This document shows positions 1-64,000 of a DNA stretch of 64,000 nucleotides, piece after piece (position 1 is the stretch's first letter; each line of letters begins with the position of its first letter). Source of the stretch: Methanosarcina sp. KYL-1 (GTDB lineage: Archaea; Halobacteriota; Methanosarcinia; Methanosarcinales; Methanosarcinaceae); the NCBI RefSeq assembly GCF_024372725.1, contig NZ_VOUA01000009.1:1-64000 (forward strand), in the 5' to 3' direction. A model generated the notes under the pieces. The model worked only from the letters and a program-made list of their open reading frames with translations, did not search any database and was not told the DNA's origin. A program made the translations under genes and the position numbers.

Positions 1-118
1 AACATTTCCCGAAGAGAGTCTTCGAGAGTAGATTGGGGATGAGGCGACATAGACGTACTATTATTAAGTTTGTTAATATAAAAACACACACCGGGATGCT
101 TGTCTAACGCTTAACCGA

Positions 119-690
119 TGACGCATGTATTTAAATTACGAATAATAGCATTGGAGTGACTGAAGAATACCGCTGCACAATGAAAAAGATCACTCTGGTA
201 ACTGACCTGATACATTTTCACAACTAAAAAGATCATTCTGATAACCAGTAAATACACCTGGACAACGGAAAAAATTGTAAATATTTGTATCCTTTTTTCA
301 TGTCGTGATTTTCTTTGTGGCAGCAAGTCGAAAGCAGAATGTTGAGAGCAGGATAGAAAACCAGAGTGAGGTGCTCTTTTTTCAATAGTTCTTTTCACCA
401 TTTTATTTTGCAAGCAATCTAGGACTATACGCACTTGAAATGTAAAATCAGGCACATGCGGACTCGTCAACACGATTTGGGTTTATACAGTTAAGTCTTT
501 TCAGCTTGGGGTTTTCAGTCCAACTGCGTAAGTCATACAATCTTTCCCATTGAATTCGGAAAAGGCCGCCCGCTGAGGCGGGCGGTGAGTGCCTTGGGAA
601 TATTAAAAGATAACGACTGGCCTTAACCCGGGTCAGGAATTGCCACAATCGGGGGACCTTTTCCATAATACAACAGGATTTCTACGGATA
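119..690 (-). repeat. Composite hairpin repeat, copy A
   Basis: Reverse-oriented copy of a composite repeat also found at 4398-5015 and 22170-22755. Read on the minus strand it starts with the shared end TAGAAATCCTGTTGTATT near 685, holds a GC hairpin (stem 565-573 with 578-586) and continues through a conserved block containing a CACGACATGAAAA motif near 300. It ends in degenerate T-rich repeats with AGTCA/GTGAC motifs between 119 and 270. The second hairpin expected at the far end is eroded. A MITE is inserted at 420-537. I see no convincing gene in 1-846; open frames here are shadows of the repeat. Confidence 0.65.
420..537. mobile_element. 118-bp MITE, copy 1, with 5-bp target duplication
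   Basis: Terminal inverted repeats are TAGGACTATACGCACTTGAA on the left and, read inward, TATGACTTACGCAGTTGG on the right. The element is flanked by CAATC at 415-419 and again at 538-542, a 5-bp target-site duplication. It is inserted inside composite repeat A; copy C at 22170-22755 lacks it at the corresponding place, so an empty site is visible. The same element lies at 50724-50840 in opposite orientation. It has no coding capacity and would need a transposase supplied from elsewhere. Confidence 0.8.
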
Positions 691-696
691 TGTATG

Positions 697-798
697 TTGA
701 ACTGGATGATATTTTGAACTGGATGATATTTTGAACTGGATGATATTTTGAACTGGATGATATTTTGAACTGGATGATATGTTGAACTGGATGATATG
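697..798. repeat. 17-bp tandem repeat, six units
   Basis: Unit TTGAACTGGATGATATT is repeated six times with exact 17-bp spacing from 697. The last two units carry GT where the others have TT. The array lies directly upstream of the Nudix gene and may overlap its promoter region. Confidence 0.9.
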
Positions 799-846
799 TT
801 GAAATTGATTTTTCCCTATCGTATGCTTTAAATAGTTACTAAAAAA

Positions 847-1290
847 ATGTCAATAGATAATATATCTGGAAAATGTGATCTTTTCAAGGGGGTGACACGT
901 ATTTCCAGCGCATACGATACTCGTAGAGGTTCGGTAATAGTTGAAACTGATAAGGGAATTTTGCTCGTAAGCAGTTCGGGAGGTTTCTATCGGCTTCCCG
1001 GAGGAAAACCGAAAGAAGGGGAAGCAAGCATCCAGGCGGCAATCCGGGAGCTTCGGGAAGAGACGGGACTGCGGGCGCATGAGGTGAAGTATCTGTTCAA
1101 GTTTCATGCGTCCAAGATTTTCAGGATCAAGGCCAAAGGGGAACCGGTGCCGAGCAGCGAGATACATCACTTCGCGTTTTTCAAGCCCGGAAAGGATATG
1201 AAATTGAAGGTTTCCTATAATACATTAAAAATATTGGATAAGTATGATGGATTAAGAGAAAGGGGTAAAGAAATGGATAAAGAAATGTGA
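847..1290 (+). CDS. Nudix hydrolase
   Basis: A 147-residue protein of the Nudix superfamily, which hydrolyses nucleoside diphosphates linked to another moiety. The Nudix box is complete at residues 53-75: G53, E59, then R67-E68-x-x-E71-E72-x-G74, the residues that bind the catalytic metal. The segment before it is a typical strand leading into LPGGK. The length is usual for a single-domain member. The substrate cannot be told from sequence. The ATG at 847 follows an AT-rich stretch, and no strong Shine-Dalgarno site is visible. The last codons lie inside a 24-bp tandem repeat that runs on past the stop, so the charged C-terminal tail was probably shaped by repeat expansion. Confidence 0.88.
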   Translation: MSIDNISGKCDLFKGVTRISSAYDTRRGSVIVETDKGILLVSSSGGFYRLPGGKPKEGEASIQAAIRELREETGLRAHEVKYLFKFHASKIFRIKAKGEPVPSSEIHHFAFFKPGKDMKLKVSYNTLKILDKYDGLRERGKEMDKEM

Positions 1291-1340
1291 ACGGAAATGG
1301 ATAAAGAAATGTGAACGGAAATGGATAAGGAAATGAATAC
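1271..1340. repeat. 24-bp tandem repeat, three units
   Basis: Three units beginning AAATGGATAAAGAAATG start at 1271, 1295 and 1319. The first encodes the C-terminus and stop codon of the Nudix gene; the other two are non-coding. Confidence 0.85.
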
Positions 1341-1499
1341 ATAAATAGGGTATAAATAAGAGGTTATGTTTCAGTCGGGGATCAGCATCTGTCCGGAGAT
1401 CAGGTTTTGGCTCTTCGCCGTTCTCTGTGGGTAAGATGGAGCCCAATTCAAGACCGTGTTGGTTTTTGTAAGGATAACCACTCAAAAAAGCGAGGTGCC

Positions 1500-2531
1500 T
1501 CAGTTTTTATCCGGGGCCAGAAGGTTCAGGTCTTCTCTTGCCTGTTCTTTATCCGGTACGTATTGAAACACATCTTTCAGGGCTTCGATGGCTTTTGGCT
1601 GCATATCCAGGTTGTTGTTTGATGCAAGGCCTGTAAGGTCTTTCCAGGCTTTTTGTTTGTCAGGGACGTGTTGAAATGCTTCTTTTATGCCCCGGAAGGC
1701 ACTTATCCTCACATGGCCGTAGTCGTCTGCGGTCAGTTTGAGGAGGTCTTCCCATGCCTGCTGTTTATCGGGGGCATGTTGGAATGCCGTTCCCAGCACA
1801 TCTGCTGCTCTCAGGCGTACATCCTGATCTTTTTGTGAAAGCAAGCGGCGCAGTTTCCTCCAGGCTTTTTGCCTGTCCGGGACATATTGGAGTGCGGTCC
1901 CCAGCACCTCTGTTGTCCTGCGTAATACCTGGAGATTTTCAGTTGAGTTTGGTTTGATAGCAAGGAGTAATCTGATCAGGTCTCCCCAGGCCTCCTGCTT
2001 TTCAGGGATCTGCTGGAATGCATCTTCCAGTTTCCCTGCTGCTATTTTGTTTACAGGGAATTCTTTTGAAGCCAGTTCAATCAGGTCTGCCCAGGCCTGC
2101 TGCTTTTCAGGTACGTGTTCAAATGCCTTTGGCAGAGCCTCTGCTGCCTTCCATCTTATATATAAATTTCCATCATATGCCATTCTACGCAGGTCTTCCC
2201 ATGCCTTCTGTTTTTCGGGTATGTGTTCAAATGCCTCTTCCAGTGCCTCTGTTGCCTCGACTCTCACGCAATTGTCTTCGTCTGTGGTCAGTTTGAGGAG
2301 GTCTTCCCATGCCTGTTGTTTATCCGGTAATAAACTGAAGTTCTCTTTGAACTGGTTTGCGGCCTCCAGGCGTTCCCTCCGGTCACAACTAAAACATTTT
2401 TTATTAATTTCGTTCTGGTTCACCACAATCCACACCTTTAATGTTTTAGTATGCAAACATCTAAATCCCACATCTTTGTGCTTTAATTTACAAATATCTA
2501 AATCCCACACCTTTAATGTTTTAATGTACAA
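1500..2531 (-). CDS. HEAT-like helical repeat protein
   Basis: Eight tandem units of roughly 37 residues follow the pattern P-(D/E)-K-Q-x-A-W-x-D-L, then a segment with VR-x-x-A-x-E-A-L and A-F-x-x, typical of HEAT/ARM-like alpha-solenoids. Such solenoids usually bind other proteins; no partner or function is evident. No signal peptide or membrane segment is seen. The start is doubtful. The frame is open to a TTG at 2531, but the first ~35 codons are a DNA tandem repeat and no ATG exists upstream of the solenoid. A GTG near 2427 is the more likely start. There is no obvious operon partner. Confidence 0.7.
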   Translation of the reverse strand: MYIKTLKVWDLDICKLKHKDVGFRCLHTKTLKVWIVVNQNEINKKCFSCDRRERLEAANQFKENFSLLPDKQQAWEDLLKLTTDEDNCVRVEATEALEEAFEHIPEKQKAWEDLRRMAYDGNLYIRWKAAEALPKAFEHVPEKQQAWADLIELASKEFPVNKIAAGKLEDAFQQIPEKQEAWGDLIRLLLAIKPNSTENLQVLRRTTEVLGTALQYVPDRQKAWRKLRRLLSQKDQDVRLRAADVLGTAFQHAPDKQQAWEDLLKLTADDYGHVRISAFRGIKEAFQHVPDKQKAWKDLTGLASNNNLDMQPKAIEALKDVFQYVPDKEQAREDLNLLAPDKN

Positions 2532-2545
2532 ACATATAAAATAAT
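2427..2545. repeat. Approximately 37-bp tandem repeat, three units
   Basis: Three imperfect units of the type AAATCCCACACCTTTAATG followed by a TTTAATxTACAAAxAT tail. The array overlaps the dubious 5' end of the HEAT-like gene and gives its open frame a repeated N-terminus, so it is probably not coding. Confidence 0.75.
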
Positions 2546-2726
2546 TTTTCTATCACTTCTCCCACGCCTTAACTTTCAACTTTATCACCCTGTCCCCACA
2601 AAGGAGTAATAATTAATATTAATTAACTGTTCTACAATTTTCCCATAAATTAGTCCTAATTTTGGAAAGCATACCTAATTAAGGTATGATGCCAACTTTA
2701 ATAAAAAGACTGAAAATTGATCTCCT

Positions 2727-4355
2727 ATGCACCCGAAAACCAGGCAAATCCTTGAAACTTTTGAAGAAATCAACAAAATCCCGCGCTGTTCCAAACATGA
2801 AGAAAAAATCTCCCTCTGGCTGCAGGACCGGGCAAGAGCTAACGGCTTTGAGGTTAAGACCGATGCTGTCGGCAATGTCTTAATCAAAGTTCCCGCAAGC
2901 TCCGGGTATGAAAACTCTCCTACCCTTGTCCTGCAGGGGCACATGGACATGGTCTGTGAGAAGAAAAAAGACTCAAACCATGATTTTTCCAGGGACCCGG
3001 TTGAGTGTGTGTATGAAGGGGACTGGCTGATAGGAAACGGCACAAATATCGGGGCGGACAACGGGATTGCACTTGCCATAGGGCTGGTTGTGGCGGAGTC
3101 CGGAAAGGCGGGGGAAATCGGGCACCCGCCTCTTGAGCTGCTTTTTACGGTGGACGAGGAGACGGGGCTTACAGGGGCCCTGGCGCTGGAACCCGGGTTT
3201 TTTGATGGGAGAATCCTGCTTAACCTGGACTCCGAGGAAGAAGGGGTCTTTCTCGTCGGGTGTGCGGGAGGAAAGAATTCAAGACTCGCGCTGCCTGTGA
3301 AGTACGAGCATTTCGAGTACGGGAAAGAAGGGTTCAGGCTTTTCAAGCTCAGTGTGGAGGGATTAAAAGGCGGGCACTCGGGAGTCGAGATCCACAGCCA
3401 GAGGGCAAATGCAATCGGGATAGTTGCTCGCAGCCTTGACCTTGTAAGGAAGGAAGTTGGGACCTGGGGGTTCGGTTTGGTCATGGTTTCCGGGGGGAGT
3501 ACCCATAATGCGATCCCTAATTCTGCGGAAGCGTATTTTGTGCTCGAGAGAAAGTGGGCTAAAAAAGTAGAAGAGCTTGTCTCAAAATTCGAAAAAACGC
3601 TCCTTAGCGAATTTGCAGAAAACGACCCGGAACTCAGGCTAAAAATTGAAGAAGCCAGGATGGATGCCGTGAGTGGTACGGGGACTGTAGCTGATCCGAA
3701 GGCCGCTTTCGAAACCTCCGAAAAGAAGGCTGCCGGGAATGTGTTTCCGAAAACGTTTCCGGAAAACCGGGTACTTACGGCCGGGAGTACGGAAAAAGTT
3801 CTCAACCTGCTCCTCGCCCTGCCCCACGGGGTCTACAGGATGTCGGACAGGATCCCGGGGCTCGTGGAAACCTCTAACAACCTGGCGACCGTCAGGACCG
3901 AAGAAAACGAGCTCAAAGTCCTGTCCAGCCAGCGCAGTTCCGTCATGAGCCGGCTTGCCGAAATCACCGGGAAAGTGGAAGCCGTGGCAAAACTTGCAGG
4001 GGCGGAAGTCCTGCACGAGCATGGGTACCCTGCCTGGGAAGCTGACCTTGAATCCGAACTCCTTGCCAGGTGCAGGGAAGTCTACGCCGCCACCTTCGGA
4101 AAAGAGCCGGTAATCGAAACCGTGCATGCAGGGCTAGAATGCGGGGTCATCGGCTCGAAGTGCGGCAGCCGGGTCGGAAGTGATGATGTCGGTGATAGTG
4201 GCGGAGAGGGTGGTGACAGCGGTGACGGTGGCATTGAGATGATATCCATGGGGCCGACTATCAAGTACCCCCACTCCCCGGATGAGAAGATCTATATCCC
4301 TTCCATCGAAAAAACCTGGACATTCCTTGAAAACCTGCTTAAGAGTTACCGCTAA
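2727..4355 (+). CDS. pepD: Aminoacyl-histidine dipeptidase (M20, PepD)
   Basis: A 542-residue metallopeptidase of the M20 family that splits dipeptides such as Xaa-His in the cytoplasm. Visible metal-site motifs are H72-x-D74 in LQGHMDMV, D111 in GADNG, and the catalytic E144-E145 in TVDEETG. The length is slightly above the usual ~485-500 because of a Gly/Asp/Ser-rich insertion near residues 485-505 (about 4180-4238), just before the conserved ISMGPTI. That insertion is encoded by imperfect GGTGATAGTGG-like repeats. The ATG at 2727 opens the conserved N-terminal helix; no close Shine-Dalgarno is visible. The gene stands alone, with repeats downstream. Confidence 0.9.
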   Translation: MHPKTRQILETFEEINKIPRCSKHEEKISLWLQDRARANGFEVKTDAVGNVLIKVPASSGYENSPTLVLQGHMDMVCEKKKDSNHDFSRDPVECVYEGDWLIGNGTNIGADNGIALAIGLVVAESGKAGEIGHPPLELLFTVDEETGLTGALALEPGFFDGRILLNLDSEEEGVFLVGCAGGKNSRLALPVKYEHFEYGKEGFRLFKLSVEGLKGGHSGVEIHSQRANAIGIVARSLDLVRKEVGTWGFGLVMVSGGSTHNAIPNSAEAYFVLERKWAKKVEELVSKFEKTLLSEFAENDPELRLKIEEARMDAVSGTGTVADPKAAFETSEKKAAGNVFPKTFPENRVLTAGSTEKVLNLLLALPHGVYRMSDRIPGLVETSNNLATVRTEENELKVLSSQRSSVMSRLAEITGKVEAVAKLAGAEVLHEHGYPAWEADLESELLARCREVYAATFGKEPVIETVHAGLECGVIGSKCGSRVGSDDVGDSGGEGGDSGDGGIEMISMGPTIKYPHSPDEKIYIPSIEKTWTFLENLLKSYR

Positions 4356-4397
4356 TTAATCAGCCTTTAAAAGTTGCGGTTAAAAGGATCTTTTTAA

Positions 4398-5015
4398 ACG
4401 GTTCCGTAGAAATCCTGTTGTATTGTGGAAAAGGTTCCCGGGATGTGGCCGATTCCTGACCCGTGTAAGGCTGGTCTGTGTAAGGCTGGTTTTTATCTTT
4501 ATATCGTTCCCGGGGCTCTCACCGCCCGCCTCAGCGGGCGGCCTTTTCCGAATTCACTGAGATAAAATGCTTGAAAAATAAACTGCTGGCGTAGGATGCC
4601 TGCACTCTGATTTTCCATCCTGCTTTCTCTGTTCTGCTCTCAACATTATGCTTTCGACATCCTGTCCCAGAGAAGATCACGACATGAAAACCAGGGGACA
4701 AATTAATGCAAAAGTTTTTTTAATTGTCCGTATGCTTTTCATTCAGTTATCGCAATGACTTTTTAAGTCATCCTGCTGTACTTTATTCAGTCACCACAGT
4801 AACTTTTTAAGTCATCCTGCTGTACTTTATTCAGTCACCACAGTAACTTTTTAAGTCATCTTGCTGTATTTTAGCAGTCACTGTAATAACCTTTTAAGTC
4901 ATTCTGCTATACTAGACATTTTAATACTAATTTTTGTCATTAAAATTATTTTGTGGAAAAGCCGGTCGTCGAAGACGACCGGTGAGAGTGCCGGTACCTG
5001 AAAAACAAATTGAAA
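4398..5015 (+). repeat. Composite hairpin repeat, copy B
   Basis: Best-preserved copy of the composite repeat. In order: the end GGTTCCGTAGAAATCCTG at 4400; a minus-oriented GC hairpin (4521-4529 with 4534-4542); a conserved ~170-bp block; four 44-bp T-rich units (4741-4916); and a plus-oriented hairpin (4962-4970 with 4974-4982) followed by GGTGAGAGTGCCGGTACC. The two hairpins are about 430 bp apart and face outward. Copy C repeats this plan. No gene is present in 4356-5076. Confidence 0.75.
4741..4916 (+). repeat. 44-bp tandem repeat, four units
   Basis: Units beginning ATTCAGTCAC and containing TTTTTAAGTCATCCTGCTGTA start at 4741, 4785, 4829 and about 4873; the second and third are nearly identical. 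Degenerate forms of the same unit occur in copies A and C and around 34,540-34,670. Confidence 0.85.
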
Positions 5016-5076
5016 AAAAGGTTTACAGTGATAGCTCGTATAAAGGGGAATTACAGTTGCTCTGCCTGGATTATTT

Positions 5077-5577
5077 TTATTTTGAGTGGAAATTGTTTTC
5101 CCTTTTTCCGGTTTTTTCTTCTTTAGAGGGATAACTGGAAATTCCGGCTTCATCTCCTTTTTTGTACAACACCCAGTTCCCTTCACTGGCCTGAGATTTC
5201 ATTTCGCTGCTTGTCGGCGGTTTTTCTCTCTCGCTGTCCTTTGTCTTCGAGCGTACCTTTATGAAGTAAGCCAGGGCTGCAATGGGCAGGGCGTAGCCTA
5301 TTCCGTATAAAGCAAGGTTGTCATCCTGCTGTTCAAGGACCGCGCTCAGGAAGTTGACTGCAAGCACCACTGCCGTGAGCCCCACCAGGTTCAGCTCCAG
5401 TTCCTCTATGTCATTTATCTCCAGCCAGCCCGGTAAAGGGAGCGGCTGGATAAACAGCTGGTAGAGGCCGAATGAGATGAGGAAGAGTACTGTCCCGACC
5501 AGGAAAAGATGGACGATCTCCACAAGTTCGATGATGATGACACTTTTCGTATCCGCCTCCTCTGTTCCGGCAAGTAA
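5077..5577 (-). pseudogene. N-terminally truncated UPF0114/YqhA-family gene
   Basis: The frame encodes the last three quarters of a protein closely matching the intact paralogue at 7006-7569, including the QPLPLPGWL and GYALPIAALAYF segments. It lacks about the first 45-50 residues with the first membrane helix. Going upstream the frame meets a TAA at 5578-5580, only ~55 bases past the stop of the aquaporin gene, so a deletion appears to have joined the two. The only in-frame start is a GTG at 5523 with no Shine-Dalgarno. Expression as a three-helix protein cannot be excluded, but a decaying copy is likelier. Confidence 0.7.
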
Positions 5578-5633
5578 TTAGTCTCAATCTACTTTCTTCA
5601 TTCCTTTTGAGAACCGGGACTGTCTTCTGAACC

Positions 5634-6350
5634 TTATCCTTCCGTACCCGATTCAGCCTCAGCTCCGACTGCACGATATGCGATGCCGGCAAGAGCCCCT
5701 CCGACTAGCGGTGCCAGCCAGAACAGCCACAGCTGCTGAATTGCCCAGCCGCCGACGAACAGCGCCTGCGATGTGCTGCGGGCCGGGTTCACCGAGGTGT
5801 TTGTCACCGGGATGCTGATCAGGTGGATAAGGGTCAGCCCAAGCCCTATGGCAATCGGTGCAAAACCCGGTGGGGCGCGGATGTCAGTCGAGCCGAGAAT
5901 GATGAAGAGGAACATGAAGGTCATCACAAGCTCGCAGACCATTGCTGAGGACAACGAATACCCGCCGGGTGAGTGTTCCCCGTAACCGTTGGCCGCAAAA
6001 CCGCTCTCAACCAGATCGAAGCCGGGCTGGCCGTTTGCGATAATCGATAGTACGAACGCAGCGATGATGGCCCCTGCCAGCTGTGCGATGATGTACGGGA
6101 CGATGTCCTTTGCAGGAAAGCGGCCGCCTGTGAAGAGGCCGATCGTGACAGCCGGGTTGAGGTGGCAGCCCGAGATGTGTCCGATCGCAAAAGCCATCGT
6201 CAGGACGGTCAGTCCGAAAGCCAGGGCGACGCCGGCAAAGCCGATGCCCAGCTCAGGGAAGCCAGCCGCCAGAACTGCGCTGCCACAGCCCCCGAGGACC
6301 AGCCAGAAAGTACCTATAAGCTCTGCTGAGAATCGATGTATTAAGTTCAT
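5634..6350 (-). CDS. Aquaporin (MIP family, AqpZ-like)
   Basis: A membrane channel of about 238 residues with six predicted helices and two half-helices. Both signature NPA boxes are intact: LNPAV in the first loop after GHISGCH, and VNPAR in the second after VTNTS, the latter supplying the selectivity-filter arginine. The overall sequence resembles bacterial AqpZ water channels more than the glycerol-facilitator branch. The ATG at 6350 is chosen because a GGGGGG run lies just upstream; an in-frame ATG at 6380 has no such site. It opens the bacterial-type island, and a truncated UPF0114 copy follows directly downstream. Water transport is inferred from the family. Confidence 0.9.
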
Positions 6351-6454
6351 GAGAACCCCCCTTTTGATTATGAATGCCAATAGCTGTCTGGTTATGTAAT
6401 TTCAGTCAACTGGATCCAGGAGATAAACACTTTGAACCTGCTTTACAATCTTGA

Positions 6455-6592
6455 GCACCGATTATCATAGGTCAGGTCTGGATGCTACCTGTCGATTTGG
6501 GCTCGGCAGGTGAGGGCTTGTCAAATGTTCTCCCGATAACGCACGGAAGAGGTATTTCGGGCCCATGTCCTATAAATTCAGGTATGTATTAT
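6455..6592 (-). pseudogene. Sulfatase relic 1 (5' fragment with internal deletion)
   Basis: On the minus strand this matches the 5' end of the sulfatase gene at 9265-11622: an IGRT-x4-SPAxP segment is still readable. It then jumps to a match with an internal part of that gene (the DLTYDN region near 11,075), and the frame ends in a stop. About 430 bp are missing between the two parts. The upstream leader and promoter are retained next to it. The segment is therefore the remains of another sulfatase copy, not a gene. Confidence 0.75.
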
Positions 6593-6700
6593 CCCCCACT
6601 CTATTGGAACCTGCAAGACCACCCTCCCTGGCTTGAGGTTCAGCGCTTCGATCTTTACATTATTTGCTTTAATTTAATATAAATCCGTTATTATATATTC
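6593..6700 (-). promoter_or_regulatory. Sulfatase-type leader module, copy 1
   Basis: A conserved leader reading from right to left. It has an AT-rich TATA-like stretch near 6670-6700, a hairpin with arms GAACC(T)GCAAG and CTTGAGGTTC at 6607-6641, then GGGGGATAAT a few bases before an ATA codon. It matches modules at 11632-11740 and 20920-21040. Here it drives only a relic. Confidence 0.6.
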
Positions 6701-6838
6701 ACTTGTATGCCTATTGGCATATTTCTCCAGTGTTTCTATTGCTCTCTGCTCCAGAAGACCGTTACAAGTTCTCTCGCCATATCTTTATCAGTTGACCGTA
6801 ATCAGTTGACCGTAGTCTGAGAAATTGAATAATTCGAT

Positions 6839-6997
6839 ATGAAGGATTCCTTCTGCAGAAAGGAAAAAGACTGGTTCATCCAGCACTCAAAATATGATCT
6901 GGATTTTTCCGGAAAATTTATTGAAAAGGTATCATTGATTAAACATGGAAGCAAGGGAAGAGTAAGCTGGAAAGACGAAAAGTCGGATAATCATTGA
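6839..6997 (+). CDS. Small ORF, 52 residues, unknown
   Basis: ATG at 6839 to TGA at 6995, encoding a charged, Lys-rich 52-residue peptide with Trp, Phe and Tyr residues and no membrane segment. The composition looks more coding than random, but there is no clear Shine-Dalgarno and I recognise no family. It could be the end of a lost gene. It converges with the UPF0114 gene, whose stop lies just beyond. Confidence 0.3.
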   Translation: MKDSFCRKEKDWFIQHSKYDLDFSGKFIEKVSLIKHGSKGRVSWKDEKSDNH

Positions 6998-7005
6998 ACC
7001 CGACT

Positions 7006-7569
7006 TCAATCTTTATTTTCTTCTGGTAACCAGCTCGATTCACTTTCCGCAGAAACTGCCTCCCCGAGTTTCGTCAAGTGTCCCTCTTCCTCCTCACTCT
7101 TCTTGCTCATCATTGAACGTACCTTCATGAAGTAAGCCAGAGCTGCAATGGGCAGGGCATAGCCTATGCCAAAAAAAGCCAGATTTGTTTCCTGCGGTTC
7201 AAAAATAATACTTAAAAAATTAACTCCAAGCACGACAATGGTGAGCCCCACCAGGTTCAATTCCAGTTCCTCAATATCATTTATCTTCAGCCAGCCCGGC
7301 AAAGGGAGCGGCTGGATAAACAACTGGTAGAGCCCAACAGAGGTGAGAAAGAGTACCGTACCGACCAGGAAGAGATGGACTGTTTCTACAATTTCAACAA
7401 TTATACTCGCCTCCGGTCCTGCAGCTTCCATCCCGGTAACCACTACTTGCATGAAGTGAACTAGGTCCACGCCACCTTTAATGAACAGGGCACAGGCAGC
7501 AATTGCCAGCCCTATGACCGGAATCAGCACGAAGTATCTTATACCGGCAATAAATTTCACGACTTTCAT
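7006..7569 (-). CDS. UPF0114 (YqhA-family) membrane protein
   Basis: A 187-residue integral membrane protein with four hydrophobic segments near residues 7-28, 62-83, 108-125 and 135-152, and a charged Glu/Lys-rich C-terminal tail. The family has no firmly established biochemical role; relatives in bacteria often sit near stress and transport genes. The ATG at 7569 follows a GAGGGGG Shine-Dalgarno. A truncated second copy is at 5077-5577; the segments around QPLPLPGWL and NDIEELELNLVGLT are identical or nearly so, pointing to a local duplication flanking the aquaporin gene. Confidence 0.8.
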   Translation of the reverse strand: MKVVKFIAGIRYFVLIPVIGLAIAACALFIKGGVDLVHFMQVVVTGMEAAGPEASIIVEIVETVHLFLVGTVLFLTSVGLYQLFIQPLPLPGWLKINDIEELELNLVGLTIVVLGVNFLSIIFEPQETNLAFFGIGYALPIAALAYFMKVRSMMSKKSEEEEGHLTKLGEAVSAESESSWLPEENKD

Positions 7570-7848
7570 TGTAGATTCCCCCTCTCCCCTGGAGAGATAT
7601 TTTTTGGTTTTTCTTTGTTTTTTCGAACACTTTTATGTCGGTGGCTCTAAGTTGCTGCAATCCCGGAGGGACCAGTATTCTGGAATGATACCACAAATTT
7701 ACTGTTCTGTCATTATCCATTTATTCCAGGATTTTAGAGTCATTGTGCCCCCCTACGTTCAAAATACAGCTGTGCTTCTGTTGCTAACGATTTTTTTGTG
7801 TTGTCTATTTGTTATCTCCCTTAAATGATCCCCACTTCACTATCTTTG

Positions 7849-9174
7849 TTAAATCCGTCTAACCGATGGCGGCGTCCATTTGCCTTCAAAAACCTCTGGC
7901 TTGGCCCCATACAGGCGGATGATCAAGTAAAAACAGCCCTCGGGTGCAGGCAGCCAGTTGGATTTGTCCTCCGGCTCGGAGTGCCCGATGGTTAGGGTGA
8001 GTGAGCCGTCATCGTCAAATTTGATGTCTTCTGTGCGGTTGCCGATACTGTAGCGCTCGAGAGGGTTGGAATACATAGCTGTCGTTTCGGTGTCGTACAG
8101 CGTCACCGACCAGAACCAATTCACGGGTGGCAGTTCTCCGGCTTCGAAGCGCAACTTGTAGGTGTTTGTACCTCTCAGGGGTGTGCCATCCTGATCACGG
8201 TTCGCGGAGCCATAAATGGCATGATCCGGTGCATTTGGGTAGATATTCCGAAGGGATACGGCAGCTCGCGTGAGATAATCCCTGCCAAAACGGCTGATGT
8301 CTTTTATTGCCCAGGACCAGGATCCGATAAGCTCGCCAGCTCCCTCATTCGCCATTTCATTAATTATTGCTCTGGCTTCAGCAACGCCATCTTCCAGGGC
8401 ACGAACATTCTCAGGCGATAAGCCCTCAGTGGTAAAGCGCCTGCCGGGAATCACGCCAATTCGAGCGAATTCCGCCATCGTATCCATTTCATAAATGGCC
8501 GGGGGATGCCAGGCAAGGGCCATGTTGATGTAATCAAAGATGCCCAGGCCTTCAGCGGCTTCGGGCTTCCATGGCAGGAAGTCGACTGGTTCTACTTCCC
8601 GTGGCGGCTCGCTGCCCAGGAATTGGCTCAAGGGCCGCATCTGCATCCCATCCTGAACAGCATGGGCCAGGGACAGGTCGTTAGGGTCAAAAACAACTGT
8701 GCGACCCAGCATGACCACAAACTGACCACGGGTGGTGATGACCCCCTCGAACCGCGGCGCGGGCAGATAGCCCTGGAAATCGGGGCCTACCAGCACATAA
8801 TTGCCGGCCTTATTGCCGGTAGTCAAGGTGCTGATATAGGGCAGGCTTTCGGTTGAGGTATCGCCCATCTGGAGCATATAGACCTGCCCCTCCGGCACGT
8901 CCGGCACCGAGATGACCACCGGCTCCCGGCGCAGATCAAGGATACCCAGCGAAAAAATGGTGTCGCGCTGGGTGGTATCCCGCGTCTGCGGCGGGAAGAG
9001 TTGCCGGTTGTGGGCGAACTGATTAAAGCCGGCGCCCTGCATCAAGGGGTGTCCACTGATCAGGGGGTACATAAAGACCCGGTAATTGGCCACGAAGGGG
9101 AAGCCGAAAATGTAGGCTTCTTTGGCTATTTTTTTTGCTTCCTGGGGAGTAATCTTGTTCATCTGTTGTTTCAT
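7849..9174 (-). CDS. DUF1254/DUF1214 domain protein
   Basis: A 441-residue protein with an N-terminal DUF1254 region (about residues 10-180, with the AKEAYIFGFP start typical of the family) and a C-terminal DUF1214 region (about 320-430, with WFWSVTLYD and RYSIGNRT). The biochemical function is unknown. Bacterial members usually carry a signal peptide; this one begins with a charged cytoplasmic-looking sequence. It stands just downstream of a sulfatase on the same strand (90-bp gap), so co-transcription is likely. The base composition is more GC-rich than the flanking archaeal genes, which fits transfer from bacteria. Confidence 0.85.
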   Translation of the reverse strand: MKQQMNKITPQEAKKIAKEAYIFGFPFVANYRVFMYPLISGHPLMQGAGFNQFAHNRQLFPPQTRDTTQRDTIFSLGILDLRREPVVISVPDVPEGQVYMLQMGDTSTESLPYISTLTTGNKAGNYVLVGPDFQGYLPAPRFEGVITTRGQFVVMLGRTVVFDPNDLSLAHAVQDGMQMRPLSQFLGSEPPREVEPVDFLPWKPEAAEGLGIFDYINMALAWHPPAIYEMDTMAEFARIGVIPGRRFTTEGLSPENVRALEDGVAEARAIINEMANEGAGELIGSWSWAIKDISRFGRDYLTRAAVSLRNIYPNAPDHAIYGSANRDQDGTPLRGTNTYKLRFEAGELPPVNWFWSVTLYDTETTAMYSNPLERYSIGNRTEDIKFDDDGSLTLTIGHSEPEDKSNWLPAPEGCFYLIIRLYGAKPEVFEGKWTPPSVRRI

Positions 9175-9264
9175 CCCTTATCTTCTTTCGATGTCCAGCA
9201 GTTAGAAGTTATTATCAAAGTATGCTTTTTCCGGGCCTTAGAAACGGAAAATCAAAACACAAAT

Positions 9265-11622
9265 TTACTGTTCAGTCATCATCCGTTTCAGGTCAGCCTC
9301 ATCGTCTTTGATCAGTTCTCCCGAGACGTCAAGTTCAACCTGCCTGATCCTGCCTGTGAAATTGAACGGTGCCCTGTATTCTTCGGGGTGGACACTGTCG
9401 GCTGCGTCGTAGCCGCAGCTCAGCCCGATGATGCCAAAGAGGTTGGGCACGGTGTAAGGCAGGTCCCTGCTGGCTACAAGCTCGCCGTTGATGTAGAGCT
9501 GGCTTCGCCCCGCAGAACCTTTTCCTTCCCCGAAATTTGGTTCGCCGGTCTTTTCAAACTCGTAGCGCAGGGTGACTTCCCCCTTCGGGATAGGGTCGGG
9601 TGAGCTTATCCTGAACTTTTCAAGCCCCGAATAGTTGTGGACGTGGTGCAGGTGCCCGTCCTTGACGTAGAAACTGTACCCCCCGTGGCGGTTTCCGTGC
9701 GCTAGCAGGACCCCTTCGGCTCCTTCCTCGGGGATGACAACGCGGGCGGTGATGCTCCAGGGCCTGTTGTAGACCCTCGGGGCGGCAGAGAACTGGACCG
9801 GGGCCCCGCCTCCATAATAGACGTACTTAGTGCGCGGGCGTGCAATGGTCGGCCTTGGCACGTTCATGCGCTCCAGGGCTGCTGTTGCCAGGGGCAGCAC
9901 CCCGTACTTTCCGGCTTCGGTGTACCAGCGCTGGACCATTTCCTGCAGTTTTTCGGGTTTTTCTTTTGTTAGGTTATTCATCTCAGCCGGGTCTTCTGCC
10001 AGATCATAGAGTTCCCAGCCCTCGGAATCAAGCACCCTGAGCACTTTGCGGTTCAGGGGCATCCCGAAGAACCAGCCCTCTCTCAGGGGTTCGGCAAAGC
10101 TTGAGCCCGGGAAGGGGCAGACAGCCCTCCAGCCGTCGTGGTAGATGGAGCGGTGCCCGAACATCTCGAAGTACTGGGTAATGTGCTTTGTAGGGGCATC
10201 GGGATCATCAAAGGTGTGGGCGAAACTGACGCCCTGTATGGGAGACTGGGGTACCCCGCGGATGTTTTTTGGGGCATCCATGCCAAGGGCTTCGAGCACT
10301 GTGGGTACGAGGTCTATCGCATGGGCGTACTGGCTGCGGTTTTCTCCCCTTGTACGGATGCCCTCCGGCCAGGAGACAATGCAGGCATCGCTTATCCCCC
10401 CGCGGTAGGTCTCGCGTTTCCAGCGGCGGAAGGGAGTGTCTCCTGCCCAGGTCCAGCCCCATGAATAGTGGTTGAAGGTCTCGGGGCTCCCCCATTTATC
10501 GATGCGTTCAAGGTTGTCTTCCAGGGTCTCCTCCACGTTGTTGAAAAAGAGCATTTCGTTGAAAGTCCCGTGCACACCACCCTCGGCACTGGCGCCGTTA
10601 TCCGAGAGCACGATGACCAGGGTATTGTCCAGTTCTTCGATCTCCTCAAGGAAATCGAGGATGCGGCCGAAATGGTAATCGGTCTGCTCAATGAAGGCTG
10701 CAAAGACCTCCATCTGGCGTGCATAAACTTTCTTTTCGGTTTCTGAAAGAGAGTCCCAGGCAGGCACGTCGGGGTCACGCCCCGAGAGCAGCGCATCAGG
10801 CGGAACAATCCCCAGCCCCTTCTGGCGTTTGAAGACCGTCTCCCGGTATTTGTCCCAGCCCATATCGAACTTGCCTTTGTATTTCTCTATCCACTCTTTT
10901 TCGACATGGTGCGGGGCGTGCCCTGCTCCGGTGGCATAGTACAGGAAGAAGGGTTTGTCCGGGGCATTGTGATGGGCGTCCTTGATAAATTCGATAGCTT
11001 TGTCCCCAAGGTCGATGTTCAGGTGGTAGCCCTCTTCAGGGGTCGCAGGGACCGGCACCGGGTGGTTGTCATAGGTCAGGTCGGGATGCCACTGGTCGGT
11101 GTCTCCTCCCAGGAAGCCGTAGTAGCGTTCAAAACCCCTTCCCAGGGGCCAGCGGTGGAACGGGCCTGCCGTGGTTGTCTCTTCCGGCGGGGTCAGGTGC
11201 CATTTGCCTACGGCAAAGGTGTTGTAGCCCTGCTCCAGCAGGATTTCCGAGATAAAACCGTGCTCAAAGCCCATATACCCGTTGTGTGCAGGGTAGCCCA
11301 TGGAAAGTTCGGTGATAGCGGAAAGCCCTAAAGTATGGTGGTTCCTGCCCGTCAGTGCACAGCCCCGCGTAGGGGAGCAGAGCGCCGTGGTCTGCATATT
11401 GGTATAGCGAAGGCCCCGGTTCGCCAGCCGTTCCAGGTTGGGTGTTTCGCATAGCCCTCCGAAGACTGACATCTGCCCGTAGCCCACATCGTCCAGAATA
11501 AAAAATATCACGTTCGGTGCACCCTCTTCGGCTCGTGTAGGTCTGGGCCAGGCAGGTGAGGATTCTTCAAGTGTCCTTCCGATAATTCCCGGAAAATGTG
11601 TTCCGGGCTCGTATTCTATCAA
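9265..11622 (-). CDS. Sulfatase (arylsulfatase, AtsD-like, Cys-type)
   Basis: A large sulfatase of about 785 residues that should hydrolyse organic sulfate esters. Metal residues D44-D45 lie in ILDDVGYG, and the formylglycine motif C82-S-P-T-R sits in TALCSPTRGC. The alkaline-phosphatase fold is followed by a C-terminal beta-rich extension (about 590-770), the layout of ~780-residue actinobacterial enzymes such as AtsD. No signal peptide is present, so it acts in the cytoplasm. The start is unusual. The TTG at 11622 is far from the Shine-Dalgarno, whereas an ATA at 11631 lies six bases after GGGGGG and aligns with the ATG of the paralogue at 17499-19853. The substrate is unknown. Confidence 0.9.
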   Translation of the reverse strand: MIEYEPGTHFPGIIGRTLEESSPAWPRPTRAEEGAPNVIFFILDDVGYGQMSVFGGLCETPNLERLANRGLRYTNMQTTALCSPTRGCALTGRNHHTLGLSAITELSMGYPAHNGYMGFEHGFISEILLEQGYNTFAVGKWHLTPPEETTTAGPFHRWPLGRGFERYYGFLGGDTDQWHPDLTYDNHPVPVPATPEEGYHLNIDLGDKAIEFIKDAHHNAPDKPFFLYYATGAGHAPHHVEKEWIEKYKGKFDMGWDKYRETVFKRQKGLGIVPPDALLSGRDPDVPAWDSLSETEKKVYARQMEVFAAFIEQTDYHFGRILDFLEEIEELDNTLVIVLSDNGASAEGGVHGTFNEMLFFNNVEETLEDNLERIDKWGSPETFNHYSWGWTWAGDTPFRRWKRETYRGGISDACIVSWPEGIRTRGENRSQYAHAIDLVPTVLEALGMDAPKNIRGVPQSPIQGVSFAHTFDDPDAPTKHITQYFEMFGHRSIYHDGWRAVCPFPGSSFAEPLREGWFFGMPLNRKVLRVLDSEGWELYDLAEDPAEMNNLTKEKPEKLQEMVQRWYTEAGKYGVLPLATAALERMNVPRPTIARPRTKYVYYGGGAPVQFSAAPRVYNRPWSITARVVIPEEGAEGVLLAHGNRHGGYSFYVKDGHLHHVHNYSGLEKFRISSPDPIPKGEVTLRYEFEKTGEPNFGEGKGSAGRSQLYINGELVASRDLPYTVPNLFGIIGLSCGYDAADSVHPEEYRAPFNFTGRIRQVELDVSGELIKDDEADLKRMMTEQ

Positions 11623-11631
11623 TTCAGGTAT

Positions 11632-11740
11632 TATTATCCCCCCATTCTTTCGGAACCTGCAAGACCGCCCCCTGGCTTGCGGTTCAACGCTTCGATCCTT
11701 GCTTCGATCTTTAACTCATTTACTTGCCTGTAAATATAAA
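11632..11740 (-). promoter_or_regulatory. Sulfatase leader module, copy 2
   Basis: Leader of the intact sulfatase. A TATA-like AAATATAAATTTAC region lies near 11730-11745, followed in the direction of transcription by a hairpin at 11653-11685 with arms GAACC(T)GCAAG and CTTGCGGTTC, then GGGGGGATAATA in front of the ATA/TTG start. Copies are at 6593-6700 and 20920-21040. Confidence 0.6.
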
Positions 11741-11827
11741 TTTACTTTTATGTATATCATTTTATACATATAGGTTTATTTCTTCCGGTGTTGAAATAAG
11801 AAGCTTTTAAAACCGGTAGCTTACGAT

Positions 11828-11994
11828 TCATCTGGTTAAAACAGATTCTTCCTGCAAACTGCCTTTGCCCTGCCGATAGTCCCGTAATAACCAGAAACCG
11901 TAAATGAACATTACCAGGGCAAAGGGAAAGACCAGCACTCCTCCGAGGAAACCTGTGAGAAAGAGCAGGCAGTCCCACAGCCAGTGAATGATGA
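11828..11994 (-). pseudogene. Possible membrane-protein remnant
   Basis: An open frame on the minus strand of about 55 codons encodes two hydrophobic stretches rich in Leu, Phe, Gly and Val, followed by an RDYRQGKG tail and a stop at 11828-11830. It has no ATG, GTG or TTG in a usable place and begins directly after a TAA. It looks like the 3' end of a small membrane-protein gene that lost its 5' end. Family not recognised. Confidence 0.3.
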
Positions 11995-12032
11995 ATTAAG
12001 TGTCAGCCTTAAATTTCCTGACCGATTATATC

Positions 12033-12950
12033 TCAGAACACAGTCTTCCAATCGTCCTTCATGCTGACCGCGATCCAGCCCCGTTCCTTTGCCATCTGCA
12101 GCGTTTTCTCGCTTCCCTCATCGTAGGCGTACTCGCGCTTTGCGTCATCATGGCGGAGCAGCAACGATAGAGAGCGGTAACCACTTTTCTGTGCCAGCCA
12201 CAGCATATGCAGATCTCCATCCGAATTGCCGGCGGTCAGGACGGGCTTGCGGCCAATGTGCAGCTCGATATTGACCGGCTTGCCTGCTCCGTCGTCGATG
12301 GGATCGACCAGCCCTTTCCTGCGGAAAATTACCGGCCCTTCACCAGTCATCCGGGTCTCAAATGCGATGTTACTGCCGATAACCCGCTCTCTTGGGATGC
12401 TGTAGATCTCCTCTGAGACCGCACGCAAGAAGCTCATACCGCCCCCGGATGCCAGGAAGACTTTAAAGCCGCTATCGTCCAGGTAGTGCGCGAGCTCAAC
12501 CATCGGCTTGTATGTCAGATCTTTGTACAGCATGCCAAAACGGGGATGTCTGGCAGTCTCAAGAAACTCTTTAGCCATGAGCATGAAATCGTCCTGAGAC
12601 ATGCCGGCGTGAGAATCAAAGACAGTCTTCATCAGCTCTTTAACATCGCCGCCAGCATGGGGATCAAGCCTGAAAAAGTAGGTCAGGTCACCCGCTGCCG
12701 CTGCCTTAAAATGTGGCCGGTCCAGGAGTGCAGGGTCTGCCTCACCCATCTGTTTCAGCCGGTCTACGACAAAGAAAAGCTGAACATACATGGGCTTCTC
12801 AACCCACATGGTTCCATCGTTGTCCAGGATGGCAATTCGCTCGACCTCTGGCACAAAATCAGCGCTCTCGGGATTTGTGATTGCGTTTACGTAATCAATG
12901 ATTGCCTTCTTAGCTGGTGTTTCGTTCCATAAGGAGAGAATTTCGGACAT
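12033..12950 (-). CDS. HAD-superfamily phosphatase
   Basis: A 305-residue haloacid-dehalogenase-type hydrolase. Motif I is D43-N-D45-G-T47, with the first aspartate as nucleophile. Motif II lies in FLASGGG and motif IV in GNSDGDLHML. A large helical insert separates them, as in phosphoserine-phosphatase-like HADs, so a small phosphomonoester substrate is likely but not identifiable. The ATG at 12950 follows GAGGGATT; an upstream TTG at 12956 is less likely. It lies between two sulfatases on the same strand. Bacterial sulfatase and DUF1254 neighbourhoods often hold such HAD genes (recalled, not searched). Confidence 0.85.
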   Translation of the reverse strand: MSEILSLWNETPAKKAIIDYVNAITNPESADFVPEVERIAILDNDGTMWVEKPMYVQLFFVVDRLKQMGEADPALLDRPHFKAAAAGDLTYFFRLDPHAGGDVKELMKTVFDSHAGMSQDDFMLMAKEFLETARHPRFGMLYKDLTYKPMVELAHYLDDSGFKVFLASGGGMSFLRAVSEEIYSIPRERVIGSNIAFETRMTGEGPVIFRRKGLVDPIDDGAGKPVNIELHIGRKPVLTAGNSDGDLHMLWLAQKSGYRSLSLLLRHDDAKREYAYDEGSEKTLQMAKERGWIAVSMKDDWKTVF

Positions 12951-13083
12951 TATCAATCCCTCTTACTTTATTTCAAACGAAGTCGGAAAATACACCGTCC
13001 TCTGCAGAGGTGCAGGTAAAGTGCCGGAGTGAGCACTCGCTGGTAAAGGCTGAGGCTTGCCCCGTCGATTTGACATTCTCCGT

Positions 13084-13206
13084 ATGGAACACCTGCACCG
13101 CGATCGCCCATCCGACGTCCTGTACGGGCGTTACAATCCCGTTTCTACCGCCGTTGAATCGGAAGTCAGTTCGTTTGGAAAGCTGGCTGAATACTCATAT
13201 TACTGA
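13084..13206 (+). pseudogene. Possible 3' gene remnant, 40 codons
   Basis: An ATG at 13084 followed by 40 codons with coding-like composition, ending YSYY at a TGA (13204-13206). It lies on the strand opposite to all neighbours in the ~300-bp gap between the HAD and sulfatase genes, has no Shine-Dalgarno, and the same frame meets a TGA about ten codons upstream. It may be the tail of a gene lost from the island. Family not recognised. Confidence 0.25.
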
Positions 13207-13253
13207 ACATTACCTTGAAGGAGTAAAATGTTCCAGATAGAGAAGTTAAACCT

Positions 13254-14744
13254 TCAGGTGCTCCCGATCCCCTGCAAGAGCTTTTCCATTACCTGGTCCA
13301 CGGTAAAGCTTGCCGCTTTCTGGCGTGGGGGAAACTCTTTAAACGTTGCTAAAAAGTCCCCGACAACACCCTGAGCAGGAACGACCAGGAAGGCATGGTC
13401 GAGCAGCCAGTCGTAGTAAGTGTTGGATGTCTGATCTGCTCTTTCATACGGGTCGGTACGCAGGTTGAATATTTTCGGTACACGCAGCGGGACAAAAGGT
13501 TCTGCCCAGACCAGGAGTGTGCCGACTGCGCGCTGCTCCAAAAAGACCATTTTCCAGTTGTCGTACCGTAGAGCTACCAGGTCTCCGTCATCAGAGAAGT
13601 AAAAGAACTCAATCCTGGGTGATTTCTTCTCCTTTCCGGTCAGGTAAGGAAGCAGGTTATAACCGTCAAGGTGCACCTTGAAAGTTTTGTCTCCTGCTTT
13701 GTGGCCTTTTTCAAGTTTCTCTTTAATATCCGGCTCCCCTGCTGCTGCAAGCAAAGTGGGCAGCCAGTCTATATGGCTCACAATCTCGTTAGAAATCGTG
13801 CCTGCCGGGATCTTACTTGGCCAGCGCATTAACTCAGGAACGCGGAAAGCTCCTTCCCAGCAGGAGTTTTTCTCATTGCGGAACGGGGTCATAGCTGCAT
13901 CGGGCCAGGAGTTCATATGCGGTCCGTTGTCCGTGCTGTAGATAACAATGGTATCATCCGCAATGCCCATTTCGTCCAGCAGGTCGAGAAGCACGCCTAT
14001 CTGCCGATCGTGCTCGATCATGGCATCATGGTACGCGGATTGCCAGCGTCCCGACTGTCCTCGTATCCTTTCCGGGATGTGAGTCCTGAAATGCATCCTT
14101 GTGGTATTGAACCAGACAAAGAACGGCTTTTCCGCTTCATGCTGACGTTTGATAAAATCAATGGTCGCATCCAGAAATTCCTGGTCTACGTCTTCCATCC
14201 GTTTTTTTGTCAACGGGCCGGTATCCTCGATGCGGCCATCGGCATAGCTATGGATTACGCCCCTGGGGCCATAGTTCTTCCGGAAATTAGGAAAATCTTT
14301 TGCAGGTGGATAATCGCGTTCTTCAGGCTCCTCTTCAGCATTCAAATGATAAAGATTGCCAAAGAATTCATCAAAACCATGGTTAGTGGGCAGAAACTCG
14401 TCAAGGTCCCCTAAATGGTTCTTTCCAAACTGACCGGTAGCATAACCCAGCGGTTTCAGCAGTTCGGCAATTGTGGGGTCTTCAGGCTGAAGTCCTATTT
14501 TGGCTCCGGGCATTCCCACCTTGCTCAGCCCGGTGCGGAAGGCACTCTGCCCGGTTATAAACGAAGCTCTTCCGGCAGTACAGCTCTGTTCCCCATAAGA
14601 GTCAGTAAATCTAATGCCTTCATTTGCGATGCGGTCAATGTTCGGTGTTCTGTAGCCCATCAGGCCGTCAGTATAGCAACTGAGGTTGCTAATGCCAATG
14701 TCATCTCCCCAGATGATCAGTATATTCGGTTTCTTTTCCCCCAT
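13254..14744 (-). CDS. Sulfatase (arylsulfatase, Cys-type, short form)
   Basis: A sulfatase of about 496 residues, without the C-terminal extension of its two larger neighbours. Metal residues are in IIWGDDIG (D14-D15), and the formylglycine motif is C55-T-A-G-R in GEQSCTAGR. A second metal cluster is in the YSTDNGPH segment. No signal peptide is seen, so it should act in the cytoplasm. The ATG at 14744 is preferred because AGAGGT lies seven bases upstream; an in-frame extension to 14813 would add a Lys/Asn-rich tail. It is downstream of the maturase gene (85-bp gap) on the same strand. The substrate is unknown; it is a different subfamily from the other two. Confidence 0.9.
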   Translation of the reverse strand: MGEKKPNILIIWGDDIGISNLSCYTDGLMGYRTPNIDRIANEGIRFTDSYGEQSCTAGRASFITGQSAFRTGLSKVGMPGAKIGLQPEDPTIAELLKPLGYATGQFGKNHLGDLDEFLPTNHGFDEFFGNLYHLNAEEEPEERDYPPAKDFPNFRKNYGPRGVIHSYADGRIEDTGPLTKKRMEDVDQEFLDATIDFIKRQHEAEKPFFVWFNTTRMHFRTHIPERIRGQSGRWQSAYHDAMIEHDRQIGVLLDLLDEMGIADDTIVIYSTDNGPHMNSWPDAAMTPFRNEKNSCWEGAFRVPELMRWPSKIPAGTISNEIVSHIDWLPTLLAAAGEPDIKEKLEKGHKAGDKTFKVHLDGYNLLPYLTGKEKKSPRIEFFYFSDDGDLVALRYDNWKMVFLEQRAVGTLLVWAEPFVPLRVPKIFNLRTDPYERADQTSNTYYDWLLDHAFLVVPAQGVVGDFLATFKEFPPRQKAASFTVDQVMEKLLQGIGST

Positions 14745-14829
14745 TGTTTTACCTCTTTCAGATTGATTTTTTGTTGATTTTTTGTTTATTTCACATCCCT
14801 GCTGACCTGTCATCCCCTTCCCATTCCTT

Positions 14830-16188
14830 TCAGGAACGTACAGAAGGTCCGGACTGCGGCTGAGTCCTGTGTTTTACTTGCTTCTGTTCCTTCCTTTCAG
14901 GTCCTTTTTTCTGGCGACCGTGACAGCGTTTGAACTTGAGCCCACTGCCGCAGGGACATGGGTCGTTTCTTCTGGCTTGTGCAAAAGTCTCTTCCAGAGC
15001 CAGGACCCGCATCACCTCTTCTGCCGGGTAGCCCCGCTGCATCAGCCAGGCAAGGACCTTCAGGGGATGGTCGATGTGCCGGAAGAAGGTTTTCCACCCC
15101 TCACAGAGATAGTTCAGGCCGGGTTCCCCTTCCGGGGTTGTAACAAATCGGTTTTTAGGGCAGTCTCCCCTGCAGGCAAAGAGTACTTCACATTCCAGGC
15201 ATACCTTCGGGAGAGTGCCCCGTTTGTCCTGCCCGAACCTGTACTGCTTTTCCGAGAAGGCAAGTTCTGAGATTTCCTTTTCCATGATATTGCCCAGCAG
15301 GTATTCCGGCTCCACAAAATGGTCGCAGGAGTAGAGGTCTCCGTTGTGCTCCAGGGCAAGCCCCATCCCGCATGTTTCCTCAAAAACGCACATGCCTGAA
15401 GGCAGCCCGAGCCATCGGCGTGCAGAAGCCTCAAAGGTCTGCACAAAGATCCGTCCCACATCCTTTCTCACCCACTCCTCGAAAATGAGGCTCAAAAAAC
15501 GGCCAAACTGTCCGGGCTGTACCGAGCGGTCCGAAACTCTTTCCCCTTTCTGGTAAAGGGTACGTCCCTCCTCATTGATTCGCTCTACAACCGGAATAAA
15601 CTGAATCCAGTCTGCTTTTGCTTCATCCCGGAGGAAGCGGTAGACTTCCAGCGGATACCCGGCATTGGCCCTGTTTACTGTTGTCAGGACGTTATATTCC
15701 ACCCCGTGTTTTTGCAGGAGGTGCAGTCCCCGCATAACTTTATCAAAACTTCCTTCCCCTTTTTTGTCCACCCGGTAGGCGTCGTGCAGTTCCTGAGGGC
15801 CGTCGATGCTGATCCCGATAAGAAAGTCATTTTCCTTAAAGAACCGGCACCACTCATCGTCCAGCAGCGTGCCGTTGGTCTGCATCGTATTTTCAAACGT
15901 CATGCCCGGTTTTTTGTACTGTTCCTGAAGTTCGATTGCACGCCGGTAAAAGTCGATCCCCATAAGCGTGGGTTCTCCCCCCTGCCAGGCAACGGTTACT
16001 TCCGGGCTGTGGTGGGCTGCAATAAGCTGCCGGATATAGTTCTCCAGCACTTCGTCTGACATGCGGAAGCTGCTGCCCGGATACAACAGCTCTTTGTCCA
16101 GGAAGAAGCAGTATGAACAGGCCAGGTTGCAGATAGCTCCTGTTGGCTTTGCCAGCACATGGATTCGGGGGGGCAGAGAGTTTGTCAT
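14830..16188 (-). CDS. Anaerobic sulfatase-maturating enzyme (radical SAM) with C-terminal SEC-C motif
   Basis: A 452-residue radical SAM enzyme that would oxidise the active-site Cys of the local sulfatases to formylglycine without oxygen. The SAM cluster motif is C20-x3-C24-x2-C27, and the ELHDAYR/GISIDGP region is typical of anSMEs. A SPASM domain follows, with auxiliary-cluster cysteines in CGMG, YSCD and the CLEC-x5-CRGDCP segment. The C-terminus adds a zinc-binding SEC-C motif with PCPCGSG and KRCHG (about 406-423), which is not part of the core enzyme. A GGAGG sits six bases before the ATG. Its start overlaps the stop of a 38-codon ORF (ATGA), so the two are translationally coupled. 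Confidence 0.93.
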   Translation of the reverse strand: MTNSLPPRIHVLAKPTGAICNLACSYCFFLDKELLYPGSSFRMSDEVLENYIRQLIAAHHSPEVTVAWQGGEPTLMGIDFYRRAIELQEQYKKPGMTFENTMQTNGTLLDDEWCRFFKENDFLIGISIDGPQELHDAYRVDKKGEGSFDKVMRGLHLLQKHGVEYNVLTTVNRANAGYPLEVYRFLRDEAKADWIQFIPVVERINEEGRTLYQKGERVSDRSVQPGQFGRFLSLIFEEWVRKDVGRIFVQTFEASARRWLGLPSGMCVFEETCGMGLALEHNGDLYSCDHFVEPEYLLGNIMEKEISELAFSEKQYRFGQDKRGTLPKVCLECEVLFACRGDCPKNRFVTTPEGEPGLNYLCEGWKTFFRHIDHPLKVLAWLMQRGYPAEEVMRVLALEETFAQARRNDPCPCGSGLKFKRCHGRQKKGPERKEQKQVKHRTQPQSGPSVRS

Positions 16189-16301
16189 TTAGCACTGCCT
16201 CCATGAGCCTGGATTTCCGGGTCGATTTTTAACTCCATGATTCGGACAACTATTCGGGCCATTATTCGGATTTCGTAAGGTCTGCCTGTATTTTCTGCCA
16301 T
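16185..16301 (-). CDS. 38-residue ORF coupled to the sulfatase maturase
   Basis: A short ORF begins with ATG at 16301 behind AAGGAG with eight-base spacing and ends in a TGA that overlaps the maturase ATG in an ATGA junction. The peptide is basic, with three Ile/Met/Arg-rich stretches (EIRIMAR, VVRIMEL) and the end HGGSAK; no membrane segment or known motif is visible. The ribosome-site spacing and stop-start overlap make translation likely. It could be a small partner of the maturase or merely a leader that couples translation. Family not recognised. Confidence 0.55.
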   Translation of the reverse strand: MAENTGRPYEIRIMARIVVRIMELKIDPEIQAHGGSAK

Positions 16302-16337
16302 TTGATATTCTCCTTTTGTCCGATGCATCCGGTTTTT

Positions 16338-17474
16338 TCAGTCCTCCGCAAAAACCCCTTCCTCACGCAAGCGGTGCACCGTCTGTATCACGACTGCAGT
16401 CAGCGGCACGGCCAGTATCATTGCCAGGGCTCCCCCGACAACCCCGGCTGCGATCGTAACCAGGAACACGAGCAGCGGGTGGACCTTGAGAGTCGTCCCC
16501 AGAGCCCAGGTATTTATGGCATTCTGCAGCGCCCCGTTGGATATGGTCACCGCCACCGCGATAATCAGCGCCGTTTCTGCTCCCCCGGAACCAAAGGCGA
16601 TAATCACGGCAAAAGCCCCTCCAATGAAGGCGCCTATGTAAGGGATGAATGAAGTAAAAAAGTAGAGGATGAGAATCGAGCCCACCAGGGGCACTTTGAG
16701 GATAATCAGGGGGATGGCCACCACAATCGCCGTTATCGCCGCAGTGAGCGCGGTGCCCCGGAAATAAAGCCGTATGGAACGGCTGATGTCGGCAACGATA
16801 GCCGTACCGGTCCCGGGTTTTAACTTGAACTGCCGGGCCAGCCAGGCCTCCATTTCAGGCCCGTCCCGCAGGATGAAAAAGAGGATGAATACACTGAAGT
16901 ATACCCCTATCAGAAGCGCTGCAGCACTAGTAAATGTGCTGCTGAGGAGCCCTATAATTCCCTGGCCCAGCGCAGGCAGGGCGTTCGAGACTGCGGAGCT
17001 GATGGAATTGAGAGTCTCCTCTTTGATCTGGAACTGCAGCAGCCAGGCTTCCAGGCTTTCCCATCCGGCTTTGAGCTGGAATACTATCTCGGCTCCCTGG
17101 TCAATGAAACCCTTTACAAGGATCATGAACAGGGCGGCGGCACCCAGAAATATAAACAGCATGGTCAACACCGTGCCAACACTGCGGGGAACCCGCCGCC
17201 GCTCCAGCATGTCCACCAGCGGCCGAAAGACGATGCCGATCACCACCGCAACGAGCAGCGGGACGGTGATACTGCTCACTGTCGCAATGACGCTGAGGAC
17301 GGTGCTGGCGGCGAGCACTATGCCCAGAAAGAGCCAGCTAACCACACCTGCGCGGCGCAGCCAGTACGGTGCGCTCCGGGCAAAGTCGCTTCGAAGTTGT
17401 TTGTCCGTAATGTTTCTCCTCCCGGGATAGGACCGGAAGTTCCCGGGTCGCCGGTTGCCTGCCAGTCCCCCCAT
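16338..17474 (-). CDS. AI-2E family permease (first copy)
   Basis: A polytopic membrane protein of the AI-2E (PerM/TqsA-like) family, with two hydrophobic hairpins at the N-terminus, a central soluble segment (about 110-165) and four or more helices in the C-terminal half including the SFIPYIGAFIGG signature. Family members have been linked to autoinducer-2 export and to Na+/H+ exchange; the substrate here is unknown. The start is odd. The frame is open to an ATG at 17474, but the only strong Shine-Dalgarno (GGGAGGAG, 17415-17422) stands just before an ATT at 17411. It is downstream of a sulfatase (24-bp gap) and co-oriented, probably in the same operon. Confidence 0.88.
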   Translation of the reverse strand: MGGLAGNRRPGNFRSYPGRRNITDKQLRSDFARSAPYWLRRAGVVSWLFLGIVLAASTVLSVIATVSSITVPLLVAVVIGIVFRPLVDMLERRRVPRSVGTVLTMLFIFLGAAALFMILVKGFIDQGAEIVFQLKAGWESLEAWLLQFQIKEETLNSISSAVSNALPALGQGIIGLLSSTFTSAAALLIGVYFSVFILFFILRDGPEMEAWLARQFKLKPGTGTAIVADISRSIRLYFRGTALTAAITAIVVAIPLIILKVPLVGSILILYFFTSFIPYIGAFIGGAFAVIIAFGSGGAETALIIAVAVTISNGALQNAINTWALGTTLKVHPLLVFLVTIAAGVVGGALAMILAVPLTAVVIQTVHRLREEGVFAED

Positions 17475-17498
17475 CCGATCCGGTCTTCCGTCCTATCT

Positions 17499-19853
17499 TC
17501 ACTGCCTCGCCATGAGCATACGGATCTCGGCTTCCTTGTCCTCTATCAGCTTGCCGCTCACATCCACGGTCACACTGTACATTTTGCCGGTGAACTCAAA
17601 GGGAGGCTGGTAGTCGGGTGTGACCGGAGCCCCGGGAGCCGAGCCGCAGGTAACTCCGCTTGTCAGTCCAATTATAATCGGAGTCGTCACGGGAACCTCA
17701 ACCTGGCCTACTAATTTTCCGTCTATATAGAGCTGAGCCCTGCCTGGTGAACCCATGCCCTTTGCCACATCCGGCTTACCGGTAACTTCGAACTCAAAGC
17801 GGAGTTTATGCCTACCCTCCGGGACATTTTCCACGGACTCGATATGATAGAGGGTCCTGGCTACGTAGTTGTGAACCCAGTGCAGCTTTCTACCTTTGAT
17901 GTAGAAAGAATATCCTCCGTCGATACCCCCGTGGGCAAGCAGGACTCCTTCAGCCCCTCCCGGAGGAATCTCAACATCGGCAGTGATGCTGTGCGGGCGG
18001 TTGAGGACCCTGACCGCTGCATTCATGGGCACGACCTGGGTCCCGGGGTAATAGGTGTAATGTGTCCTTTCAGCGGCAATCTGAGGCCTTTCGTCGGCAA
18101 GGCGCAGCACTCCGCGGGCATCGATAGGCAGCACGTTGTATTTTCCGGCTTCCACATACCAGGTGGCAATCATCTCAATCAACTTCGGCCGGTTTTCCGC
18201 AGCCACATTATGGTTCTCGGTCCAGTCCTTCTCTATGTGATAAAGTTCCCAGCTTTTTGCATCCAGTTCGGTCAATTTCTCTGCCGGGATCGGTTCCCCA
18301 AAGGACTTTCCTGCTTCGGCGAAAGAGGGCCCTGGCCACGGACAGACCGCTCTCCAGTCGTCGTGGTAAATGGAGCGGTGCCCCATCATCTCGAAGTACT
18401 GGGTGTGGTGCTTTGAAGGTGCACCGGCATCATCGAAGCTATGTGCAAAACTGAAACCTTCTATGGGCGACTGGGTCACCCCTTTGATAACAGTCAGGGG
18501 CTCAATTCCCAGGCACTCAAGGACTGTAGGCACCATGTCAATAGCATGGGCGTACTGGGTGCGGACCTCACCCCTGCTCATTATTCTTCGGGGCCAGTGG
18601 ACAATGAAGGGGTCGCTGATGCCGCCGCGGTATGTTTCTCGTTTCCAGCGGCGGAAGGGTGTGTCTCCCGCCCAGGTCCAGCCCCAGGCATAGTGGTTGT
18701 AAGTTTCCGGGCCTCCCAGCTTATCCAGGGCTGCGAGGTTTTCCTCCAGCGATTCGGGTACATTGTTGAAGAAGAGGTTCTCGTTGACCGAACCCGTGGG
18801 GCCCCCTTCGGAACTTGCCCCGTTATCGGAAATCACCATGATCAAAGTATTGTCAAACTCCCCGATATCTTTCAGGAACTGCAGCAGCCTGCCGATGTGG
18901 TAATCTGTATGTTCCAGGAAACCGGCAAAGACTTCCATCATGCGGGCGTAGAGCTTCTTCTCCTCAGGCGAGCATTCATCCCAGGGTTTGACATCCGGGT
19001 CGTGACGGGATAGCTCGGCGTCTTTAGGAACTATGCCCAGTTCCTTTTGCCGGGCAAAGGTCTTTTCCCTGTAAGCCTCCCAGCCGTCGTCGAACTTGCC
19101 TTTATATTTGTCCGCCCATTCTTTGGGGACGTGGTGAGGGGCATGCATGGCTCCGGTGCAGAAGTACATGAAAAAGGGCTTGTTGGGTGCGACCTGCTTG
19201 GCGTCGGCAATGAACTGGATTGCTTTGTCCGCCAGGTTCTCATTCAGGGTGTAGCCCTCTTTGGGAGTTTTGGGAGGGTTAACGGAGTGGTTGTCGTAAA
19301 CCAGTTCAGGATAATACTGGTGGGTTTCGCCTCCCAAAAAGCCGTAGAAGCGCTCGAACCCTCTTCCTAAAGGCCAGCGTTCATAGGGTCCCGCTGACGA
19401 GATCTGGTCTGCCGGTGTCAGGTGCCACTTGCCGACGGCATAGGTATCGTAACCATGTTCCAGAAGCATCTCCGACAAAAAACCGTTTTCAAAAGGTATG
19501 TACCCGTTGTAGCCGGGATATCCTGTTGATCCCTCGGTGATGCAGGCCATGTTGTTAGAATGGTGGTTTCGCCCTGTCAGGATACAGGTGCGGGTGGGAG
19601 AACACAGCGCCGTTGTGTGCATATTGTTGTATACAAGCCCTCCCTCTGCCAGGCTGTCCAGATTGGGTGTATTAATGGGTGAGCCGTAGCAGCCTAGCTG
19701 TCCAAAGCCGGTATCGTCCAGCACGATAAACAGAACATTTGGAGCGCCTTGTTTAGCTCTCCGGGGTTCCGGCCAGGCTGATTCGGACCGGTCTGCCGTC
19801 CTTTCTATGATTCCGGAGAAGGCGGTTCCTGGTTTGTATTCTTTTAATGGCAT
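17499..19853 (-). CDS. Sulfatase (arylsulfatase, AtsD-like, Cys-type), second large copy
   Basis: A 784-residue paralogue of the enzyme at 9265-11622 with the same two-part layout. Metal residues are in VLDDTGFG (D46-D47), the formylglycine motif is C84-S-P-T-R, and a C-terminal beta-rich domain covers roughly 595-770 with GGAEGVLLAHG. No signal peptide is present. The ATG at 19853 is preceded by GAGGAGG and opens MPLKEYKPGT, which gives the reference N-terminus for its paralogue. The AI-2E permease follows 24 bp downstream. Divergence between the two large enzymes suggests different substrates rather than a recent duplication. Confidence 0.92.
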   Translation of the reverse strand: MPLKEYKPGTAFSGIIERTADRSESAWPEPRRAKQGAPNVLFIVLDDTGFGQLGCYGSPINTPNLDSLAEGGLVYNNMHTTALCSPTRTCILTGRNHHSNNMACITEGSTGYPGYNGYIPFENGFLSEMLLEHGYDTYAVGKWHLTPADQISSAGPYERWPLGRGFERFYGFLGGETHQYYPELVYDNHSVNPPKTPKEGYTLNENLADKAIQFIADAKQVAPNKPFFMYFCTGAMHAPHHVPKEWADKYKGKFDDGWEAYREKTFARQKELGIVPKDAELSRHDPDVKPWDECSPEEKKLYARMMEVFAGFLEHTDYHIGRLLQFLKDIGEFDNTLIMVISDNGASSEGGPTGSVNENLFFNNVPESLEENLAALDKLGGPETYNHYAWGWTWAGDTPFRRWKRETYRGGISDPFIVHWPRRIMSRGEVRTQYAHAIDMVPTVLECLGIEPLTVIKGVTQSPIEGFSFAHSFDDAGAPSKHHTQYFEMMGHRSIYHDDWRAVCPWPGPSFAEAGKSFGEPIPAEKLTELDAKSWELYHIEKDWTENHNVAAENRPKLIEMIATWYVEAGKYNVLPIDARGVLRLADERPQIAAERTHYTYYPGTQVVPMNAAVRVLNRPHSITADVEIPPGGAEGVLLAHGGIDGGYSFYIKGRKLHWVHNYVARTLYHIESVENVPEGRHKLRFEFEVTGKPDVAKGMGSPGRAQLYIDGKLVGQVEVPVTTPIIIGLTSGVTCGSAPGAPVTPDYQPPFEFTGKMYSVTVDVSGKLIEDKEAEIRMLMARQ

Positions 19854-20049
19854 TTATCCTCCTCTCAGTATTGGGATTTTCTGAAAAATGCAAAAAAATG
19901 CTAAAAAAATGGGGAAAGGAACCGACTTTCTGCTCCTCTCCCCCCATTCATTTTATTGAAGAATCTCTTGCAAGAATCGCTTTTTTCGCTTTTCCGGCAA
20001 TTTCCGGAAATATTTCCAATTCCCGGAGAGGTGTTTTTCCGGTCAAAAT

Positions 20050-20562
20050 TCAGTGTGCCGGGATAGCTTCTTCTTCAGCGAACATCTCGCGCAGTTTGTC
20101 TTCTTCTTCCTTGGACAGGTTGGAAGCAATAAGTTCAAACTTCATCCCTCTGGCAGCTTCAAATACCTTGTCCTGTACGGCATCGCTGGTAAGCAAAAAG
20201 AGGGCTGAGGTGCCTTCGGTCACTTTACTGCGGACCGACTTGATGAAATCATCACTAATACCCACGTCGGCAAAGGAGCCTGCCAGTGCCCCGAAAGCTG
20301 CTCCGACTACCATCCCGAAGATCGGAACCAGGAAGATAAGGCCGAACAGCATACCCCAGAATGCGCCGCTCAGTGCGCCTACTCCGGACATGCTGGTTAA
20401 TTGCTTCGTTTTTGGCTTCTTTTTGCCCATAGGCCAGGAAACGATTGCTGCGTCCTGCAGGTTGATCAGCTGTTGCTTGCTCAAATCCTCTACCACTTGA
20501 AGTCCATGTTCTGCACCGCCAGGGGTGTCAAATTTTAAAACTGTTAGAGTTGCTATATTCAA
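20050..20562 (-). CDS. DUF1269-family protein
   Basis: A protein of about 170 residues with a cytoplasmic alpha/beta start (ATLTVLKFDTPGGAEHGL), a Gly-rich hydrophobic pair of helices in the middle (about residues 60-105), and a C-terminal segment with TSALFLLTSDAV and a Glu-rich tail. This is the pattern of DUF1269 membrane-associated proteins, whose role is unknown. The start is odd. An AAGGAGGT is followed by TTG after one base (20562) and by ATA after six (20556); relatives, from memory, begin with Met directly before the ATLTV-type segment, which corresponds to the ATA. An in-frame ATG at 20619 has no good ribosome site. Confidence 0.82.
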   Translation of the reverse strand: MNIATLTVLKFDTPGGAEHGLQVVEDLSKQQLINLQDAAIVSWPMGKKKPKTKQLTSMSGVGALSGAFWGMLFGLIFLVPIFGMVVGAAFGALAGSFADVGISDDFIKSVRSKVTEGTSALFLLTSDAVQDKVFEAARGMKFELIASNLSKEEEDKLREMFAEEEAIPAH

Positions 20563-20689
20563 ACCTCCTTTTCGGTCTGGAATTTTTTTTCTTTCCAGAG
20601 ATTTCTTACTGGCCCGCATTTTCTTCAGTTTCGACGGCTGCAGCCTCCCAGGCCCGATAATGGTGAACCGGAATGGAAATGCAGCAAAT

Positions 20690-20919
20690 CATATCAGGGA
20701 AAAAGCCCTGCTCAAAGACAGGGGGCTCTTTTGGACCGGGATTTGAGGAATAGTAAAGTTATGACCGGGACATCGACCGTGTGATAGACAGGGATGTTTC
20801 GCATCTTCTGCCAGACGGCTCTCTAGAGCCTGCCACAGGCAGTAAACAACGTTCTCAGACCTAAGAATGATAACGCCGGAAAATGTAGTGCCCTGTGTGC
20901 CAGTTATGTCCCCTGTCAA
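20690..20919 (-). pseudogene. Sulfatase relic 2 (5' fragment)
   Basis: Behind the third leader module the minus strand encodes a GTTFSG segment, a tryptophan about ten residues on, then an ALESRLAEDA-like segment. This echoes the first ~35 residues of the large sulfatases (PGTAFSGII, W, RRAKQGAP). At DNA level the CCGGAAAATGT block at 20880 matches 11590. Frames shift between the putative start and this segment, and nothing of the catalytic core follows. It is the remnant of another sulfatase copy. Confidence 0.5.
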
Positions 20920-21040
20920 TTTTTATGTTGTTACCCCCAATTCGCGGAACCTGCAAGATTGCCCCCGAGCTTGCGGTTCAATAATTTACTTTTATATAAT
21001 TCCATTTTTATGTATATTTCTTTATGCATGTTGATTTATT
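20920..21040 (-). promoter_or_regulatory. Sulfatase-type leader module, copy 3
   Basis: Hairpin at 20947-20979 with arms GAACC(T)GCAAG and CTTGCGGTTC. It is followed downstream on the minus strand by GGGGGTAACAAC and an ATA codon, and preceded by an AT-rich TATA-like region near 20985-21020. It could still transcribe the DUF1269 gene through relic 2. Confidence 0.55.
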
Positions 21041-21104
21041 TTATCGGGTCTGCTGATACGGGTTACTTCTAAAAATTTAATGCGTACCCTTTCTTTCGAG
21101 GGAA

Positions 21105-21306
21105 GAAATAGACTACTAAAAGGAAACATAAATAAAGAGGCTTGAAAGCCTTTCTTCCCATGAGGCAGGATGAGAAAGCAGTATGTTGAAATCAGGGTCC
21201 CGTAAGTAAGGTGTAGAAATCAGAATATCAAAAAAGAAGGATGAAAAAATCAGAGGGAAGGGCTTCCTCTTCACCAGTTTATTTTGCAAGCAATTTTTCT
21301 CAGGGA
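21105..21306 (-). repeat. Partial composite repeat, copy D
   Basis: A degenerate fragment of the conserved central block of the composite repeat. The CTTCACCAGTTTATTTTGC and GCAAGCAATTTT segments match 393-418 of copy A, and the GAAAGCAGTATGTTGAAATC segment matches 333-352. No hairpin ends remain. Confidence 0.5.
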
Positions 21307-21315
21307 ACACTGATT

Positions 21316-21876
21316 TTACCATGCAGTTGCTGCCGCAGGTTTTCGCTCATTCTTCTCAGCGGCTTCAACTGCTTCTGCCAGCTCCTGCCCAACCATGGCA
21401 AGCAGTTCGGGTGTGATCATACCCTGGGAAACCAGCACTCCTCCTGCATCGTGGATCGCCTGCTTAAGGCTCTTAGCCCAGAGATGTTCGATGATAAAGA
21501 TGGCAGCTGCGGTATTCTCGGGGACAGCTTCGGTTATCTCCATGATATCTTTGTCAGTTATTCCGTAGTTTTCCTGGGCAGCTGCCAGGGCTCCTGCTTC
21601 CATGCCTGTCAGTGCTCCTTTTTCCCCCCCGGCCCCAAAACCTATAATCCCACCTATGACGGCGCCGAAACGCATTCTCTCCTCTTCGTCCAGCTGTGTT
21701 GCCTCCAGAGTAGCGATATTTCCATCTTCATCTTTCCACAGGAACAGCAGGTCAATAAGCCGTATCAGCTTTTTTTCCATGACTGATTCAAGTTCACGGC
21801 GGATCTGGCCGTGGAAGTCCGGGTTATCGAATACGATAACTAAGAGCTGCATAGGTCCATACATTACTTTAGACAT
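21316..21876 (-). CDS. DUF1269/DUF6325-like protein
   Basis: A 186-residue protein related in plan to the neighbouring DUF1269 gene. An N-terminal alpha/beta segment (GPMQLLVIVFD) is followed by an Asp/Glu-rich stretch, a Gly/Ala-rich pair of short hydrophobic segments (FGAVIGGIIGFGAGGEKGALTG), and a C-terminal helical part with AAAIFIIEHLWA and an Ala/Glu-rich tail. The role is unknown; related bacterial genes often sit in stress or envelope clusters (recalled, not searched). The ATG at 21876 follows a GGGGGA. It is separated from the first DUF1269 gene by relic 2 and a repeat. Confidence 0.7.
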   Translation of the reverse strand: MSKVMYGPMQLLVIVFDNPDFHGQIRRELESVMEKKLIRLIDLLFLWKDEDGNIATLEATQLDEEERMRFGAVIGGIIGFGAGGEKGALTGMEAGALAAAQENYGITDKDIMEITEAVPENTAAAIFIIEHLWAKSLKQAIHDAGGVLVSQGMITPELLAMVGQELAEAVEAAEKNERKPAAATAW

Positions 21877-22169
21877 TTGTTTTCCCCCATTGAAATTTTT
21901 CTTTTTTCTTCTTCTCTCTTCTTTTTCGCTCTCTTTTTTTCTCTTTATTCTTCTGCTGTCCCGCTCTCCGTCTACCTCCCCTCCTTTTTGCCGTTCTTCA
22001 TAGACGGCTCAGGGTTATCTGTATAAGCCGGGGAATCTACTCACATTTCCGACGGCTATCTTACCCTTTCCCCCCCAGAATTTTGCACTCGAAAAACAGT
22101 TTCAGCAGTATTGGCAATTCGATATATAACATCCAGTTTATATAAAATTGAGCACATATAATAATACAC

Positions 22170-22755
22170 GTAAGATCGGCTCCGTAGAAATCCTGTTTTA
22201 TTGTGGAAAAGGTCGCCGGGTTGTTGCCAATTCCTGGCCCCAATTAAGGCCGGTTGTTATCTTCATATCGTTCCCGAAGCTCTCACCGCCCGCCTCAGCG
22301 GGCGGTCTTTTCCGAATTCACTGAGAAAATTGCTTGAAAATAAACCGGAACAAAGAACTGTTGAAAAAAGAGCATTTCACTTTGATTTTCTATCCTGCTT
22401 TCTACGTCCTGCTCTCAACATTCCGCTTTTGACATGCCGCCACAAAGAAAATCACGACATGAAAAACGGAGAATAAATTTATAAAAAAGTGTTTTTAGTT
22501 GTCCATATGCTTTTATTCAGTCATCGTAATGACCTTTTTAATCAACCTGCTGTATTTTACTCAGTCATTGTAATAACCTTTTTGGTCGTTTAAATGTAGT
22601 TATCCCGTTATCGGAGTGACCTTTTTAGCTGTCCAGCGGTATTTTTTCAGGCACTTCACTACCATTTTTCGTCCTTTAAATATATTTTATGAAAAAGCCG
22701 GTCGTCTTCGACGACATGTGAGAGTGCCGGTACCTGAAAAGCAGATTGAAAAAAG
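22170..22755 (+). repeat. Composite hairpin repeat, copy C
   Basis: Same order as copy B. End GGCTCCGTAGAAATCCTG at 22175, a minus-oriented hairpin (about 22286-22304), the conserved block with AATCACGACATGAAAA, degenerate 44-bp-type units (22505-22680), and a plus-oriented hairpin (22701-22706 with 22710-22715) followed by TGTGAGAGTGCCGGTACC. The outer base pairs of the second hairpin are lost. The 1,067-bp gap 21877-22943 holds only this repeat and a pyrimidine-rich stretch (21890-21990). Confidence 0.72.
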
Positions 22756-22943
22756 GTTTCAAGGAATAATTAACAAAGGAATTACAGTTTTTTTATCCTA
22801 TCTAATCCTTTTGAACTTGTTGACATTCCAGTATGTTTTGAGTGCAATTTTGGAATCAATGCACCACGTTCCCCGAAAGCCTGAGGAGGGCAGGTAGGGA
22901 AATTAACCACCCTCTGTCATGTTGATGGCTCTTAAGGGTCTTT

Positions 22944-24020
22944 TCATTCTCCAGAGTTCCCGTTTCCTTCTCCCTGCTCTTCAGTTACCTCCTCCTTATC
23001 TCTATCCCCGCTTGATTCCATCAGTTTAGCAATCAAGCGTGTATCTTCGGAACTTTCCAGAATTATCTTTACAACTATTGTAAGGGGTACGGCAATCAGC
23101 GCCCCTGCAGCTCCCAGTATGAAGGACCAGTAAAACAGGGAAAGAAATACTATCGTCGGGGATAATTTAAGGCCTTTTCCTGCAAGAGAGGGGAAAAGGA
23201 CATTTTCTACGAGCATATTGACAAGACTGATACCTGCAAGGACAGCCACTGCCCCTATAGGCCCATACTTGAACAGGCCAAGGAGCATGGGTGGAATAGC
23301 GGCCATATAAAAGCCCAGGTAAGGGATATAACCGAACAGGAATGTAAGAAATCCCCAGAGAAGGGCAAAATCTATACCTCCGATAAAGAGCAGTATGGCA
23401 GTTCCGATTCCCCCAAGCAGGTTTGTCTCAGTCCTCAGGAGCATGTAATTTATGACTTTGCTGCTTAATTCGGTAAATTTCGAAAGACTTACCTGTTCAT
23501 CTTCAACTTCTCTTTGCACCCTTTCCGGTGCACTTGCAGCATCCAGAAGTAAAAACGTTGTTGTGACAACAATGAGCACAATTGTTGAGCCGGCACTTAA
23601 GGCTCCTGAAATAATTTCCCCGGACACACCGAAAGCAAATGCTGCAAGGCTTCGAAGGATCTCTTCAACGGAAACTCCAACTACAGGCAAATATGCTGAA
23701 ATACTGTCCAGAACACTCTGAAACTGGGTTTCATAGTTTGGAATCTGGTCACTGAGCTGGATTAGAGAGTTTACAAACAGAATTGCGGTCCCAAAAAAAA
23801 CAAAAATGAAAAAAAGGATTACCAGAAAAACGCTAACGGTTCCCGGAACCCTTTTCCTCATGAGCCAGCGAACCAGGGGGGCAAAGATTAGAAAGGCAAA
23901 AAGAGCAAAAAAAACCGGTATAAGTATAATTGAAATCGCCTTCATACCTAGTGTAAGGAGAACCGCAGCAGTGCTGTATATTAGAACTTTGGCTGGTGTT
24001 GAACTAGTATTTGCATTCAT
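22944..24020 (-). CDS. AI-2E family permease (second copy)
   Basis: A membrane protein of about 358 residues of the same AI-2E family as 16338-17474 but clearly divergent. There are two N-terminal helix pairs, a soluble segment around residues 80-130, and C-terminal helices with the FGYIPYLGFYMAAIPP signature and a VENVLFPSLAGKGL motif. The acidic C-terminal tail is rich in Glu, Gly and Asn. The ATG at 24020 is preferred (GGGGG nine bases upstream); in-frame starts at 24026 and 24095 are less likely. It stands alone between long non-coding stretches. Substrate unknown. Confidence 0.88.
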   Translation of the reverse strand: MNANTSSTPAKVLIYSTAAVLLTLGMKAISIILIPVFFALFAFLIFAPLVRWLMRKRVPGTVSVFLVILFFIFVFFGTAILFVNSLIQLSDQIPNYETQFQSVLDSISAYLPVVGVSVEEILRSLAAFAFGVSGEIISGALSAGSTIVLIVVTTTFLLLDAASAPERVQREVEDEQVSLSKFTELSSKVINYMLLRTETNLLGGIGTAILLFIGGIDFALLWGFLTFLFGYIPYLGFYMAAIPPMLLGLFKYGPIGAVAVLAGISLVNMLVENVLFPSLAGKGLKLSPTIVFLSLFYWSFILGAAGALIAVPLTIVVKIILESSEDTRLIAKLMESSGDRDKEEVTEEQGEGNGNSGE

Positions 24021-24209
24021 ATACATCCCCCAATCTTTCTTACCCCGAATTTTTCTTTTACTGCCTACTTTTTTTAAATTTTTATAGGCATGCATCCCTG
24101 TCTTAATTAAGGTATTAAGTTACTGAATTGGCACAATATGTATTAATATATAAATCCTATAATATATAAATTCACATATATATTTTTGGGATTTTTCCTC
24201 TTTTTCTCT

Positions 24210-25523
24210 TTACTTCGTTCTCTCCCTGGAGTTTTTTCTCACGCTTTCAGCAGCTATAAATCCGAGCCGTGAAGGGAGTTCCTTCATTTCACCCAGTTCC
24301 GGTGCGTCCTCCGGCAGTGCAGCTACTTTCCGTGAGTACCATTCGCTTGCAGGGACTGCGGAAATCCCATGGGCAAAGACACTTATAAGGACAGTGGTTG
24401 TTACGACCAGGCTTATCGTCTCAAGCCCCGGAATCCCCTCCGCGTCCTCTATGGCAAGGAGCAGCAGGACGACCGATGCCAGGCCTCTCGGGCCGAACCA
24501 GCCCAGGAAGAGTACAGTTTCGCGGTGCAGTTTCGAACCTATCAGGGAGATTGCAACCGGTACCATGCGGATGGCAGTGAGGCTCAGCCCTGCATAAACG
24601 ACTTCGAAAAGCCCGATGGATGGAAGCCTTGTTGCGGCTACGACCCCCAGGATGAAGAAAACCGCAAGGCTCAGCAGGCTCCCTTCGGCTTCCGTAAGAA
24701 TGATTTCCTCCTCTTCGATCCTTCTGCCCACAGCCCCGCTGGCCATGCCCGCCAGGAAGGCCGCCACAAAACCGCTCCCTCCAACCGCATCAGCCGAAAG
24801 CCAGGAGAGAATTGCCAGGGCCAGAAACTCTATCCTGTGGTAAAGCCCGGAAGTCCATCCTGCCATGGAAGCCCTGCCGGAAAGCCATCCGCCAAGCAGT
24901 CCGATGGCGATTCCCACCAGGGCTCCAAACCCTATCTGTTCAAGTGCCAGGGAGAGAATGGTAGCTATCGGCTGGTTAAGTTCCTCTCCGGTAGCCAGCA
25001 CAAGAAAGAAGATGAAGAGCGGGATTGCACCCCCGTCATTGAGCCCGCTTTCGATGTTCAGGGCCTGACGTACCCGGACCGGCACTTTCGGGTTGCTTAC
25101 GATCGCCTGGCCCAGCCCGGCATCGGTCGGGGCAAGGATCGCACCAAGGAGCGCAGCTTCGGCAAGGGTCAGGTCCGTAAAAAGAAATGCCGCAGTGGCA
25201 GCCCCTACGCCTATGGTAAGCGGCAGCCCCAGTAGAAGGAGGCGGTTTTGGAGTCCCCCCTTCTGGCCCAGTGACCCCAGTTCGATCCTGGAAGCATCGG
25301 CGAACAGTGTGAGTACCAGTGCCGCCTCAGCTACCGTGAGGACGAAACTGCTCCGTTCAGGAAATTCGACCAGGTCGAGCCCTTCCGGGCTTAGCAGCAT
25401 TCCGGCCGCCACAAAAATCATAGGGGCGGTAACAACGGTTCCCGAAATTTTTCGGGACGCAAGGCTGAAGGCAAAGAGCAGCACTGAAAAGGCAATGACA
25501 AAGCTTGTGGTTTCTGATGTCAT
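24210..25523 (-). CDS. Cation:proton antiporter (CPA1, NhaP-like)
   Basis: A polytopic protein of about 437 residues with 12 or so hydrophobic segments. The ion-binding motifs TDAGLG and ESGLNDGG (Asn-Asp pair) place it in the CPA1 Na+/H+ antiporter branch that moves Na+ or K+ out in exchange for protons. A conserved GPRGLASV segment lies near the C-terminal helices. The ATG at 25523 follows AGAAGGA; the ATG at 25556 would add a charged prefix. The BASS transporter is upstream on the same strand (about 120 bp away), so both may be transcribed together. Ion homeostasis or salt stress is the likely role. Confidence 0.9.
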   Translation of the reverse strand: MTSETTSFVIAFSVLLFAFSLASRKISGTVVTAPMIFVAAGMLLSPEGLDLVEFPERSSFVLTVAEAALVLTLFADASRIELGSLGQKGGLQNRLLLLGLPLTIGVGAATAAFLFTDLTLAEAALLGAILAPTDAGLGQAIVSNPKVPVRVRQALNIESGLNDGGAIPLFIFFLVLATGEELNQPIATILSLALEQIGFGALVGIAIGLLGGWLSGRASMAGWTSGLYHRIEFLALAILSWLSADAVGGSGFVAAFLAGMASGAVGRRIEEEEIILTEAEGSLLSLAVFFILGVVAATRLPSIGLFEVVYAGLSLTAIRMVPVAISLIGSKLHRETVLFLGWFGPRGLASVVLLLLAIEDAEGIPGLETISLVVTTTVLISVFAHGISAVPASEWYSRKVAALPEDAPELGEMKELPSRLGFIAAESVRKNSRERTK

Positions 25524-25644
25524 GGAAATCCTTCTGCATTCGGTGATGCCTGTCACTTTTGCGTCATCAGCTTTTTCTGGTTCATCAACTGCTTTTTTAC
25601 CATCAACTTTTTTGAGTCATTAACTGCTTTTTTGCATCTCCCTT

Positions 25645-26556
25645 TCACCTTGAAGGTGCCGTGGGAGTTTTTTCCTGCTCATGGGAATCTCCTGCCGCCG
25701 CTTCTGCACGTTTGCCCAGTTCTCCCCCTATAAACATCAGCAGTATGAGGCCTGCCAGTGACACCACCATGATCATGACCATCACGTCGGGGTCCGTAAA
25801 ATTAAGCGCGGCAATTGCCAGGGCTGCCGAAAGGTTGCGCTGTGCGGTCCCGAGGCCGAGCACGCTCCTGATAGCTCCGGCGGAGCCTCCGAGGAAGTAG
25901 CCGATGATAAACGAAATAAGCAGGAAGAGCACCGCCGCAACAATCGCGGTGCTGCCGATAACGCCTAGCAGGTCGGAGATGTAGACCACAAAGAAAGCCA
26001 CGAAAAGGACAAGGAGGGAGAGGCTGGTAGCCTGGTTCATCAGGGGCAGGAGCCCATTTGCCACTTCCTCGTACCTGGCCCGGATAAACAGGGCAATCGC
26101 AAGCGGTATGAGCATCAACAGGATAAGGGACCTCGCTATGTCCCAGGGGTTAATGGTGACCCCTGTGAGCAGGAGCGGCAGGACGATCGGCACGTAAAGA
26201 ATCGTCACCATCATCAGGAGCACCATAAGCCCTACGGAAAACGCAGTGTCCCCCTTTGCTACCTGTGCGAGCTTAGGAAGGAACGGGGCGCCTGCGGCAG
26301 TGCCGACAAGGAAAAGGCCGATGGAAAGCCCTTCCGAGAGCGGGAAGATCAACAGTATCCCGACAGCAAGCAGCGGGACAAGTATGAAATTGGCCGCCAG
26401 AGAGAGGAGCACAAGCTTCGTGTTGCGCAGCGGGGCGATTATCTGGGGTACTGTCAGGGAGAAACCCATGCCCAGCATGCTGGTAAGCACGAAGACCAGG
26501 GTAGCAAGGACGCCTATAGTCTCAAGGAAATTTGAAAAAGAAGTCGTTTCAACCAT
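25645..26556 (-). CDS. Bile acid:sodium symporter (BASS) family transporter
   Basis: A 303-residue membrane protein with nine to ten predicted helices. The TSMLGMGFSLT start, the GTAAGAPFLPKLAQ segment and the GTAQRNLSAALAIA segment match the BASS/SBF fold, including crossover-type Gly/Pro-rich segments that bind Na+ in characterised members. Substrates in the family range from organic acids to pantoate; nothing here identifies one. The ATG at 26556 is preceded by GGGGGAAG. The LURP-one gene lies 61 bp upstream on the same strand, separated by a short CACCTCAGTTATCCCT repeat. Confidence 0.85.
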   Translation of the reverse strand: MVETTSFSNFLETIGVLATLVFVLTSMLGMGFSLTVPQIIAPLRNTKLVLLSLAANFILVPLLAVGILLIFPLSEGLSIGLFLVGTAAGAPFLPKLAQVAKGDTAFSVGLMVLLMMVTILYVPIVLPLLLTGVTINPWDIARSLILLMLIPLAIALFIRARYEEVANGLLPLMNQATSLSLLVLFVAFFVVYISDLLGVIGSTAIVAAVLFLLISFIIGYFLGGSAGAIRSVLGLGTAQRNLSAALAIAALNFTDPDVMVMIMVVSLAGLILLMFIGGELGKRAEAAAGDSHEQEKTPTAPSR

Positions 26557-26617
26557 TCTTCCCCCCTTCTTTCAAACCCCTCACCTCAGTTATCCCTCAC
26601 CTCAGTTATCCCTCACC

Positions 26618-27145
26618 TCAGTCGTGAGCCATCTGGTCGACTGCAACCGTAATTGCCAGGATCAGTGCGGCATCCTGCCCGGGAGAAATCTCCACTCCAT
26701 ATGTATCCCGTACACGGAACCACTTTTTTGAGACTTCTGCAACATTATCTCTCCCTGACTCAATTTTGTACTCGTGGTCCAGGATGTTTCCATGAATTTT
26801 CATTTCAGACCCGTCCGCTAAATCCACTTTCCAGCGGTCTCGAAGGGGTGTGATCAGGGCTTTTTTGATTGTTGCAGCCGTTCTGCCCTCTCCATCCTGG
26901 ATTTCCAGCGTATCCCTGACCCGAAGCAGTTTTTCCTTGAGTTTGTACCTCTCGTTTCCCTGCGCATCCTTTATGATCAGGGTGTCGCGAATACGGATAG
27001 CTTTGCCGTCCACATAGAATGCCTTCTCTCCAGCTTCGTTTTCAATCCAGTAGTCATCTCCGATGGAAATGAGTTTTTCGTGCATTTTGTAGCGTTGTAT
27101 GCTTTCTGCTCCACGGCCCCTGAGGCCGCCCAAAATCCTTCCCAT
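26618..27145 (-). CDS. LURP-one-related protein
   Basis: A 175-residue cytoplasmic protein with the Tubby/LURP-one beta-barrel pattern: repeated beta-strand units of the type RIRDTLIIKDAQG, RVRDTLEIQDGEG and RVRDTYGVEI. The family may bind phospholipids (in eukaryotic scramblases and Tubby), but the archaeal and bacterial role is unknown. A short basic N-terminus (GRILGGLRGRG) precedes the barrel. The ATG at 27145 follows GGAGTG. It is the first gene of a probable LURP-one, BASS, antiporter series. Confidence 0.85.
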   Translation of the reverse strand: MGRILGGLRGRGAESIQRYKMHEKLISIGDDYWIENEAGEKAFYVDGKAIRIRDTLIIKDAQGNERYKLKEKLLRVRDTLEIQDGEGRTAATIKKALITPLRDRWKVDLADGSEMKIHGNILDHEYKIESGRDNVAEVSKKWFRVRDTYGVEISPGQDAALILAITVAVDQMAHD

Positions 27146-27651
27146 TAAAAATCACTCCGTTTGTTTATTGCAGTCCAGGTCCCTTCTATTGCGGGCCGCC
27201 TGATCTGATATGAAATAAAGGAGGATAATCCCGGTTAGCTTTCCAGCCGGGAAACTGCAGTAACACTCAAATCTTCTCTCCATTATGGTCCGGACTGACG
27301 AGTCCTCTAAATTTTCCAGACCTGTTCCCCCCTTATGAGTGCATAAATATGTAAAATATATATTCAAATCGATTTATAATTTTAGTCTCCATGCCTGAAC
27401 TTTTTTCAGGTCGTATGGCTTTCCCGGAAATTTCAATCACATCTTCTTTTGAGAGTTCTCCGAAATCTGGTAAGCCAAAAACATGAAGTAGGCTGTTTTT
27501 AAGCGGGCTTTCTCAAAACTCGTCCTCCCCACTCGCCCTCCCCATATGATTGGATAACTGGGACCTGGTCTGGTTCAAGCTGACGAAGGCACGTTAAAAG
27601 AAAAATATTTTTAATATATATGCCATATTATAAAATAGGGAGGGAATTTTC
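27146..27651. other. Non-coding gap with possible gene remnant
   Basis: About 505 bp between divergent genes. The minus strand holds an open frame (27342-27510) with coding-like composition (a DFGELSKEDVIEISGKA segment) but no start codon; it may be a decayed gene. A TATA-like AATATATATG at 27612-27621 and GGGAGGGAA at about 27637-27645 belong to the holin-like gene. Confidence 0.4.
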
Positions 27652-28041
27652 ATGGCTGACGTAAGCCTCGCTGGTACATTCTTTGGGTTAATCTTAGGAA
27701 TACTGATCGGAACATTGTTCGCCGCATTGATTATCTGGATTGTGGGCAAACTGGGTATGGGGATCGAGGTTGACGGCTTTGGTCCTGCTTTCATTGCCGC
27801 GATCTTTATTGCAGTACTGAGTAATGTGATTATCTGGGTTTGGAACCAGTTAGGTTTCGGTGCCCCTGCTGGTTTAGTGGGCTCCATTATCCACTTGCTT
27901 GTTACGGCGGCTATTTTAATGACTGCGGGAAGTTACATAAAAGGGCTCAGGGTCAAAGGCTTTTCTGGCGCCATAATTGCTTCGATAGCAATCGCAGTAG
28001 TGGCCTGGCTGGTCAACTGGGCAATCGGGCTGGTAACCTGA
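27652..28041 (+). CDS. Holin-like four-helix membrane protein (phage holin superfamily IV-like)
   Basis: A small, very hydrophobic 129-residue protein with four predicted helices (about 8-32, 46-66, 74-97, 105-126) connected by short loops (WIVGKLGMGIEVDGFGPAF, GSYIKGLRVKGFS). This matches the superfamily of small 4-helix proteins annotated as phage holin family IV, which in chromosomes are mostly of unknown function and not part of prophages. No phage genes are nearby. Start, Shine-Dalgarno (GGGAGGGAA) and TATA region are all clear. It is the only plus-strand gene of the island edge. Confidence 0.75.
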   Translation: MADVSLAGTFFGLILGILIGTLFAALIIWIVGKLGMGIEVDGFGPAFIAAIFIAVLSNVIIWVWNQLGFGAPAGLVGSIIHLLVTAAILMTAGSYIKGLRVKGFSGAIIASIAIAVVAWLVNWAIGLVT

Positions 28042-28187
28042 TCTTTCGGACGCGTTTGGATGTGGGATTTATTCCATATCAAACATTTTTAACTAAATAA
28101 TAAGGTTCAGAACACTTTACCCATTTTCCTTCTATCTGGCGGCTTTTTTTATCCTGAAAACCAGTTTCCGTCTAATTTTACCACCCG

Positions 28188-28218
28188 GAATAACCATAGT
28201 TATATATCATGGTTATTC
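28188..28218 (+). promoter_or_regulatory. Palindromic operator over TATA box of acylphosphatase
   Basis: A perfect 10-bp inverted repeat, GAATAACCAT and ATGGTTATTC, encloses AGTTATATATC, which contains a TATA-like box. Counting about 25 bases on, transcription would begin near the GTG start at 28232, giving a leaderless message. A dimeric repressor binding here would block TBP. Confidence 0.5.
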
Positions 28219-28231
28219 AAAATAGCCATTT

Positions 28232-28519
28232 GTGACCTCTGGAAATATTGTACGTGCGGAAATATACGTTTCCGGAAGGGTGCAGCATGTGGGTTTTCGC
28301 TGGTTTACGAGAAACGCTGCAGAAAAGCTGGGGGTGAACTGCAACCCCATAAACCTCAGGGACGGCAGGGTTTTCGTGATTGCCGAGGGGCACCGGGCAG
28401 CCATTGAGCTCCTGATAAAAGACCTGTGGGAAGGGCCCACTTTCGCCAGCGTTGAAAATGTGTATTACACTTTTATGGAGCCTACCGGCAACATGGATGA
28501 TTCTTCACTTCAGTATTGA
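28232..28519 (+). CDS. acyP: Acylphosphatase
   Basis: A 95-residue enzyme that hydrolyses carboxyl-phosphate bonds such as acetyl phosphate. The catalytic signature GRVQHVGFRWF (substrate-binding Arg) and the following Asn-containing segment NPINLRDGRVFV are intact, as is the DGRV / G-containing second motif typical of the ~90-residue family. The start is a GTG; an in-frame TAG lies three codons upstream, so no longer form is possible. There is no Shine-Dalgarno, consistent with a leaderless transcript from the palindromic promoter just upstream. Confidence 0.9.
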   Translation: MTSGNIVRAEIYVSGRVQHVGFRWFTRNAAEKLGVNCNPINLRDGRVFVIAEGHRAAIELLIKDLWEGPTFASVENVYYTFMEPTGNMDDSSLQY

Positions 28520-28693
28520 GTTTAAACCAGAGCCTCTTCAAACAATACAAAGGATTTCTATGGAACCGAATTTTCTACAGGATTTATTCTGGTTTGAGAT
28601 AATGAGAGGAAATATTATTCGGATTTAACGGAGCTATTTTGTGAAACCTTCAGGAGACAAAATTTATCATGGATCAGGAAAAGTAATTGCATA

Positions 28694-29173
28694 ATGGCAA
28701 TAATGGGTGGAAGGGAAGCAGGAAGGGGACCTCTGCAACTGGACATAGGTATAGTCTTATCAGGCCTTGGAGGAAACTCCAACGAGGAAAGGAACCAGTT
28801 CAATGGGCTTTTTTCCTTTTTTGGCATCGATTTTGGACTTTATATCGGACCATCATATAATCCGTTTCAGACTATAGGGCCCAGTATCGGCATTGGTCTG
28901 GTCATAGGGTCCAATGGTTTTCTGGCTGCAAAATTAGGCATCCATTTCAGAAGAGTGTTCGGTCTGGCTATGCTGTTTCCTATATTTCCTATTTATGGTG
29001 TCACTGGAGCGAGCTTTTTAGCTGCTTTGCCTGTTTCGGAAGGAGCCAAAGCTGCAGCAACTATCCCACTGCTGTTAGTGCCAGCAGCTGTTGTATACCA
29101 GGAAGATCTCACAGAATTACGTAAGCGTGGAACAAAATTTTTAATGAAATTGAGATCGCATATTCTGGGATAA
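28694..29173 (+). CDS. Hypothetical membrane protein
   Basis: A 159-residue protein, not recognised. It begins with a Gly-rich stretch (MGGREAGRGPLQLDIGIVLSG), has a Gly/Ile-rich middle (GPSIGIGLVIGSNGFL) and two hydrophobic segments (about 98-120 and 122-142), then a basic tail. There is no signal peptide and no conserved motif I can name. The ATG at 28694 is at the edge of a spaced AT-rich region, with no strong ribosome site. A fragment matching the composite-repeat end (GGATTTCTATGGAACC, 28552-28567) lies just upstream. Confidence 0.5.
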   Translation: MAIMGGREAGRGPLQLDIGIVLSGLGGNSNEERNQFNGLFSFFGIDFGLYIGPSYNPFQTIGPSIGIGLVIGSNGFLAAKLGIHFRRVFGLAMLFPIFPIYGVTGASFLAALPVSEGAKAAATIPLLLVPAAVVYQEDLTELRKRGTKFLMKLRSHILG

Positions 29174-29553
29174 CCAGTAATTTATGACATTAATTCTGAT
29201 TGAGATAACACCCGTGAATCTTTTCTCCAGCATTATCTTCAGGAATCCTCTCGTTCTTTTATATAGCGTTTCCAGGCCACTAAACTCTTTAGCGGGTTTA
29301 TTGATCTCAGCAATCCGGGCGGTTAAGGCATTGCCTTTAAAGGGCAGAGATCTCTTCTCTACCATATTTGCGGGCTGGCATTTTGTGAATTCTTCATAGG
29401 GAAAATCAAAGCTGGGTGTCCGTAAATACTATATTCCTTCAATTGCAGAAATAATTCCACAGCATTAATCGAGCAGATATTTCCGATGGCAGCCGGTTGT
29501 TTTAATCACAGCCTGAAATTATCATGAATTGTAAACCTGAAGGAGAACGTGCC

Positions 29554-30183
29554 TTGAAAATCGCAGTTGTGGAAAACGATGACCAGCGAACGATTTCTAT
29601 ATTTGAACCGGGATTCATTGCAGTATATGAGGAAGACGGCGGGGGATGGAAAGTCCTGAACCGCTTTGAAAATCAAGTTTGCAATGCGAAGGGTATGGCT
29701 GCGGTACGCATGGCTGTGGGGGATGCCGTAAAGCAGCTTGGAGATGTAAAAGTAGTGGTTGCAAGTGAAATCCCGGGGATTGCGTCCGGTACTTTTCAGG
29801 CAGCGGACTTTGACATATTCCTTGTGGACAGCAGAGTGCTGGATGTCCTTGATTCGATCAAAAAAGACATGCTTGAGGCAATTGAGAAGCGGAAGGAAGA
29901 GCCCCACAAGTTCGATATTATGGAATTTCTGGAACCCGGTGAGAACAAGGGTGATTTTTCGATTAACATAGAAGAGATCATGTTTAAAAACCCGGAGTTG
30001 ACTTCCAAGAAAATTCTGATCCCCTATCTGAAAAACGGAGAATTCAACAGGCTGGACGTCTTTTGCAGTCACGTTCCTAAATGGTTTGTCACAGATTTAG
30101 GGGTCATGGGATTTGAATACGAAACTGTGAATGAGTCGAGGAATAGAAAGACCGTCAGGATTGTTCGTGTTCATACTCAGTAA
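29554..30183 (+). CDS. Fe-only nitrogenase accessory protein AnfO-like
   Basis: A 209-residue protein resembling AnfO: N-terminus KIAVVEND, an acidic GGGW segment, a VKVVVASEIPG segment and the C-terminal block with LTSKKILIPYL and a CSHVPKWF motif. AnfO is known from Fe-only nitrogenase clusters, where its exact role is unsettled. No nitrogenase gene is in the window, so this copy is an orphan. The TTG at 29554 is preferred: GGAGAACG lies eight bases upstream and the protein then begins KIAVV as expected. The ATG at 29524 lacks a ribosome site. The ~350-bp gap before it shows no convincing gene. Confidence 0.68.
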   Translation: MKIAVVENDDQRTISIFEPGFIAVYEEDGGGWKVLNRFENQVCNAKGMAAVRMAVGDAVKQLGDVKVVVASEIPGIASGTFQAADFDIFLVDSRVLDVLDSIKKDMLEAIEKRKEEPHKFDIMEFLEPGENKGDFSINIEEIMFKNPELTSKKILIPYLKNGEFNRLDVFCSHVPKWFVTDLGVMGFEYETVNESRNRKTVRIVRVHTQ

Positions 30184-30235
30184 AAGGTGGGTTTCGTCCG
30201 GAAACGGAAGCTCCGGTTTCATTCTTCCGATCGTT

Positions 30236-31216
30236 TCATTCTTCCGATTCCCGCTCTTCTGGCCCGGGCCCATTTTCATGCCTCAAGCACCGGCCTGTCT
30301 TTTCGGGGTGTGCCGGAGGCTCAGGGACATCGGGTTCGGCTTTTACCAGGACGTATGTATAGGGGCCGAAGACTTTTTTTAGGGAGTGTTCTACGTGAAG
30401 GGAAACCCTGTCGGCTTCGCCGATGTTCAGCGCGCTGTCCACCTTTATTTCCACGTCCACGGCGATTTCGCTCCCTATCCTCCGGGTTTTCAGGTTAGTA
30501 AAGTTACGGACCCCTTCGGTATTCCGGATGATCTGTTTTATCTTTTCCAGAGTTTTTTCGTCAAGGGAAGCTTCGATCAGCTCGTTTATGCTGCTTGAGG
30601 AGACCTTCAGGCCGACTTTGAAAATAAAGAGGCTCAGGATAACTGCCATTACGGGGTCAAGCACCACCCACCTGCCGCCCAGGAAAATGGCACCTCCGAC
30701 CCCTGCCATTGTGCAGACCGAGGAAAAAGCGTCCGAGCGGTGGTGCCAGGCGTTGGCTTTCAGGGCAATGCTGTTGATCTTCCTGGCCTGGCGGATCGTG
30801 TACTGGTACATCAGTTCCTTGGATACTATTGAAAGAAGAGCGGCATAGAGAGCTATCATACCCGGTTGTTCGAGGCTTCCTCCGTTTGCGACCAGCAGGA
30901 TCTTCTGCATCCCGTAATAGAAAATTTCCCCCGCTACCACGAAAAGCATGAGCCCGACCAGGCTTGCGGAGAGGGTCTCCACCTTCCCGTGCCCGTAGTT
31001 ATGGCTTTTGTCTACGGGCTTCCGTGCGATCTTAAATCCGAAGATCACCACCAGGTCGGTCAGGAAGTCCGAAAGGGAATGGACAGCGTCTGCAACCATC
31101 GCTGCACTGTTTCCAAGGACTCCTGCAAATAGCTTAAAAATCGTCAGCCCAAGGTTCACTAACAGCCCGGCGCCTGTAACCCTCACCGCCTGTTTGAACC
31201 TTTCCTCCTGATTCAT
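30236..31216 (-). CDS. Cation diffusion facilitator (CDF) exporter
   Basis: A metal/H+ antiporter of about 326 residues with six helices. Metal-site motifs are HSLSDFLTD in helix 2 and HHRSDAFSS in helix 5, the paired H-x3-D sites of zinc/iron/manganese-type CDFs. A cytoplasmic beta-alpha domain follows (RIGSEIAVDVEIKVD), ending in a Pro/Glu-rich tail. The ATG at 31216 is preferred to one at 31267, which would add a basic prefix. It converges with anfO-like; no repressor is adjacent, so the metal is not predictable. Confidence 0.9.
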   Translation of the reverse strand: MNQEERFKQAVRVTGAGLLVNLGLTIFKLFAGVLGNSAAMVADAVHSLSDFLTDLVVIFGFKIARKPVDKSHNYGHGKVETLSASLVGLMLFVVAGEIFYYGMQKILLVANGGSLEQPGMIALYAALLSIVSKELMYQYTIRQARKINSIALKANAWHHRSDAFSSVCTMAGVGGAIFLGGRWVVLDPVMAVILSLFIFKVGLKVSSSSINELIEASLDEKTLEKIKQIIRNTEGVRNFTNLKTRRIGSEIAVDVEIKVDSALNIGEADRVSLHVEHSLKKVFGPYTYVLVKAEPDVPEPPAHPEKTGRCLRHENGPGPEERESEE

Positions 31217-31413
31217 TTTTCTACACTTCCGCTTCAGGGAATAGACGCAGAAGGCCGTTTTTTCCACCTGCCCCTGCAGGCAGGAAGTTTACATACGGTT
31301 CCTGACGGGTTTCCCGGGTTTTACGATCTCAAGAAGGTTCTATATACAGATGTTATATACGTTTCGAGATATAATAAAACCCTACATTTGTACTTTTTAT
31401 ATCTGGTTGATTT

Positions 31414-32931
31414 TTATTGTTTTTTCAGTACCTTCGCAATAATTACAAGCCCGGCCAGGTTGATCAGCCCTATGAAAAGGTACCCGATCAGCTGCTTCGG
31501 GTCTATGCCGAAAAAGCCGGTACTTTCGCCTCCGGGCCCTGACTGGGACCCGGTTTTATCCTCCTGCCCGTTCCCGGGGACTGTCTCCTGCATGTCCAGC
31601 CCTTTTTTATTGAATTCGATTACGGAGTCAGTTCCCAGAAATACTTCTTTTTCCTTTCCTTCAAGCCTGTCTCCGTTTTCAAGGGCGGCTCTGACCGTAT
31701 AGGCAGATTCAGGCTCAAGCCCGAAGAATACGAATTCGTTGTCGTTACCTGCAGATGCTATGAGCTTTCCGTCTTTTAAGAGTTCTGCAGTCCCTTCCCC
31801 GGGGAGTTCCACTTTCAGGTTTACATGCCCTGTAAGCAGGATCTGTTCCCCGTCTGCAAAACGGGGCCTTTCGGGGACGTCCAGGACTCCAAGCAGCGTG
31901 GGGGCGAAATCTTCCTGCCCGAATTCTCCCCTGAGCACTCCCCTTTCAACATCCCTGGCATGCACGATAAGAGGGACCATCCGGGCTTCGTCCGTTACCG
32001 AATATTTCTCGGACTGGTGCCCTCCCTTTGAACCTTCTGAAGAAAAGCCCATCCCGTGGTCAGCTGTCAGGATAAAGGCGATGTTGTTTTCCCTGCAGAG
32101 CCCGTAGAGCGGGGCAAGTTCGGCATCCAGGCTTTCAATGCAGTCGATGTACCCGTAACTTCCCCGGTAGTGCCCGCTCATGTCAACGGCTCCCACGTTG
32201 ACCGTGAGCAGGTATTTTTGCCCCTGCCTGTTTTCTGCCATGTACTCCACAATTGCGCAGGCGGCATCAAGCCCCCACCGGTTATACCCGCTGTACCTCT
32301 CCCTGGTCTCTTTTGAACTGACGTATCCCGGGGCTTTTCCAGCTTCCTCTTCCATGAGGGCTATAAGCCCCGGTGGGACCCGGGGAGCTTCGGGGCTGTG
32401 GTCGTACTGCTCTAGCACGATCTGGAGGTCTTTCATTGAGTTGTTCTTATCCCTGAGAATTGCGTCCTGCTCGGAGCATATCGACCAGGAATCCCCTTTT
32501 TCCATAACCGCTATGCAGAGGTACCCTTCTCCGTGCAAAACATCAAAAACGGTTGCGTCCCTGAAACTCGCCATCTCGCTGTCAGCTTTTGAATTTCCCG
32601 TAACCAGGACTGAATGCCCGCCTTCTGTAAAGGTCTGGGGGGCCCGGAACTCAAGCACCCGGGCGCTGTCTTCACCGATTTCGGGAATGGTTTTGAGAAG
32701 AGCTTTTTCGAGGGGGTTGCCGTCAATAGCGTATGGGGTCAGTTCGGGATAAATGAAAGGTGCGCTCATCCCGTCCGCGATCAGTACGACTGCGCCGGCC
32801 GGGCTGTTTACAGGGTTTACTTCCACTTCGGTCAGGGCTGAGGCAGGAGCTGAAAAAGCCGGAAGGAAGATGGGAAGGGCTGCAAGAAGAATAAGTATCG
32901 TAAGGGAGGATTTCCTGGTTTTGCCGATCAT
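31414..32931 (-). CDS. Membrane-anchored alkaline-phosphatase-superfamily protein
   Basis: A 505-residue surface protein with a signal peptide (about 1-33), a catalytic domain and a single C-terminal helix (about 480-502) followed by a short basic tail, so the enzyme faces outside. Metal residues are seen in VVLIADGMS, GAVDMSGH and LTADHGMG with a downstream GGHQSEKY. A Ser/Thr-containing TEGGHSVLVTGNS segment could hold the nucleophile. It is closer to phosphatase or phosphoglycerate-mutase-like members than to the formylglycine sulfatases, since no C-x-(P/A)-x-R motif is found. The substrate is unknown. Confidence 0.8.
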   Translation of the reverse strand: MIGKTRKSSLTILILLAALPIFLPAFSAPASALTEVEVNPVNSPAGAVVLIADGMSAPFIYPELTPYAIDGNPLEKALLKTIPEIGEDSARVLEFRAPQTFTEGGHSVLVTGNSKADSEMASFRDATVFDVLHGEGYLCIAVMEKGDSWSICSEQDAILRDKNNSMKDLQIVLEQYDHSPEAPRVPPGLIALMEEEAGKAPGYVSSKETRERYSGYNRWGLDAACAIVEYMAENRQGQKYLLTVNVGAVDMSGHYRGSYGYIDCIESLDAELAPLYGLCRENNIAFILTADHGMGFSSEGSKGGHQSEKYSVTDEARMVPLIVHARDVERGVLRGEFGQEDFAPTLLGVLDVPERPRFADGEQILLTGHVNLKVELPGEGTAELLKDGKLIASAGNDNEFVFFGLEPESAYTVRAALENGDRLEGKEKEVFLGTDSVIEFNKKGLDMQETVPGNGQEDKTGSQSGPGGESTGFFGIDPKQLIGYLFIGLINLAGLVIIAKVLKKQ

Positions 32932-33272
32932 TGGAAATTATTTTAGGCCAAACCTATAAAGAATTTACCTTCACCGCCTGCCCATATCTTCCTGCTTCCG
33001 TTTAAGGCCGGCTGCAGGAGTGAGCTGCAGAAGTGAGCTGCAGAAGTGATATAGCTTTCTTCTCCTGTCTCGGTGTCTTTACTTCTCAATGTCTTTACTT
33101 CTCAATGTCTTTACTTCTCCCTATCTCAATGTCTTTTTATCGTGCAATTAAGTTAGCTTTTTAAATGTTTATTTTTCTTTAGGTGGAGTAAATTCTTATT
33201 ATATTCGCCGCAAATAGTAATTAACATTCATGATAAATCTACCCCAAAATCCAAAAAACAGGAAAAGTTCTC
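32932..33272. other. Non-coding gap with 16-bp tandem repeat
   Basis: Contains GAGCTGCAGAAGT repeats (33015-33050) and three units of AATGTCTTTACTTCTC (about 33075-33128). A TATA-like TTTTTAAATGTTTATTTT (33160-33178) probably serves the DUF89 gene. No gene seen. Confidence 0.6.
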
Positions 33273-34154
33273 ATGAAGATGAACCCACGCTGTACTTACT
33301 GCCTGCTTTCCAGAGTGCACTTCCAGTCAAAGCTGTCCACGGACGATGAAGACCTGATAAGCAAGACCCTCCATGAATGCCTGGGGGTTATGAACAAACA
33401 CTATCACCCTGAGGCAGTATCCGCCTCAGTTGCCACTAAAGTCCACCGGAAATGTTACGAAATCCTGGAAGACAATGACCCTTACGCAGTCACAAAGAAA
33501 CTCATCAACCAGGCTTCACTTAAAGTCCTGCCCTTTGCAAGAGAAAAGATTTACGAAGGCAACCCCGACGATGGGGAACTTTTCAAGAGGGCTGTGCTGG
33601 CCTCGGTGATTGCGAACTACTTTGACTTCGGGATCATGGGGTTTGACGCAAGTGAAGACAAATTCGAAAGTGCTTTTATGAAATTTTTTGAACAGGGGCT
33701 TGATGTGGACGACACCCCTAAGATGCTCGGGCTTCTGGAAGATGTTGTCTATATCGCCGACAACTGCGGAGAGATACTTTTTGACATGTTTGTGTTTGAC
33801 GTGATCAAAAAGTTAGGCGGGAAAATCACCCTTGTGGTCCGTGGGGGGCCCATACTCACCGACGTGACCATGGAAGAGGTCCGGGAGTTCGAAATCGATA
33901 CAAAGGTTGATAAAGTCATAACCACCGGTTCCAATGCAGTGGGCGTTTTGATTGAAGAAGCTCCCGAAGAACTTCTGAAAGCCATGAAGGACGCAACCCT
34001 CATCATCAGCAAAGGCATGGCCAACTACGAGACCCTCTCGGAACACAACTTCGGGCCCATCGCCTATATGCTCCTCACAAAATGTGAATGCGTGGCAGAA
34101 GACATGGGGCTTGAGGAGGGCTTCGCGGTTGCAAAACTGATGAACTTCCCCTGA
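33273..34154 (+). CDS. DUF89/ARMT1-like metal-dependent phosphatase
   Basis: A 293-residue protein of the DUF89 family, whose characterised members are metal-dependent phosphatases that clear damaged phospho-metabolites. Archaeal forms begin with a C-x2-C pair, here C7 and C10 in NPRCTYC. The metal-site motif IADNCGEILFD is present near residues 160-170, followed by a GSNAVG segment and the SKGMANYE motif near 248-255. The start ATG follows AGGAAAAG. The gene is monocistronic. Its physiological substrate in this organism is unknown. Confidence 0.88.
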   Translation: MKMNPRCTYCLLSRVHFQSKLSTDDEDLISKTLHECLGVMNKHYHPEAVSASVATKVHRKCYEILEDNDPYAVTKKLINQASLKVLPFAREKIYEGNPDDGELFKRAVLASVIANYFDFGIMGFDASEDKFESAFMKFFEQGLDVDDTPKMLGLLEDVVYIADNCGEILFDMFVFDVIKKLGGKITLVVRGGPILTDVTMEEVREFEIDTKVDKVITTGSNAVGVLIEEAPEELLKAMKDATLIISKGMANYETLSEHNFGPIAYMLLTKCECVAEDMGLEEGFAVAKLMNFP

Positions 34155-34883
34155 GAAGGGTTTCCCGGTGTGAATACCTTAGGAGTTTTTCCCTGTATGA
34201 ATACCTGAGAATAGAATTCCTGGGAATATAATTAACCTGAATGATATAGAAAATACCCCCTAAGGTCCGGAAAATACTTTCCTTAATCCCGAAAACCTCT
34301 TTTCAATCCGGAAGGTATGGGGGTGGGGACCCCCACCAGCTTTCCCGTAAAGTGCTTCCGTTGACCCCGAAAATCTTTTTTCAGTCTAAGTGATGACAGG
34401 AATAACCCCGCCAGCTTGCCTGGCGGCGCCTCCCTAAAAGAATTTAGAAATTGCCAGCAAGAAATCGAAAAGAGCCGCGAATAAGAGTATTTTTCAGGTT
34501 GTGACTGCCAGTGCACTAATTTCAAATTGGATCCTTGTATTTTTTTCAGAACTCTTTCATTCAGTCAAACGGTGCCTTTTTTGTCATCACAATTCATTTC
34601 TCAGTCAACCAGGTGACATTTTTGGTCATTAAATCGTACTTTTAAGTCAAGCGGTGAAAAGTCCCGGTTCTAAGGTCATAATTCGGGATTTCGAGCTGGC
34701 TGTTTTTTTCTTTTTTGCTTTTCGGTCAAAAACACCAACTATGTAACTGTGGACGACCCGGGGTTTAATCGGCAGCTTTTTATTTATCAGGGGAGCAAAT
34801 ACAATACAGTCACTATAAAATCTGACTGAATATAAAATACAGCCACAACCTGGCTGAAACAGAATTTAAAGGAGAAATCGAAA
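34155..34883. other. Non-coding gap with hairpins and T-rich repeats
   Basis: About 730 bp. A perfect hairpin GGGGGT/ACCCCC is at 34319-34334 and a second one, CCGCCAG/CTGGCGG, at 34409-34427. From 34550 to 34670 come degenerate AGTCA/GTGAC T-rich units like those of the composite repeats. A ribosome site AAGGAGAAA for cooT ends the gap. No gene seen. Confidence 0.55.
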
Positions 34884-35072
34884 ATGTGTGAACTGAACGT
34901 CATCCTGCTTCGTGGAGACAGCCGCGAACAGGTCATGGATTCCGTCGCAAGAATCGTTGTGGAAGGAGACTCAATCGAACTTACCGGGATTCTCGGGGAG
35001 CAAATGACAGTTGCAGGCTCAGTCAAGGAGATTAACTTTTCAAGCGGCGAAGCCCTGATCCTTGCAAAGTGA
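34884..35072 (+). CDS. cooT: CooT-family nickel-binding protein
   Basis: A 62-residue protein with the CooT pattern: MCELNV start whose Cys2 is the nickel ligand in characterised members, then RIVVEGDSIELTGILGE and a C-terminal strand. CooT acts as a small cytoplasmic nickel-binding protein linked to CO dehydrogenase maturation in Rhodospirillum; homologues in methanogens are common. AAGGAGAAA precedes the ATG. No CO dehydrogenase or hydrogenase gene is adjacent. Confidence 0.9.
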   Translation: MCELNVILLRGDSREQVMDSVARIVVEGDSIELTGILGEQMTVAGSVKEINFSSGEALILAK

Positions 35073-35505
35073 ATTTTTTATTTTTTACTCTTTCTATTTT
35101 CTTGCCCTTTTCCTGCCTTCCTGCTTCCCTCACTTTCCTGCTTTCCTATTTTCTTACCCTTTGCCTGCGTTCCTATTTTTCTTTCGTTACTTTTTTTTCA
35201 ACTTCATTTCATCCGATGGGCTTTTTTGGGAAAATCCTCTCCAAAAATATTAATAACTGTTCCGTATATCTCCCTTTACCCTGACATCAATGCAAAGGTT
35301 TGAGATTTTTGAAAGCTATCTTTGCTTCATAATGTATTTAACGATTAAATTAATATCTTAGGTCAGGAATCGGGTAGTTTGCAACAGGCATTCTGGATTT
35401 ATGCGATCCGCTGCCCGGAATCACAGATCCGTAAAAAATTTATTTTTCAGTAATTTAAATTAATTCCTGATTGGGTAGTACAGGATAAACAGGACAGGAT
35501 AATAA
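35073..35505. other. Non-coding gap with pyrimidine tract
   Basis: Immediately after the cooT stop comes a ~125-base T/C tract (35077-35200) with several T5-T8 runs, a plausible archaeal termination region. TATA-like AATGTATTTAACG (35331-35343) and an AGGA-rich leader precede gap. Nothing else seen. Confidence 0.5.
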
Positions 35506-36513
35506 ATGGCTAAAGTAAAGATTGCAGTAAACGGTTACGGAACAATTGGAAAAAGAGTTGCAGACGCCGTACAGGCTCAGGATGACATGGAAATCACAGG
35601 CATTTCCAAGACAAAGCCTAACTATGAGGCTGCAGTGGCCCACCAGCTCGGGTATGACATCTATGCCCCTGCCGCCAATCTCGGAGCCTTTGAAAAGGCA
35701 GGAATACCTGCCGCCGGAAGCATTGAGGAAATGGTAGAAAAAGCCGACCTGGTAGTGGACTGTACCCCCGGAGGGGTGGGGGAAGCAAATAAGGCCCTGT
35801 ACGAAAAATCCGGGGTAAAGGCCATCTGGCAGGGCGGTGAGGAGCACGAGCTTGCAGGTTATTCCTTTAACGCTGTCTCAAACTACGAAGGGGCCCTGGG
35901 CCTTGACTTCGTAAGGGTGGTTTCCTGCAACACCACAGGGCTTTGCAGGGTCATCTATCCCATCGACAAAGCGTTTGGGGTAAAGAAGGTCAGGGTAACC
36001 CTTGCCCGGAGGTCAGCCGACCCCAACGACGTAAAGAAGGGGCCGATCAATGCAATCGTGCCGGACCCGATCAGGCTGCCTTCCCACCACGGGCCTGATG
36101 TGAAGACCGTTATTCCTCACATCAATATCACCTCAGCAGCCATGAAAATCCCGACGACCCTCATGCACCTGCACACCGTGAACATGGAGCTTAATAACGA
36201 GTGCACTTCCGAAGACGTCAGGAATGTGCTTGCCTCCCAGTCCAGAGTCCGTTTCGTAGGGCAGGGCATATCTTCCACGGCCGAAATCATCGAAGTTGCC
36301 AGGGACATAAAGCGCCCCAGAAACGATATGTGGGAGAACTGCGTCTGGCCCGACTCAATCACCATGCACGAAGGGGAACTCTACTTCTTCCAGGCTATCC
36401 ACCAGGAGTCCATTGTGGTCCCTGAAAACGTGGACGCCATCCGGGCCATGATGGAGCTGGAAAGTGACGGTGCAAAGTCCATCGAAAAAACAAACAGGGC
36501 ACTTGGGCTCTGA
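35506..36513 (+). CDS. gap: Type II glyceraldehyde-3-phosphate dehydrogenase
   Basis: A 335-residue archaeal type II GAPDH that interconverts glyceraldehyde-3-phosphate and 1,3-bisphosphoglycerate with NAD(P). The Rossmann motif NGYGTIGKRV is at 9-18, and the catalytic Cys141 is in VVSCNTTGLCR. The archaeal-specific HHGPDVKTV and HLHTVNMEL segments are present. In methanogens it works mainly in gluconeogenesis. The FBPase and NAD kinase genes follow at 72 bp and then 1 bp, so the three likely form an operon for sugar-phosphate synthesis and NADP supply. AGGATAATAA precedes the ATG. Confidence 0.95.
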   Translation: MAKVKIAVNGYGTIGKRVADAVQAQDDMEITGISKTKPNYEAAVAHQLGYDIYAPAANLGAFEKAGIPAAGSIEEMVEKADLVVDCTPGGVGEANKALYEKSGVKAIWQGGEEHELAGYSFNAVSNYEGALGLDFVRVVSCNTTGLCRVIYPIDKAFGVKKVRVTLARRSADPNDVKKGPINAIVPDPIRLPSHHGPDVKTVIPHINITSAAMKIPTTLMHLHTVNMELNNECTSEDVRNVLASQSRVRFVGQGISSTAEIIEVARDIKRPRNDMWENCVWPDSITMHEGELYFFQAIHQESIVVPENVDAIRAMMELESDGAKSIEKTNRALGL

Positions 36514-36585
36514 GCCCTTCAAAGGGGCTCCTGTTTTCCGGGACCCGGAAAGCTTGAGACCCGGCCCTGAAATTCAGACCTTTCT

Positions 36586-37389
36586 ATGACCCAGAATTTT
36601 GAATTTTTAAAACTTTGCCGGGAAGCTTTTAAAGCTGCTTCGGATGCCACTTCCGGCCTTGCAGGGACAGAAGCTGCCGGCAATTTTGTCTGTATGGGGG
36701 CCGACGGGACCCCCACCACGGAGATCGACCTTGCAGCCGAAGACGCTATCCTTGAGGTGCTGAAAGCCGACGGCAGGCCCATGAAGATCATCAGCGAGGA
36801 GCTTGGCGAACTTGTGATAGGTGATTCCCCGGAGTTTGCTCTTGTCCTGGACCCACTGGACGGGACGTATAACGCCTCGGTCGGGATTCCTTTCTATAAT
36901 GTCTCGATAGCTGTTACGTCCCCGGACCTCTCCGAGCTGAAGTTCGGATATGTTAGCAACCTTGCCGTGCGGGAAGAGTATTATGCAGAAGCCGGAAAGG
37001 GAGCTTACCTGAACGGAAAATCGATTGAAACTTCCCGGGAGCAGGACTTACAACAGCTCTGCATCAGCGTGTACGGCTACCGGAAGAACGTGAAGAGGAC
37101 AACCCGGCTCTACAGCAGCGTCCGGCGGGTCAGGCTCTTGGGGAGTGTGGCGCTCGAACTCTGTTATGTGGGCTCGGGCAAGCTGGACGCTTTTATTGAC
37201 GTAAGAAACGCTTTGCGCGTGACCGACATTGCAGCCGGGCAGCTCATTTTGACAGAGGCCGGCGGGCTTGTCACGGACGGATTCGGAAATCCTTTAAGGC
37301 TTCCGGATAATGTACTGAGCAGGGTGGAAATGGTTGCTTCCAACGGACATGTACACGGGAAACTTCTAAAGCTTCTTTCAAGGGGATAA
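36586..37389 (+). CDS. Fructose-1,6-bisphosphatase / inositol monophosphatase (bifunctional archaeal type)
   Basis: A 267-residue Mg-dependent phosphatase of the archaeal IMPase/FBPase class. Motifs: E71-E72 in IISEELGE, D89-P-L-D92-G-T in LDPLDGTYNASVG, and a C-terminal metal-site Asp in RVTDIAAGQLILTEAGG. Related archaeal enzymes remove the 1-phosphate of fructose bisphosphate and dephosphorylate inositol phosphates. It is placed between gap and an NAD kinase gene, consistent with gluconeogenesis; in some archaea NAD kinase and this phosphatase are fused, which supports the pairing. The start ATG has no strong Shine-Dalgarno. Confidence 0.92.
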   Translation: MTQNFEFLKLCREAFKAASDATSGLAGTEAAGNFVCMGADGTPTTEIDLAAEDAILEVLKADGRPMKIISEELGELVIGDSPEFALVLDPLDGTYNASVGIPFYNVSIAVTSPDLSELKFGYVSNLAVREEYYAEAGKGAYLNGKSIETSREQDLQQLCISVYGYRKNVKRTTRLYSSVRRVRLLGSVALELCYVGSGKLDAFIDVRNALRVTDIAAGQLILTEAGGLVTDGFGNPLRLPDNVLSRVEMVASNGHVHGKLLKLLSRG

Positions 37390-37390
37390 C

Positions 37391-38215
37391 TTGTCTATCA
37401 AAAAAATAGGGATTGCGTCGCGCTGCGACAGGCCCGAAGTAATTGAAATGGTCAGGGCAATCCTCGACCACTTCAGCTCAATGGTTGAAATTCTTGTTTC
37501 CACTTCCACGGCTGATGTGCTGGGAATCAAAGGGGTGCCCGTTGAAAGGATGAGGGATGAGGGAGTGGAACTTATCATCAGTGTGGGGGGTGACGGGACA
37601 GTCCTGCGGAATATTTCCAGGATGAAAGATCCCCTCCCGATACTCGGGATCAATATGGGCACTCTGGGTTTCCTGGTGGACGTGGAGCCGGAAGAAGCCA
37701 TCGAGACCATAGAAGAAGTGCTTTACGGTTTTTCCTACATCGAAAGGATGCGGGTCGATGTCTTCCTTAACGGGGAAGTGCTCGAGACCGCCACCAACGA
37801 AGTTGCGATCATGTCAGGAAAACCCGCAAAGATAATCCAGTTCAAGGTCTACGTGGACGACTGCCTGCTCGATGAGATGCGGGCGGACGGTGTGGTCTTT
37901 GCAACCCCAACCGGCTCTACGGCCTATGCCATGAGCGCTGGAGGCCCTATCGTAAACCCCCGGGTCAATGCGATAGTGGTCGTTCCCATCGCCCCTTTCA
38001 AGCTGTCCTCAAGGCCCTGGGTCATCCCGTCAGATAGCGAAATTACGGTAAGGCTTTCAATCTCCAAAGAGGCCGTCATTGCCATTGACGGGCAGAAGTC
38101 CTACCGGATCCGGCCGGATGACGTGGTCAAACTGAAAAGGTCAAAATACCCGGCCCGTTTTGTGAAGACTTCGGATACCTGTTTTTATGAGCGGGTCCAG
38201 AAGAAACTTTCCTGA
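37391..38215 (+). CDS. nadK: NAD kinase
   Basis: A 274-residue (poly)phosphate/ATP-NAD kinase. The GGDGT phosphate-binding motif is at 66-70, NMGTLGF at 88-94, and the NEVAI and TPTGSTAYAMSAGGP segments of the beta-sandwich domain are intact. It makes NADP from NAD. The TTG start at 37391 follows the phosphatase stop by one base, with AAGGGGAT as ribosome site overlapping the upstream gene's end, so translation is coupled. Confidence 0.95.
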   Translation: MSIKKIGIASRCDRPEVIEMVRAILDHFSSMVEILVSTSTADVLGIKGVPVERMRDEGVELIISVGGDGTVLRNISRMKDPLPILGINMGTLGFLVDVEPEEAIETIEEVLYGFSYIERMRVDVFLNGEVLETATNEVAIMSGKPAKIIQFKVYVDDCLLDEMRADGVVFATPTGSTAYAMSAGGPIVNPRVNAIVVVPIAPFKLSSRPWVIPSDSEITVRLSISKEAVIAIDGQKSYRIRPDDVVKLKRSKYPARFVKTSDTCFYERVQKKLS

Positions 38216-38621
38216 TGCCGGAGCATTTTTCCGGAAATTTAATTTTTTTCTCATCCTTATGGATTTTTTTTCTAGAGCCCACATTTTTTATTGATTTAAT
38301 TTTCATTCAATTATATAATTGCACATCAAATATTCTCTTTCCTGCCCCTTAAAATTCTGAAAAATGGGGCCTCCTGATGTGAAAATGATGGAGATGTTGT
38401 CGCCGGAAATTATTTTCCTTCAAGGAAAACATTTATACCTATGAAGGTTAAGCTATCCTTAATCTTACTAAAAAGTATCACATTTTCTGACTTCTAAAGG
38501 ACTTTTCAGCCCTGATATTCCTTATTTGAGCATTCGGGTTGTTTCCCGGGTAAGTCACCAATCTATCATTATAAATAATAAAAGAATGCCTCACATACAG
38601 AAAAGCACAGGAAGCAGTACC
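38216..38621. other. Intergenic promoter region
   Basis: About 405 bp, AT-rich. A T-rich stretch just after nadK (38240-38275) is a likely terminator, and a TATA-like CATTTATACCTA (38429-38440) a likely promoter for the downstream synthase. No gene seen; a TTG-initiated extension of the synthase to 38526 is open but unlikely. Confidence 0.5.
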
Positions 38622-39842
38622 ATGTCAGAGAGCGAGCAGTATTCCAGAAACACGCTGATGGACTATATCGATTATCGGCCCCTCGATATCGAAATCTGTG
38701 ACGTGACTCTCCGGGACGGAGAGCAGACTCCGGGAGTTGTATTCACGCGGGAGCATAAGCTGGCAATAGCTAATCGGCTTAATTCCATGGGAGTCGAGGT
38801 TATTGAAGCCGGTTTTCCTGTAGTCTCAGCAAACGAAAAGGAGATTGTAAAGGAAATTGCAGCTCAGGGTTATAATTCAAGGATCTGCTGCCTCTCCAGG
38901 GCCGTAAGAGGAGATGTGGATGCTGCCCTTGACTGCGACGTTGATATTGTGAGCATTTTCATTGCCATGTCCGACATGCACCTCAAGTACAAATACCACA
39001 GGAGCTTTGAGGAGATGCTCGGCTGCGCCAAGGAAACCATTGAGTATGCAACGGACCACGGCTTAAAAGTGCGTTTTGCAGCCGAAGACGCAAGCCGGAC
39101 CCCGATTGACCGCCTCAAGCAGGCTTTCCTGGAAATGGAAAAGGAATATAAAGTGCAGTATGTAAGCCTCGCCGACACCGTGGGTATTTTGAACCCGACT
39201 ACCACCCACTACCTGGTAAGCGAGATCTACAAAACCGTTAACACTTCGATCTGCATCCACTGCCACGACGACCTCGGCATGGCTACCGCAAACACCCTTG
39301 CAGCCGCCGAAGCCGGGGCAAAGCAGCTCCATACCACCGTCAACGGGATCGGGGAAAGGGCCGGCAACGCCTCCTTAGAAGAAGTGCTGGTTGCTCTCAG
39401 GGTGCAGTACGGGATCGACCGCTATGACACTACCAGACTGACGGAACTCTCACAGCTTGTCTCCAAATATTCGGGGATAACCCCTTCCGTGAACAAGGCC
39501 GTGGTCGGGCAAAACGCCTTCACCCACGAGTCCGGGATCCACGTCGCCGCAATCCTGGAAGAGCCGCGGACTTACGAACTCTTCCTCCCTGAAATGGTGG
39601 GCGGAAAGCGCAACCTGGTCGTAGGCAAGCACACCGGCACAAAAGCCCTAAAAGGCATCATTAACAGCATTGGCTTCTGCCTTGAGCGGGATGAACTCTG
39701 TGCCCTGATCGATAAGGTAAAGGTCTGCACGGAAGAAAAACATAAGAGCATTTCCAGAGAACAGCTCGAAAAGCTGATCACTCAGGTCAGGCAGGAAACT
39801 AAAACCGGTAAGCCTGAAGGGGAAGAGAAGGTTTCGATCTGA
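38622..39842 (+). CDS. aksA: Homocitrate synthase family (AksA-like)
   Basis: A synthase of about 406 residues of the LeuA/NifV/AksA family, joining acetyl-CoA to a 2-oxoacid. The DVTLRDGEQTPG active-site motif, the metal-site HCHDDLGMA and the second GERAGNA motif are intact. The protein lacks the long LeuA regulatory domain of isopropylmalate synthases, which favours homocitrate-type enzymes; in methanogens AksA starts 2-oxosuberate synthesis for coenzyme B. Citramalate synthase is a possible alternative. The ATG at 38622 is preferred (GGAAG upstream); the TTG at 38526 would add 32 residues with no conservation expected. Confidence 0.85.
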   Translation: MSESEQYSRNTLMDYIDYRPLDIEICDVTLRDGEQTPGVVFTREHKLAIANRLNSMGVEVIEAGFPVVSANEKEIVKEIAAQGYNSRICCLSRAVRGDVDAALDCDVDIVSIFIAMSDMHLKYKYHRSFEEMLGCAKETIEYATDHGLKVRFAAEDASRTPIDRLKQAFLEMEKEYKVQYVSLADTVGILNPTTTHYLVSEIYKTVNTSICIHCHDDLGMATANTLAAAEAGAKQLHTTVNGIGERAGNASLEEVLVALRVQYGIDRYDTTRLTELSQLVSKYSGITPSVNKAVVGQNAFTHESGIHVAAILEEPRTYELFLPEMVGGKRNLVVGKHTGTKALKGIINSIGFCLERDELCALIDKVKVCTEEKHKSISREQLEKLITQVRQETKTGKPEGEEKVSI

Positions 39843-39975
39843 AACGTATAAGAAATGAGAATGTTTCTAACGATTCATTCTAACTTTTTTCTAAATATTC
39901 TGCATAAGAAAAAAAGCATTATTAGACTTCTTTTTGATACATTGGAATTTTCCTGTCGTTTATTATTCTTATAAG

Positions 39976-40282
39976 GGCTCTGTAGAAATCCTCAATCAAT
40001 GTAAGTTATTTTGGAAATATAAAATTTAGATATAAGGTCTGAAATTTAGATATAAAGTCGGAATATTGACGAGAAGTGAGTCAAATAAAAGTAAAAGTTA
40101 ATAATGGCAGTTTATTTTCCAATCAATTTTTTTTCAGCAATTTCGGAAAGGCCGCTCGCTTACGCAAGCGGTGAGGCCCCTGGTTCTCTATACTAACAGA
40201 GCAACAGCCAGGATTGAAATCAGTACTAAATCCAGCTACAAACCAGGGCCTTTCCATGTACTATGATTAGATTTCTACAGGG
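39976..40282. mobile_element. MITE-like element with 15-bp TIRs and internal hairpin
   Basis: Bounded by GGCTCTGTAGAAATC and, read inward from the right, GGCCCTGTAGAAATC. It contains two ATTTAGATATAA(A/G)GTC repeats and a hairpin at 40151-40171 followed by GGTGAGGCCCC. The same TAGAAATCC end closes the composite repeats A-C and a solo end at 28552-28567. No target duplication is evident and no ORF is present; the gap 39843-40335 holds nothing else. Confidence 0.6.
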
Positions 40283-40335
40283 CCACCTATGGGCCACCTA
40301 TTCTTCTTCCTCTTCCTCTTCTTCCTTTTTTTAAT

Positions 40336-42768
40336 TTAAGAAACGTAAGTGGAGGTCCACTCCGGCCTTTCAGGCGGCTTTTCCTCCAGCATTTCTCTCC
40401 ATTTTTCGTCGGTCAGGCGGTCGTCCATGGGCTGCTTGAACTCGTAGTGGCTGAAGACCGGGCCTGCCCCGATAAGGACCCTGCCGTCGGGGAGTTTGTA
40501 GGCAACCACTATCATGTCAACATACCCTACACCTTCTTCGAGTACAGCTTTCGTGTTGCTGTCCGTGTGGACGTCGGCTACGATCGTTGTTTTCTTAGCC
40601 CTGTCGTCGACGTCGGCTATGACACCCTCAAGCTGGTCCCCGAAATTCTTGATGGATTCGTAGTCTTCTTCTGTCAGCTCTTCGTTTTCAAGTTCCCTTT
40701 CCGAGATGTCCAGGAGCTTCTCCAGGGTGCCTTCAAGGCTCGTAAGCCTTGCTTTCGAAGAGGAGTCAAGCACATCCGTTTCTTCCAGGCCCTGGTTTGT
40801 CATCCTCGTCAGAGCCAGCAGCCGGGCGTAAAACTCAGGTACGGGTTCCACATAGCCTACAACAGGTCTTTCTTCCGGGGGCATGGGAGCTGCGGACTCG
40901 ACCATTGTGTAACTCTGTTTGGCATAGAGGATCGTGTCGTGGCGGAGTTCGGTCCAGGAGGCAAGGGAGGTGCTCAGCTCCTTATCCTGCCAGGCTCCGG
41001 TCTGCATGAAGGTCGGATAGCCGTCGCCGTAGGTTTTCAGGAGGGGCTGAAGCGAGTAAAGCCAGGCCCAGTAAAGGTTCCGGTTCCATTCGGCGGCGCT
41101 GAAATTCGAAAACTCCGATTCGAGCTTGCCGTACTGGCTGCTGTAGTTCCGGTACTCGGAATCGTCCAGTTCGTCAAGCCAGTACCCTGCCCGTTCCGAG
41201 CCCAGGAGGGCCATGGTGTCGAGACCGCGCGGAAAACCACGGATCGGCCTGCCTGCTCCTGAGATCACAAGCGTAAATGGAGTTTCCAGGTCTCCTCTGT
41301 ATTCGCCTGTGTATGCTCCCACAAGGTTGGAAAACATGTAAGAGTCAGGGATGAAGCGCTGCCCCATGAAGCGGAATCCTCGGGTGTTTTCCAGGCATTC
41401 GTCGGCCTGTGCCGGGGTGAAGGGCGGCTCTATAATGCAGTTTCCTGTGCCTCCGTAGATCCGGGGCCCCTGGTATTCCGCAAGTCTGGCTTTCAGTTCT
41501 CCGACTGTTGTCTTGTTAAACTCCCTGTCCCCGCTTCCGAACACCGAATCCATAGCTTCCATATATTCGTAGGGCCCCAGGTCATCCGAAAAGCCCACAT
41601 AAAACGCCGTAACCGAATAGATCCTGTCCCATTTTTCAAGGAGTTCCGGCTCATTTTCGAGCTCTGAGGCGATCAGGCTGGCCTGGATGGTCTGGATGCG
41701 GGCTTCTTTTTCCGGGTCCCCGGCCTGGATCAGTTTGCCCTTGAGGAGCATGCTCACCCTGCCGTGCCACATGAAGGCCCTGAAATAATTTTTCAGCATC
41801 TCCGAACGGGTATAATGGCCCCTGGGCACGTACTGGGAGTAATCTTCTTCGTACAGGAAAATCGGAGAAGGGGCAAAGCCTGCGTGCCCTTCGATGAGGG
41901 CCAGTTCGGAATCGACCTCTTCTTTCACAAACCCGGGGACCTCAAACTGATACTTTTCTTCTGCCCCGGCAGGAAAAAGGGACTCATCGTATTCGGAGGA
42001 GTAGGGTTCAGAGAAGGGCTCATCGGTCTTTTGGACCTGTTCCGGCTGCGGCTGGAGCAGGCTCAGGGCAACGGCAAAATAGGCAGCATTTCTCCGGGCA
42101 GCTTCCTTTACTTCTGATGAGCTTGCGTCTGATGAGCTTGCGTCTGATGAGCTTGCGCTGTTGTACTCCTCCACGGATGCATTCAGCAGGGCCCTATTTA
42201 TTTCCCAGAGCAGGTCGTAAAATTCCCGCTCCTCTACCTGCCGCAGGGTCTCATCAAACTGGATGTGGTAGAGGTGCAGCAGGGAATCGGATGTGATAAA
42301 AACCGGGACCTCCTCTTCTTTCAATGTTACGTACATGGAAGTTATGTCTTCTTCCCCGGGGTTGTAGGGGTTTTTGATTACCACAAAACCGTTAGTTTTC
42401 AGCTTTTCAAGCGCCTGTGCGTCCAGCGGGATTTTTCCTGAAAAGCTTTCGTAGTTTGAGATTCCGGCTTCTTTCAGGGGCAGTTCATAAGGAGGAACCT
42501 TTAATTCGATATCAAGGGCTTCTAAACTGTAGTTTACGGGAAAAAGGATATTTCGGTCCCCGGCCCCAGAAAAAGTTACAGCTTCGGTTTCCAGTTTGCC
42601 TGCGGCAGAACTGTCTGTTTCCTGCTCTTCCTGTCCTTCCTGTCCTTCCTGACCTTCCTTTTCTTCCTGCTCTTCTTGATCTGTTCCCCGGTCAATGCAG
42701 CCGCAAAGAAAGGTAAAAAGCAAAAGCATCAAGCAAACTGCAGTGATTCTGATTTTCCGATCCATCAC
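40336..42768 (-). CDS. DUF3160-domain lipoprotein
   Basis: An 810-residue secreted lipoprotein. The N-terminal hydrophobic segment ends in LCGC with Cys24 as likely lipid anchor. A low-complexity linker of EGQEGQEEQ type follows (about 30-55), then the DUF3160 region with FVVIKNPYN and IQFDETLRQ segments and a large globular body ending in VLIGAGPVFSHYEF. The function of DUF3160 is unknown; several archaeal members are surface proteins. A second low-complexity stretch of SSSDA repeats (about 203-218) is encoded by three 15-bp units. No partner genes are adjacent. Confidence 0.85.
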   Translation of the reverse strand: MMDRKIRITAVCLMLLLFTFLCGCIDRGTDQEEQEEKEGQEGQEGQEEQETDSSAAGKLETEAVTFSGAGDRNILFPVNYSLEALDIELKVPPYELPLKEAGISNYESFSGKIPLDAQALEKLKTNGFVVIKNPYNPGEEDITSMYVTLKEEEVPVFITSDSLLHLYHIQFDETLRQVEEREFYDLLWEINRALLNASVEEYNSASSSDASSSDASSSEVKEAARRNAAYFAVALSLLQPQPEQVQKTDEPFSEPYSSEYDESLFPAGAEEKYQFEVPGFVKEEVDSELALIEGHAGFAPSPIFLYEEDYSQYVPRGHYTRSEMLKNYFRAFMWHGRVSMLLKGKLIQAGDPEKEARIQTIQASLIASELENEPELLEKWDRIYSVTAFYVGFSDDLGPYEYMEAMDSVFGSGDREFNKTTVGELKARLAEYQGPRIYGGTGNCIIEPPFTPAQADECLENTRGFRFMGQRFIPDSYMFSNLVGAYTGEYRGDLETPFTLVISGAGRPIRGFPRGLDTMALLGSERAGYWLDELDDSEYRNYSSQYGKLESEFSNFSAAEWNRNLYWAWLYSLQPLLKTYGDGYPTFMQTGAWQDKELSTSLASWTELRHDTILYAKQSYTMVESAAPMPPEERPVVGYVEPVPEFYARLLALTRMTNQGLEETDVLDSSSKARLTSLEGTLEKLLDISERELENEELTEEDYESIKNFGDQLEGVIADVDDRAKKTTIVADVHTDSNTKAVLEEGVGYVDMIVVAYKLPDGRVLIGAGPVFSHYEFKQPMDDRLTDEKWREMLEEKPPERPEWTSTYVS

Positions 42769-42898
42769 CTGTCACCCCAACCTCTCGGAGTCTAATTAAA
42801 AAATCGTAAAAAATATTTAAAAACATTTAAATAATTTAAAAAGTTCCCCCTTAAATGTTTAATCCTTGAAAAAAAGAACCGGCTTTCCAGCATACCTT

Positions 42899-43198
42899 TT
42901 ATTTTTCACCAGGATTCAGAGGGTCCATGGTGAAAAGCAGGACCATAAATAAAGCTGTCACAGTCCCCGTGCCCCATAGGAGCGGGTTGCTGGTTATGTT
43001 AAGGAGCGTACCAATAAAAAGCAACATAGCCATTGTTGCCAGTATAACCTGGAATTTTCTAGTCAACCGACTTTCTCCCCTTTCCCTTCCCCTTTTGACT
43101 TCGAACACTTTCTGTGGATCGGTCTCACGCACAAAACGAACCTTCTTTACCCTTGTTCTAAATTGTTTTCTTTGGTTATGTATTTTTTCACAAAACAT
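42899..43198 (-). CDS. Small membrane protein, unknown
   Basis: A 99-residue protein with a long basic N-terminal half (many Lys/Arg, about 1-48) and two adjacent helices (about 49-68 and 73-92), ending DPLNPGEK. No family recognised; the plan suggests a positive-inside membrane anchor. AT-rich promoter-like sequence is directly upstream of the ATG and no Shine-Dalgarno is seen, so the message may be leaderless. Confidence 0.55.
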   Translation of the reverse strand: MFCEKIHNQRKQFRTRVKKVRFVRETDPQKVFEVKRGRERGESRLTRKFQVILATMAMLLFIGTLLNITSNPLLWGTGTVTALFMVLLFTMDPLNPGEK

Positions 43199-43490
43199 TT
43201 ATATTTTTATTAAGGTTCGAAATGATTCGAAGTTATGCTTTTGATAAAACAGGCCTACTAATTGCGATAAAAAATAATTCCCCAGTCTTTCCCTTTCTGG
43301 TTTCCTTTTTGATTTCCTTTTTGATTTCCTTTTTGATTTCCTTTTTGATTTCCTTTTTGATTTCCTTTTCTGGATTCTTTTTTGATTTCCTTTCTGCTTC
43401 CTTTCTGCTTCCTTTCTGCTTCCTTTCTGGCTTTTTTCTGGTTTCCTTTTTTCCTTTCTGGCTCCTTTTTTCCTGGTTGTTTGTGTAACC
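43199..43490. repeat. 12-bp and 11-bp pyrimidine-rich tandem repeats
   Basis: About six units of GATTTCCTTTTT (43300-43372) followed by four units of TTTCTGCTTCC (43391-43435). Read on the minus strand they give an artificial Lys-Glu-Ile repeat in open frames up to 97 codons; these are judged non-coding because the translation simply follows the repeat. Confidence 0.75.
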
Positions 43491-43521
43491 ATGTAAAATC
43501 GAGCTCATCAGATAGAGTCCG

Positions 43522-43567
43522 GCGTACTCATCGGTTGCGCTTGTGCAACCGGCTTTTTCCCGAAAAA
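43522..43567 (-). repeat. Hairpin-family element (minus orientation)
   Basis: On the minus strand AAAAAGCC, then stem CGGTTGC / GCAACCG (43532-43538 with 43545-43551), then ATGAGTACGCCGG. Same flanks as the other members but with an entirely different stem sequence that still pairs. Confidence 0.6.
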
Positions 43568-43820
43568 GACTAAAGTAAAAAAGTAGAAATCGAACATTAA
43601 GGTGAACTTTCTTTTCACTTTCTGCCCAACTTAAACGTGTATCTAAAAAGTGATTCTTTAGTGGGGTTTTATCATGGTTTGGGTTTTTAGCATGGTTTTT
43701 TAGTGGGGTTTTTAGGTGTATTTTTTAACCCTTATTTCCAAGCTTTGTTTTTGAGTATTTTTGAGATTGTCTTTTAGTTTGATTTTCAAGTTAGTTTTTA
43801 ATTGTGATCTTCAGGTACTT

Positions 43821-43872
43821 CATGGAAATGCCGGTCGTGCGGGCAGACCGGTGAGAGTCCGGGGTTCTGCAA
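43821..43872 (+). repeat. Hairpin-family element (plus orientation)
   Basis: TGGAAATG, stem CCGGTC / GACCGG (43831-43836 with 43846-43851) with an inner TGC/GCA extension, then TGAGAGTCCGGGGTTCTGC. Preceded by T-rich repeated sequence (43650-43800). The gap 43491-44012 holds no other feature. Confidence 0.65.
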
Positions 43873-44012
43873 AGTGATGAAAAAAGAGAGTTGGGTGAAA
43901 CCAGCTAAAACCATGAAAACAAAAGTTGAGCGAGAATTTGAATTGCAATTAAAATGTTTGCAATTGAGACGGTACTTCGGGTTTTGGAAAAAGTTTCTGC
44001 AACGTCCGGATC

Positions 44013-45698
44013 TCAATATCTTCTGCATTTCCCTTTTACAAAAATCACGGAAACTTCGGGACATGCAAGTTTTTGAGCAATCAGGTCCGATAGCCCTGAG
44101 GCAGGGATTTCATTTTCCTTTTCACTTACGGTTTTGCCTTCCCTTCTTCCGGCTTCCCTGTCAATGTCAAAAACAGAAACATCCGGAACGATTGCTTGCA
44201 CAACTTCCTTCAGGTCCGGGACTTCCTGTCCTCCGGTCATGGCTGCAACCTCGTTCTGGAGCACGAGCACGAGCACTTCGTACCCGGAGTGTACGGCAGT
44301 GAGGAGTCCGAGGATGCCGGAATGGGCCAGGGCAAAGTCTCCTATTACGGCTATTCCTTTTTTCTCAAAGCCGCAGGCAACCGAGATGGCCGATCCCAGG
44401 GCAAAGCTGACGTTCACGGCAGCAAGGGGTTCAGGTGCGCTCCGGATTGAGCAGCCCATGTCCCCTGCCACCCGCACGTCGAGTTCCCTGAGCAAACGGT
44501 AGAGGGGAAGGTAGGGGCAGTCGTCGCAGATGGAAGTCCTGCCCTTTTTAAGGGCTTCTGGGTGGACAGAGTCCGCAGGTTTTGCAGCCCGTTCTTCTCC
44601 TATATGTTCCAGGGCAAATTCGATGTCTTCAGGCCTGACCTGGCCGTATGGGATGTGCCCGGTCTTTTTTCCGCAGACGTTTCCTGCGATGCGTACCTGC
44701 TCTTCGATGAAAGGTTCGGACTCTTCGACAACGAGTACCCTGTGGTGTCCTTTCAAAAAAGCCTCGATTTTCCGGAGGGGAAGAGGGTTTACAAGGTTGA
44801 GGGATAAGTGAGATACTGGATGGGATGTTGAGTTGGATGTTGAGTTGGATGTTGAGTGAGATACAGCCGGGTATTTTTCCCTATTACTTTCCAGCACTTC
44901 TTCAACAAGGGAAGAAGCAAAACCCGAGGAAATGACTCCGATTGCGCCTGGACTTTTTGGGTTTCTTATTTCTCCAGCCTTCAGCAGGTTCAGTTCCGTA
45001 TTTTCGGCTTCCTCTTCGAGCAAGGGGTAAACTTCCTTATGGAAGCGCTGGTGTTTTTCAACCATCCTGATTTCCCAGATCGAGCGGTCGAATTCCGGGT
45101 GGCTCCCTGATGCAGGGGGAAAGCGCCTTATTTTCTCTCTGCTTTTTTCAAGGCCTGCAGTGACTCTCAGGATTACCGGGGTCTTTGTCTCTTCCGATAA
45201 CTCGTAAGCCCGCCGGAGAGCCCCGTAGGCGGCATCGGGGCAAGTCGGGTCAAATACTGCAGTCTCTGCTATTCGGCCGTACCAGCGGGAGTCCTGCTCG
45301 TTCTGGGAGCCTTTTACGCCGGGGTCGTCCCCTGCAAGAACCACAAGCCCGGCTCCTATGGTGTGCGTGACCGATGTAATAAGAGGGTCGGAAAGCAGGT
45401 TCATCCCCACATGCTTTACAATCACCAGGGACCTTTTCCCCGATACCGAAGCACCCAGGGCGATTTCAAGGGCTACTTTTTCGTTCGTGAGCCACCTTGC
45501 GTTGTAAACTGCTTCATTGCGATCTGCTTCGCTGTGATCTGCTTTGGAAGCTGCACCGTGTTTCAAAAAAAGTTCCATCAAAGAGGTGATCGGATACCCG
45601 GGGACGCCCGTTATTACATTTACGTCGCTGTCAAGGGCGGCAAGGTAAAGGGCCTCAAATCCGCTGCATTCTGTTGCTTCTTCGCTCACGGGTCCCAT
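44013..45698 (-). CDS. Indolepyruvate ferredoxin oxidoreductase alpha-like (IorA-like), lacking ferredoxin domain
   Basis: A 561-residue thiamine-diphosphate enzyme of the IorA type. The N-terminal pyrimidine-binding domain begins GVPGYPITSLMELF. A middle domain with a Ser/Thr-rich low-complexity insertion (SNSTSNSTS, about 283-297) follows, and the C-terminal TPP domain has GDMGCSIRS and VIGDFALAHSGI. IorA of archaea usually ends with a two-cluster ferredoxin domain; here the protein stops at FVKGKCRRY with no C-x2-C-x2-C motif. No iorB is next to it. It may be a paralogue with another electron acceptor or a C-terminally shortened gene. Confidence 0.8.
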   Translation of the reverse strand: MGPVSEEATECSGFEALYLAALDSDVNVITGVPGYPITSLMELFLKHGAASKADHSEADRNEAVYNARWLTNEKVALEIALGASVSGKRSLVIVKHVGMNLLSDPLITSVTHTIGAGLVVLAGDDPGVKGSQNEQDSRWYGRIAETAVFDPTCPDAAYGALRRAYELSEETKTPVILRVTAGLEKSREKIRRFPPASGSHPEFDRSIWEIRMVEKHQRFHKEVYPLLEEEAENTELNLLKAGEIRNPKSPGAIGVISSGFASSLVEEVLESNREKYPAVSHSTSNSTSNSTSHPVSHLSLNLVNPLPLRKIEAFLKGHHRVLVVEESEPFIEEQVRIAGNVCGKKTGHIPYGQVRPEDIEFALEHIGEERAAKPADSVHPEALKKGRTSICDDCPYLPLYRLLRELDVRVAGDMGCSIRSAPEPLAAVNVSFALGSAISVACGFEKKGIAVIGDFALAHSGILGLLTAVHSGYEVLVLVLQNEVAAMTGGQEVPDLKEVVQAIVPDVSVFDIDREAGRREGKTVSEKENEIPASGLSDLIAQKLACPEVSVIFVKGKCRRY

Positions 45699-45869
45699 CT
45701 CGGTGCAGGAGTTTTTTATAATTGAGAATTAGGTTTAGAATCTGTCGCTTTTAGCCTTTTTCGGGCTTGCCTTTTTTGTACCTTTTCAGGCTTGCCTTTT
45801 TCAGTATATACCCGTTTTTTACTGGCTGAGGGCCGGGCTTAATCTATTAGATAATATTGGATAAAGGGT

Positions 45870-46859
45870 TTAGATGAAGGGTTTGATTTCGGTCCCGGGG
45901 ACGATTGATTCTTCCGGCCTCCCGAACCAGGGCAGGGAAGCGAGGGCTCCGATCACGCCGTTGCCGTCCAGGATGACCTCAACACCGTTTTCTTCGGCAC
46001 AGCGGAGGGTGTATTCTTTCGAGACCCTTTCGGTCCGGCAGCGGGTACTGTATTCGTATAACCCTTTTGCATAAAAGTCCTTAAGGACGACCATCCCGGT
46101 TTCTTTTGAGGCGCTGTATTTCAGGAGGGCCTTTTTGAGGGTTTCTACAAGTTTTGTTTTTGCTTTTTCGTCCACGCACCCGAATTCAAGCACGGTGGAC
46201 ATGCAGTTCTGGGTCTTTTCGGGGACCGGAAAGAGCTGGACAAGGGCATGGGAGAGGTAGACGGCTTCGGGGCAGTCCAGTTCCTTTGCTATGTTGTGGG
46301 TCAGGGTCCAGGTGGCTCCCGTGTCCTTTGAGTCCGTATCATCGATCCCGATCAGGATGCGGTCCCTGCGCGGGATAACTACGGTCCCTTTGGCACAGCG
46401 TTCTCCGCCTGATTCGGAAATCCTGTAGCGTAAGACCCCGTCGGCAAACGCCCGGCAGCGGGTTGCGCCAACGCCTCCGCCTCCGAGCCCTGCGTATGTG
46501 ATCTCCACTTCGTCTCCCTGCACGAGCACGGATTCGATGCCTGCGGCTGCAACCGAGGCTTTGAGTTCGAGCTTTGAAGTCCCGGTTTTCACCAGGTAGC
46601 GGATCATGTTCCCTGTCGGGCGGGCTTTGAGGATAAGGGGAGCTTTTGCGTAGTGGTAAAGGGACCAGGCCGCCCCGCTGTAGCAGTTGGAGTGTTCGAT
46701 TATCTCCGCGTATTCATTCTTTGCGTCACAAACCGCGTAGATGCCCCGGTAAGGCACGGTGTACGGGTCGTCCAGGGTCAGTTCTTCGATCTGTCTATTG
46801 TCCAGCGCACAGGCGTTTATGTGTTTTGTAATTACAAAGCCCTCCTTTTTTTGCTGCAA
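45870..46859 (-). CDS. Methanogenesis marker protein 11
   Basis: A 329-residue protein matching the methanogenesis marker 11 family, found in methanogens but of unknown function. The central GIDDTDSKDTGATW motif is shared with TiaS-like (DUF1743) nucleotide-binding proteins, and a Gly-rich AGLGGGGVG loop lies near residue 125. The C-terminal FYAKGLYEYSTRCR segment is typical. Its presence supports a methanogen as host. The frame from 46859 starts MQQKKEG; an internal start at a later Val/Ile is possible. It is co-oriented with the IorA-like gene but separated by 170 bp. Confidence 0.88.
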   Translation of the reverse strand: MQQKKEGFVITKHINACALDNRQIEELTLDDPYTVPYRGIYAVCDAKNEYAEIIEHSNCYSGAAWSLYHYAKAPLILKARPTGNMIRYLVKTGTSKLELKASVAAAGIESVLVQGDEVEITYAGLGGGGVGATRCRAFADGVLRYRISESGGERCAKGTVVIPRRDRILIGIDDTDSKDTGATWTLTHNIAKELDCPEAVYLSHALVQLFPVPEKTQNCMSTVLEFGCVDEKAKTKLVETLKKALLKYSASKETGMVVLKDFYAKGLYEYSTRCRTERVSKEYTLRCAEENGVEVILDGNGVIGALASLPWFGRPEESIVPGTEIKPFI

Positions 46860-46979
46860 GGAAAGAGAAGTGGGAGGATATGATCTTTATTTGAATCCTT
46901 ATTAAATCCGAAGTGCCCATTTCTTATAGCTATATAAAGTTATCGTATCTTTAGCAAGTTATATAAGGAAAGAACCTGC

Positions 46980-47239
46980 CCGGCTAAACCGGGCTGAACA
47001 TAAGGATGAACATAAACATTTAACAATACAAGTATCTAACTGTGCTATTTCAATTATTTCAATTATTTCGATTACTGTGAATATTATTTCGATTACTGTG
47101 AATATTATTTTGATTACGGTGAATATTATTTCGATTACTGTGAATATTATTTCATTCACTGTGTATATTTTATTTCAATCGCTATGAATAATACTTCAAT
47201 CACTGTGTATATTTTATTTCAATCGCTATGAATAATGCT
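46980..47239. repeat. 21-bp tandem repeat followed by longer repeat
   Basis: Four units of about 21 bp containing TTTCGATTACTGTGAATAT (47065-47150), then a longer unit containing TTCAATCACTGTGTATATTT and ATTTCAATCGCTATGAATAA repeated through 47239. Open frames across it encode only a repeated hydrophobic motif and are rejected. Confidence 0.75.
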
Positions 47240-47818
47240 TCAATCACTGTGGATTTTTTTTAATATCCATGCCATATTTTGCCCGAGATTTTCCATGTTT
47301 TCAATGCCTTCCCGGTCATTTTCGACTTCTCCTATAGCGTTTCCGTAAGCCATGTTCCAGTAACTTGAGCCTACCAGAAACATTTCTTTGCTGTGCAGAA
47401 AATGATTTAGGGTATCAAAGGCACTGATTGCACCACCGCGGCGGGCGGCCACAACGGATGCCCCTACTTTATGTTTTAAAAGCCCTTTGTTTCCTGCCAG
47501 CACCATACTGGCACGATCAAGCAATGCTTTCATTTGGGAGGTCACATTAGCGGAATATACCGGAGAACCAAGAATGATTCCATCCGATGCCGCCATTTTT
47601 GCAAGGCACTCATTGAAAAAATCATCGGTAATGACACATTGTTTATTTTTGTTTTTATGGCATGCCCGGCAAGCTTTACAGCCTTCGATGTTTTTCTCTG
47701 ACAGTTGAATGAGTTCCGTTTCAATGCCCTGTTTCATCAGTTCATCAAACACAGTCCGGATCAGGATTGAAGTATTACCGTCTTTTCGTGGGCTTCCGTT
47801 AATGCCAATAACTTTCAT
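47240..47818 (-). CDS. Iron-sulfur flavoprotein (Isf-like, NADPH-dependent FMN reductase fold)
   Basis: A 192-residue flavodoxin-fold protein. The FMN phosphate loop GSPRKDGNTS is at 8-17. The compact cysteine motif C47-x2-C50-x2-C53-x7-C61 is the [4Fe-4S] site of Isf proteins, which in Methanosarcina pass electrons from ferredoxin and reduce O2 or H2O2. LGSPVYSANV is the second FMN loop. The ATG at 47818 is chosen since the family begins MKVIGINGSPR; the frame extends to 47842. A 20-bp tandem array lies directly upstream. Confidence 0.9.
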   Translation of the reverse strand: MKVIGINGSPRKDGNTSILIRTVFDELMKQGIETELIQLSEKNIEGCKACRACHKNKNKQCVITDDFFNECLAKMAASDGIILGSPVYSANVTSQMKALLDRASMVLAGNKGLLKHKVGASVVAARRGGAISAFDTLNHFLHSKEMFLVGSSYWNMAYGNAIGEVENDREGIENMENLGQNMAWILKKIHSD

Positions 47819-47820
47819 AC

Positions 47821-47944
47821 TTTTCAACTTCGATTTTATCATTTCAAGTTCTATTTTCTCTTTTTAAGTTCTATTTTCTCTTTTCAAGTTCTATTTTATT
47901 TTTTCAAGTTCTATTTTATTTTTTCAAGTTCTATTTTATTTTTT
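47821..47944. repeat. 20-bp tandem repeat, about six units
   Basis: Unit TTTTCAAGTTCTATTTTATT with small variants, ending at a TTTTTTACC stretch. It sits in front of the Isf-like gene where its promoter is expected. Confidence 0.85.
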
Positions 47945-47990
47945 ACCGTTTTTTCCGCCCTTCATGTCAGGTACTTTAAGGGGTATATTT

Positions 47991-48680
47991 TTACCTTACA
48001 AAGCCCTCGTCCTTCAGGCTAACGTACCTGCCGTCCCCGATGATTATGTGGTCAAGGACATCGATTCCCAGGAGCTTTCCTCCTTCGACCAGCTTTTCCG
48101 TAACCATGATGTCCTCCCTGCTGGGGCTCGGGTCCCCTGAGGGGTGGTTGTGAATCATTATTACGGAAGCCGAGGATTCCAGCAGGGCCGACTTAAAAAC
48201 TTCACGCGGGTGTACGATGCTCGCATTCAGGCTTCCGATGGATACGACTTCTTCTTTAAGAATCTGGTTTTTTGTATCCAGATAGAGTGTTATAAACCTT
48301 TCTTTTTTTTGTTCACGCATTTTCGGATACATAAGGGCATAGACGTCTTTTGGGGAGCAGATTTTCCGTTTCGGCTCTTCCACAAAAGTCTCAAGCCTCC
48401 TGGCCAGCTCGAAAACAGCAGCAATTTGCGCCGCCTTTGCCTTTCCCACCCCGTGGACCTGCATGAGCCTCGAAACGTTTGCAAGGCTGAGCTGCTTGAT
48501 GCTGTACTCCGATAAGATCCGGCTGCACAGGCTGATAACATTCTCTTCCCTCGACCCCGTCCGGAGGATGATTCCCAGCAGCTCAGCGTTGGAAAGGGAC
48601 TCCGGCCCGTTCCGGATAAGCCGTTCTCTCGGGCGCTCCTCCTCGGGAAGGTCATGTATCCTTACTTTATTTACTTCCAT
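47991..48680 (-). CDS. radC: RadC-family JAB-domain protein
   Basis: A 229-residue protein of the RadC (UPF0758) family: an N-terminal helix-hairpin-helix part (about 1-95, with LMQVHGVGKAKAAQ) and a C-terminal JAB1/MPN-like metalloprotease fold with the metal motif HNHPSGDPSPS and a downstream Asp in the ...DVLDHIIIGDG segment. The repair role originally proposed is doubtful; the biochemical activity is unknown. The ATG at 48680 lies just after a long 28-bp tandem array. Single gene. Confidence 0.92.
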   Translation of the reverse strand: MEVNKVRIHDLPEEERPRERLIRNGPESLSNAELLGIILRTGSREENVISLCSRILSEYSIKQLSLANVSRLMQVHGVGKAKAAQIAAVFELARRLETFVEEPKRKICSPKDVYALMYPKMREQKKERFITLYLDTKNQILKEEVVSIGSLNASIVHPREVFKSALLESSASVIMIHNHPSGDPSPSREDIMVTEKLVEGGKLLGIDVLDHIIIGDGRYVSLKDEGFVR

Positions 48681-48708
48681 ATTCTACCCCCATATTACTG
48701 TCATCCAC

Positions 48709-48893
48709 TCAGTTGCTTTCACTCACTTACCTTCACTCAGTTGCTTTCACTCACTTACCTTCACTCAGTTGCTTTCACTCACTTACCTTCACTCAGTTGC
48801 TTTCACTCACTTACCTTCACTCAGTTGCTTTCACTCACTTACCTTCTCTCACTTACCTTCACTCACTTACCTTCACTCAGTTGCTTTCATTCA
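48709..48893. repeat. 28-bp tandem repeat, about six units
   Basis: Units of 28 bp made of ACTCACTTACCTTC and ACTCAGTTGCTTTC halves, with exact 28-bp spacing from 48721 (48749, 48777 and on). There are no unique spacers, so it is not CRISPR. The gap 48681-49106 otherwise holds only AT-rich sequence with a likely promoter for mobB-moaE. Confidence 0.88.
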
Positions 48894-49106
48894 CTTTCTG
48901 CCAATTACTTTTTATTAAAATTCAAATTATTCGATTTAAGATCCGACTTTACATTTAATATGTATTAATGGGGTCTGAATATTTCAACTTTTACACTTAT
49001 ACAATAAAATGACTTTTTTTCAGGAAATTATCGGGAAATGTTTGTAAAATCCCGTCCTCCGGCTCTCCGACCCTTTCTTATACCGGGAAATCCATAACGC
49101 TCCCTG

Positions 49107-49943
49107 ATGAAGGTCATTTCCGTAGTAGGGTACAAGAAATCAGGTAAAACAGCCCTCGTCTCCGCCCTGGTCCAGAAACTTTCCGGGTTCGGGTCAGTGG
49201 GCACGGTAAAGCACATGGGGGAATTCCGTTACAACCCCGAGGACACGGACACCGGCAGGCATTTCGATGCGGGTGCGGACACGGTAATAGGGCTTACTAA
49301 TACCGAGATGGTCAGCTTTTCAGGGGACCCTGACCTGGAGAGGGCTCTTGACGCCCTCTGCGACCGCGGCCTTGACTTTGCGGTGGTCGAAGGCTTCAAG
49401 CAGAGCAAGCTCCCTAAAATCGTCCTCGGAGACCTTGATGGTGTCTCCAACGTCCTTATGAGGCTTCCGGAAAACCCGGACCTGCACGAGACCCTTTCAG
49501 CCTCCATCTTCGGCCTGATCCTCGCCCAGCCCGACCGCTACACCCTTGACGACCTCATAAAGCGAGTCCGGCAAAACCCGGATATCAGGAAAGCCGGCGC
49601 AATAGGCACATTTACCGGCATCGTCCGCGAACTTGCAGAAGGCACGAAAACCGAAAGGCTCGAATTCGAGAAATACGAACCCGAAGCCTCAAAAGTCCTG
49701 GACAAGATCCGCGAGGAAATCAAGCAAAAAGAAGGCATCCTCGAAGTCCTGATCCACCACAAGACCGGCGTCATCGAAGCCGGGGAAGACATCGTCTACA
49801 TCGTGATCGCATCCGCCCACAGGACCGAACTCTTCCCCGCCCTCAGCGAAGCCATCGAAAGGGTAAAAGCCGAAGCCCCGATCTGGAAAAAAGAGTTCAC
49901 GGAAAAAGAAGAGTTCTGGGTCCACGACCGGGAACACGCCTGA
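49107..49943 (+). CDS. MobB-MoaE fusion (molybdenum cofactor synthesis)
   Basis: A 278-residue two-domain protein. The N-terminal MobB-like GTPase has a P-loop GYKKSGKT (8-15) and a VKHMG switch segment. The C-terminal MoaE-like domain (about 150-275) has AIGTFTGIVRE, the HHKTGVIEAGED segment and a conserved WKKE / EFWVHD end; it is the large subunit of molybdopterin synthase. The fusion is typical of methanogen archaea. MobA follows after 69 bp, so together they make and tailor the pterin cofactor, used here for tungsten or molybdenum enzymes such as formylmethanofuran dehydrogenase. Confidence 0.93.
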   Translation: MKVISVVGYKKSGKTALVSALVQKLSGFGSVGTVKHMGEFRYNPEDTDTGRHFDAGADTVIGLTNTEMVSFSGDPDLERALDALCDRGLDFAVVEGFKQSKLPKIVLGDLDGVSNVLMRLPENPDLHETLSASIFGLILAQPDRYTLDDLIKRVRQNPDIRKAGAIGTFTGIVRELAEGTKTERLEFEKYEPEASKVLDKIREEIKQKEGILEVLIHHKTGVIEAGEDIVYIVIASAHRTELFPALSEAIERVKAEAPIWKKEFTEKEEFWVHDREHA

Positions 49944-50012
49944 AGGGGAATAGAAAAGGGAAAGGAAAGCTAAGAACAGCAAAAAAGCAGCAAAAATCGG
50001 GATGGAATTTGA

Positions 50013-50687
50013 ATGAGCAGAAAAACAGAACTTAAGCCTGGGAGAACAAAATCCAGAAGCGCAATCGTCCTTGCAGGCGGCAGGGGCCGCCGGATGGGCA
50101 TGATCGAAAAAGCCCTCCTCGAATTCGAAGGAAAAACCATCCTCGAACGCCTGCTCGATTCCCTTTTCCAGGTCGTGGGCGAGGTCGTCCTCTCGGTCAG
50201 GGACCGCACTCAGGAAGCAATGCTCATGCCCGTACTCGAAAATTACCCTGACCGCAAAATCCGCTTCTGTTTTGATTCCATCGAAGACGCCGGCCCCCTC
50301 GAAGGCATCCGCGCCGGCCTGCTCGAAGCAAGCTCCGAATACGCCTTCGTCTGCGCCGGGGATATGCCATTCGTAAGCTCCGGGGTCGTGAGCCTGCTGT
50401 TTGAAAAAGCAGAAGGGCATGATGCCGCCATCCCGAAATACGAAGACGAGATGTATGAGCCCCTGCACGCCGTCTATTCAAAGAAGCTAATTCCTGAGAT
50501 CGAAAGGGCTTTTGAGAGGGGGAAGCATTCGGTGCTTTCGCCGGTTTTTGAGATGCAGGACGTGGTGTTTGTTGAGGTATCGGAAATCATGGGAATTGAT
50601 CCTGAATTGAGGAGTTTTGCGAATATCAATACGGTTGAAGATCTTGAGCTTATGAGCGGGTCTGCGGTGGAAAAGGGGATGCTGTGA
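50013..50687 (+). CDS. mobA: Molybdenum cofactor guanylyltransferase (MobA)
   Basis: A 224-residue nucleotidyltransferase that attaches GMP to molybdopterin. The signature LAGGRGRRMG (about 19-28) is followed by KALLEFEGKTILER, and the AGDMPFV metal-site motif lies near residue 115. The sequence is a good match to the family. Gene order mobB-moaE then mobA suggests one operon. The ATG has no strong Shine-Dalgarno. The 3' end is followed 37 bp later by a MITE. Confidence 0.9.
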   Translation: MSRKTELKPGRTKSRSAIVLAGGRGRRMGMIEKALLEFEGKTILERLLDSLFQVVGEVVLSVRDRTQEAMLMPVLENYPDRKIRFCFDSIEDAGPLEGIRAGLLEASSEYAFVCAGDMPFVSSGVVSLLFEKAEGHDAAIPKYEDEMYEPLHAVYSKKLIPEIERAFERGKHSVLSPVFEMQDVVFVEVSEIMGIDPELRSFANINTVEDLELMSGSAVEKGML

Positions 50688-50723
50688 GAAAGTTCCGGGT
50701 AGCCGTTGTTGATCTGTTTATTT

Positions 50724-50840
50724 TAGGACTTACGCAGTTGAATTGAAAACCACGAGCGGAAAATACTTAACTGTACAAACCCGAATACTGTTGACGAGCC
50801 TGCATGTGCCTGATTTTACATTTCAAGTGTGTAAGTCCTA
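50724..50840. mobile_element. 117-bp MITE, copy 2, with 5-bp target duplication
   Basis: Terminal repeats TAGGACTTACGCAGTTGAA and, read inward, TAGGACTTACACACTTGAAA. Flanked by TATTT at 50719-50723 and 50841-50845. About 85% alike to the copy at 420-537 by eye, in opposite orientation. No ORF. Confidence 0.82.
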
Positions 50841-50888
50841 TATTTAATTGTCAAAGTAACCGGAATAGTATATTTTACCTTTCTTGTC

Positions 50889-50910
50889 CCGCGCCTCTGC
50901 GCGGTTTTTT
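50889..50910 (+). terminator. Hairpin-T terminator
   Basis: Stem CCGCGC / GCGCGG with a CTCT loop followed by six T. It is downstream of mobA, beyond the MITE, and looks like an intrinsic terminator. Confidence 0.55.
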
Positions 50911-51078
50911 CTTCAGGAAATATTAAAATCGAAAGCTATTTAGTCAGCAACACCTTCTATTTTTTAGACTTAATTATTTTATTATGTAGAGACTATCTCT
51001 GGGTAACGGCTTCAATACAATGAATTTTTCATTGATTATAGTGGAAAACTCGTGAGGAAAGTGAGGCAGGGATTATAT

Positions 51079-53637
51079 ATGGGATCGAACGAGATTAAAA
51101 AACTGATTATAGAGGCTCAAAGAAATAAAGTAACTGCATTAAATCTGTCTTCCAAAAATCTCACTTCACTGCCGCCTGAAATCAGTGAGTTGAAAAATCT
51201 TACTCACCTCTACATATTTAATAATCAACTTACTTCGCTTCCGTCTGAAATCAGTGGGTTAAAAAATCTTACTCACCTCTACATATCTCATAATCAACTT
51301 ACTTCACTGCCGCCTGAAATCAGCGAGTTGAAAAATCTTACTCACCTCTACATATTTAATAATCAACTTACTTCGCTTCCGCCTGAAATCAGCGGGTTGG
51401 AAAACCTTACTCAACTTTACATCTCCCATAATCAATTGACTTCACTTCCTTCTGAACTTTCTGAATTGAAAAATCTTACTATACTTGACATATCCTATAA
51501 TCAATTGACTTCGCTTCCTTCTGAACTATCCAAATTGAAAAACCTTATTGAACTTGATATGATTAGAAATCAATTGACTTCACTTCCTTCTGAACTTTCT
51601 GAATTGAAAAATCTTACTCAACTTCAAATCTCTGGGAATCAGCTTACTTCGCTTCCACCTGAAATCTTTGAATTAGGTATGGAGATTAGATGGGTATATC
51701 GTTTTGGATCAAAAGGATTACTTATAAACAATGATAGAAGACTTTTCGGAGTGAAAGGAATATTTTTAGGAGGGAACCCTTTAGAAAATCCACCTGTAGA
51801 GATTGTGAAACAGGGTCGTGAGGCAGTTCTTTACTATTTCAAGTCTTTGGAAGATGAAAAGGAGCCATTAAATGAAGTAAAAGTATTATTAGTGGGAGAT
51901 GGGGGTGCAGGCAAAACTTCGCTAGTGAAGAGGCTTTTCGGAGATGACTTTGATGAAAAGGAACCCCAAACTCGTGGGATCAATATAAGAAAATTGGATA
52001 TTGAAAACGGTAAGAGGCTTTTCGGAGATGACTTTGATGAAAAGGAATCACAGGCTCGTGGGATCAATATAAGAAAATTGGATATTGAAAACGGTGAGCG
52101 GGAAATAAAAGCTAATTTCTGGGACTTTGGCGGACAGGAGATCATGCACGCTACCCACCAGTTCTTTTTATCAAAAAGGAGTCTTTATATTCTGGTGCTG
52201 GACGGGAGGAAGGACGAAAAGCCTGAGTACTGGCTCAAACTCATAGAAAATTTCGGTGGAGATTCTCCAGTTCTGGTTGTGATCAATAAAATTGATGAAA
52301 ACCCTGCTTTTGAACTGAACAGGAAGTTCCTGAGAGAGAAGTATCCTTCAATAAGGGGTTTTTACAGGCTTTCCTGCATGTCGGGTGAGGGGATAAAGGA
52401 GTTTTCGAATATTTTGGAAGAAGAATTGAAAGCAGTCAAGCACCTCGAAATCAAATGGCCGAAAAGCTGGTTCAATGTAAAAAGCAAACTTGAAAAAATG
52501 TGTCCGAGTTGTACTTCTGATTATGGGGCTGAGGGTGAGTGCGAACAATGCAGCTTCATCCAGTACAATGAATATAAAATGATGTGTGATAAAGAAGGGA
52601 TCAGTAGCGAATCGGAACAGAATGCTCTTGTCGACTTTCTTCATGATCTGGGCGTGATACTGCATTTCAGGGACATACCTCTCCTGAATACGCATGTCCT
52701 TGAACCCGAATGGGTAACTAACGCGGTGTATAAGCTGGTTAATTCGAAGGAGATTGCAGAGTCCAGAGGAGTTCTGAAACTTGACATGTTCGCTGAGATT
52801 TTAAAGCAGAGAACTGAAAGAGATTTCCATTATCCTCCAGACCAGTATGGCTTTTTTATCAGTTTGATGAAGAAATTTGAACTCTCTTATGACCTTGATG
52901 GCAACACTGTGCTTCTCCCCGGTTTGCTGGAAATTCAGGAACCCGATTTTGAGTTTGATTATGAAGGGACTCTGAGGTTTATAATTGACTATGATTTCCT
53001 TCCACCTTCGGTGATGCCGCGCTTTATTGTGAAGATGAATAGGGACATAAAAGACGATCTGCGCTGGCGTACCGGGGTGGTTCTGGAGGATAAAGGCTAC
53101 CATTCTACTGCGGTGGTCAGAGCAGACATTGAAGCAAGGAGAATAAGCATTTACGTAAACGGGGATCAAAGAAGGGATTATTTCTCCATTATCCGCAAAA
53201 GGTTCCGGGAAATAAACAGCAGCTTCGAAAAGTTAAAAGCAACAGAAAAAATCCCGTTGCCTGATGATCCTGAGGTAACTGTAAGTTATGAGCATTTAAT
53301 CAAACTGGAGTTGAAAGGAATTGAAACCTACATGCCCGATGGCTCCGACAATGAGTATAACATAAGTGACCTTCTTGGAACAGTTATCAATAGGAGTAGC
53401 GAGAGAACATTACTGGAAGAAATACTGCGAGTAACGGAACTGAATAGAAGCACCGATAATGAGATACTCAAGATTCTTAGGAAGCTGCAGGAAATTGAAG
53501 AGGCGTCTGATACTGAGGATACTCTACTAGAAAAAATTACTAATGTTGTTTCAGTGAATCCAACCTTTTTTGGTGTTGGTTTTGATCTTGGTGAAATTGT
53601 CAAATTATATCTAAAAAGGAAAAGACGGCGGTCTTAA
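51079..53637 (+). CDS. Roco protein (LRR-Roc-COR) with duplicated switch region
   Basis: An 852-residue Roco GTPase. About eight 23-residue leucine-rich repeats (LTSLPxEISELKNLTxLxI, about 20-205) precede a Roc GTPase with P-loop GDGGAGKTS, the DxxG motif in WDFGGQE, and NKID. Between Roc and COR lies a C-P-x-C ... C-x2-C cluster (near 475-492), a possible zinc knuckle. COR follows; no kinase domain is present. A perfectly in-frame 28-codon tandem duplication (first copy from 51931, second from 52015) lies between the P-loop and DxxG, i.e. in switch I. The ATG at 51079 is preferred to a GTG at 51052. The gene is AT-rich compared with its neighbours. Confidence 0.92.
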   Translation: MGSNEIKKLIIEAQRNKVTALNLSSKNLTSLPPEISELKNLTHLYIFNNQLTSLPSEISGLKNLTHLYISHNQLTSLPPEISELKNLTHLYIFNNQLTSLPPEISGLENLTQLYISHNQLTSLPSELSELKNLTILDISYNQLTSLPSELSKLKNLIELDMIRNQLTSLPSELSELKNLTQLQISGNQLTSLPPEIFELGMEIRWVYRFGSKGLLINNDRRLFGVKGIFLGGNPLENPPVEIVKQGREAVLYYFKSLEDEKEPLNEVKVLLVGDGGAGKTSLVKRLFGDDFDEKEPQTRGINIRKLDIENGKRLFGDDFDEKESQARGINIRKLDIENGEREIKANFWDFGGQEIMHATHQFFLSKRSLYILVLDGRKDEKPEYWLKLIENFGGDSPVLVVINKIDENPAFELNRKFLREKYPSIRGFYRLSCMSGEGIKEFSNILEEELKAVKHLEIKWPKSWFNVKSKLEKMCPSCTSDYGAEGECEQCSFIQYNEYKMMCDKEGISSESEQNALVDFLHDLGVILHFRDIPLLNTHVLEPEWVTNAVYKLVNSKEIAESRGVLKLDMFAEILKQRTERDFHYPPDQYGFFISLMKKFELSYDLDGNTVLLPGLLEIQEPDFEFDYEGTLRFIIDYDFLPPSVMPRFIVKMNRDIKDDLRWRTGVVLEDKGYHSTAVVRADIEARRISIYVNGDQRRDYFSIIRKRFREINSSFEKLKATEKIPLPDDPEVTVSYEHLIKLELKGIETYMPDGSDNEYNISDLLGTVINRSSERTLLEEILRVTELNRSTDNEILKILRKLQEIEEASDTEDTLLEKITNVVSVNPTFFGVGFDLGEIVKLYLKRKRRRS

Positions 53638-53663
53638 ATATGCTGAGATTCGGGTAGTTGTCA

Positions 53664-53719
53664 CATGAAAATGAATTCAATCAACCACGAATCTGGACTG
53701 TTCATTTTTCATGTTTTTT
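53664..53719 (+). terminator. Hairpin-T terminator of the Roco gene
   Basis: Inverted repeat CATGAAAATGAA (53664-53675) and TTCATTTTTCATG (53701-53713) followed by TTTTTT. It is located 27 bp after the stop codon. Confidence 0.45.
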
Positions 53720-53732
53720 CCTATTAATTTTC

Positions 53733-53785
53733 ATGGAAAAGCCGGTCGTCTCCGACGACCGGTGAGAGCCCGTGGTTCTGCAAGC
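53733..53785 (+). repeat. Hairpin-family element (plus orientation)
   Basis: ATGGAAAAG, perfect 9-bp stem CCGGTCGTC / GACGACCGG (53742-53750 with 53754-53762), then TGAGAGCCCGTGGTTCTGC. Closest relatives are the elements at 4955-5000 and 43821-43872. Confidence 0.7.
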
Positions 53786-53854
53786 CGATGGAAATCCGGT
53801 TAATCTGCTGGCTGATTTAAAAGTAGACTCTAATTTTCAGGCTGGCATTTCTAC

Positions 53855-54385
53855 TTAATTTCTTCCCTGACGGGCATCCTCTATCTCAAACTCAACCCCG
53901 CGCTTCTCGAGCTCCTTTTTAATTTCCTCCATAAACACGCCCGAGCCTTCCACGTTTGTATGGTGGAACTCCTGTGTTTTTCCGGGCTCTCCGCCGATGC
54001 TGGTTATTTCTACGCCGCAGGAGGGGCTTTTCGGGACTCCGAGGATTTTGATTTTTGCGCCGCCGGCTGCGAGGTCTTCGATCAGGTCGGCGTAGGGGGT
54101 GAAGAGTTTACGGCAGAAGCGCCTGTAGGCGGGGTAGTCGAGCTGGTCTTTGGTAATTTCCCGCCGGTTCATGCCCAGGTACATGGCTTCGGGGCAGGGG
54201 AGCTGGATTACGTTCATGCCTGTAACGTCGAGGGGGGGTTTGGGTCTTGCACCTTTGATCCTGGCAAGGGGGTTCAGGAGGCAGTGGCCTATTACAACAA
54301 CTTCGTTCTCAACTTCGTCCTGGATGTCGAGCAGGTCGCATTTTCTGGGGGCCGGGGTGGGCTCGTAGTTTTCCAGTTTTTTCAT
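53855..54385 (-). CDS. TudS/DUF523-related protein (CD3072-like)
   Basis: A 176-residue cytoplasmic protein with conserved cysteines in VIGHCLLNPLARIKG, LPCPEAMYLG and PKSPSCGVE, the cysteine arrangement of DUF523/TudS proteins, which bind a [4Fe-4S] cluster and in one case remove sulfur from thiouracil. The resemblance here is to the divergent 'CD3072' branch, so the substrate is uncertain. A short Pro-rich N-terminus precedes the fold. No operon partner; a tRNA thiolase gene lies 1.4 kb away. Confidence 0.7.
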   Translation of the reverse strand: MKKLENYEPTPAPRKCDLLDIQDEVENEVVVIGHCLLNPLARIKGARPKPPLDVTGMNVIQLPCPEAMYLGMNRREITKDQLDYPAYRRFCRKLFTPYADLIEDLAAGGAKIKILGVPKSPSCGVEITSIGGEPGKTQEFHHTNVEGSGVFMEEIKKELEKRGVEFEIEDARQGRN

Positions 54386-54795
54386 TCATTCACTTCCTGG
54401 TTTTATTTATACTGGGATAAGAGATTATATATTTACCTTCTACATATGTATCAGAAAATGATACATGTGAGCCTGCATACTAACTCGAGTTTTGCGGCAG
54501 GTCTTCGGGGCTGAAATTTGCCTGTGCCTGTTGTGTGCCATTCATGGCCCGGTGGACTGAATATTGGACTGAATATTTTTCTGTGCTCCGGGAAAGCTGG
54601 CTGAAGTCGGGTTCTTTTGCAGCTTTTGACTTTCAGGAACAATCCTTAACTGAATTCTTTTAATAAATCCGTTTAATGAATTACTTGAATAACCCTTAAA
54701 TAACCTTTAAATAAATTCCCTAAATAACCCTTAAATAAATTCCTTAAATAACCCCCAATAATACCAACCCCTGTAAAACCGGAAGGTCCTGTCAC
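54386..54795. other. Non-coding gap with short AT repeats
   Basis: From 54655 to 54765 imperfect units of AATAACCCTTAAATAAATTCC type form a tandem array in front of the membrane-protein gene. The remaining sequence has no recognisable gene. Confidence 0.55.
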
Positions 54796-55713
54796 ATGCA
54801 TGAAGATTTTGGAACAATACTTAATAAAGGATTCAAAAACTGGGTTCGAAATCTAAACATCTGCATTCCTTTTGTCCTGAATTTCGCTCTGACTTTGCTG
54901 CTTTATTTCTTTTTCTTCGGGCTCATGGGAGTTATGCTCCTTTCATCCAGGGTAGAAAACGGGCTTGACCCTGCTGCCCTTTCCACGGAGGAACTCTACG
55001 CTTTGTTTGCGGGGGCGTTTCTTGAAAACTTCGTGCCGGCCACGATAGGATTTATAGCATTTTTCCTGCTGATAGCGTTCTTGCAGGCTTTTTTCACGGC
55101 AGGAGCAATCGGGATGGCAAAGAGGGCTGCTGAAACCGGGGATACCGTGCTCTCGGAAATGGTAGGCGCTGGCTCGAAAAACGCTATCAAGCTCTTTTTA
55201 GCTTCCCTGCTGATCGGGCTCATGGTGCTTGCAGGGATCATATTCGTCGTCCCCGGAGCCCTCGCAGTTGGGGACCTGGGTGCGTTGATCGAAAACCCGG
55301 AAGTCCCTGTCCAGGGCCTGGGACTGCTGGCCATCGGGACCCTTATCTGGGGAGTCTATATCATGGTTATAAACATCGGGCTTTCCCTTGCCCCTTATGC
55401 CCTGGTAATAGACGAACTTGACCCGCTGGAAGCCATAAGTACCGGTTTCCGTTTTTTCATGGAAAACAAGCTGGATGTATTCTTTATCTGGGTGATTTCA
55501 ATTGCCCTGACTTTCGTCAACAGCCTGGTAAGTGAGCTACTGGGCTCGGTGAGCGACTTTGTCGTCCTGCTGACCGTCCTGTTCCCACTTCTTGTCCTGC
55601 AGCCGCTGACGACCGTCTGGTGGACACGCCTCTACCTCAGCAGGAAAGAAAAGAATCTCTACGACCACAACGAACTGCTCTGCGACCCTGATGAATTCAT
55701 GAGCAGCTGTTGA
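54796..55713 (+). CDS. Polytopic membrane protein, unknown (DUF4013/DUF7847-like)
   Basis: A 305-residue protein with about six helices (22-52, 75-105, 132-158, 170-200, 232-252 and 254-276) and a cytoplasmic N-terminus starting with FGTILNKGFKNWVRN, the amphipathic lead-in seen in glycerophosphodiester-phosphodiesterase-like membrane domains and related DUF families common in Methanosarcina. No catalytic motif is seen. The ATG follows GGAAGGT. Function unknown. Confidence 0.65.
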   Translation: MHEDFGTILNKGFKNWVRNLNICIPFVLNFALTLLLYFFFFGLMGVMLLSSRVENGLDPAALSTEELYALFAGAFLENFVPATIGFIAFFLLIAFLQAFFTAGAIGMAKRAAETGDTVLSEMVGAGSKNAIKLFLASLLIGLMVLAGIIFVVPGALAVGDLGALIENPEVPVQGLGLLAIGTLIWGVYIMVINIGLSLAPYALVIDELDPLEAISTGFRFFMENKLDVFFIWVISIALTFVNSLVSELLGSVSDFVVLLTVLFPLLVLQPLTTVWWTRLYLSRKEKNLYDHNELLCDPDEFMSSC

Positions 55714-55805
55714 TCTACTGTTGATCCACTGATCAACTGTTGATCAACTACTCTGCTCTACTCCTTCTTTTCCTCTTCCTTTTTTTTCTTCTTCTTCTTC
55801 TTCTT

Positions 55806-56714
55806 TCAGGCCCTGCCGAGCAGTTTACAGGCCTGGCAGATGTCTTCCGTACAGGTCTCTCCGCAGATCCTGCATTTTTCGATTTTTGCGGGTGGGAGTT
55901 CTTTTGCAAGGGCTCCTACAAGCTTGTCAAAGCCCCGGAGCAGGGAATATTTGGTGCCTGGGTGCTTTGTCTCAAAGTCATTCAGGAGTTCCCTGATTTC
56001 CTTTCTCATGGCTTCTCCTGCGTAGGGGCATTCGCTGAAGTCCACGGGCAGGCCGTTCATCAGGGCGTAGAGAGCTACTTCTTTTTCGGGGATGTTCCTG
56101 AGGGGTTTTGCCCGGAGCACCAGCCCTTCCACGGCTGCCGGAGGGGAGAGCCTGACCATGCGCTCCATGTCTCCCCTGAAGTGGTTCAGGAGGATGGTCT
56201 GGGCCTCGTCGTCCAGGTTGTGCCCTGTGACCAGTTTCGTTGCCCCGATCTCCATTGCGACCCTGTTCAGGATGTTTTTCCTGAGGACTCCGCAGTAGCT
56301 GCAGGTGCCTTTTTCCCTATCCATTGCAGCAATCTCGTCCATGGTGGTCCCGTGCTCGGCACTGAAGGACTTTATGATGTGGCGGACCCCGAGCTTTCGG
56401 GTCAGTTCTTTTGCGGTTTCAAGGGACTTCGGGCGGTACCCCTCGATCCCCTCGTCCACGGAAATTGCCACGAGCTCTATGTCGGGCCTGTCCCCGAGGA
56501 TCTTGTGCATGATATAGAGGGCAACGGCGCTGTCCTTCCCTCCGCTCAGGGCAACGGCGATGACGTCGTTTTTATTTATGCTGTAGTTTTTCCGGACGGT
56601 CAGCTTGATCTTCCGCTCAACATCCTCGATGAAGTGCTTCCTGCAGAGGTGCATCCCGGAATATTTCTGAAAAATAATAGCTTCATGGTTGCATTTTTTG
56701 CATTTGATGGTCAT
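55806..56714 (-). CDS. tRNA 2-thiolation enzyme (NcsA/TtuA family)
   Basis: A 302-residue ATP-dependent sulfurtransferase. An N-terminal zinc finger (C5-x2-C8 and a later CRKH) precedes the PP-loop S57-G-G-K-D-S62. Catalytic cysteines are in GTCSYCGVLRK (near 137-140) and a second site, C222-like, in FSECPYAGEA. A C-terminal zinc ribbon (CRICGET, CQAC) closes it. In archaea NcsA works with the ubiquitin-like SAMP2 to thiolate U34 of tRNAs; TtuA relatives modify U54. The CSYC and ECPY cysteines suit an Fe-S-dependent member. Stop codon lies in a T/C-rich low-complexity tract. Confidence 0.9.
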   Translation of the reverse strand: MTIKCKKCNHEAIIFQKYSGMHLCRKHFIEDVERKIKLTVRKNYSINKNDVIAVALSGGKDSAVALYIMHKILGDRPDIELVAISVDEGIEGYRPKSLETAKELTRKLGVRHIIKSFSAEHGTTMDEIAAMDREKGTCSYCGVLRKNILNRVAMEIGATKLVTGHNLDDEAQTILLNHFRGDMERMVRLSPPAAVEGLVLRAKPLRNIPEKEVALYALMNGLPVDFSECPYAGEAMRKEIRELLNDFETKHPGTKYSLLRGFDKLVGALAKELPPAKIEKCRICGETCTEDICQACKLLGRA

Positions 56715-56984
56715 GGGAAATCCTTTTTTCTGCCGGTCCCCGGTATCGCTTGAAAAACGGGTAATTTTTTAGTATGATGGGTTTGCCTGTAGAAAAGAGA
56801 GTGATCGTATATATGGTTTTTTCCATGCTTTTCGGGGAGGCAGCTGTTTTTTTGGTCGTCTTCCTTCCGGCCTGGTGAACGTTATTCAGAAACTTTGTTT
56901 CCAAAAGTATATCCTTTTCAGCCGATAAACCTTACGTATTATCCGGCAAATTATATATTAAATCCTGTAAAAAATATAATTGTA

Positions 56985-57042
56985 CTGGAAAATAACTGGA
57001 GAATAACTGGAAAATAACTGGAAAATATAATCATTCCGGGAA
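56985..57042. repeat. 11-bp tandem repeat, four units
   Basis: Units of AATAACTGGAA / AATAACTGGAG with spacing of 11 bp upstream of the pirin gene. The rest of the gap 56715-57080 shows nothing else. Confidence 0.75.
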
Positions 57043-57080
57043 AATACCATAATTCTGGAAACAGGGGACTGAGGCTCTTT

Positions 57081-57845
57081 ATGATAAGAATCATTCCGGC
57101 AGAGATGAGGCATTTTTCAGATTTCGGGTGGCTTAAGAGTTACTGGCTTTTTTCTTTTTCAAACTACTATGACCCGGACAACATCCAGTTCGGGGACCTG
57201 CGCGTTTTTAACGATGATACCGTAGAACCGGGGAAGGGCTTTCCGTCCCACTCTCATTCCGGGATGGAAATTGTAACACTGGTGCTTGAGGGAGAGATCA
57301 CCCATGAAGACAGCATGGGAAACAAAACTGTTCTCAGGGAGGGGGAAGTGCAGTGCATCTCTACAGGCCCCGGGATAGAACACTCGGAGTTCAACTCCGG
57401 TAAAAAGCCCCTGCACTTTTACCAGATCTGGATTTATCCTGACAGGAACCCTCTTTCACCGGCCTATTCGCAAAAGAAGTTTGAGGAATCTGCCTGGGAG
57501 AACTGGCTTTTGCCCCTTGTTTCCGGACAGGGTCTTCCGGATACCCTGGAAATGAATGCAGATTCCACTATTTACCGGGCCAGGCTCGAAAAGGGAAAGA
57601 TAATGCACTTTGATTCCGGGGAGTGCCGCCGCATCTTCATTTATGTCACTTCTGGGGAAATATTCGTAAACGGGCAAAGGCTCAAGAAAGGAGACCAGGC
57701 CCGGACCGACCTGGAAAAGACTCTCCACCTTGAAGCGGTTGGTCCCGGGACGGCTTTTGCGGAATTTGTTTTGCTTGACCTCCCTTCCTGCAAAGGAATG
57801 GGATACGGATACGACGAAAAAATACTGAAAAGCGCCGGAAAATAA
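57081..57845 (+). CDS. Pirin-family bicupin
   Basis: A 254-residue two-cupin protein. The N-terminal pirin signature has FPSHSHSGMEIVTLVLEGEITHEDS-type metal ligands: His residues in HSHS and a Glu in STGPGIEHSEFN. The C-terminal cupin (about 170-250) is degenerate and lacks the metal site. Bacterial relatives (YhhW) have quercetinase activity; the role in archaea is unknown. ATG at 57081 preceded by GGGGACTGAGG. Single gene. Confidence 0.9.
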   Translation: MIRIIPAEMRHFSDFGWLKSYWLFSFSNYYDPDNIQFGDLRVFNDDTVEPGKGFPSHSHSGMEIVTLVLEGEITHEDSMGNKTVLREGEVQCISTGPGIEHSEFNSGKKPLHFYQIWIYPDRNPLSPAYSQKKFEESAWENWLLPLVSGQGLPDTLEMNADSTIYRARLEKGKIMHFDSGECRRIFIYVTSGEIFVNGQRLKKGDQARTDLEKTLHLEAVGPGTAFAEFVLLDLPSCKGMGYGYDEKILKSAGK

Positions 57846-59012
57846 GTCGATAAACGATGAACCCCGGGTCTTGTGGCCAGGAGTAAAGAGCCGGCTTCTG
57901 CAAAAAAATTGGGGGAAAATAAGGTGAAAAGAGGTAGAAATGAGAATAAAAAAGAAAGCAGGGGTAGAAGTGAAATAATCTTTGAAGTAAGAAAGGGTAG
58001 AAGTGCAAAGAAAGCTGGCTTGAGAAGCGTGCAGAAATGATGAACGAGTAGAAGTGAGAAGATAAACGACTAGAAGTGAGAAGCGTGCAGAAGTGCAATG
58101 AAAAACCGGATTGTGCACAGAATAGAAGTGAGAAAAGGTAGAAGTGAGAGAAAATAGAGAGGGATTTGTTTCTCACTTCTACAGTTGCTTTTGATGTTTT
58201 TGCGGAAGCCTGGGGAGGAATGGCAAAACCTCGTATCCCGGTTTCTGCATGTGAAGCCCCTGTCAGATCGGTGATTGAGGAATGGCATAACCTCATAGGC
58301 ACCTTCCGGGGGTGGGCTTCTGATGTTTATGGAGGGCAGCAGGCAAGGATGGCGAACCTCAAACCACTGCTCTTTTGTTTTTCCACTAAATGCTACTCAT
58401 GAACCCCATTCAAAACTAGCATTTAGAACTGCATATAATACATCATTTGTAAAATATATAACATAAATGGAATTGATTTTTCTTTTTCGTTGTTGTGATA
58501 AGCAGCCTTCAAAATTTTCAAGCGGCTTATCTGATAAGTAAACTCAAATTTAGTGCCCGAATTTCTCCTATTATTTAAATGTTTTCCTGTTGGTGGCATC
58601 CGAGCCTTAAAATGCCTTGATTTCAAATGGGAAACTTTTTATGCTATTATGGTTGCCGGGCATATCGGATTTTCCGTCCCATTCAATTTTACTTAAGTTA
58701 CCTTATCTCTCTTACATACCCTTTTACATTTTCTTTTAAATTCTCTCCTATATCCCCTTTCCCTTTCTTTCCCTTTCCTGCATATAAGCTACACTTTTTT
58801 TGGAATTTATGTTAATTATTTAGCCCACATATCTTTAAAATATTAAGACTCTTCTTAAAAAACATATTAATAGTTTCAAATAGAATAACTTGTTATTATT
58901 TATAAAACACTTTCGTAAATATGTTCTACCCGGGGGCCTGCACAAAAAGTTTTGCAGGAATATTTCGCTGCGCGGTCAGAGTGGGATGCGGCAACCTTAA
59001 ACTGAGGCCGGA
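57846..59012. other. Long non-coding gap with GTAGAAGTG repeats
   Basis: About 1.2 kb without a supported gene. From 57925 to 58165 imperfect GTAGAAGTGAGAA-type repeats; open frames there on either strand only follow the repeat. At 58213-58236 and 58276-58298 a direct repeat GAGGAATGGCA(A/T)AACCTC flanks a 60-bp GC-richer block whose role is unclear. 58400-58920 is AT-rich and appears empty. Confidence 0.5.
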
Positions 59013-59064
59013 CTTAAAGTGTGGGCTTAAAGTGTGGGCTTAAAGTGTGGGCTTAAAGTGTGGA
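59013..59064. repeat. 13-bp tandem repeat, four units
   Basis: Unit CTTAAAGTGTGGG repeated four times, directly upstream of the structured leader. Confidence 0.85.
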
Positions 59065-59089
59065 CTTGACGGGTCCGGGTTTTGGGGCA

Positions 59090-59139
59090 CGGGCGCTTCA
59101 GGTGGTGAAGGGGGTTCTGCAACCCTGTCTTTACGCCCG
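59090..59139 (+). promoter_or_regulatory. Predicted three-way-junction RNA leader
   Basis: Outer stem CGGGCG (59090-59095) with CGCCCG (59134-59139). Inside are CTTCA/TGAAG (59096-59100 with 59106-59110) and GGGTT/AACCC (59112-59116 with 59121-59125), and an unpaired TGTCTTTA. It lies about 100 bases before the permease start. It could be a cis-regulatory RNA; no known riboswitch class fits. Confidence 0.35.
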
Positions 59140-59236
59140 GTTACGGAATGTGGGTGAAAACCGGAAAAACAGGAGCCTTATTCCTTCAGCGGGAACAATA
59201 GTCCTGGGAGGGGGCCTTTTCAGGGGGGGCAGTCTA

Positions 59237-60655
59237 ATGGCAGAAATCTCTTTACTCTTGCTCATCTTCGCTATTTTCGGAGGCTACCTGCTGGGCATAT
59301 TTTCCGGGCTCCTGCCGGGCATCCACACAAATAATTTTGCCCTTGCCCTTGTCGCCCTTGCCCCTTTCCTGGCTGAGCGGGGCATTTCTCCTTTTTATAT
59401 TGCCCTTATCATCCTTTCCAATGCTGTTGCACACACCTTCCATGACATAATCCCTTCTGTGTTTCTGGGGGCTCCGGACGGGGACACAGCCCTGGCCGTC
59501 CTGCCGGGACACAGGCTCCTGCTCGAAGGCGCAGGTGCGGAAGCCGTCCGCCTTTCAGCTCTGGGGAGTGCGGGCTCGGTGGTGGCATCCCTTGTCTTTG
59601 TGCTGCCTTTCTCCCTCTTTTTCGGGGCAGTGTATCCTTTTCTCGAACAGTACATGGCCTGGGTCCTGCTCACAATCGTCTTTTTAATGCTGGCCACTGA
59701 AAAAGGGGAACAGGTCAAGGGGCAGGGCTCGCTTGCGAAGTACAGGTACAGGGCTTTTGCCCTGCTTCTCTTTTTGATGACCGGGGCCCTGGGGCTCTTT
59801 GCTTTTTCCAGGGAAGCTTTCCTGGTCCCGGTAATCAGTTTCGGGACGGCTTCCGTGCTCCTGCCCCTCTTAAGCGGGCTCTTCGGAGCCTCCCAGCTTG
59901 TAATCAGCCTGTTCACGGGCTCGGAAATGCCAGAAGAATCCGTCACCGGGCTGCAGCTTTCTCAAAAAAGGATCGTGAGAGGGGTCCTTACTGGCAGCGC
60001 CGCCGGCTCCCTCGTAGCCTGGCTGCCGGGAGTCTCCTCTGCGATTGCCGCTCTCCTGGCAGGGCTTTTCGTAAAGGGTGATTTCGATAAAAATGGCCTG
60101 GAAAAGAGAAAGGACGGGGAAAAAGAAAATGGGAAGGAAACAGGAGAGGGCGGGCCCGGGGAGAGCAGGACCTTTCTTTATTCGGACCCTGAGGCCGACC
60201 CCGAAACGCTGGAAAGCTCAAAGGAGTTTATCGTCTCGGTCTCAGGGGTGAACACCTCAAACGCCATTTTCGGGCTGGTAGCCCTCCTGGTGATAGGAAA
60301 GACCCGAAGCGGGGCAATGGCTGCGGTAAATGAGATCCTTGGTCCGGAGTCCTTTGATTTTCCGTCCCTGCTGCTTTTCTTTTCCGCTATCCTGCTGACC
60401 TCCCTGCTTTCTTACTTCTCCACGGTCTGGATCGGAAACAACGCCCACCGCCTGCTCAGGAAGCTCGATTATGCAAAACTCTGTGCTTGCGTCCTCTTCG
60501 GGCTTGCATTGATGGTTTTTCTTTTCACAGGGCTCTTCGGGCTCTTCATCTTCATAATCTCCACCCCCATTGGCATGCTTCCGTCTTTCATGAAAGTCCG
60601 GAAGTCCCATGCCATGGGAGTCATCCTGCTGCCTGTAATTCTGTATTTCCTGTGA
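59237..60655 (+). CDS. TctA-family permease
   Basis: A membrane protein of about 472 residues with ten or more helices, related to the large TctA subunit of tripartite tricarboxylate transporters (archaeal COG1784-like). The N-terminal GIFSGLLPGIHTNNFAL segment and the GVSSAIAALLAG segment are the paired Pro-Gly-rich motifs of the family. A charged cytoplasmic loop (about 285-330, many Lys/Glu/Gly) separates the halves. No TctB or TctC partner genes are present, so it probably works alone; substrate unknown. The ATG at 59237 follows GGGGGG; the frame is open to 59060, but those residues look non-coding. Confidence 0.85.
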   Translation: MAEISLLLLIFAIFGGYLLGIFSGLLPGIHTNNFALALVALAPFLAERGISPFYIALIILSNAVAHTFHDIIPSVFLGAPDGDTALAVLPGHRLLLEGAGAEAVRLSALGSAGSVVASLVFVLPFSLFFGAVYPFLEQYMAWVLLTIVFLMLATEKGEQVKGQGSLAKYRYRAFALLLFLMTGALGLFAFSREAFLVPVISFGTASVLLPLLSGLFGASQLVISLFTGSEMPEESVTGLQLSQKRIVRGVLTGSAAGSLVAWLPGVSSAIAALLAGLFVKGDFDKNGLEKRKDGEKENGKETGEGGPGESRTFLYSDPEADPETLESSKEFIVSVSGVNTSNAIFGLVALLVIGKTRSGAMAAVNEILGPESFDFPSLLLFFSAILLTSLLSYFSTVWIGNNAHRLLRKLDYAKLCACVLFGLALMVFLFTGLFGLFIFIISTPIGMLPSFMKVRKSHAMGVILLPVILYFL

Positions 60656-60677
60656 AGGACCCGGATTTTTCTGTTCT

Positions 60678-61400
60678 TTATGCGTGTGCCGGGGCTTTTC
60701 CGGCAATCGACCTGAGCCCTTCCACCAGGGTTTTGAGCAGTTTTGCGGGGATCCCGACCGTCAGTTCCGAGTCCTGGATGCCGGTATGTTTCCTGCTCCC
60801 GGTGCAGCCCACGGTTATCCCTATCTTTCCGCTCAGGTAGGGCTCGGCAACGGCATCGGAACAGAGGCTCTGTTTGCCTGCGAACTCGGCTTCAACCCTG
60901 CCTCCTTCATTATAGAGAATGGCCTGGGTCAGGAGCATCACCTGTTTCGGGGAGCAGATGATAACCACCACATCCGGCATGAAACTCGCACTTTCGAGGG
61001 GAGCGTAAATGGCTGACAGAATGGACTCGGCTTCCAGCATGGGGACTCTTTCAAGGGTTTTTTTGGAGGCTTCCAGGGTCTTGAAGTGTTTCAGCTTTTC
61101 ATGGTAGAACTCTCCGCTTGCAAGTTTCGGGGGCATGTGCCCGAGCCCCAGGGCCGCTGCTCCTCCCTTGCAGGTCTGGTCATCAAGAAGGGTGTAAAAT
61201 TCTTCTTTCGTATTGCGCACTCGGTCCACCATCTGGCAGTGTTTCATCCCCTCTTCGATCCTCTGCACTCCCGCAGGGATTTCTTCATCTTTCGGGACAA
61301 GGGCAACTGCCACAGGAGATGTTTCCAGTTTCAGTAATTCGATAATTTCCTTTCCGTACCCGTTTATCTCTTCAATCTGCTCAGGACTGGCTTTTTCCAT
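60678..61400 (-). CDS. DUF169-family protein
   Basis: A protein of about 240 residues of the DUF169 family, common in methanogens and of unknown function. Features are the start IIELLKLETSPVAVAL, cysteines in MKHCQMVDR, QTCKGGAAALGLG and IICSPKQVMLL, and a late VGCTGSRK segment. The conserved cysteines hint at cofactor or metal binding. ATG at 61400 is favoured (GAGGTG six bases upstream); a GTG at 61409 is in frame. It converges with the TctA-type gene. Confidence 0.85.
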   Translation of the reverse strand: MEKASPEQIEEINGYGKEIIELLKLETSPVAVALVPKDEEIPAGVQRIEEGMKHCQMVDRVRNTKEEFYTLLDDQTCKGGAAALGLGHMPPKLASGEFYHEKLKHFKTLEASKKTLERVPMLEAESILSAIYAPLESASFMPDVVVIICSPKQVMLLTQAILYNEGGRVEAEFAGKQSLCSDAVAEPYLSGKIGITVGCTGSRKHTGIQDSELTVGIPAKLLKTLVEGLRSIAGKAPAHA

Positions 61401-61823
61401 ATGAATCACCTCTAAGTCGAATAACTCCTCATTTAAGTTTAATTTCCTGAAGTCGCATTTAATATGTAGTCTGAGGCTAATGATTTAAATAGAATTCAGA
61501 AAAACGGGTTCTTTTTTCATTTTCGCATTTCAGGAAACCTGTTTCAGTCCTTTCCTGCGAAACTTCCTTACTGGTGGTGAAAAATATAAAACTTAAAATG
61601 TATTGGGTTATTAAAGACTGCTAAAAACACTGGATTGAAGTTCAAATACACTGGATTGAAGTCTAAATGTACGGGATTGAAGTGGTACATTAACGAAGGT
61701 ACATGGAACAAAAACAAAAGGGTTGAATAAAAGGCAGGACTATTGATTAAATCAATATTAAATAAAAACTGAAGATCAAATCGAGATTTTAGCAGAAAGA
61801 TATCAAAAAGGGGTTGCAGGACT
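61401..61823. other. Non-coding gap with ~21-bp repeats
   Basis: Between 61625 and 61690 imperfect units of the type CACTGGATTGAAGTTCAAATA occur three to four times. The sequence is otherwise AT-rich, with a GGGGTTGCAGGAC leader before the PASTA gene. No gene seen. Confidence 0.5.
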
Positions 61824-62342
61824 ATGGAAACACAGCTTGAACAGCGTTTAAAGGAGCTCAGGGCCGAATACGAATCAGGGCAGAATATCCTCAACGACAT
61901 TGAGAATAAGCTTATCGAACTTGAAAACAGGAAAACGAACCTGAAAGAAACCCTCCTTCGGATCAGCGGGGCAATCGATCTCCTGAAGGAGATCCTGGGC
62001 GAGGGAGAATGTGTCACAGATGAACCTGTCGGGCAGGCTGAGGAAAAAGCCGTATCTCAGGCGTCGGTAGAAATTGTAGAGGTCCCGAATCTGATAAGGA
62101 AAACTCTTAAAGAGGCCGAGGTGCTTCTGGGCGAAGCCGGGCTTGAGGTAGGGAATATCAGCGAAAAGACCGGGATCTTCCCTATCGGGATCCGGTTCGG
62201 TGATATACTCCGCCAGGACCCGAAACCCCAGGCCAGGGTAGCCGCCGGCTCCCCTGTGGACCTTGTTATCGCGGTGAAGGGAGAATCAAAGCTCAATCCG
62301 GACGAAGGCTCGATGTGTAACCGCTTTTTCGACCGCGACTGA
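61824..62342 (+). CDS. PASTA-domain protein with coiled coil
   Basis: A 172-residue protein. Residues 1-60 form a Glu/Lys/Leu-rich coiled coil (heptads around LKELRAEYESG, IENKLIELENRK). One PASTA domain follows (about 88-155, with VEVPNLIRKTLKEAEVLLGEAGL-like start and a Gln-Asp-Pro-Lys-Pro turn). PASTA domains of bacterial kinases bind cell-wall fragments; in archaea lacking murein the ligand is unknown. No signal peptide or membrane segment, so it is probably cytoplasmic. The TPR gene downstream is co-oriented, 330 bp away. Confidence 0.8.
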   Translation: METQLEQRLKELRAEYESGQNILNDIENKLIELENRKTNLKETLLRISGAIDLLKEILGEGECVTDEPVGQAEEKAVSQASVEIVEVPNLIRKTLKEAEVLLGEAGLEVGNISEKTGIFPIGIRFGDILRQDPKPQARVAAGSPVDLVIAVKGESKLNPDEGSMCNRFFDRD

Positions 62343-62469
62343 GCTGCGGTTTAATCGGATCGGCCTTTGAAGCCGGGCTTAAGAGCAGTGTTACCAGGAA
62401 AAGAAGGAAAATAAATAACCGGAATCTCATGTGAGGGCCTACCTTCCGGAAATACCTGCCTGCAGAGCC

Positions 62470-62640
62470 TCATAATCTGGCCACTAATCTGGCCACTAAT
62501 CTGGTCCCGGAGTCTGGCCATGAATCTGGCCATGAATCTGGCCATGAATCTGGCCATGAATCTGGCTACGAATCAGGAAATAGAATCCAGGTGCGAATCA
62601 GGAAATGGAATCCGGGTGCGAATCAGGAAATAGAATTAGA
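62470..62640. repeat. 12-bp and ~27-bp tandem repeats
   Basis: Five units of TCTGGCCATGAA (62513-62570) preceded by looser CTGGCCACTAAT copies, then two to three units of about 27 bp containing GTGCGAATCAGGAAAT (62573-62640). Confidence 0.8.
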
Positions 62641-62671
62641 AAAAGTGTGAATTTGATCCGCAGGGAATTTT

Positions 62672-63883
62672 ATGGACGCTATGGAAGATAATCCGACGGA
62701 TAAAATCAGCAGGTACCGGGCTGAACTTCTGGAACGCTGCAGGGCAGCCCTTTCAGCTTTTAACGCACTGAACCGGGCAAAAAGCCCCGCAGCCTTCCGG
62801 CTCTGCCTGCAGAAATTTCTCGGGGAATTTGAGGGCATTTCAACGGTTCTCTGGAGCAGGAGCAACAGGAAAAACCGAAAAGAACTCCGGTCAGTTCTTT
62901 ACATAACAGATGACTCTCCCTTCAACCCGTCTACTTTTGGCCCTGGTTTTGCATCAGGACTGGAGAAGGTGCTCAAAGAAGAAGCAAAAGACGGGGAAGA
63001 AGACCCAGACAGGTCCAAAACTTCAGAGCCCGCCCCTTCAGCCCTTGCGTACAGTCCCTGTTCAAAAGTTCTTACTGTCAACGGGAAGCAGTATGAAGTC
63101 CTGCCCTTATTCCTGGCCGTCCGGAACCTCTATGCCACTCTCCCTCTTTACGGGGAGTTGAAGAGCTGCACGGAAAGGCTTGAGAAAGACCCTGAAGATG
63201 CTACCGCCCTCTTCCAGAAGGCTGTGCTGCTCTACAAAGCCACAAGGCATGAAGATGCCCTGCAGCTTACGGAAAGCTTGCTGGGAATTGCTCCTGAGGA
63301 TTACAGGGTCTGGTACAACAGGGGTGTGATCCTCTCGGAAATGGGCCGGCTTGAGGACGCCCTTGAGGCGTATGACAGGACAATAGAACTCGACCCGTCC
63401 TTTCAGGTTGCAGGAGACAATAAAGGAGTTGTCCTGGCGAAGCTTGGCAGGTATGAAGAAGCCCTGGAAACCTACGAAAAAACTCTCCGGAAAAACCCGA
63501 AGTATGCCGAAGCCTGGGCCGGGAAAGGTTCGGTCCTGTCCGCCCTTGACAGGAAAGAAGAGGCCCTTGAAGCTTACAACTCGGCCCTTGAAATCAGGCC
63601 GGAATACCTGGAAGCCCTCGCCTGCAAAGGGAGCCTGCTGTCCAGGCTTGGCAGCTTCGAAGCTGCCCTTGAAGCATATGACCTGTCTCTCCGGCTCGCA
63701 CCCGCAGAGCCCGGGCTCTGGCATAGCAGGGGGCTTGTCCTTTCCGAACTGCAAAAATATGAAGAAGCCCTTCAAAGCTGTAACAGGGCCCTGGAACTAA
63801 GTCCGGGTTTTGCCCCCGCGCTTGAATGTAAAGTCAGGGTCCTTTCCGAAATCAGCCGGAAGAAAACTCAGGTTCGGAAGTAA
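62672..63883 (+). CDS. Tetratricopeptide-repeat protein
   Basis: A 403-residue protein. An N-terminal part without repeats (1-165; charged, with a KNRKELRSVLYITDDS segment) is followed by about six TPR units (about 180-390) with the A-x-x-x-Y-x-x-A-L-x-L-x-P pattern (for example LEDALEAYDRTIELDP, YEEALETYEKTLRKNP). TPR arrays usually mediate protein binding. Methanosarcina genomes hold many of these; no specific partner is evident. The 3' end overlaps a convergent gene by about 30 bp. Confidence 0.85.
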   Translation: MDAMEDNPTDKISRYRAELLERCRAALSAFNALNRAKSPAAFRLCLQKFLGEFEGISTVLWSRSNRKNRKELRSVLYITDDSPFNPSTFGPGFASGLEKVLKEEAKDGEEDPDRSKTSEPAPSALAYSPCSKVLTVNGKQYEVLPLFLAVRNLYATLPLYGELKSCTERLEKDPEDATALFQKAVLLYKATRHEDALQLTESLLGIAPEDYRVWYNRGVILSEMGRLEDALEAYDRTIELDPSFQVAGDNKGVVLAKLGRYEEALETYEKTLRKNPKYAEAWAGKGSVLSALDRKEEALEAYNSALEIRPEYLEALACKGSLLSRLGSFEAALEAYDLSLRLAPAEPGLWHSRGLVLSELQKYEEALQSCNRALELSPGFAPALECKVRVLSEISRKKTQVRK

Positions 63884-64000
63884 GCTCAGGTTTGGAAGTA
63901 AGCTCCTTTCGGTAAGCTTCCTTGACAGACTTTAATTCAATCTTCCCGTCCATGTATATGTGGAATGAGTTGTATTCAATAAACGTAGAACCGGTAAGAG
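63852..64000 (-). CDS. C-terminal end of a gene (partial, window edge)
   Basis: An open frame on the minus strand enters from the right edge and stops at 63852-63854. It encodes about 48 residues with coding-like composition (FIEYNSFHIYMDGKIELK, then ELTSKPELTSE repeats). Family not recognised from this fragment. The last codons lie in a short TAAGCTCAGGTTTGGAAG-type repeat overlapping the TPR gene end. Confidence 0.4.
   Translation of the reverse strand, partial: LTGSTFIEYNSFHIYMDGKIELKSVKEAYRKELTSKPELTSEPEFSSG

Follow-up and report, generated by a model that had tools for sequence, protein, structure and literature searches.

Does a G domain stay usable when the segment that holds its switch I is present twice in tandem, and what becomes of an invariant residue that then comes in two copies? 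These questions are raised by a Roco gene of Methanosarcina sp. KYL-1, which lies in a stretch of 64,000 nucleotides (the window, to which all positions refer). Archaeal Roco proteins are kin of the Parkinson's protein LRRK2, and Roco proteins, LRRK2 included, are studied for the coupling of switch movements to dimerisation. A G domain with a duplicated switch I, only one copy of which still has the conserved G2 Thr, is a natural test of the importance of switch I length and of the G2 Thr. The same domain would also test whether a duplicated segment can naturally turn into a switch. Should the protein prove inert, the locus would be just one more ordinary tandem duplication of a genome rich in repeats. 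The reading that we favour, and hold to be probable though by no means secure, is that of a real, lineage-private, in-frame tandem duplication within a working archaeal Roco GTPase, with a usable core and a cycle that is probably altered.

The gene forms a single open frame with a GTG start (51052–53637, stop included) and encodes a protein of 861 aa; the gene and all of its features described here are on the forward strand. It had been predicted to encode a Roco protein, and Pfam bears this out, since the domains LRR_8, LRR_4, Roc (111.6 bits), COR-A (119.7) and COR-B (113.5) all score above their cut-offs. Roc is followed by COR (COR-A at 52459–52929), and the N-terminal LRR domain, a trait of prokaryotic Roco members, is also present. 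In the DNA the LRR part is an array of 69-bp units (51091–51711), in which a 207-nt reference was matched in seven overlapping registers spaced 69 bp apart, at 60–87% identity to it. The number of LRR motifs, by a rough pattern count, varies between orthologs, and the LRR part may also gain or lose repeats. The source genome (4.04 Mb, 66 contigs) has one match to the Roco protein at E <= 0.001.

Conservation was assessed in an alignment of the Roc-COR part, A1, which comprised the window protein and 26 homologs picked by a script (open frame >500 residues, GKTSL- and DFGGQ-type motifs, duplicates removed). The G1, G3 and G4 motifs are all present. The P-loop (G1), GDGGAGKT at 51895–51918, falls on the invariant columns G31, G33, G36, K37 and T38. 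The DFGG of DFGGQ (G3, switch II; 52123–52134) falls on the invariant columns D107, F108, G109 and G110, and NKID (G4), from the motif list, is located at 52285–52296. The G5-like triplet is SCM in the window protein; of the other five rows compared, four have SCK and one has SCT. Separately, the Roc-COR linker contains a Cys-rich insert (52501–52551) with four Cys (CPSC...CEQC), a possible zinc site. The closer A1 rows (L003–L012, L041) also have the insert, with a varying set of Cys, and L013, L014 and 4wnr lack it.

The neighbouring genes, which encode a MobB-MoaE fusion, a MobA-like protein and RadC, suggest no function for the Roco gene. The protein encoded at 53858–54385 had no Pfam match at 1e-5, and PADLOC returned 0 families. 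In the fusion gene, the MobB and MoaE domains share one open frame (49107–49943). Between it and the RadC gene lies a 28-bp repeat of 6.8 copies with 94% matches (48706–48896), and a further tandem array of 17 bp, with 6.5 copies and 97% matches, is found at 693–803.

Between the P-loop and DFGG lie two direct repeats of 84 nt, copy 1 at 51928–52011 and copy 2 at 52012–52095. They are identical at 80 of 84 positions (4.8% nucleotide divergence), have no indels and are in frame, each encoding 28 residues. A chance origin of such a match is negligible (binomial P ~5e-43 for one pre-set offset). Identity breaks off exactly at both unit ends, with an extension of 0 bases either way, and therefore there is no exact microhomology at the present-day junction. 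The P-loop lies three codons upstream of the unit, and DFGG nine codons downstream of it. The original prediction was right about the tandem pair of near-identical 84-bp units, an in-frame 28-codon duplication between the P-loop and DxxG that includes switch I, but it put the starts (51931 and 52015) three bases late and the end (52110) 15 bases past copy 2. It had also described the unit as the switch I region following the P-loop helix. Switch I with the G2 motif is indeed inside, but by two AlphaFold models the unit also takes in the last residues of alpha1 and all of beta2.

The spacing between GKT and DxxG is 68 residues in the window protein and 36–47 residues in about 56 distinct Roco motifs elsewhere. 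Two surveys, with a pattern that permitted up to 140 residues, provided these motifs. The first gave 51 distinct motifs (36–44 residues); the second gave 14 (36–47 residues), nine from loci of the first survey and five from new loci, while 7 of its 21 loci had no motif. Distant Roco proteins and fragments outside A1 were used for the spacing only.

The four mismatches between the copies (51964, 51966, 51969 and 51970 in copy 1; 52048, 52050, 52053 and 52054 in copy 2) all lie within three adjacent codons of the G2 motif (51964–51972 vs 52048–52056). For four random differences, clustering within 10 bp has P = 0.003. The tripeptide is P-Q-T in copy 1 and S-Q-A in copy 2, and the remaining 26 of the 28 residues are identical. 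Copy 1 carries the G2 Thr codon, ACT at 51970–51972, at the P-loop spacing seen in the single-copy rows (T56, an invariant column over the 27 rows of A1). Comparison of the copies shows that the matching codon in copy 2 is GCT, encoding Ala (52054–52056). The Thr is kept in 26 of 26 other A1 rows. In ten close relatives, the first tripeptide site holds P, S or R and the third only Thr; therefore the Ala of copy 2 is derived. From this conservation we infer that the Thr is a critical residue in the window protein as well. The earlier remark that the copies differ by a few bases can be made more precise: they differ only in the G2 tripeptide, and copy 2 is the one without Thr.

The second switch I unit was found in none of the 26 other A1 rows, each of which has a single unit. 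In five genomes (G082, G077, G006, G096 and G007), orthologs that share the gene's neighbours likewise have one unit. A DNA search of 111 family genomes with 51901–52095 matched 10 other genomes, and none of these matches reached more than 4 bases into copy 2; this search is insensitive, leaving orthologs known from the protein search (e.g. in G077, G096 and G094) unmatched, and adds little. The set comprised one genome per species. Eleven plasmid records contained Roc relatives, at 27.5–43.6% identity, and a literature search found no title on a Roco protein whose switch I is duplicated. The duplication is thus carried by one genome only among those searched, and is lineage-private within that scope. 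Its predicted recency stood up, given the low divergence between copies and its absence from the homologs; compared with the separation from the nearest relative, the duplication is young.

The segment common to both copies had itself diverged. Compared with the nearest ortholog, 12 of its 28 residues differ, vs 16 of 168 in the remaining Roc columns (P = 4.9e-5). Such an excess was significant in six of seven comparisons that involved the window protein (the exception being L008, P = 0.10) and in none of eight among relatives. Silent changes relative to L003 affected 12 of the unit's 17 silent sites and 141 of 348 elsewhere; in pairs of relatives they were also high in the unit, at 10 to 13.5 of ~17. 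Downstream of the unit, a 900-nt block grouped closest with L003 (from G082) in 499 of 500 bootstraps. The 219-nt block through copy 1 had no leading relative (L010 in 163 and L031 in 126 of 500), and L003 was missing from the five relatives listed. Recombination is as good an explanation for the divergent unit as fast protein evolution. The DNA search of the 111 family genomes, with its low sensitivity, found no donor of the segment; the best match outside the window's own genome was the ortholog in G007, from another genus of the family, at 81% over 110 bases.

How the protein might accommodate two units was considered with AlphaFold, using A1 as the input alignment. The model of the window protein (mean pLDDT 71.6, pTM 0.65) retains the elements of the G domain. 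Alpha1 spans residues 37–44, the 31 residues 56–86 have pLDDT <50, beta2 (87–96) is formed by copy 2, and beta3 spans 99–107. A single-copy ortholog, modelled by the same procedure, gave pLDDT 78.4 and pTM 0.79, with alpha1 at 37–44, beta2 at 57–68 and beta3 at 71–80. The drop in confidence relative to this control speaks against the favoured reading. Since MAFFT placed the gap in A1 directly after Thr56 and the AlphaFold placement follows the alignment, the choice of copy 2 for beta2 is not independent evidence. In the model, the fold can accommodate the extra residues as a switch I that is overlong and disordered. The best structural match was 4wnr (Foldseek E 2.5e-40; Z 28.6, rmsd 5.0, 319 aligned), with other Roco and LRRK structures next.

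On the favoured reading, the model suggests a division of labour between the copies. Copy 1 would remain joined to the P-loop and alpha1, presenting the G2 Thr at its normal spacing, and copy 2 would remain joined to beta3 and supply the beta2 that pairs with it. The residues in between would loop out in a disordered state, and the gap between alpha1 and beta2 would grow from about 12 to about 42 residues. Nucleotide binding would be kept. Likely to be shifted are the way switch I becomes ordered when GTP is bound, the rate of hydrolysis and the nucleotide-dependent cycle between dimer and monomer. With copy 1 already occupying the site, the Thr of copy 2 may have become dispensable. With copy 1 joined to alpha1 and copy 2 joined to beta3, the chain must cross between the copies somewhere. 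Crossing after the first Thr would place Thr in the G2 site, and crossing before it would place Ala there. The former is the simple reading, and switching between the two crossings is the novel one. The duplication may plausibly be a tuning change of the GTPase.

The strongest competitor is that the duplication was neutral or slightly harmful in a dispensable gene, with a product that is misfolded or inert and a decay that has just begun. The gene is patchy: the Roc-COR part was matched in 29 of the 111 family genomes, the window's own included, and some of the matches are broken pieces with stops (G090, G076, G085, G102 and G080). Roco genes come and go within the family. An insertion of 28 residues is also large for a G domain, an otherwise invariant Thr is missing from copy 2, and the confidence of the model is lower than that of the single-copy control. 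Tandem repeats are moreover common in the source genome, where Tandem Repeats Finder reported 379 rows in 464 kb (the window plus 20 stretches of 20 kb). The rows overlap and include the LRR array of the Roco gene and the switch I duplication itself. Within open frames of at least 150 residues, 15 of 16 rows with a period of at least 30 had a period divisible by three, vs 11 of 34 outside such frames. Because of this excess, in-frame tandem duplication is an ordinary event in this genome. The origin of the switch I duplication is therefore ordinary and its position in a G domain unusual; its consequences are read from sequence and model.

Against decay, the gene has neither stops nor frameshifts, its P-loop, DFGG and NKID are retained, and the Thr is still present in copy 1. 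Outside the unit, dN/dS of the Roc-COR part was 0.086 relative to the nearest ortholog, in keeping with the 0.098–0.185 of six pairs of relatives, and 0.063–0.128 relative to eight homologs; several dS values are near saturation. The Roc-COR part is under purifying selection, and most of the divergence behind the pairwise rates predates the duplication. Early decay, which the original prediction had allowed for, thus found no positive support, and we consider it a doubtful account, albeit one that keeps some weight.

An artefact of assembly or of a strain mixture, in which two alleles of the segment were joined, is conceivable for a draft in 66 contigs, and the duplication occurs in no other genome searched. 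However, the copies differ at four sites, the unit length is a multiple of three, the unit ends do not overlap, and the junction sequence is missing from the 25 other segments compared. An assembly error is unlikely, given the differences between the copies and their distinct junction sequence.

Least probable, and barely credible at present, is an alternate-frame switch of natural origin. Here the Thr copy and the Ala copy would compete for one G2 site, and switch I would alternate between its normal form and one that lacks the Thr. In its favour are the near-identity of the copies, the confinement of all changed residues to the G2 tripeptide, the replacement of an invariant Thr by Ala in one copy and the fact that either crossing point would give the native single-copy register plus a 28-residue loop. 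Against it, a tandem copy departs from the engineered design, which appends the copy at the opposite end of the protein, and redundancy is a simple enough reason for one Thr to be lost. AlphaFold gives one arrangement only, set by the alignment. Were it true, GTP sensing would be gated by which copy of switch I-beta2 threads into the G domain.

This last idea has its model in engineered alternate-frame-folding switches. According to the available text of the report on them, a segment with a critical residue is duplicated and that residue is changed to Ala in one copy (PMC10018487). The barnase switches accordingly share with the window protein a duplicated segment whose key residue is Ala in one copy. 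They differ in that they are engineered, carry the copy appended at the opposite end of the protein, and have had their switching proven experimentally, whereas the present case is natural, tandem and known from sequence (PMC10018487).

Closest to the window protein by sequence is Methanosarcina barkeri Roco2 (PDB 4wnr; E 3.9e-133), likewise an archaeal Roc-COR. It has a single switch I unit, lacks the 28-residue insertion and shows a gap where the window protein has the Cys-rich insert of the Roc-COR linker. The Roco protein of Chlorobium tepidum (PDB 3dpu, 6hlu and 8r4b) shares the LRR-Roc-COR order but has one G2 motif, and phmmer places a gap of 20 residues relative to the window protein in the switch I stretch. 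As far as the accessible text describes it, switch I of CtRoco is flexible and not visible in the Roc-COR structure, its length is very variable among Roco proteins, and CtRoco shifts between dimer and monomer with nucleotide (PMC6337361). Human KRAS and HRAS variants also have a switch region lengthened in frame by duplication or insertion. In the portion of that study available, such changes of 7–10 residues in switch II lowered intrinsic GTPase activity about tenfold and prevented GEFs from acting, but left effector binding in place (PMC6547725). The GTPase cycle is altered in RAS and would, by inference, be altered here. The RAS changes are disease variants of 7–10 residues in switch II (PMC6547725), whereas the duplication described here adds 28 residues to switch I in an archaeal genome.
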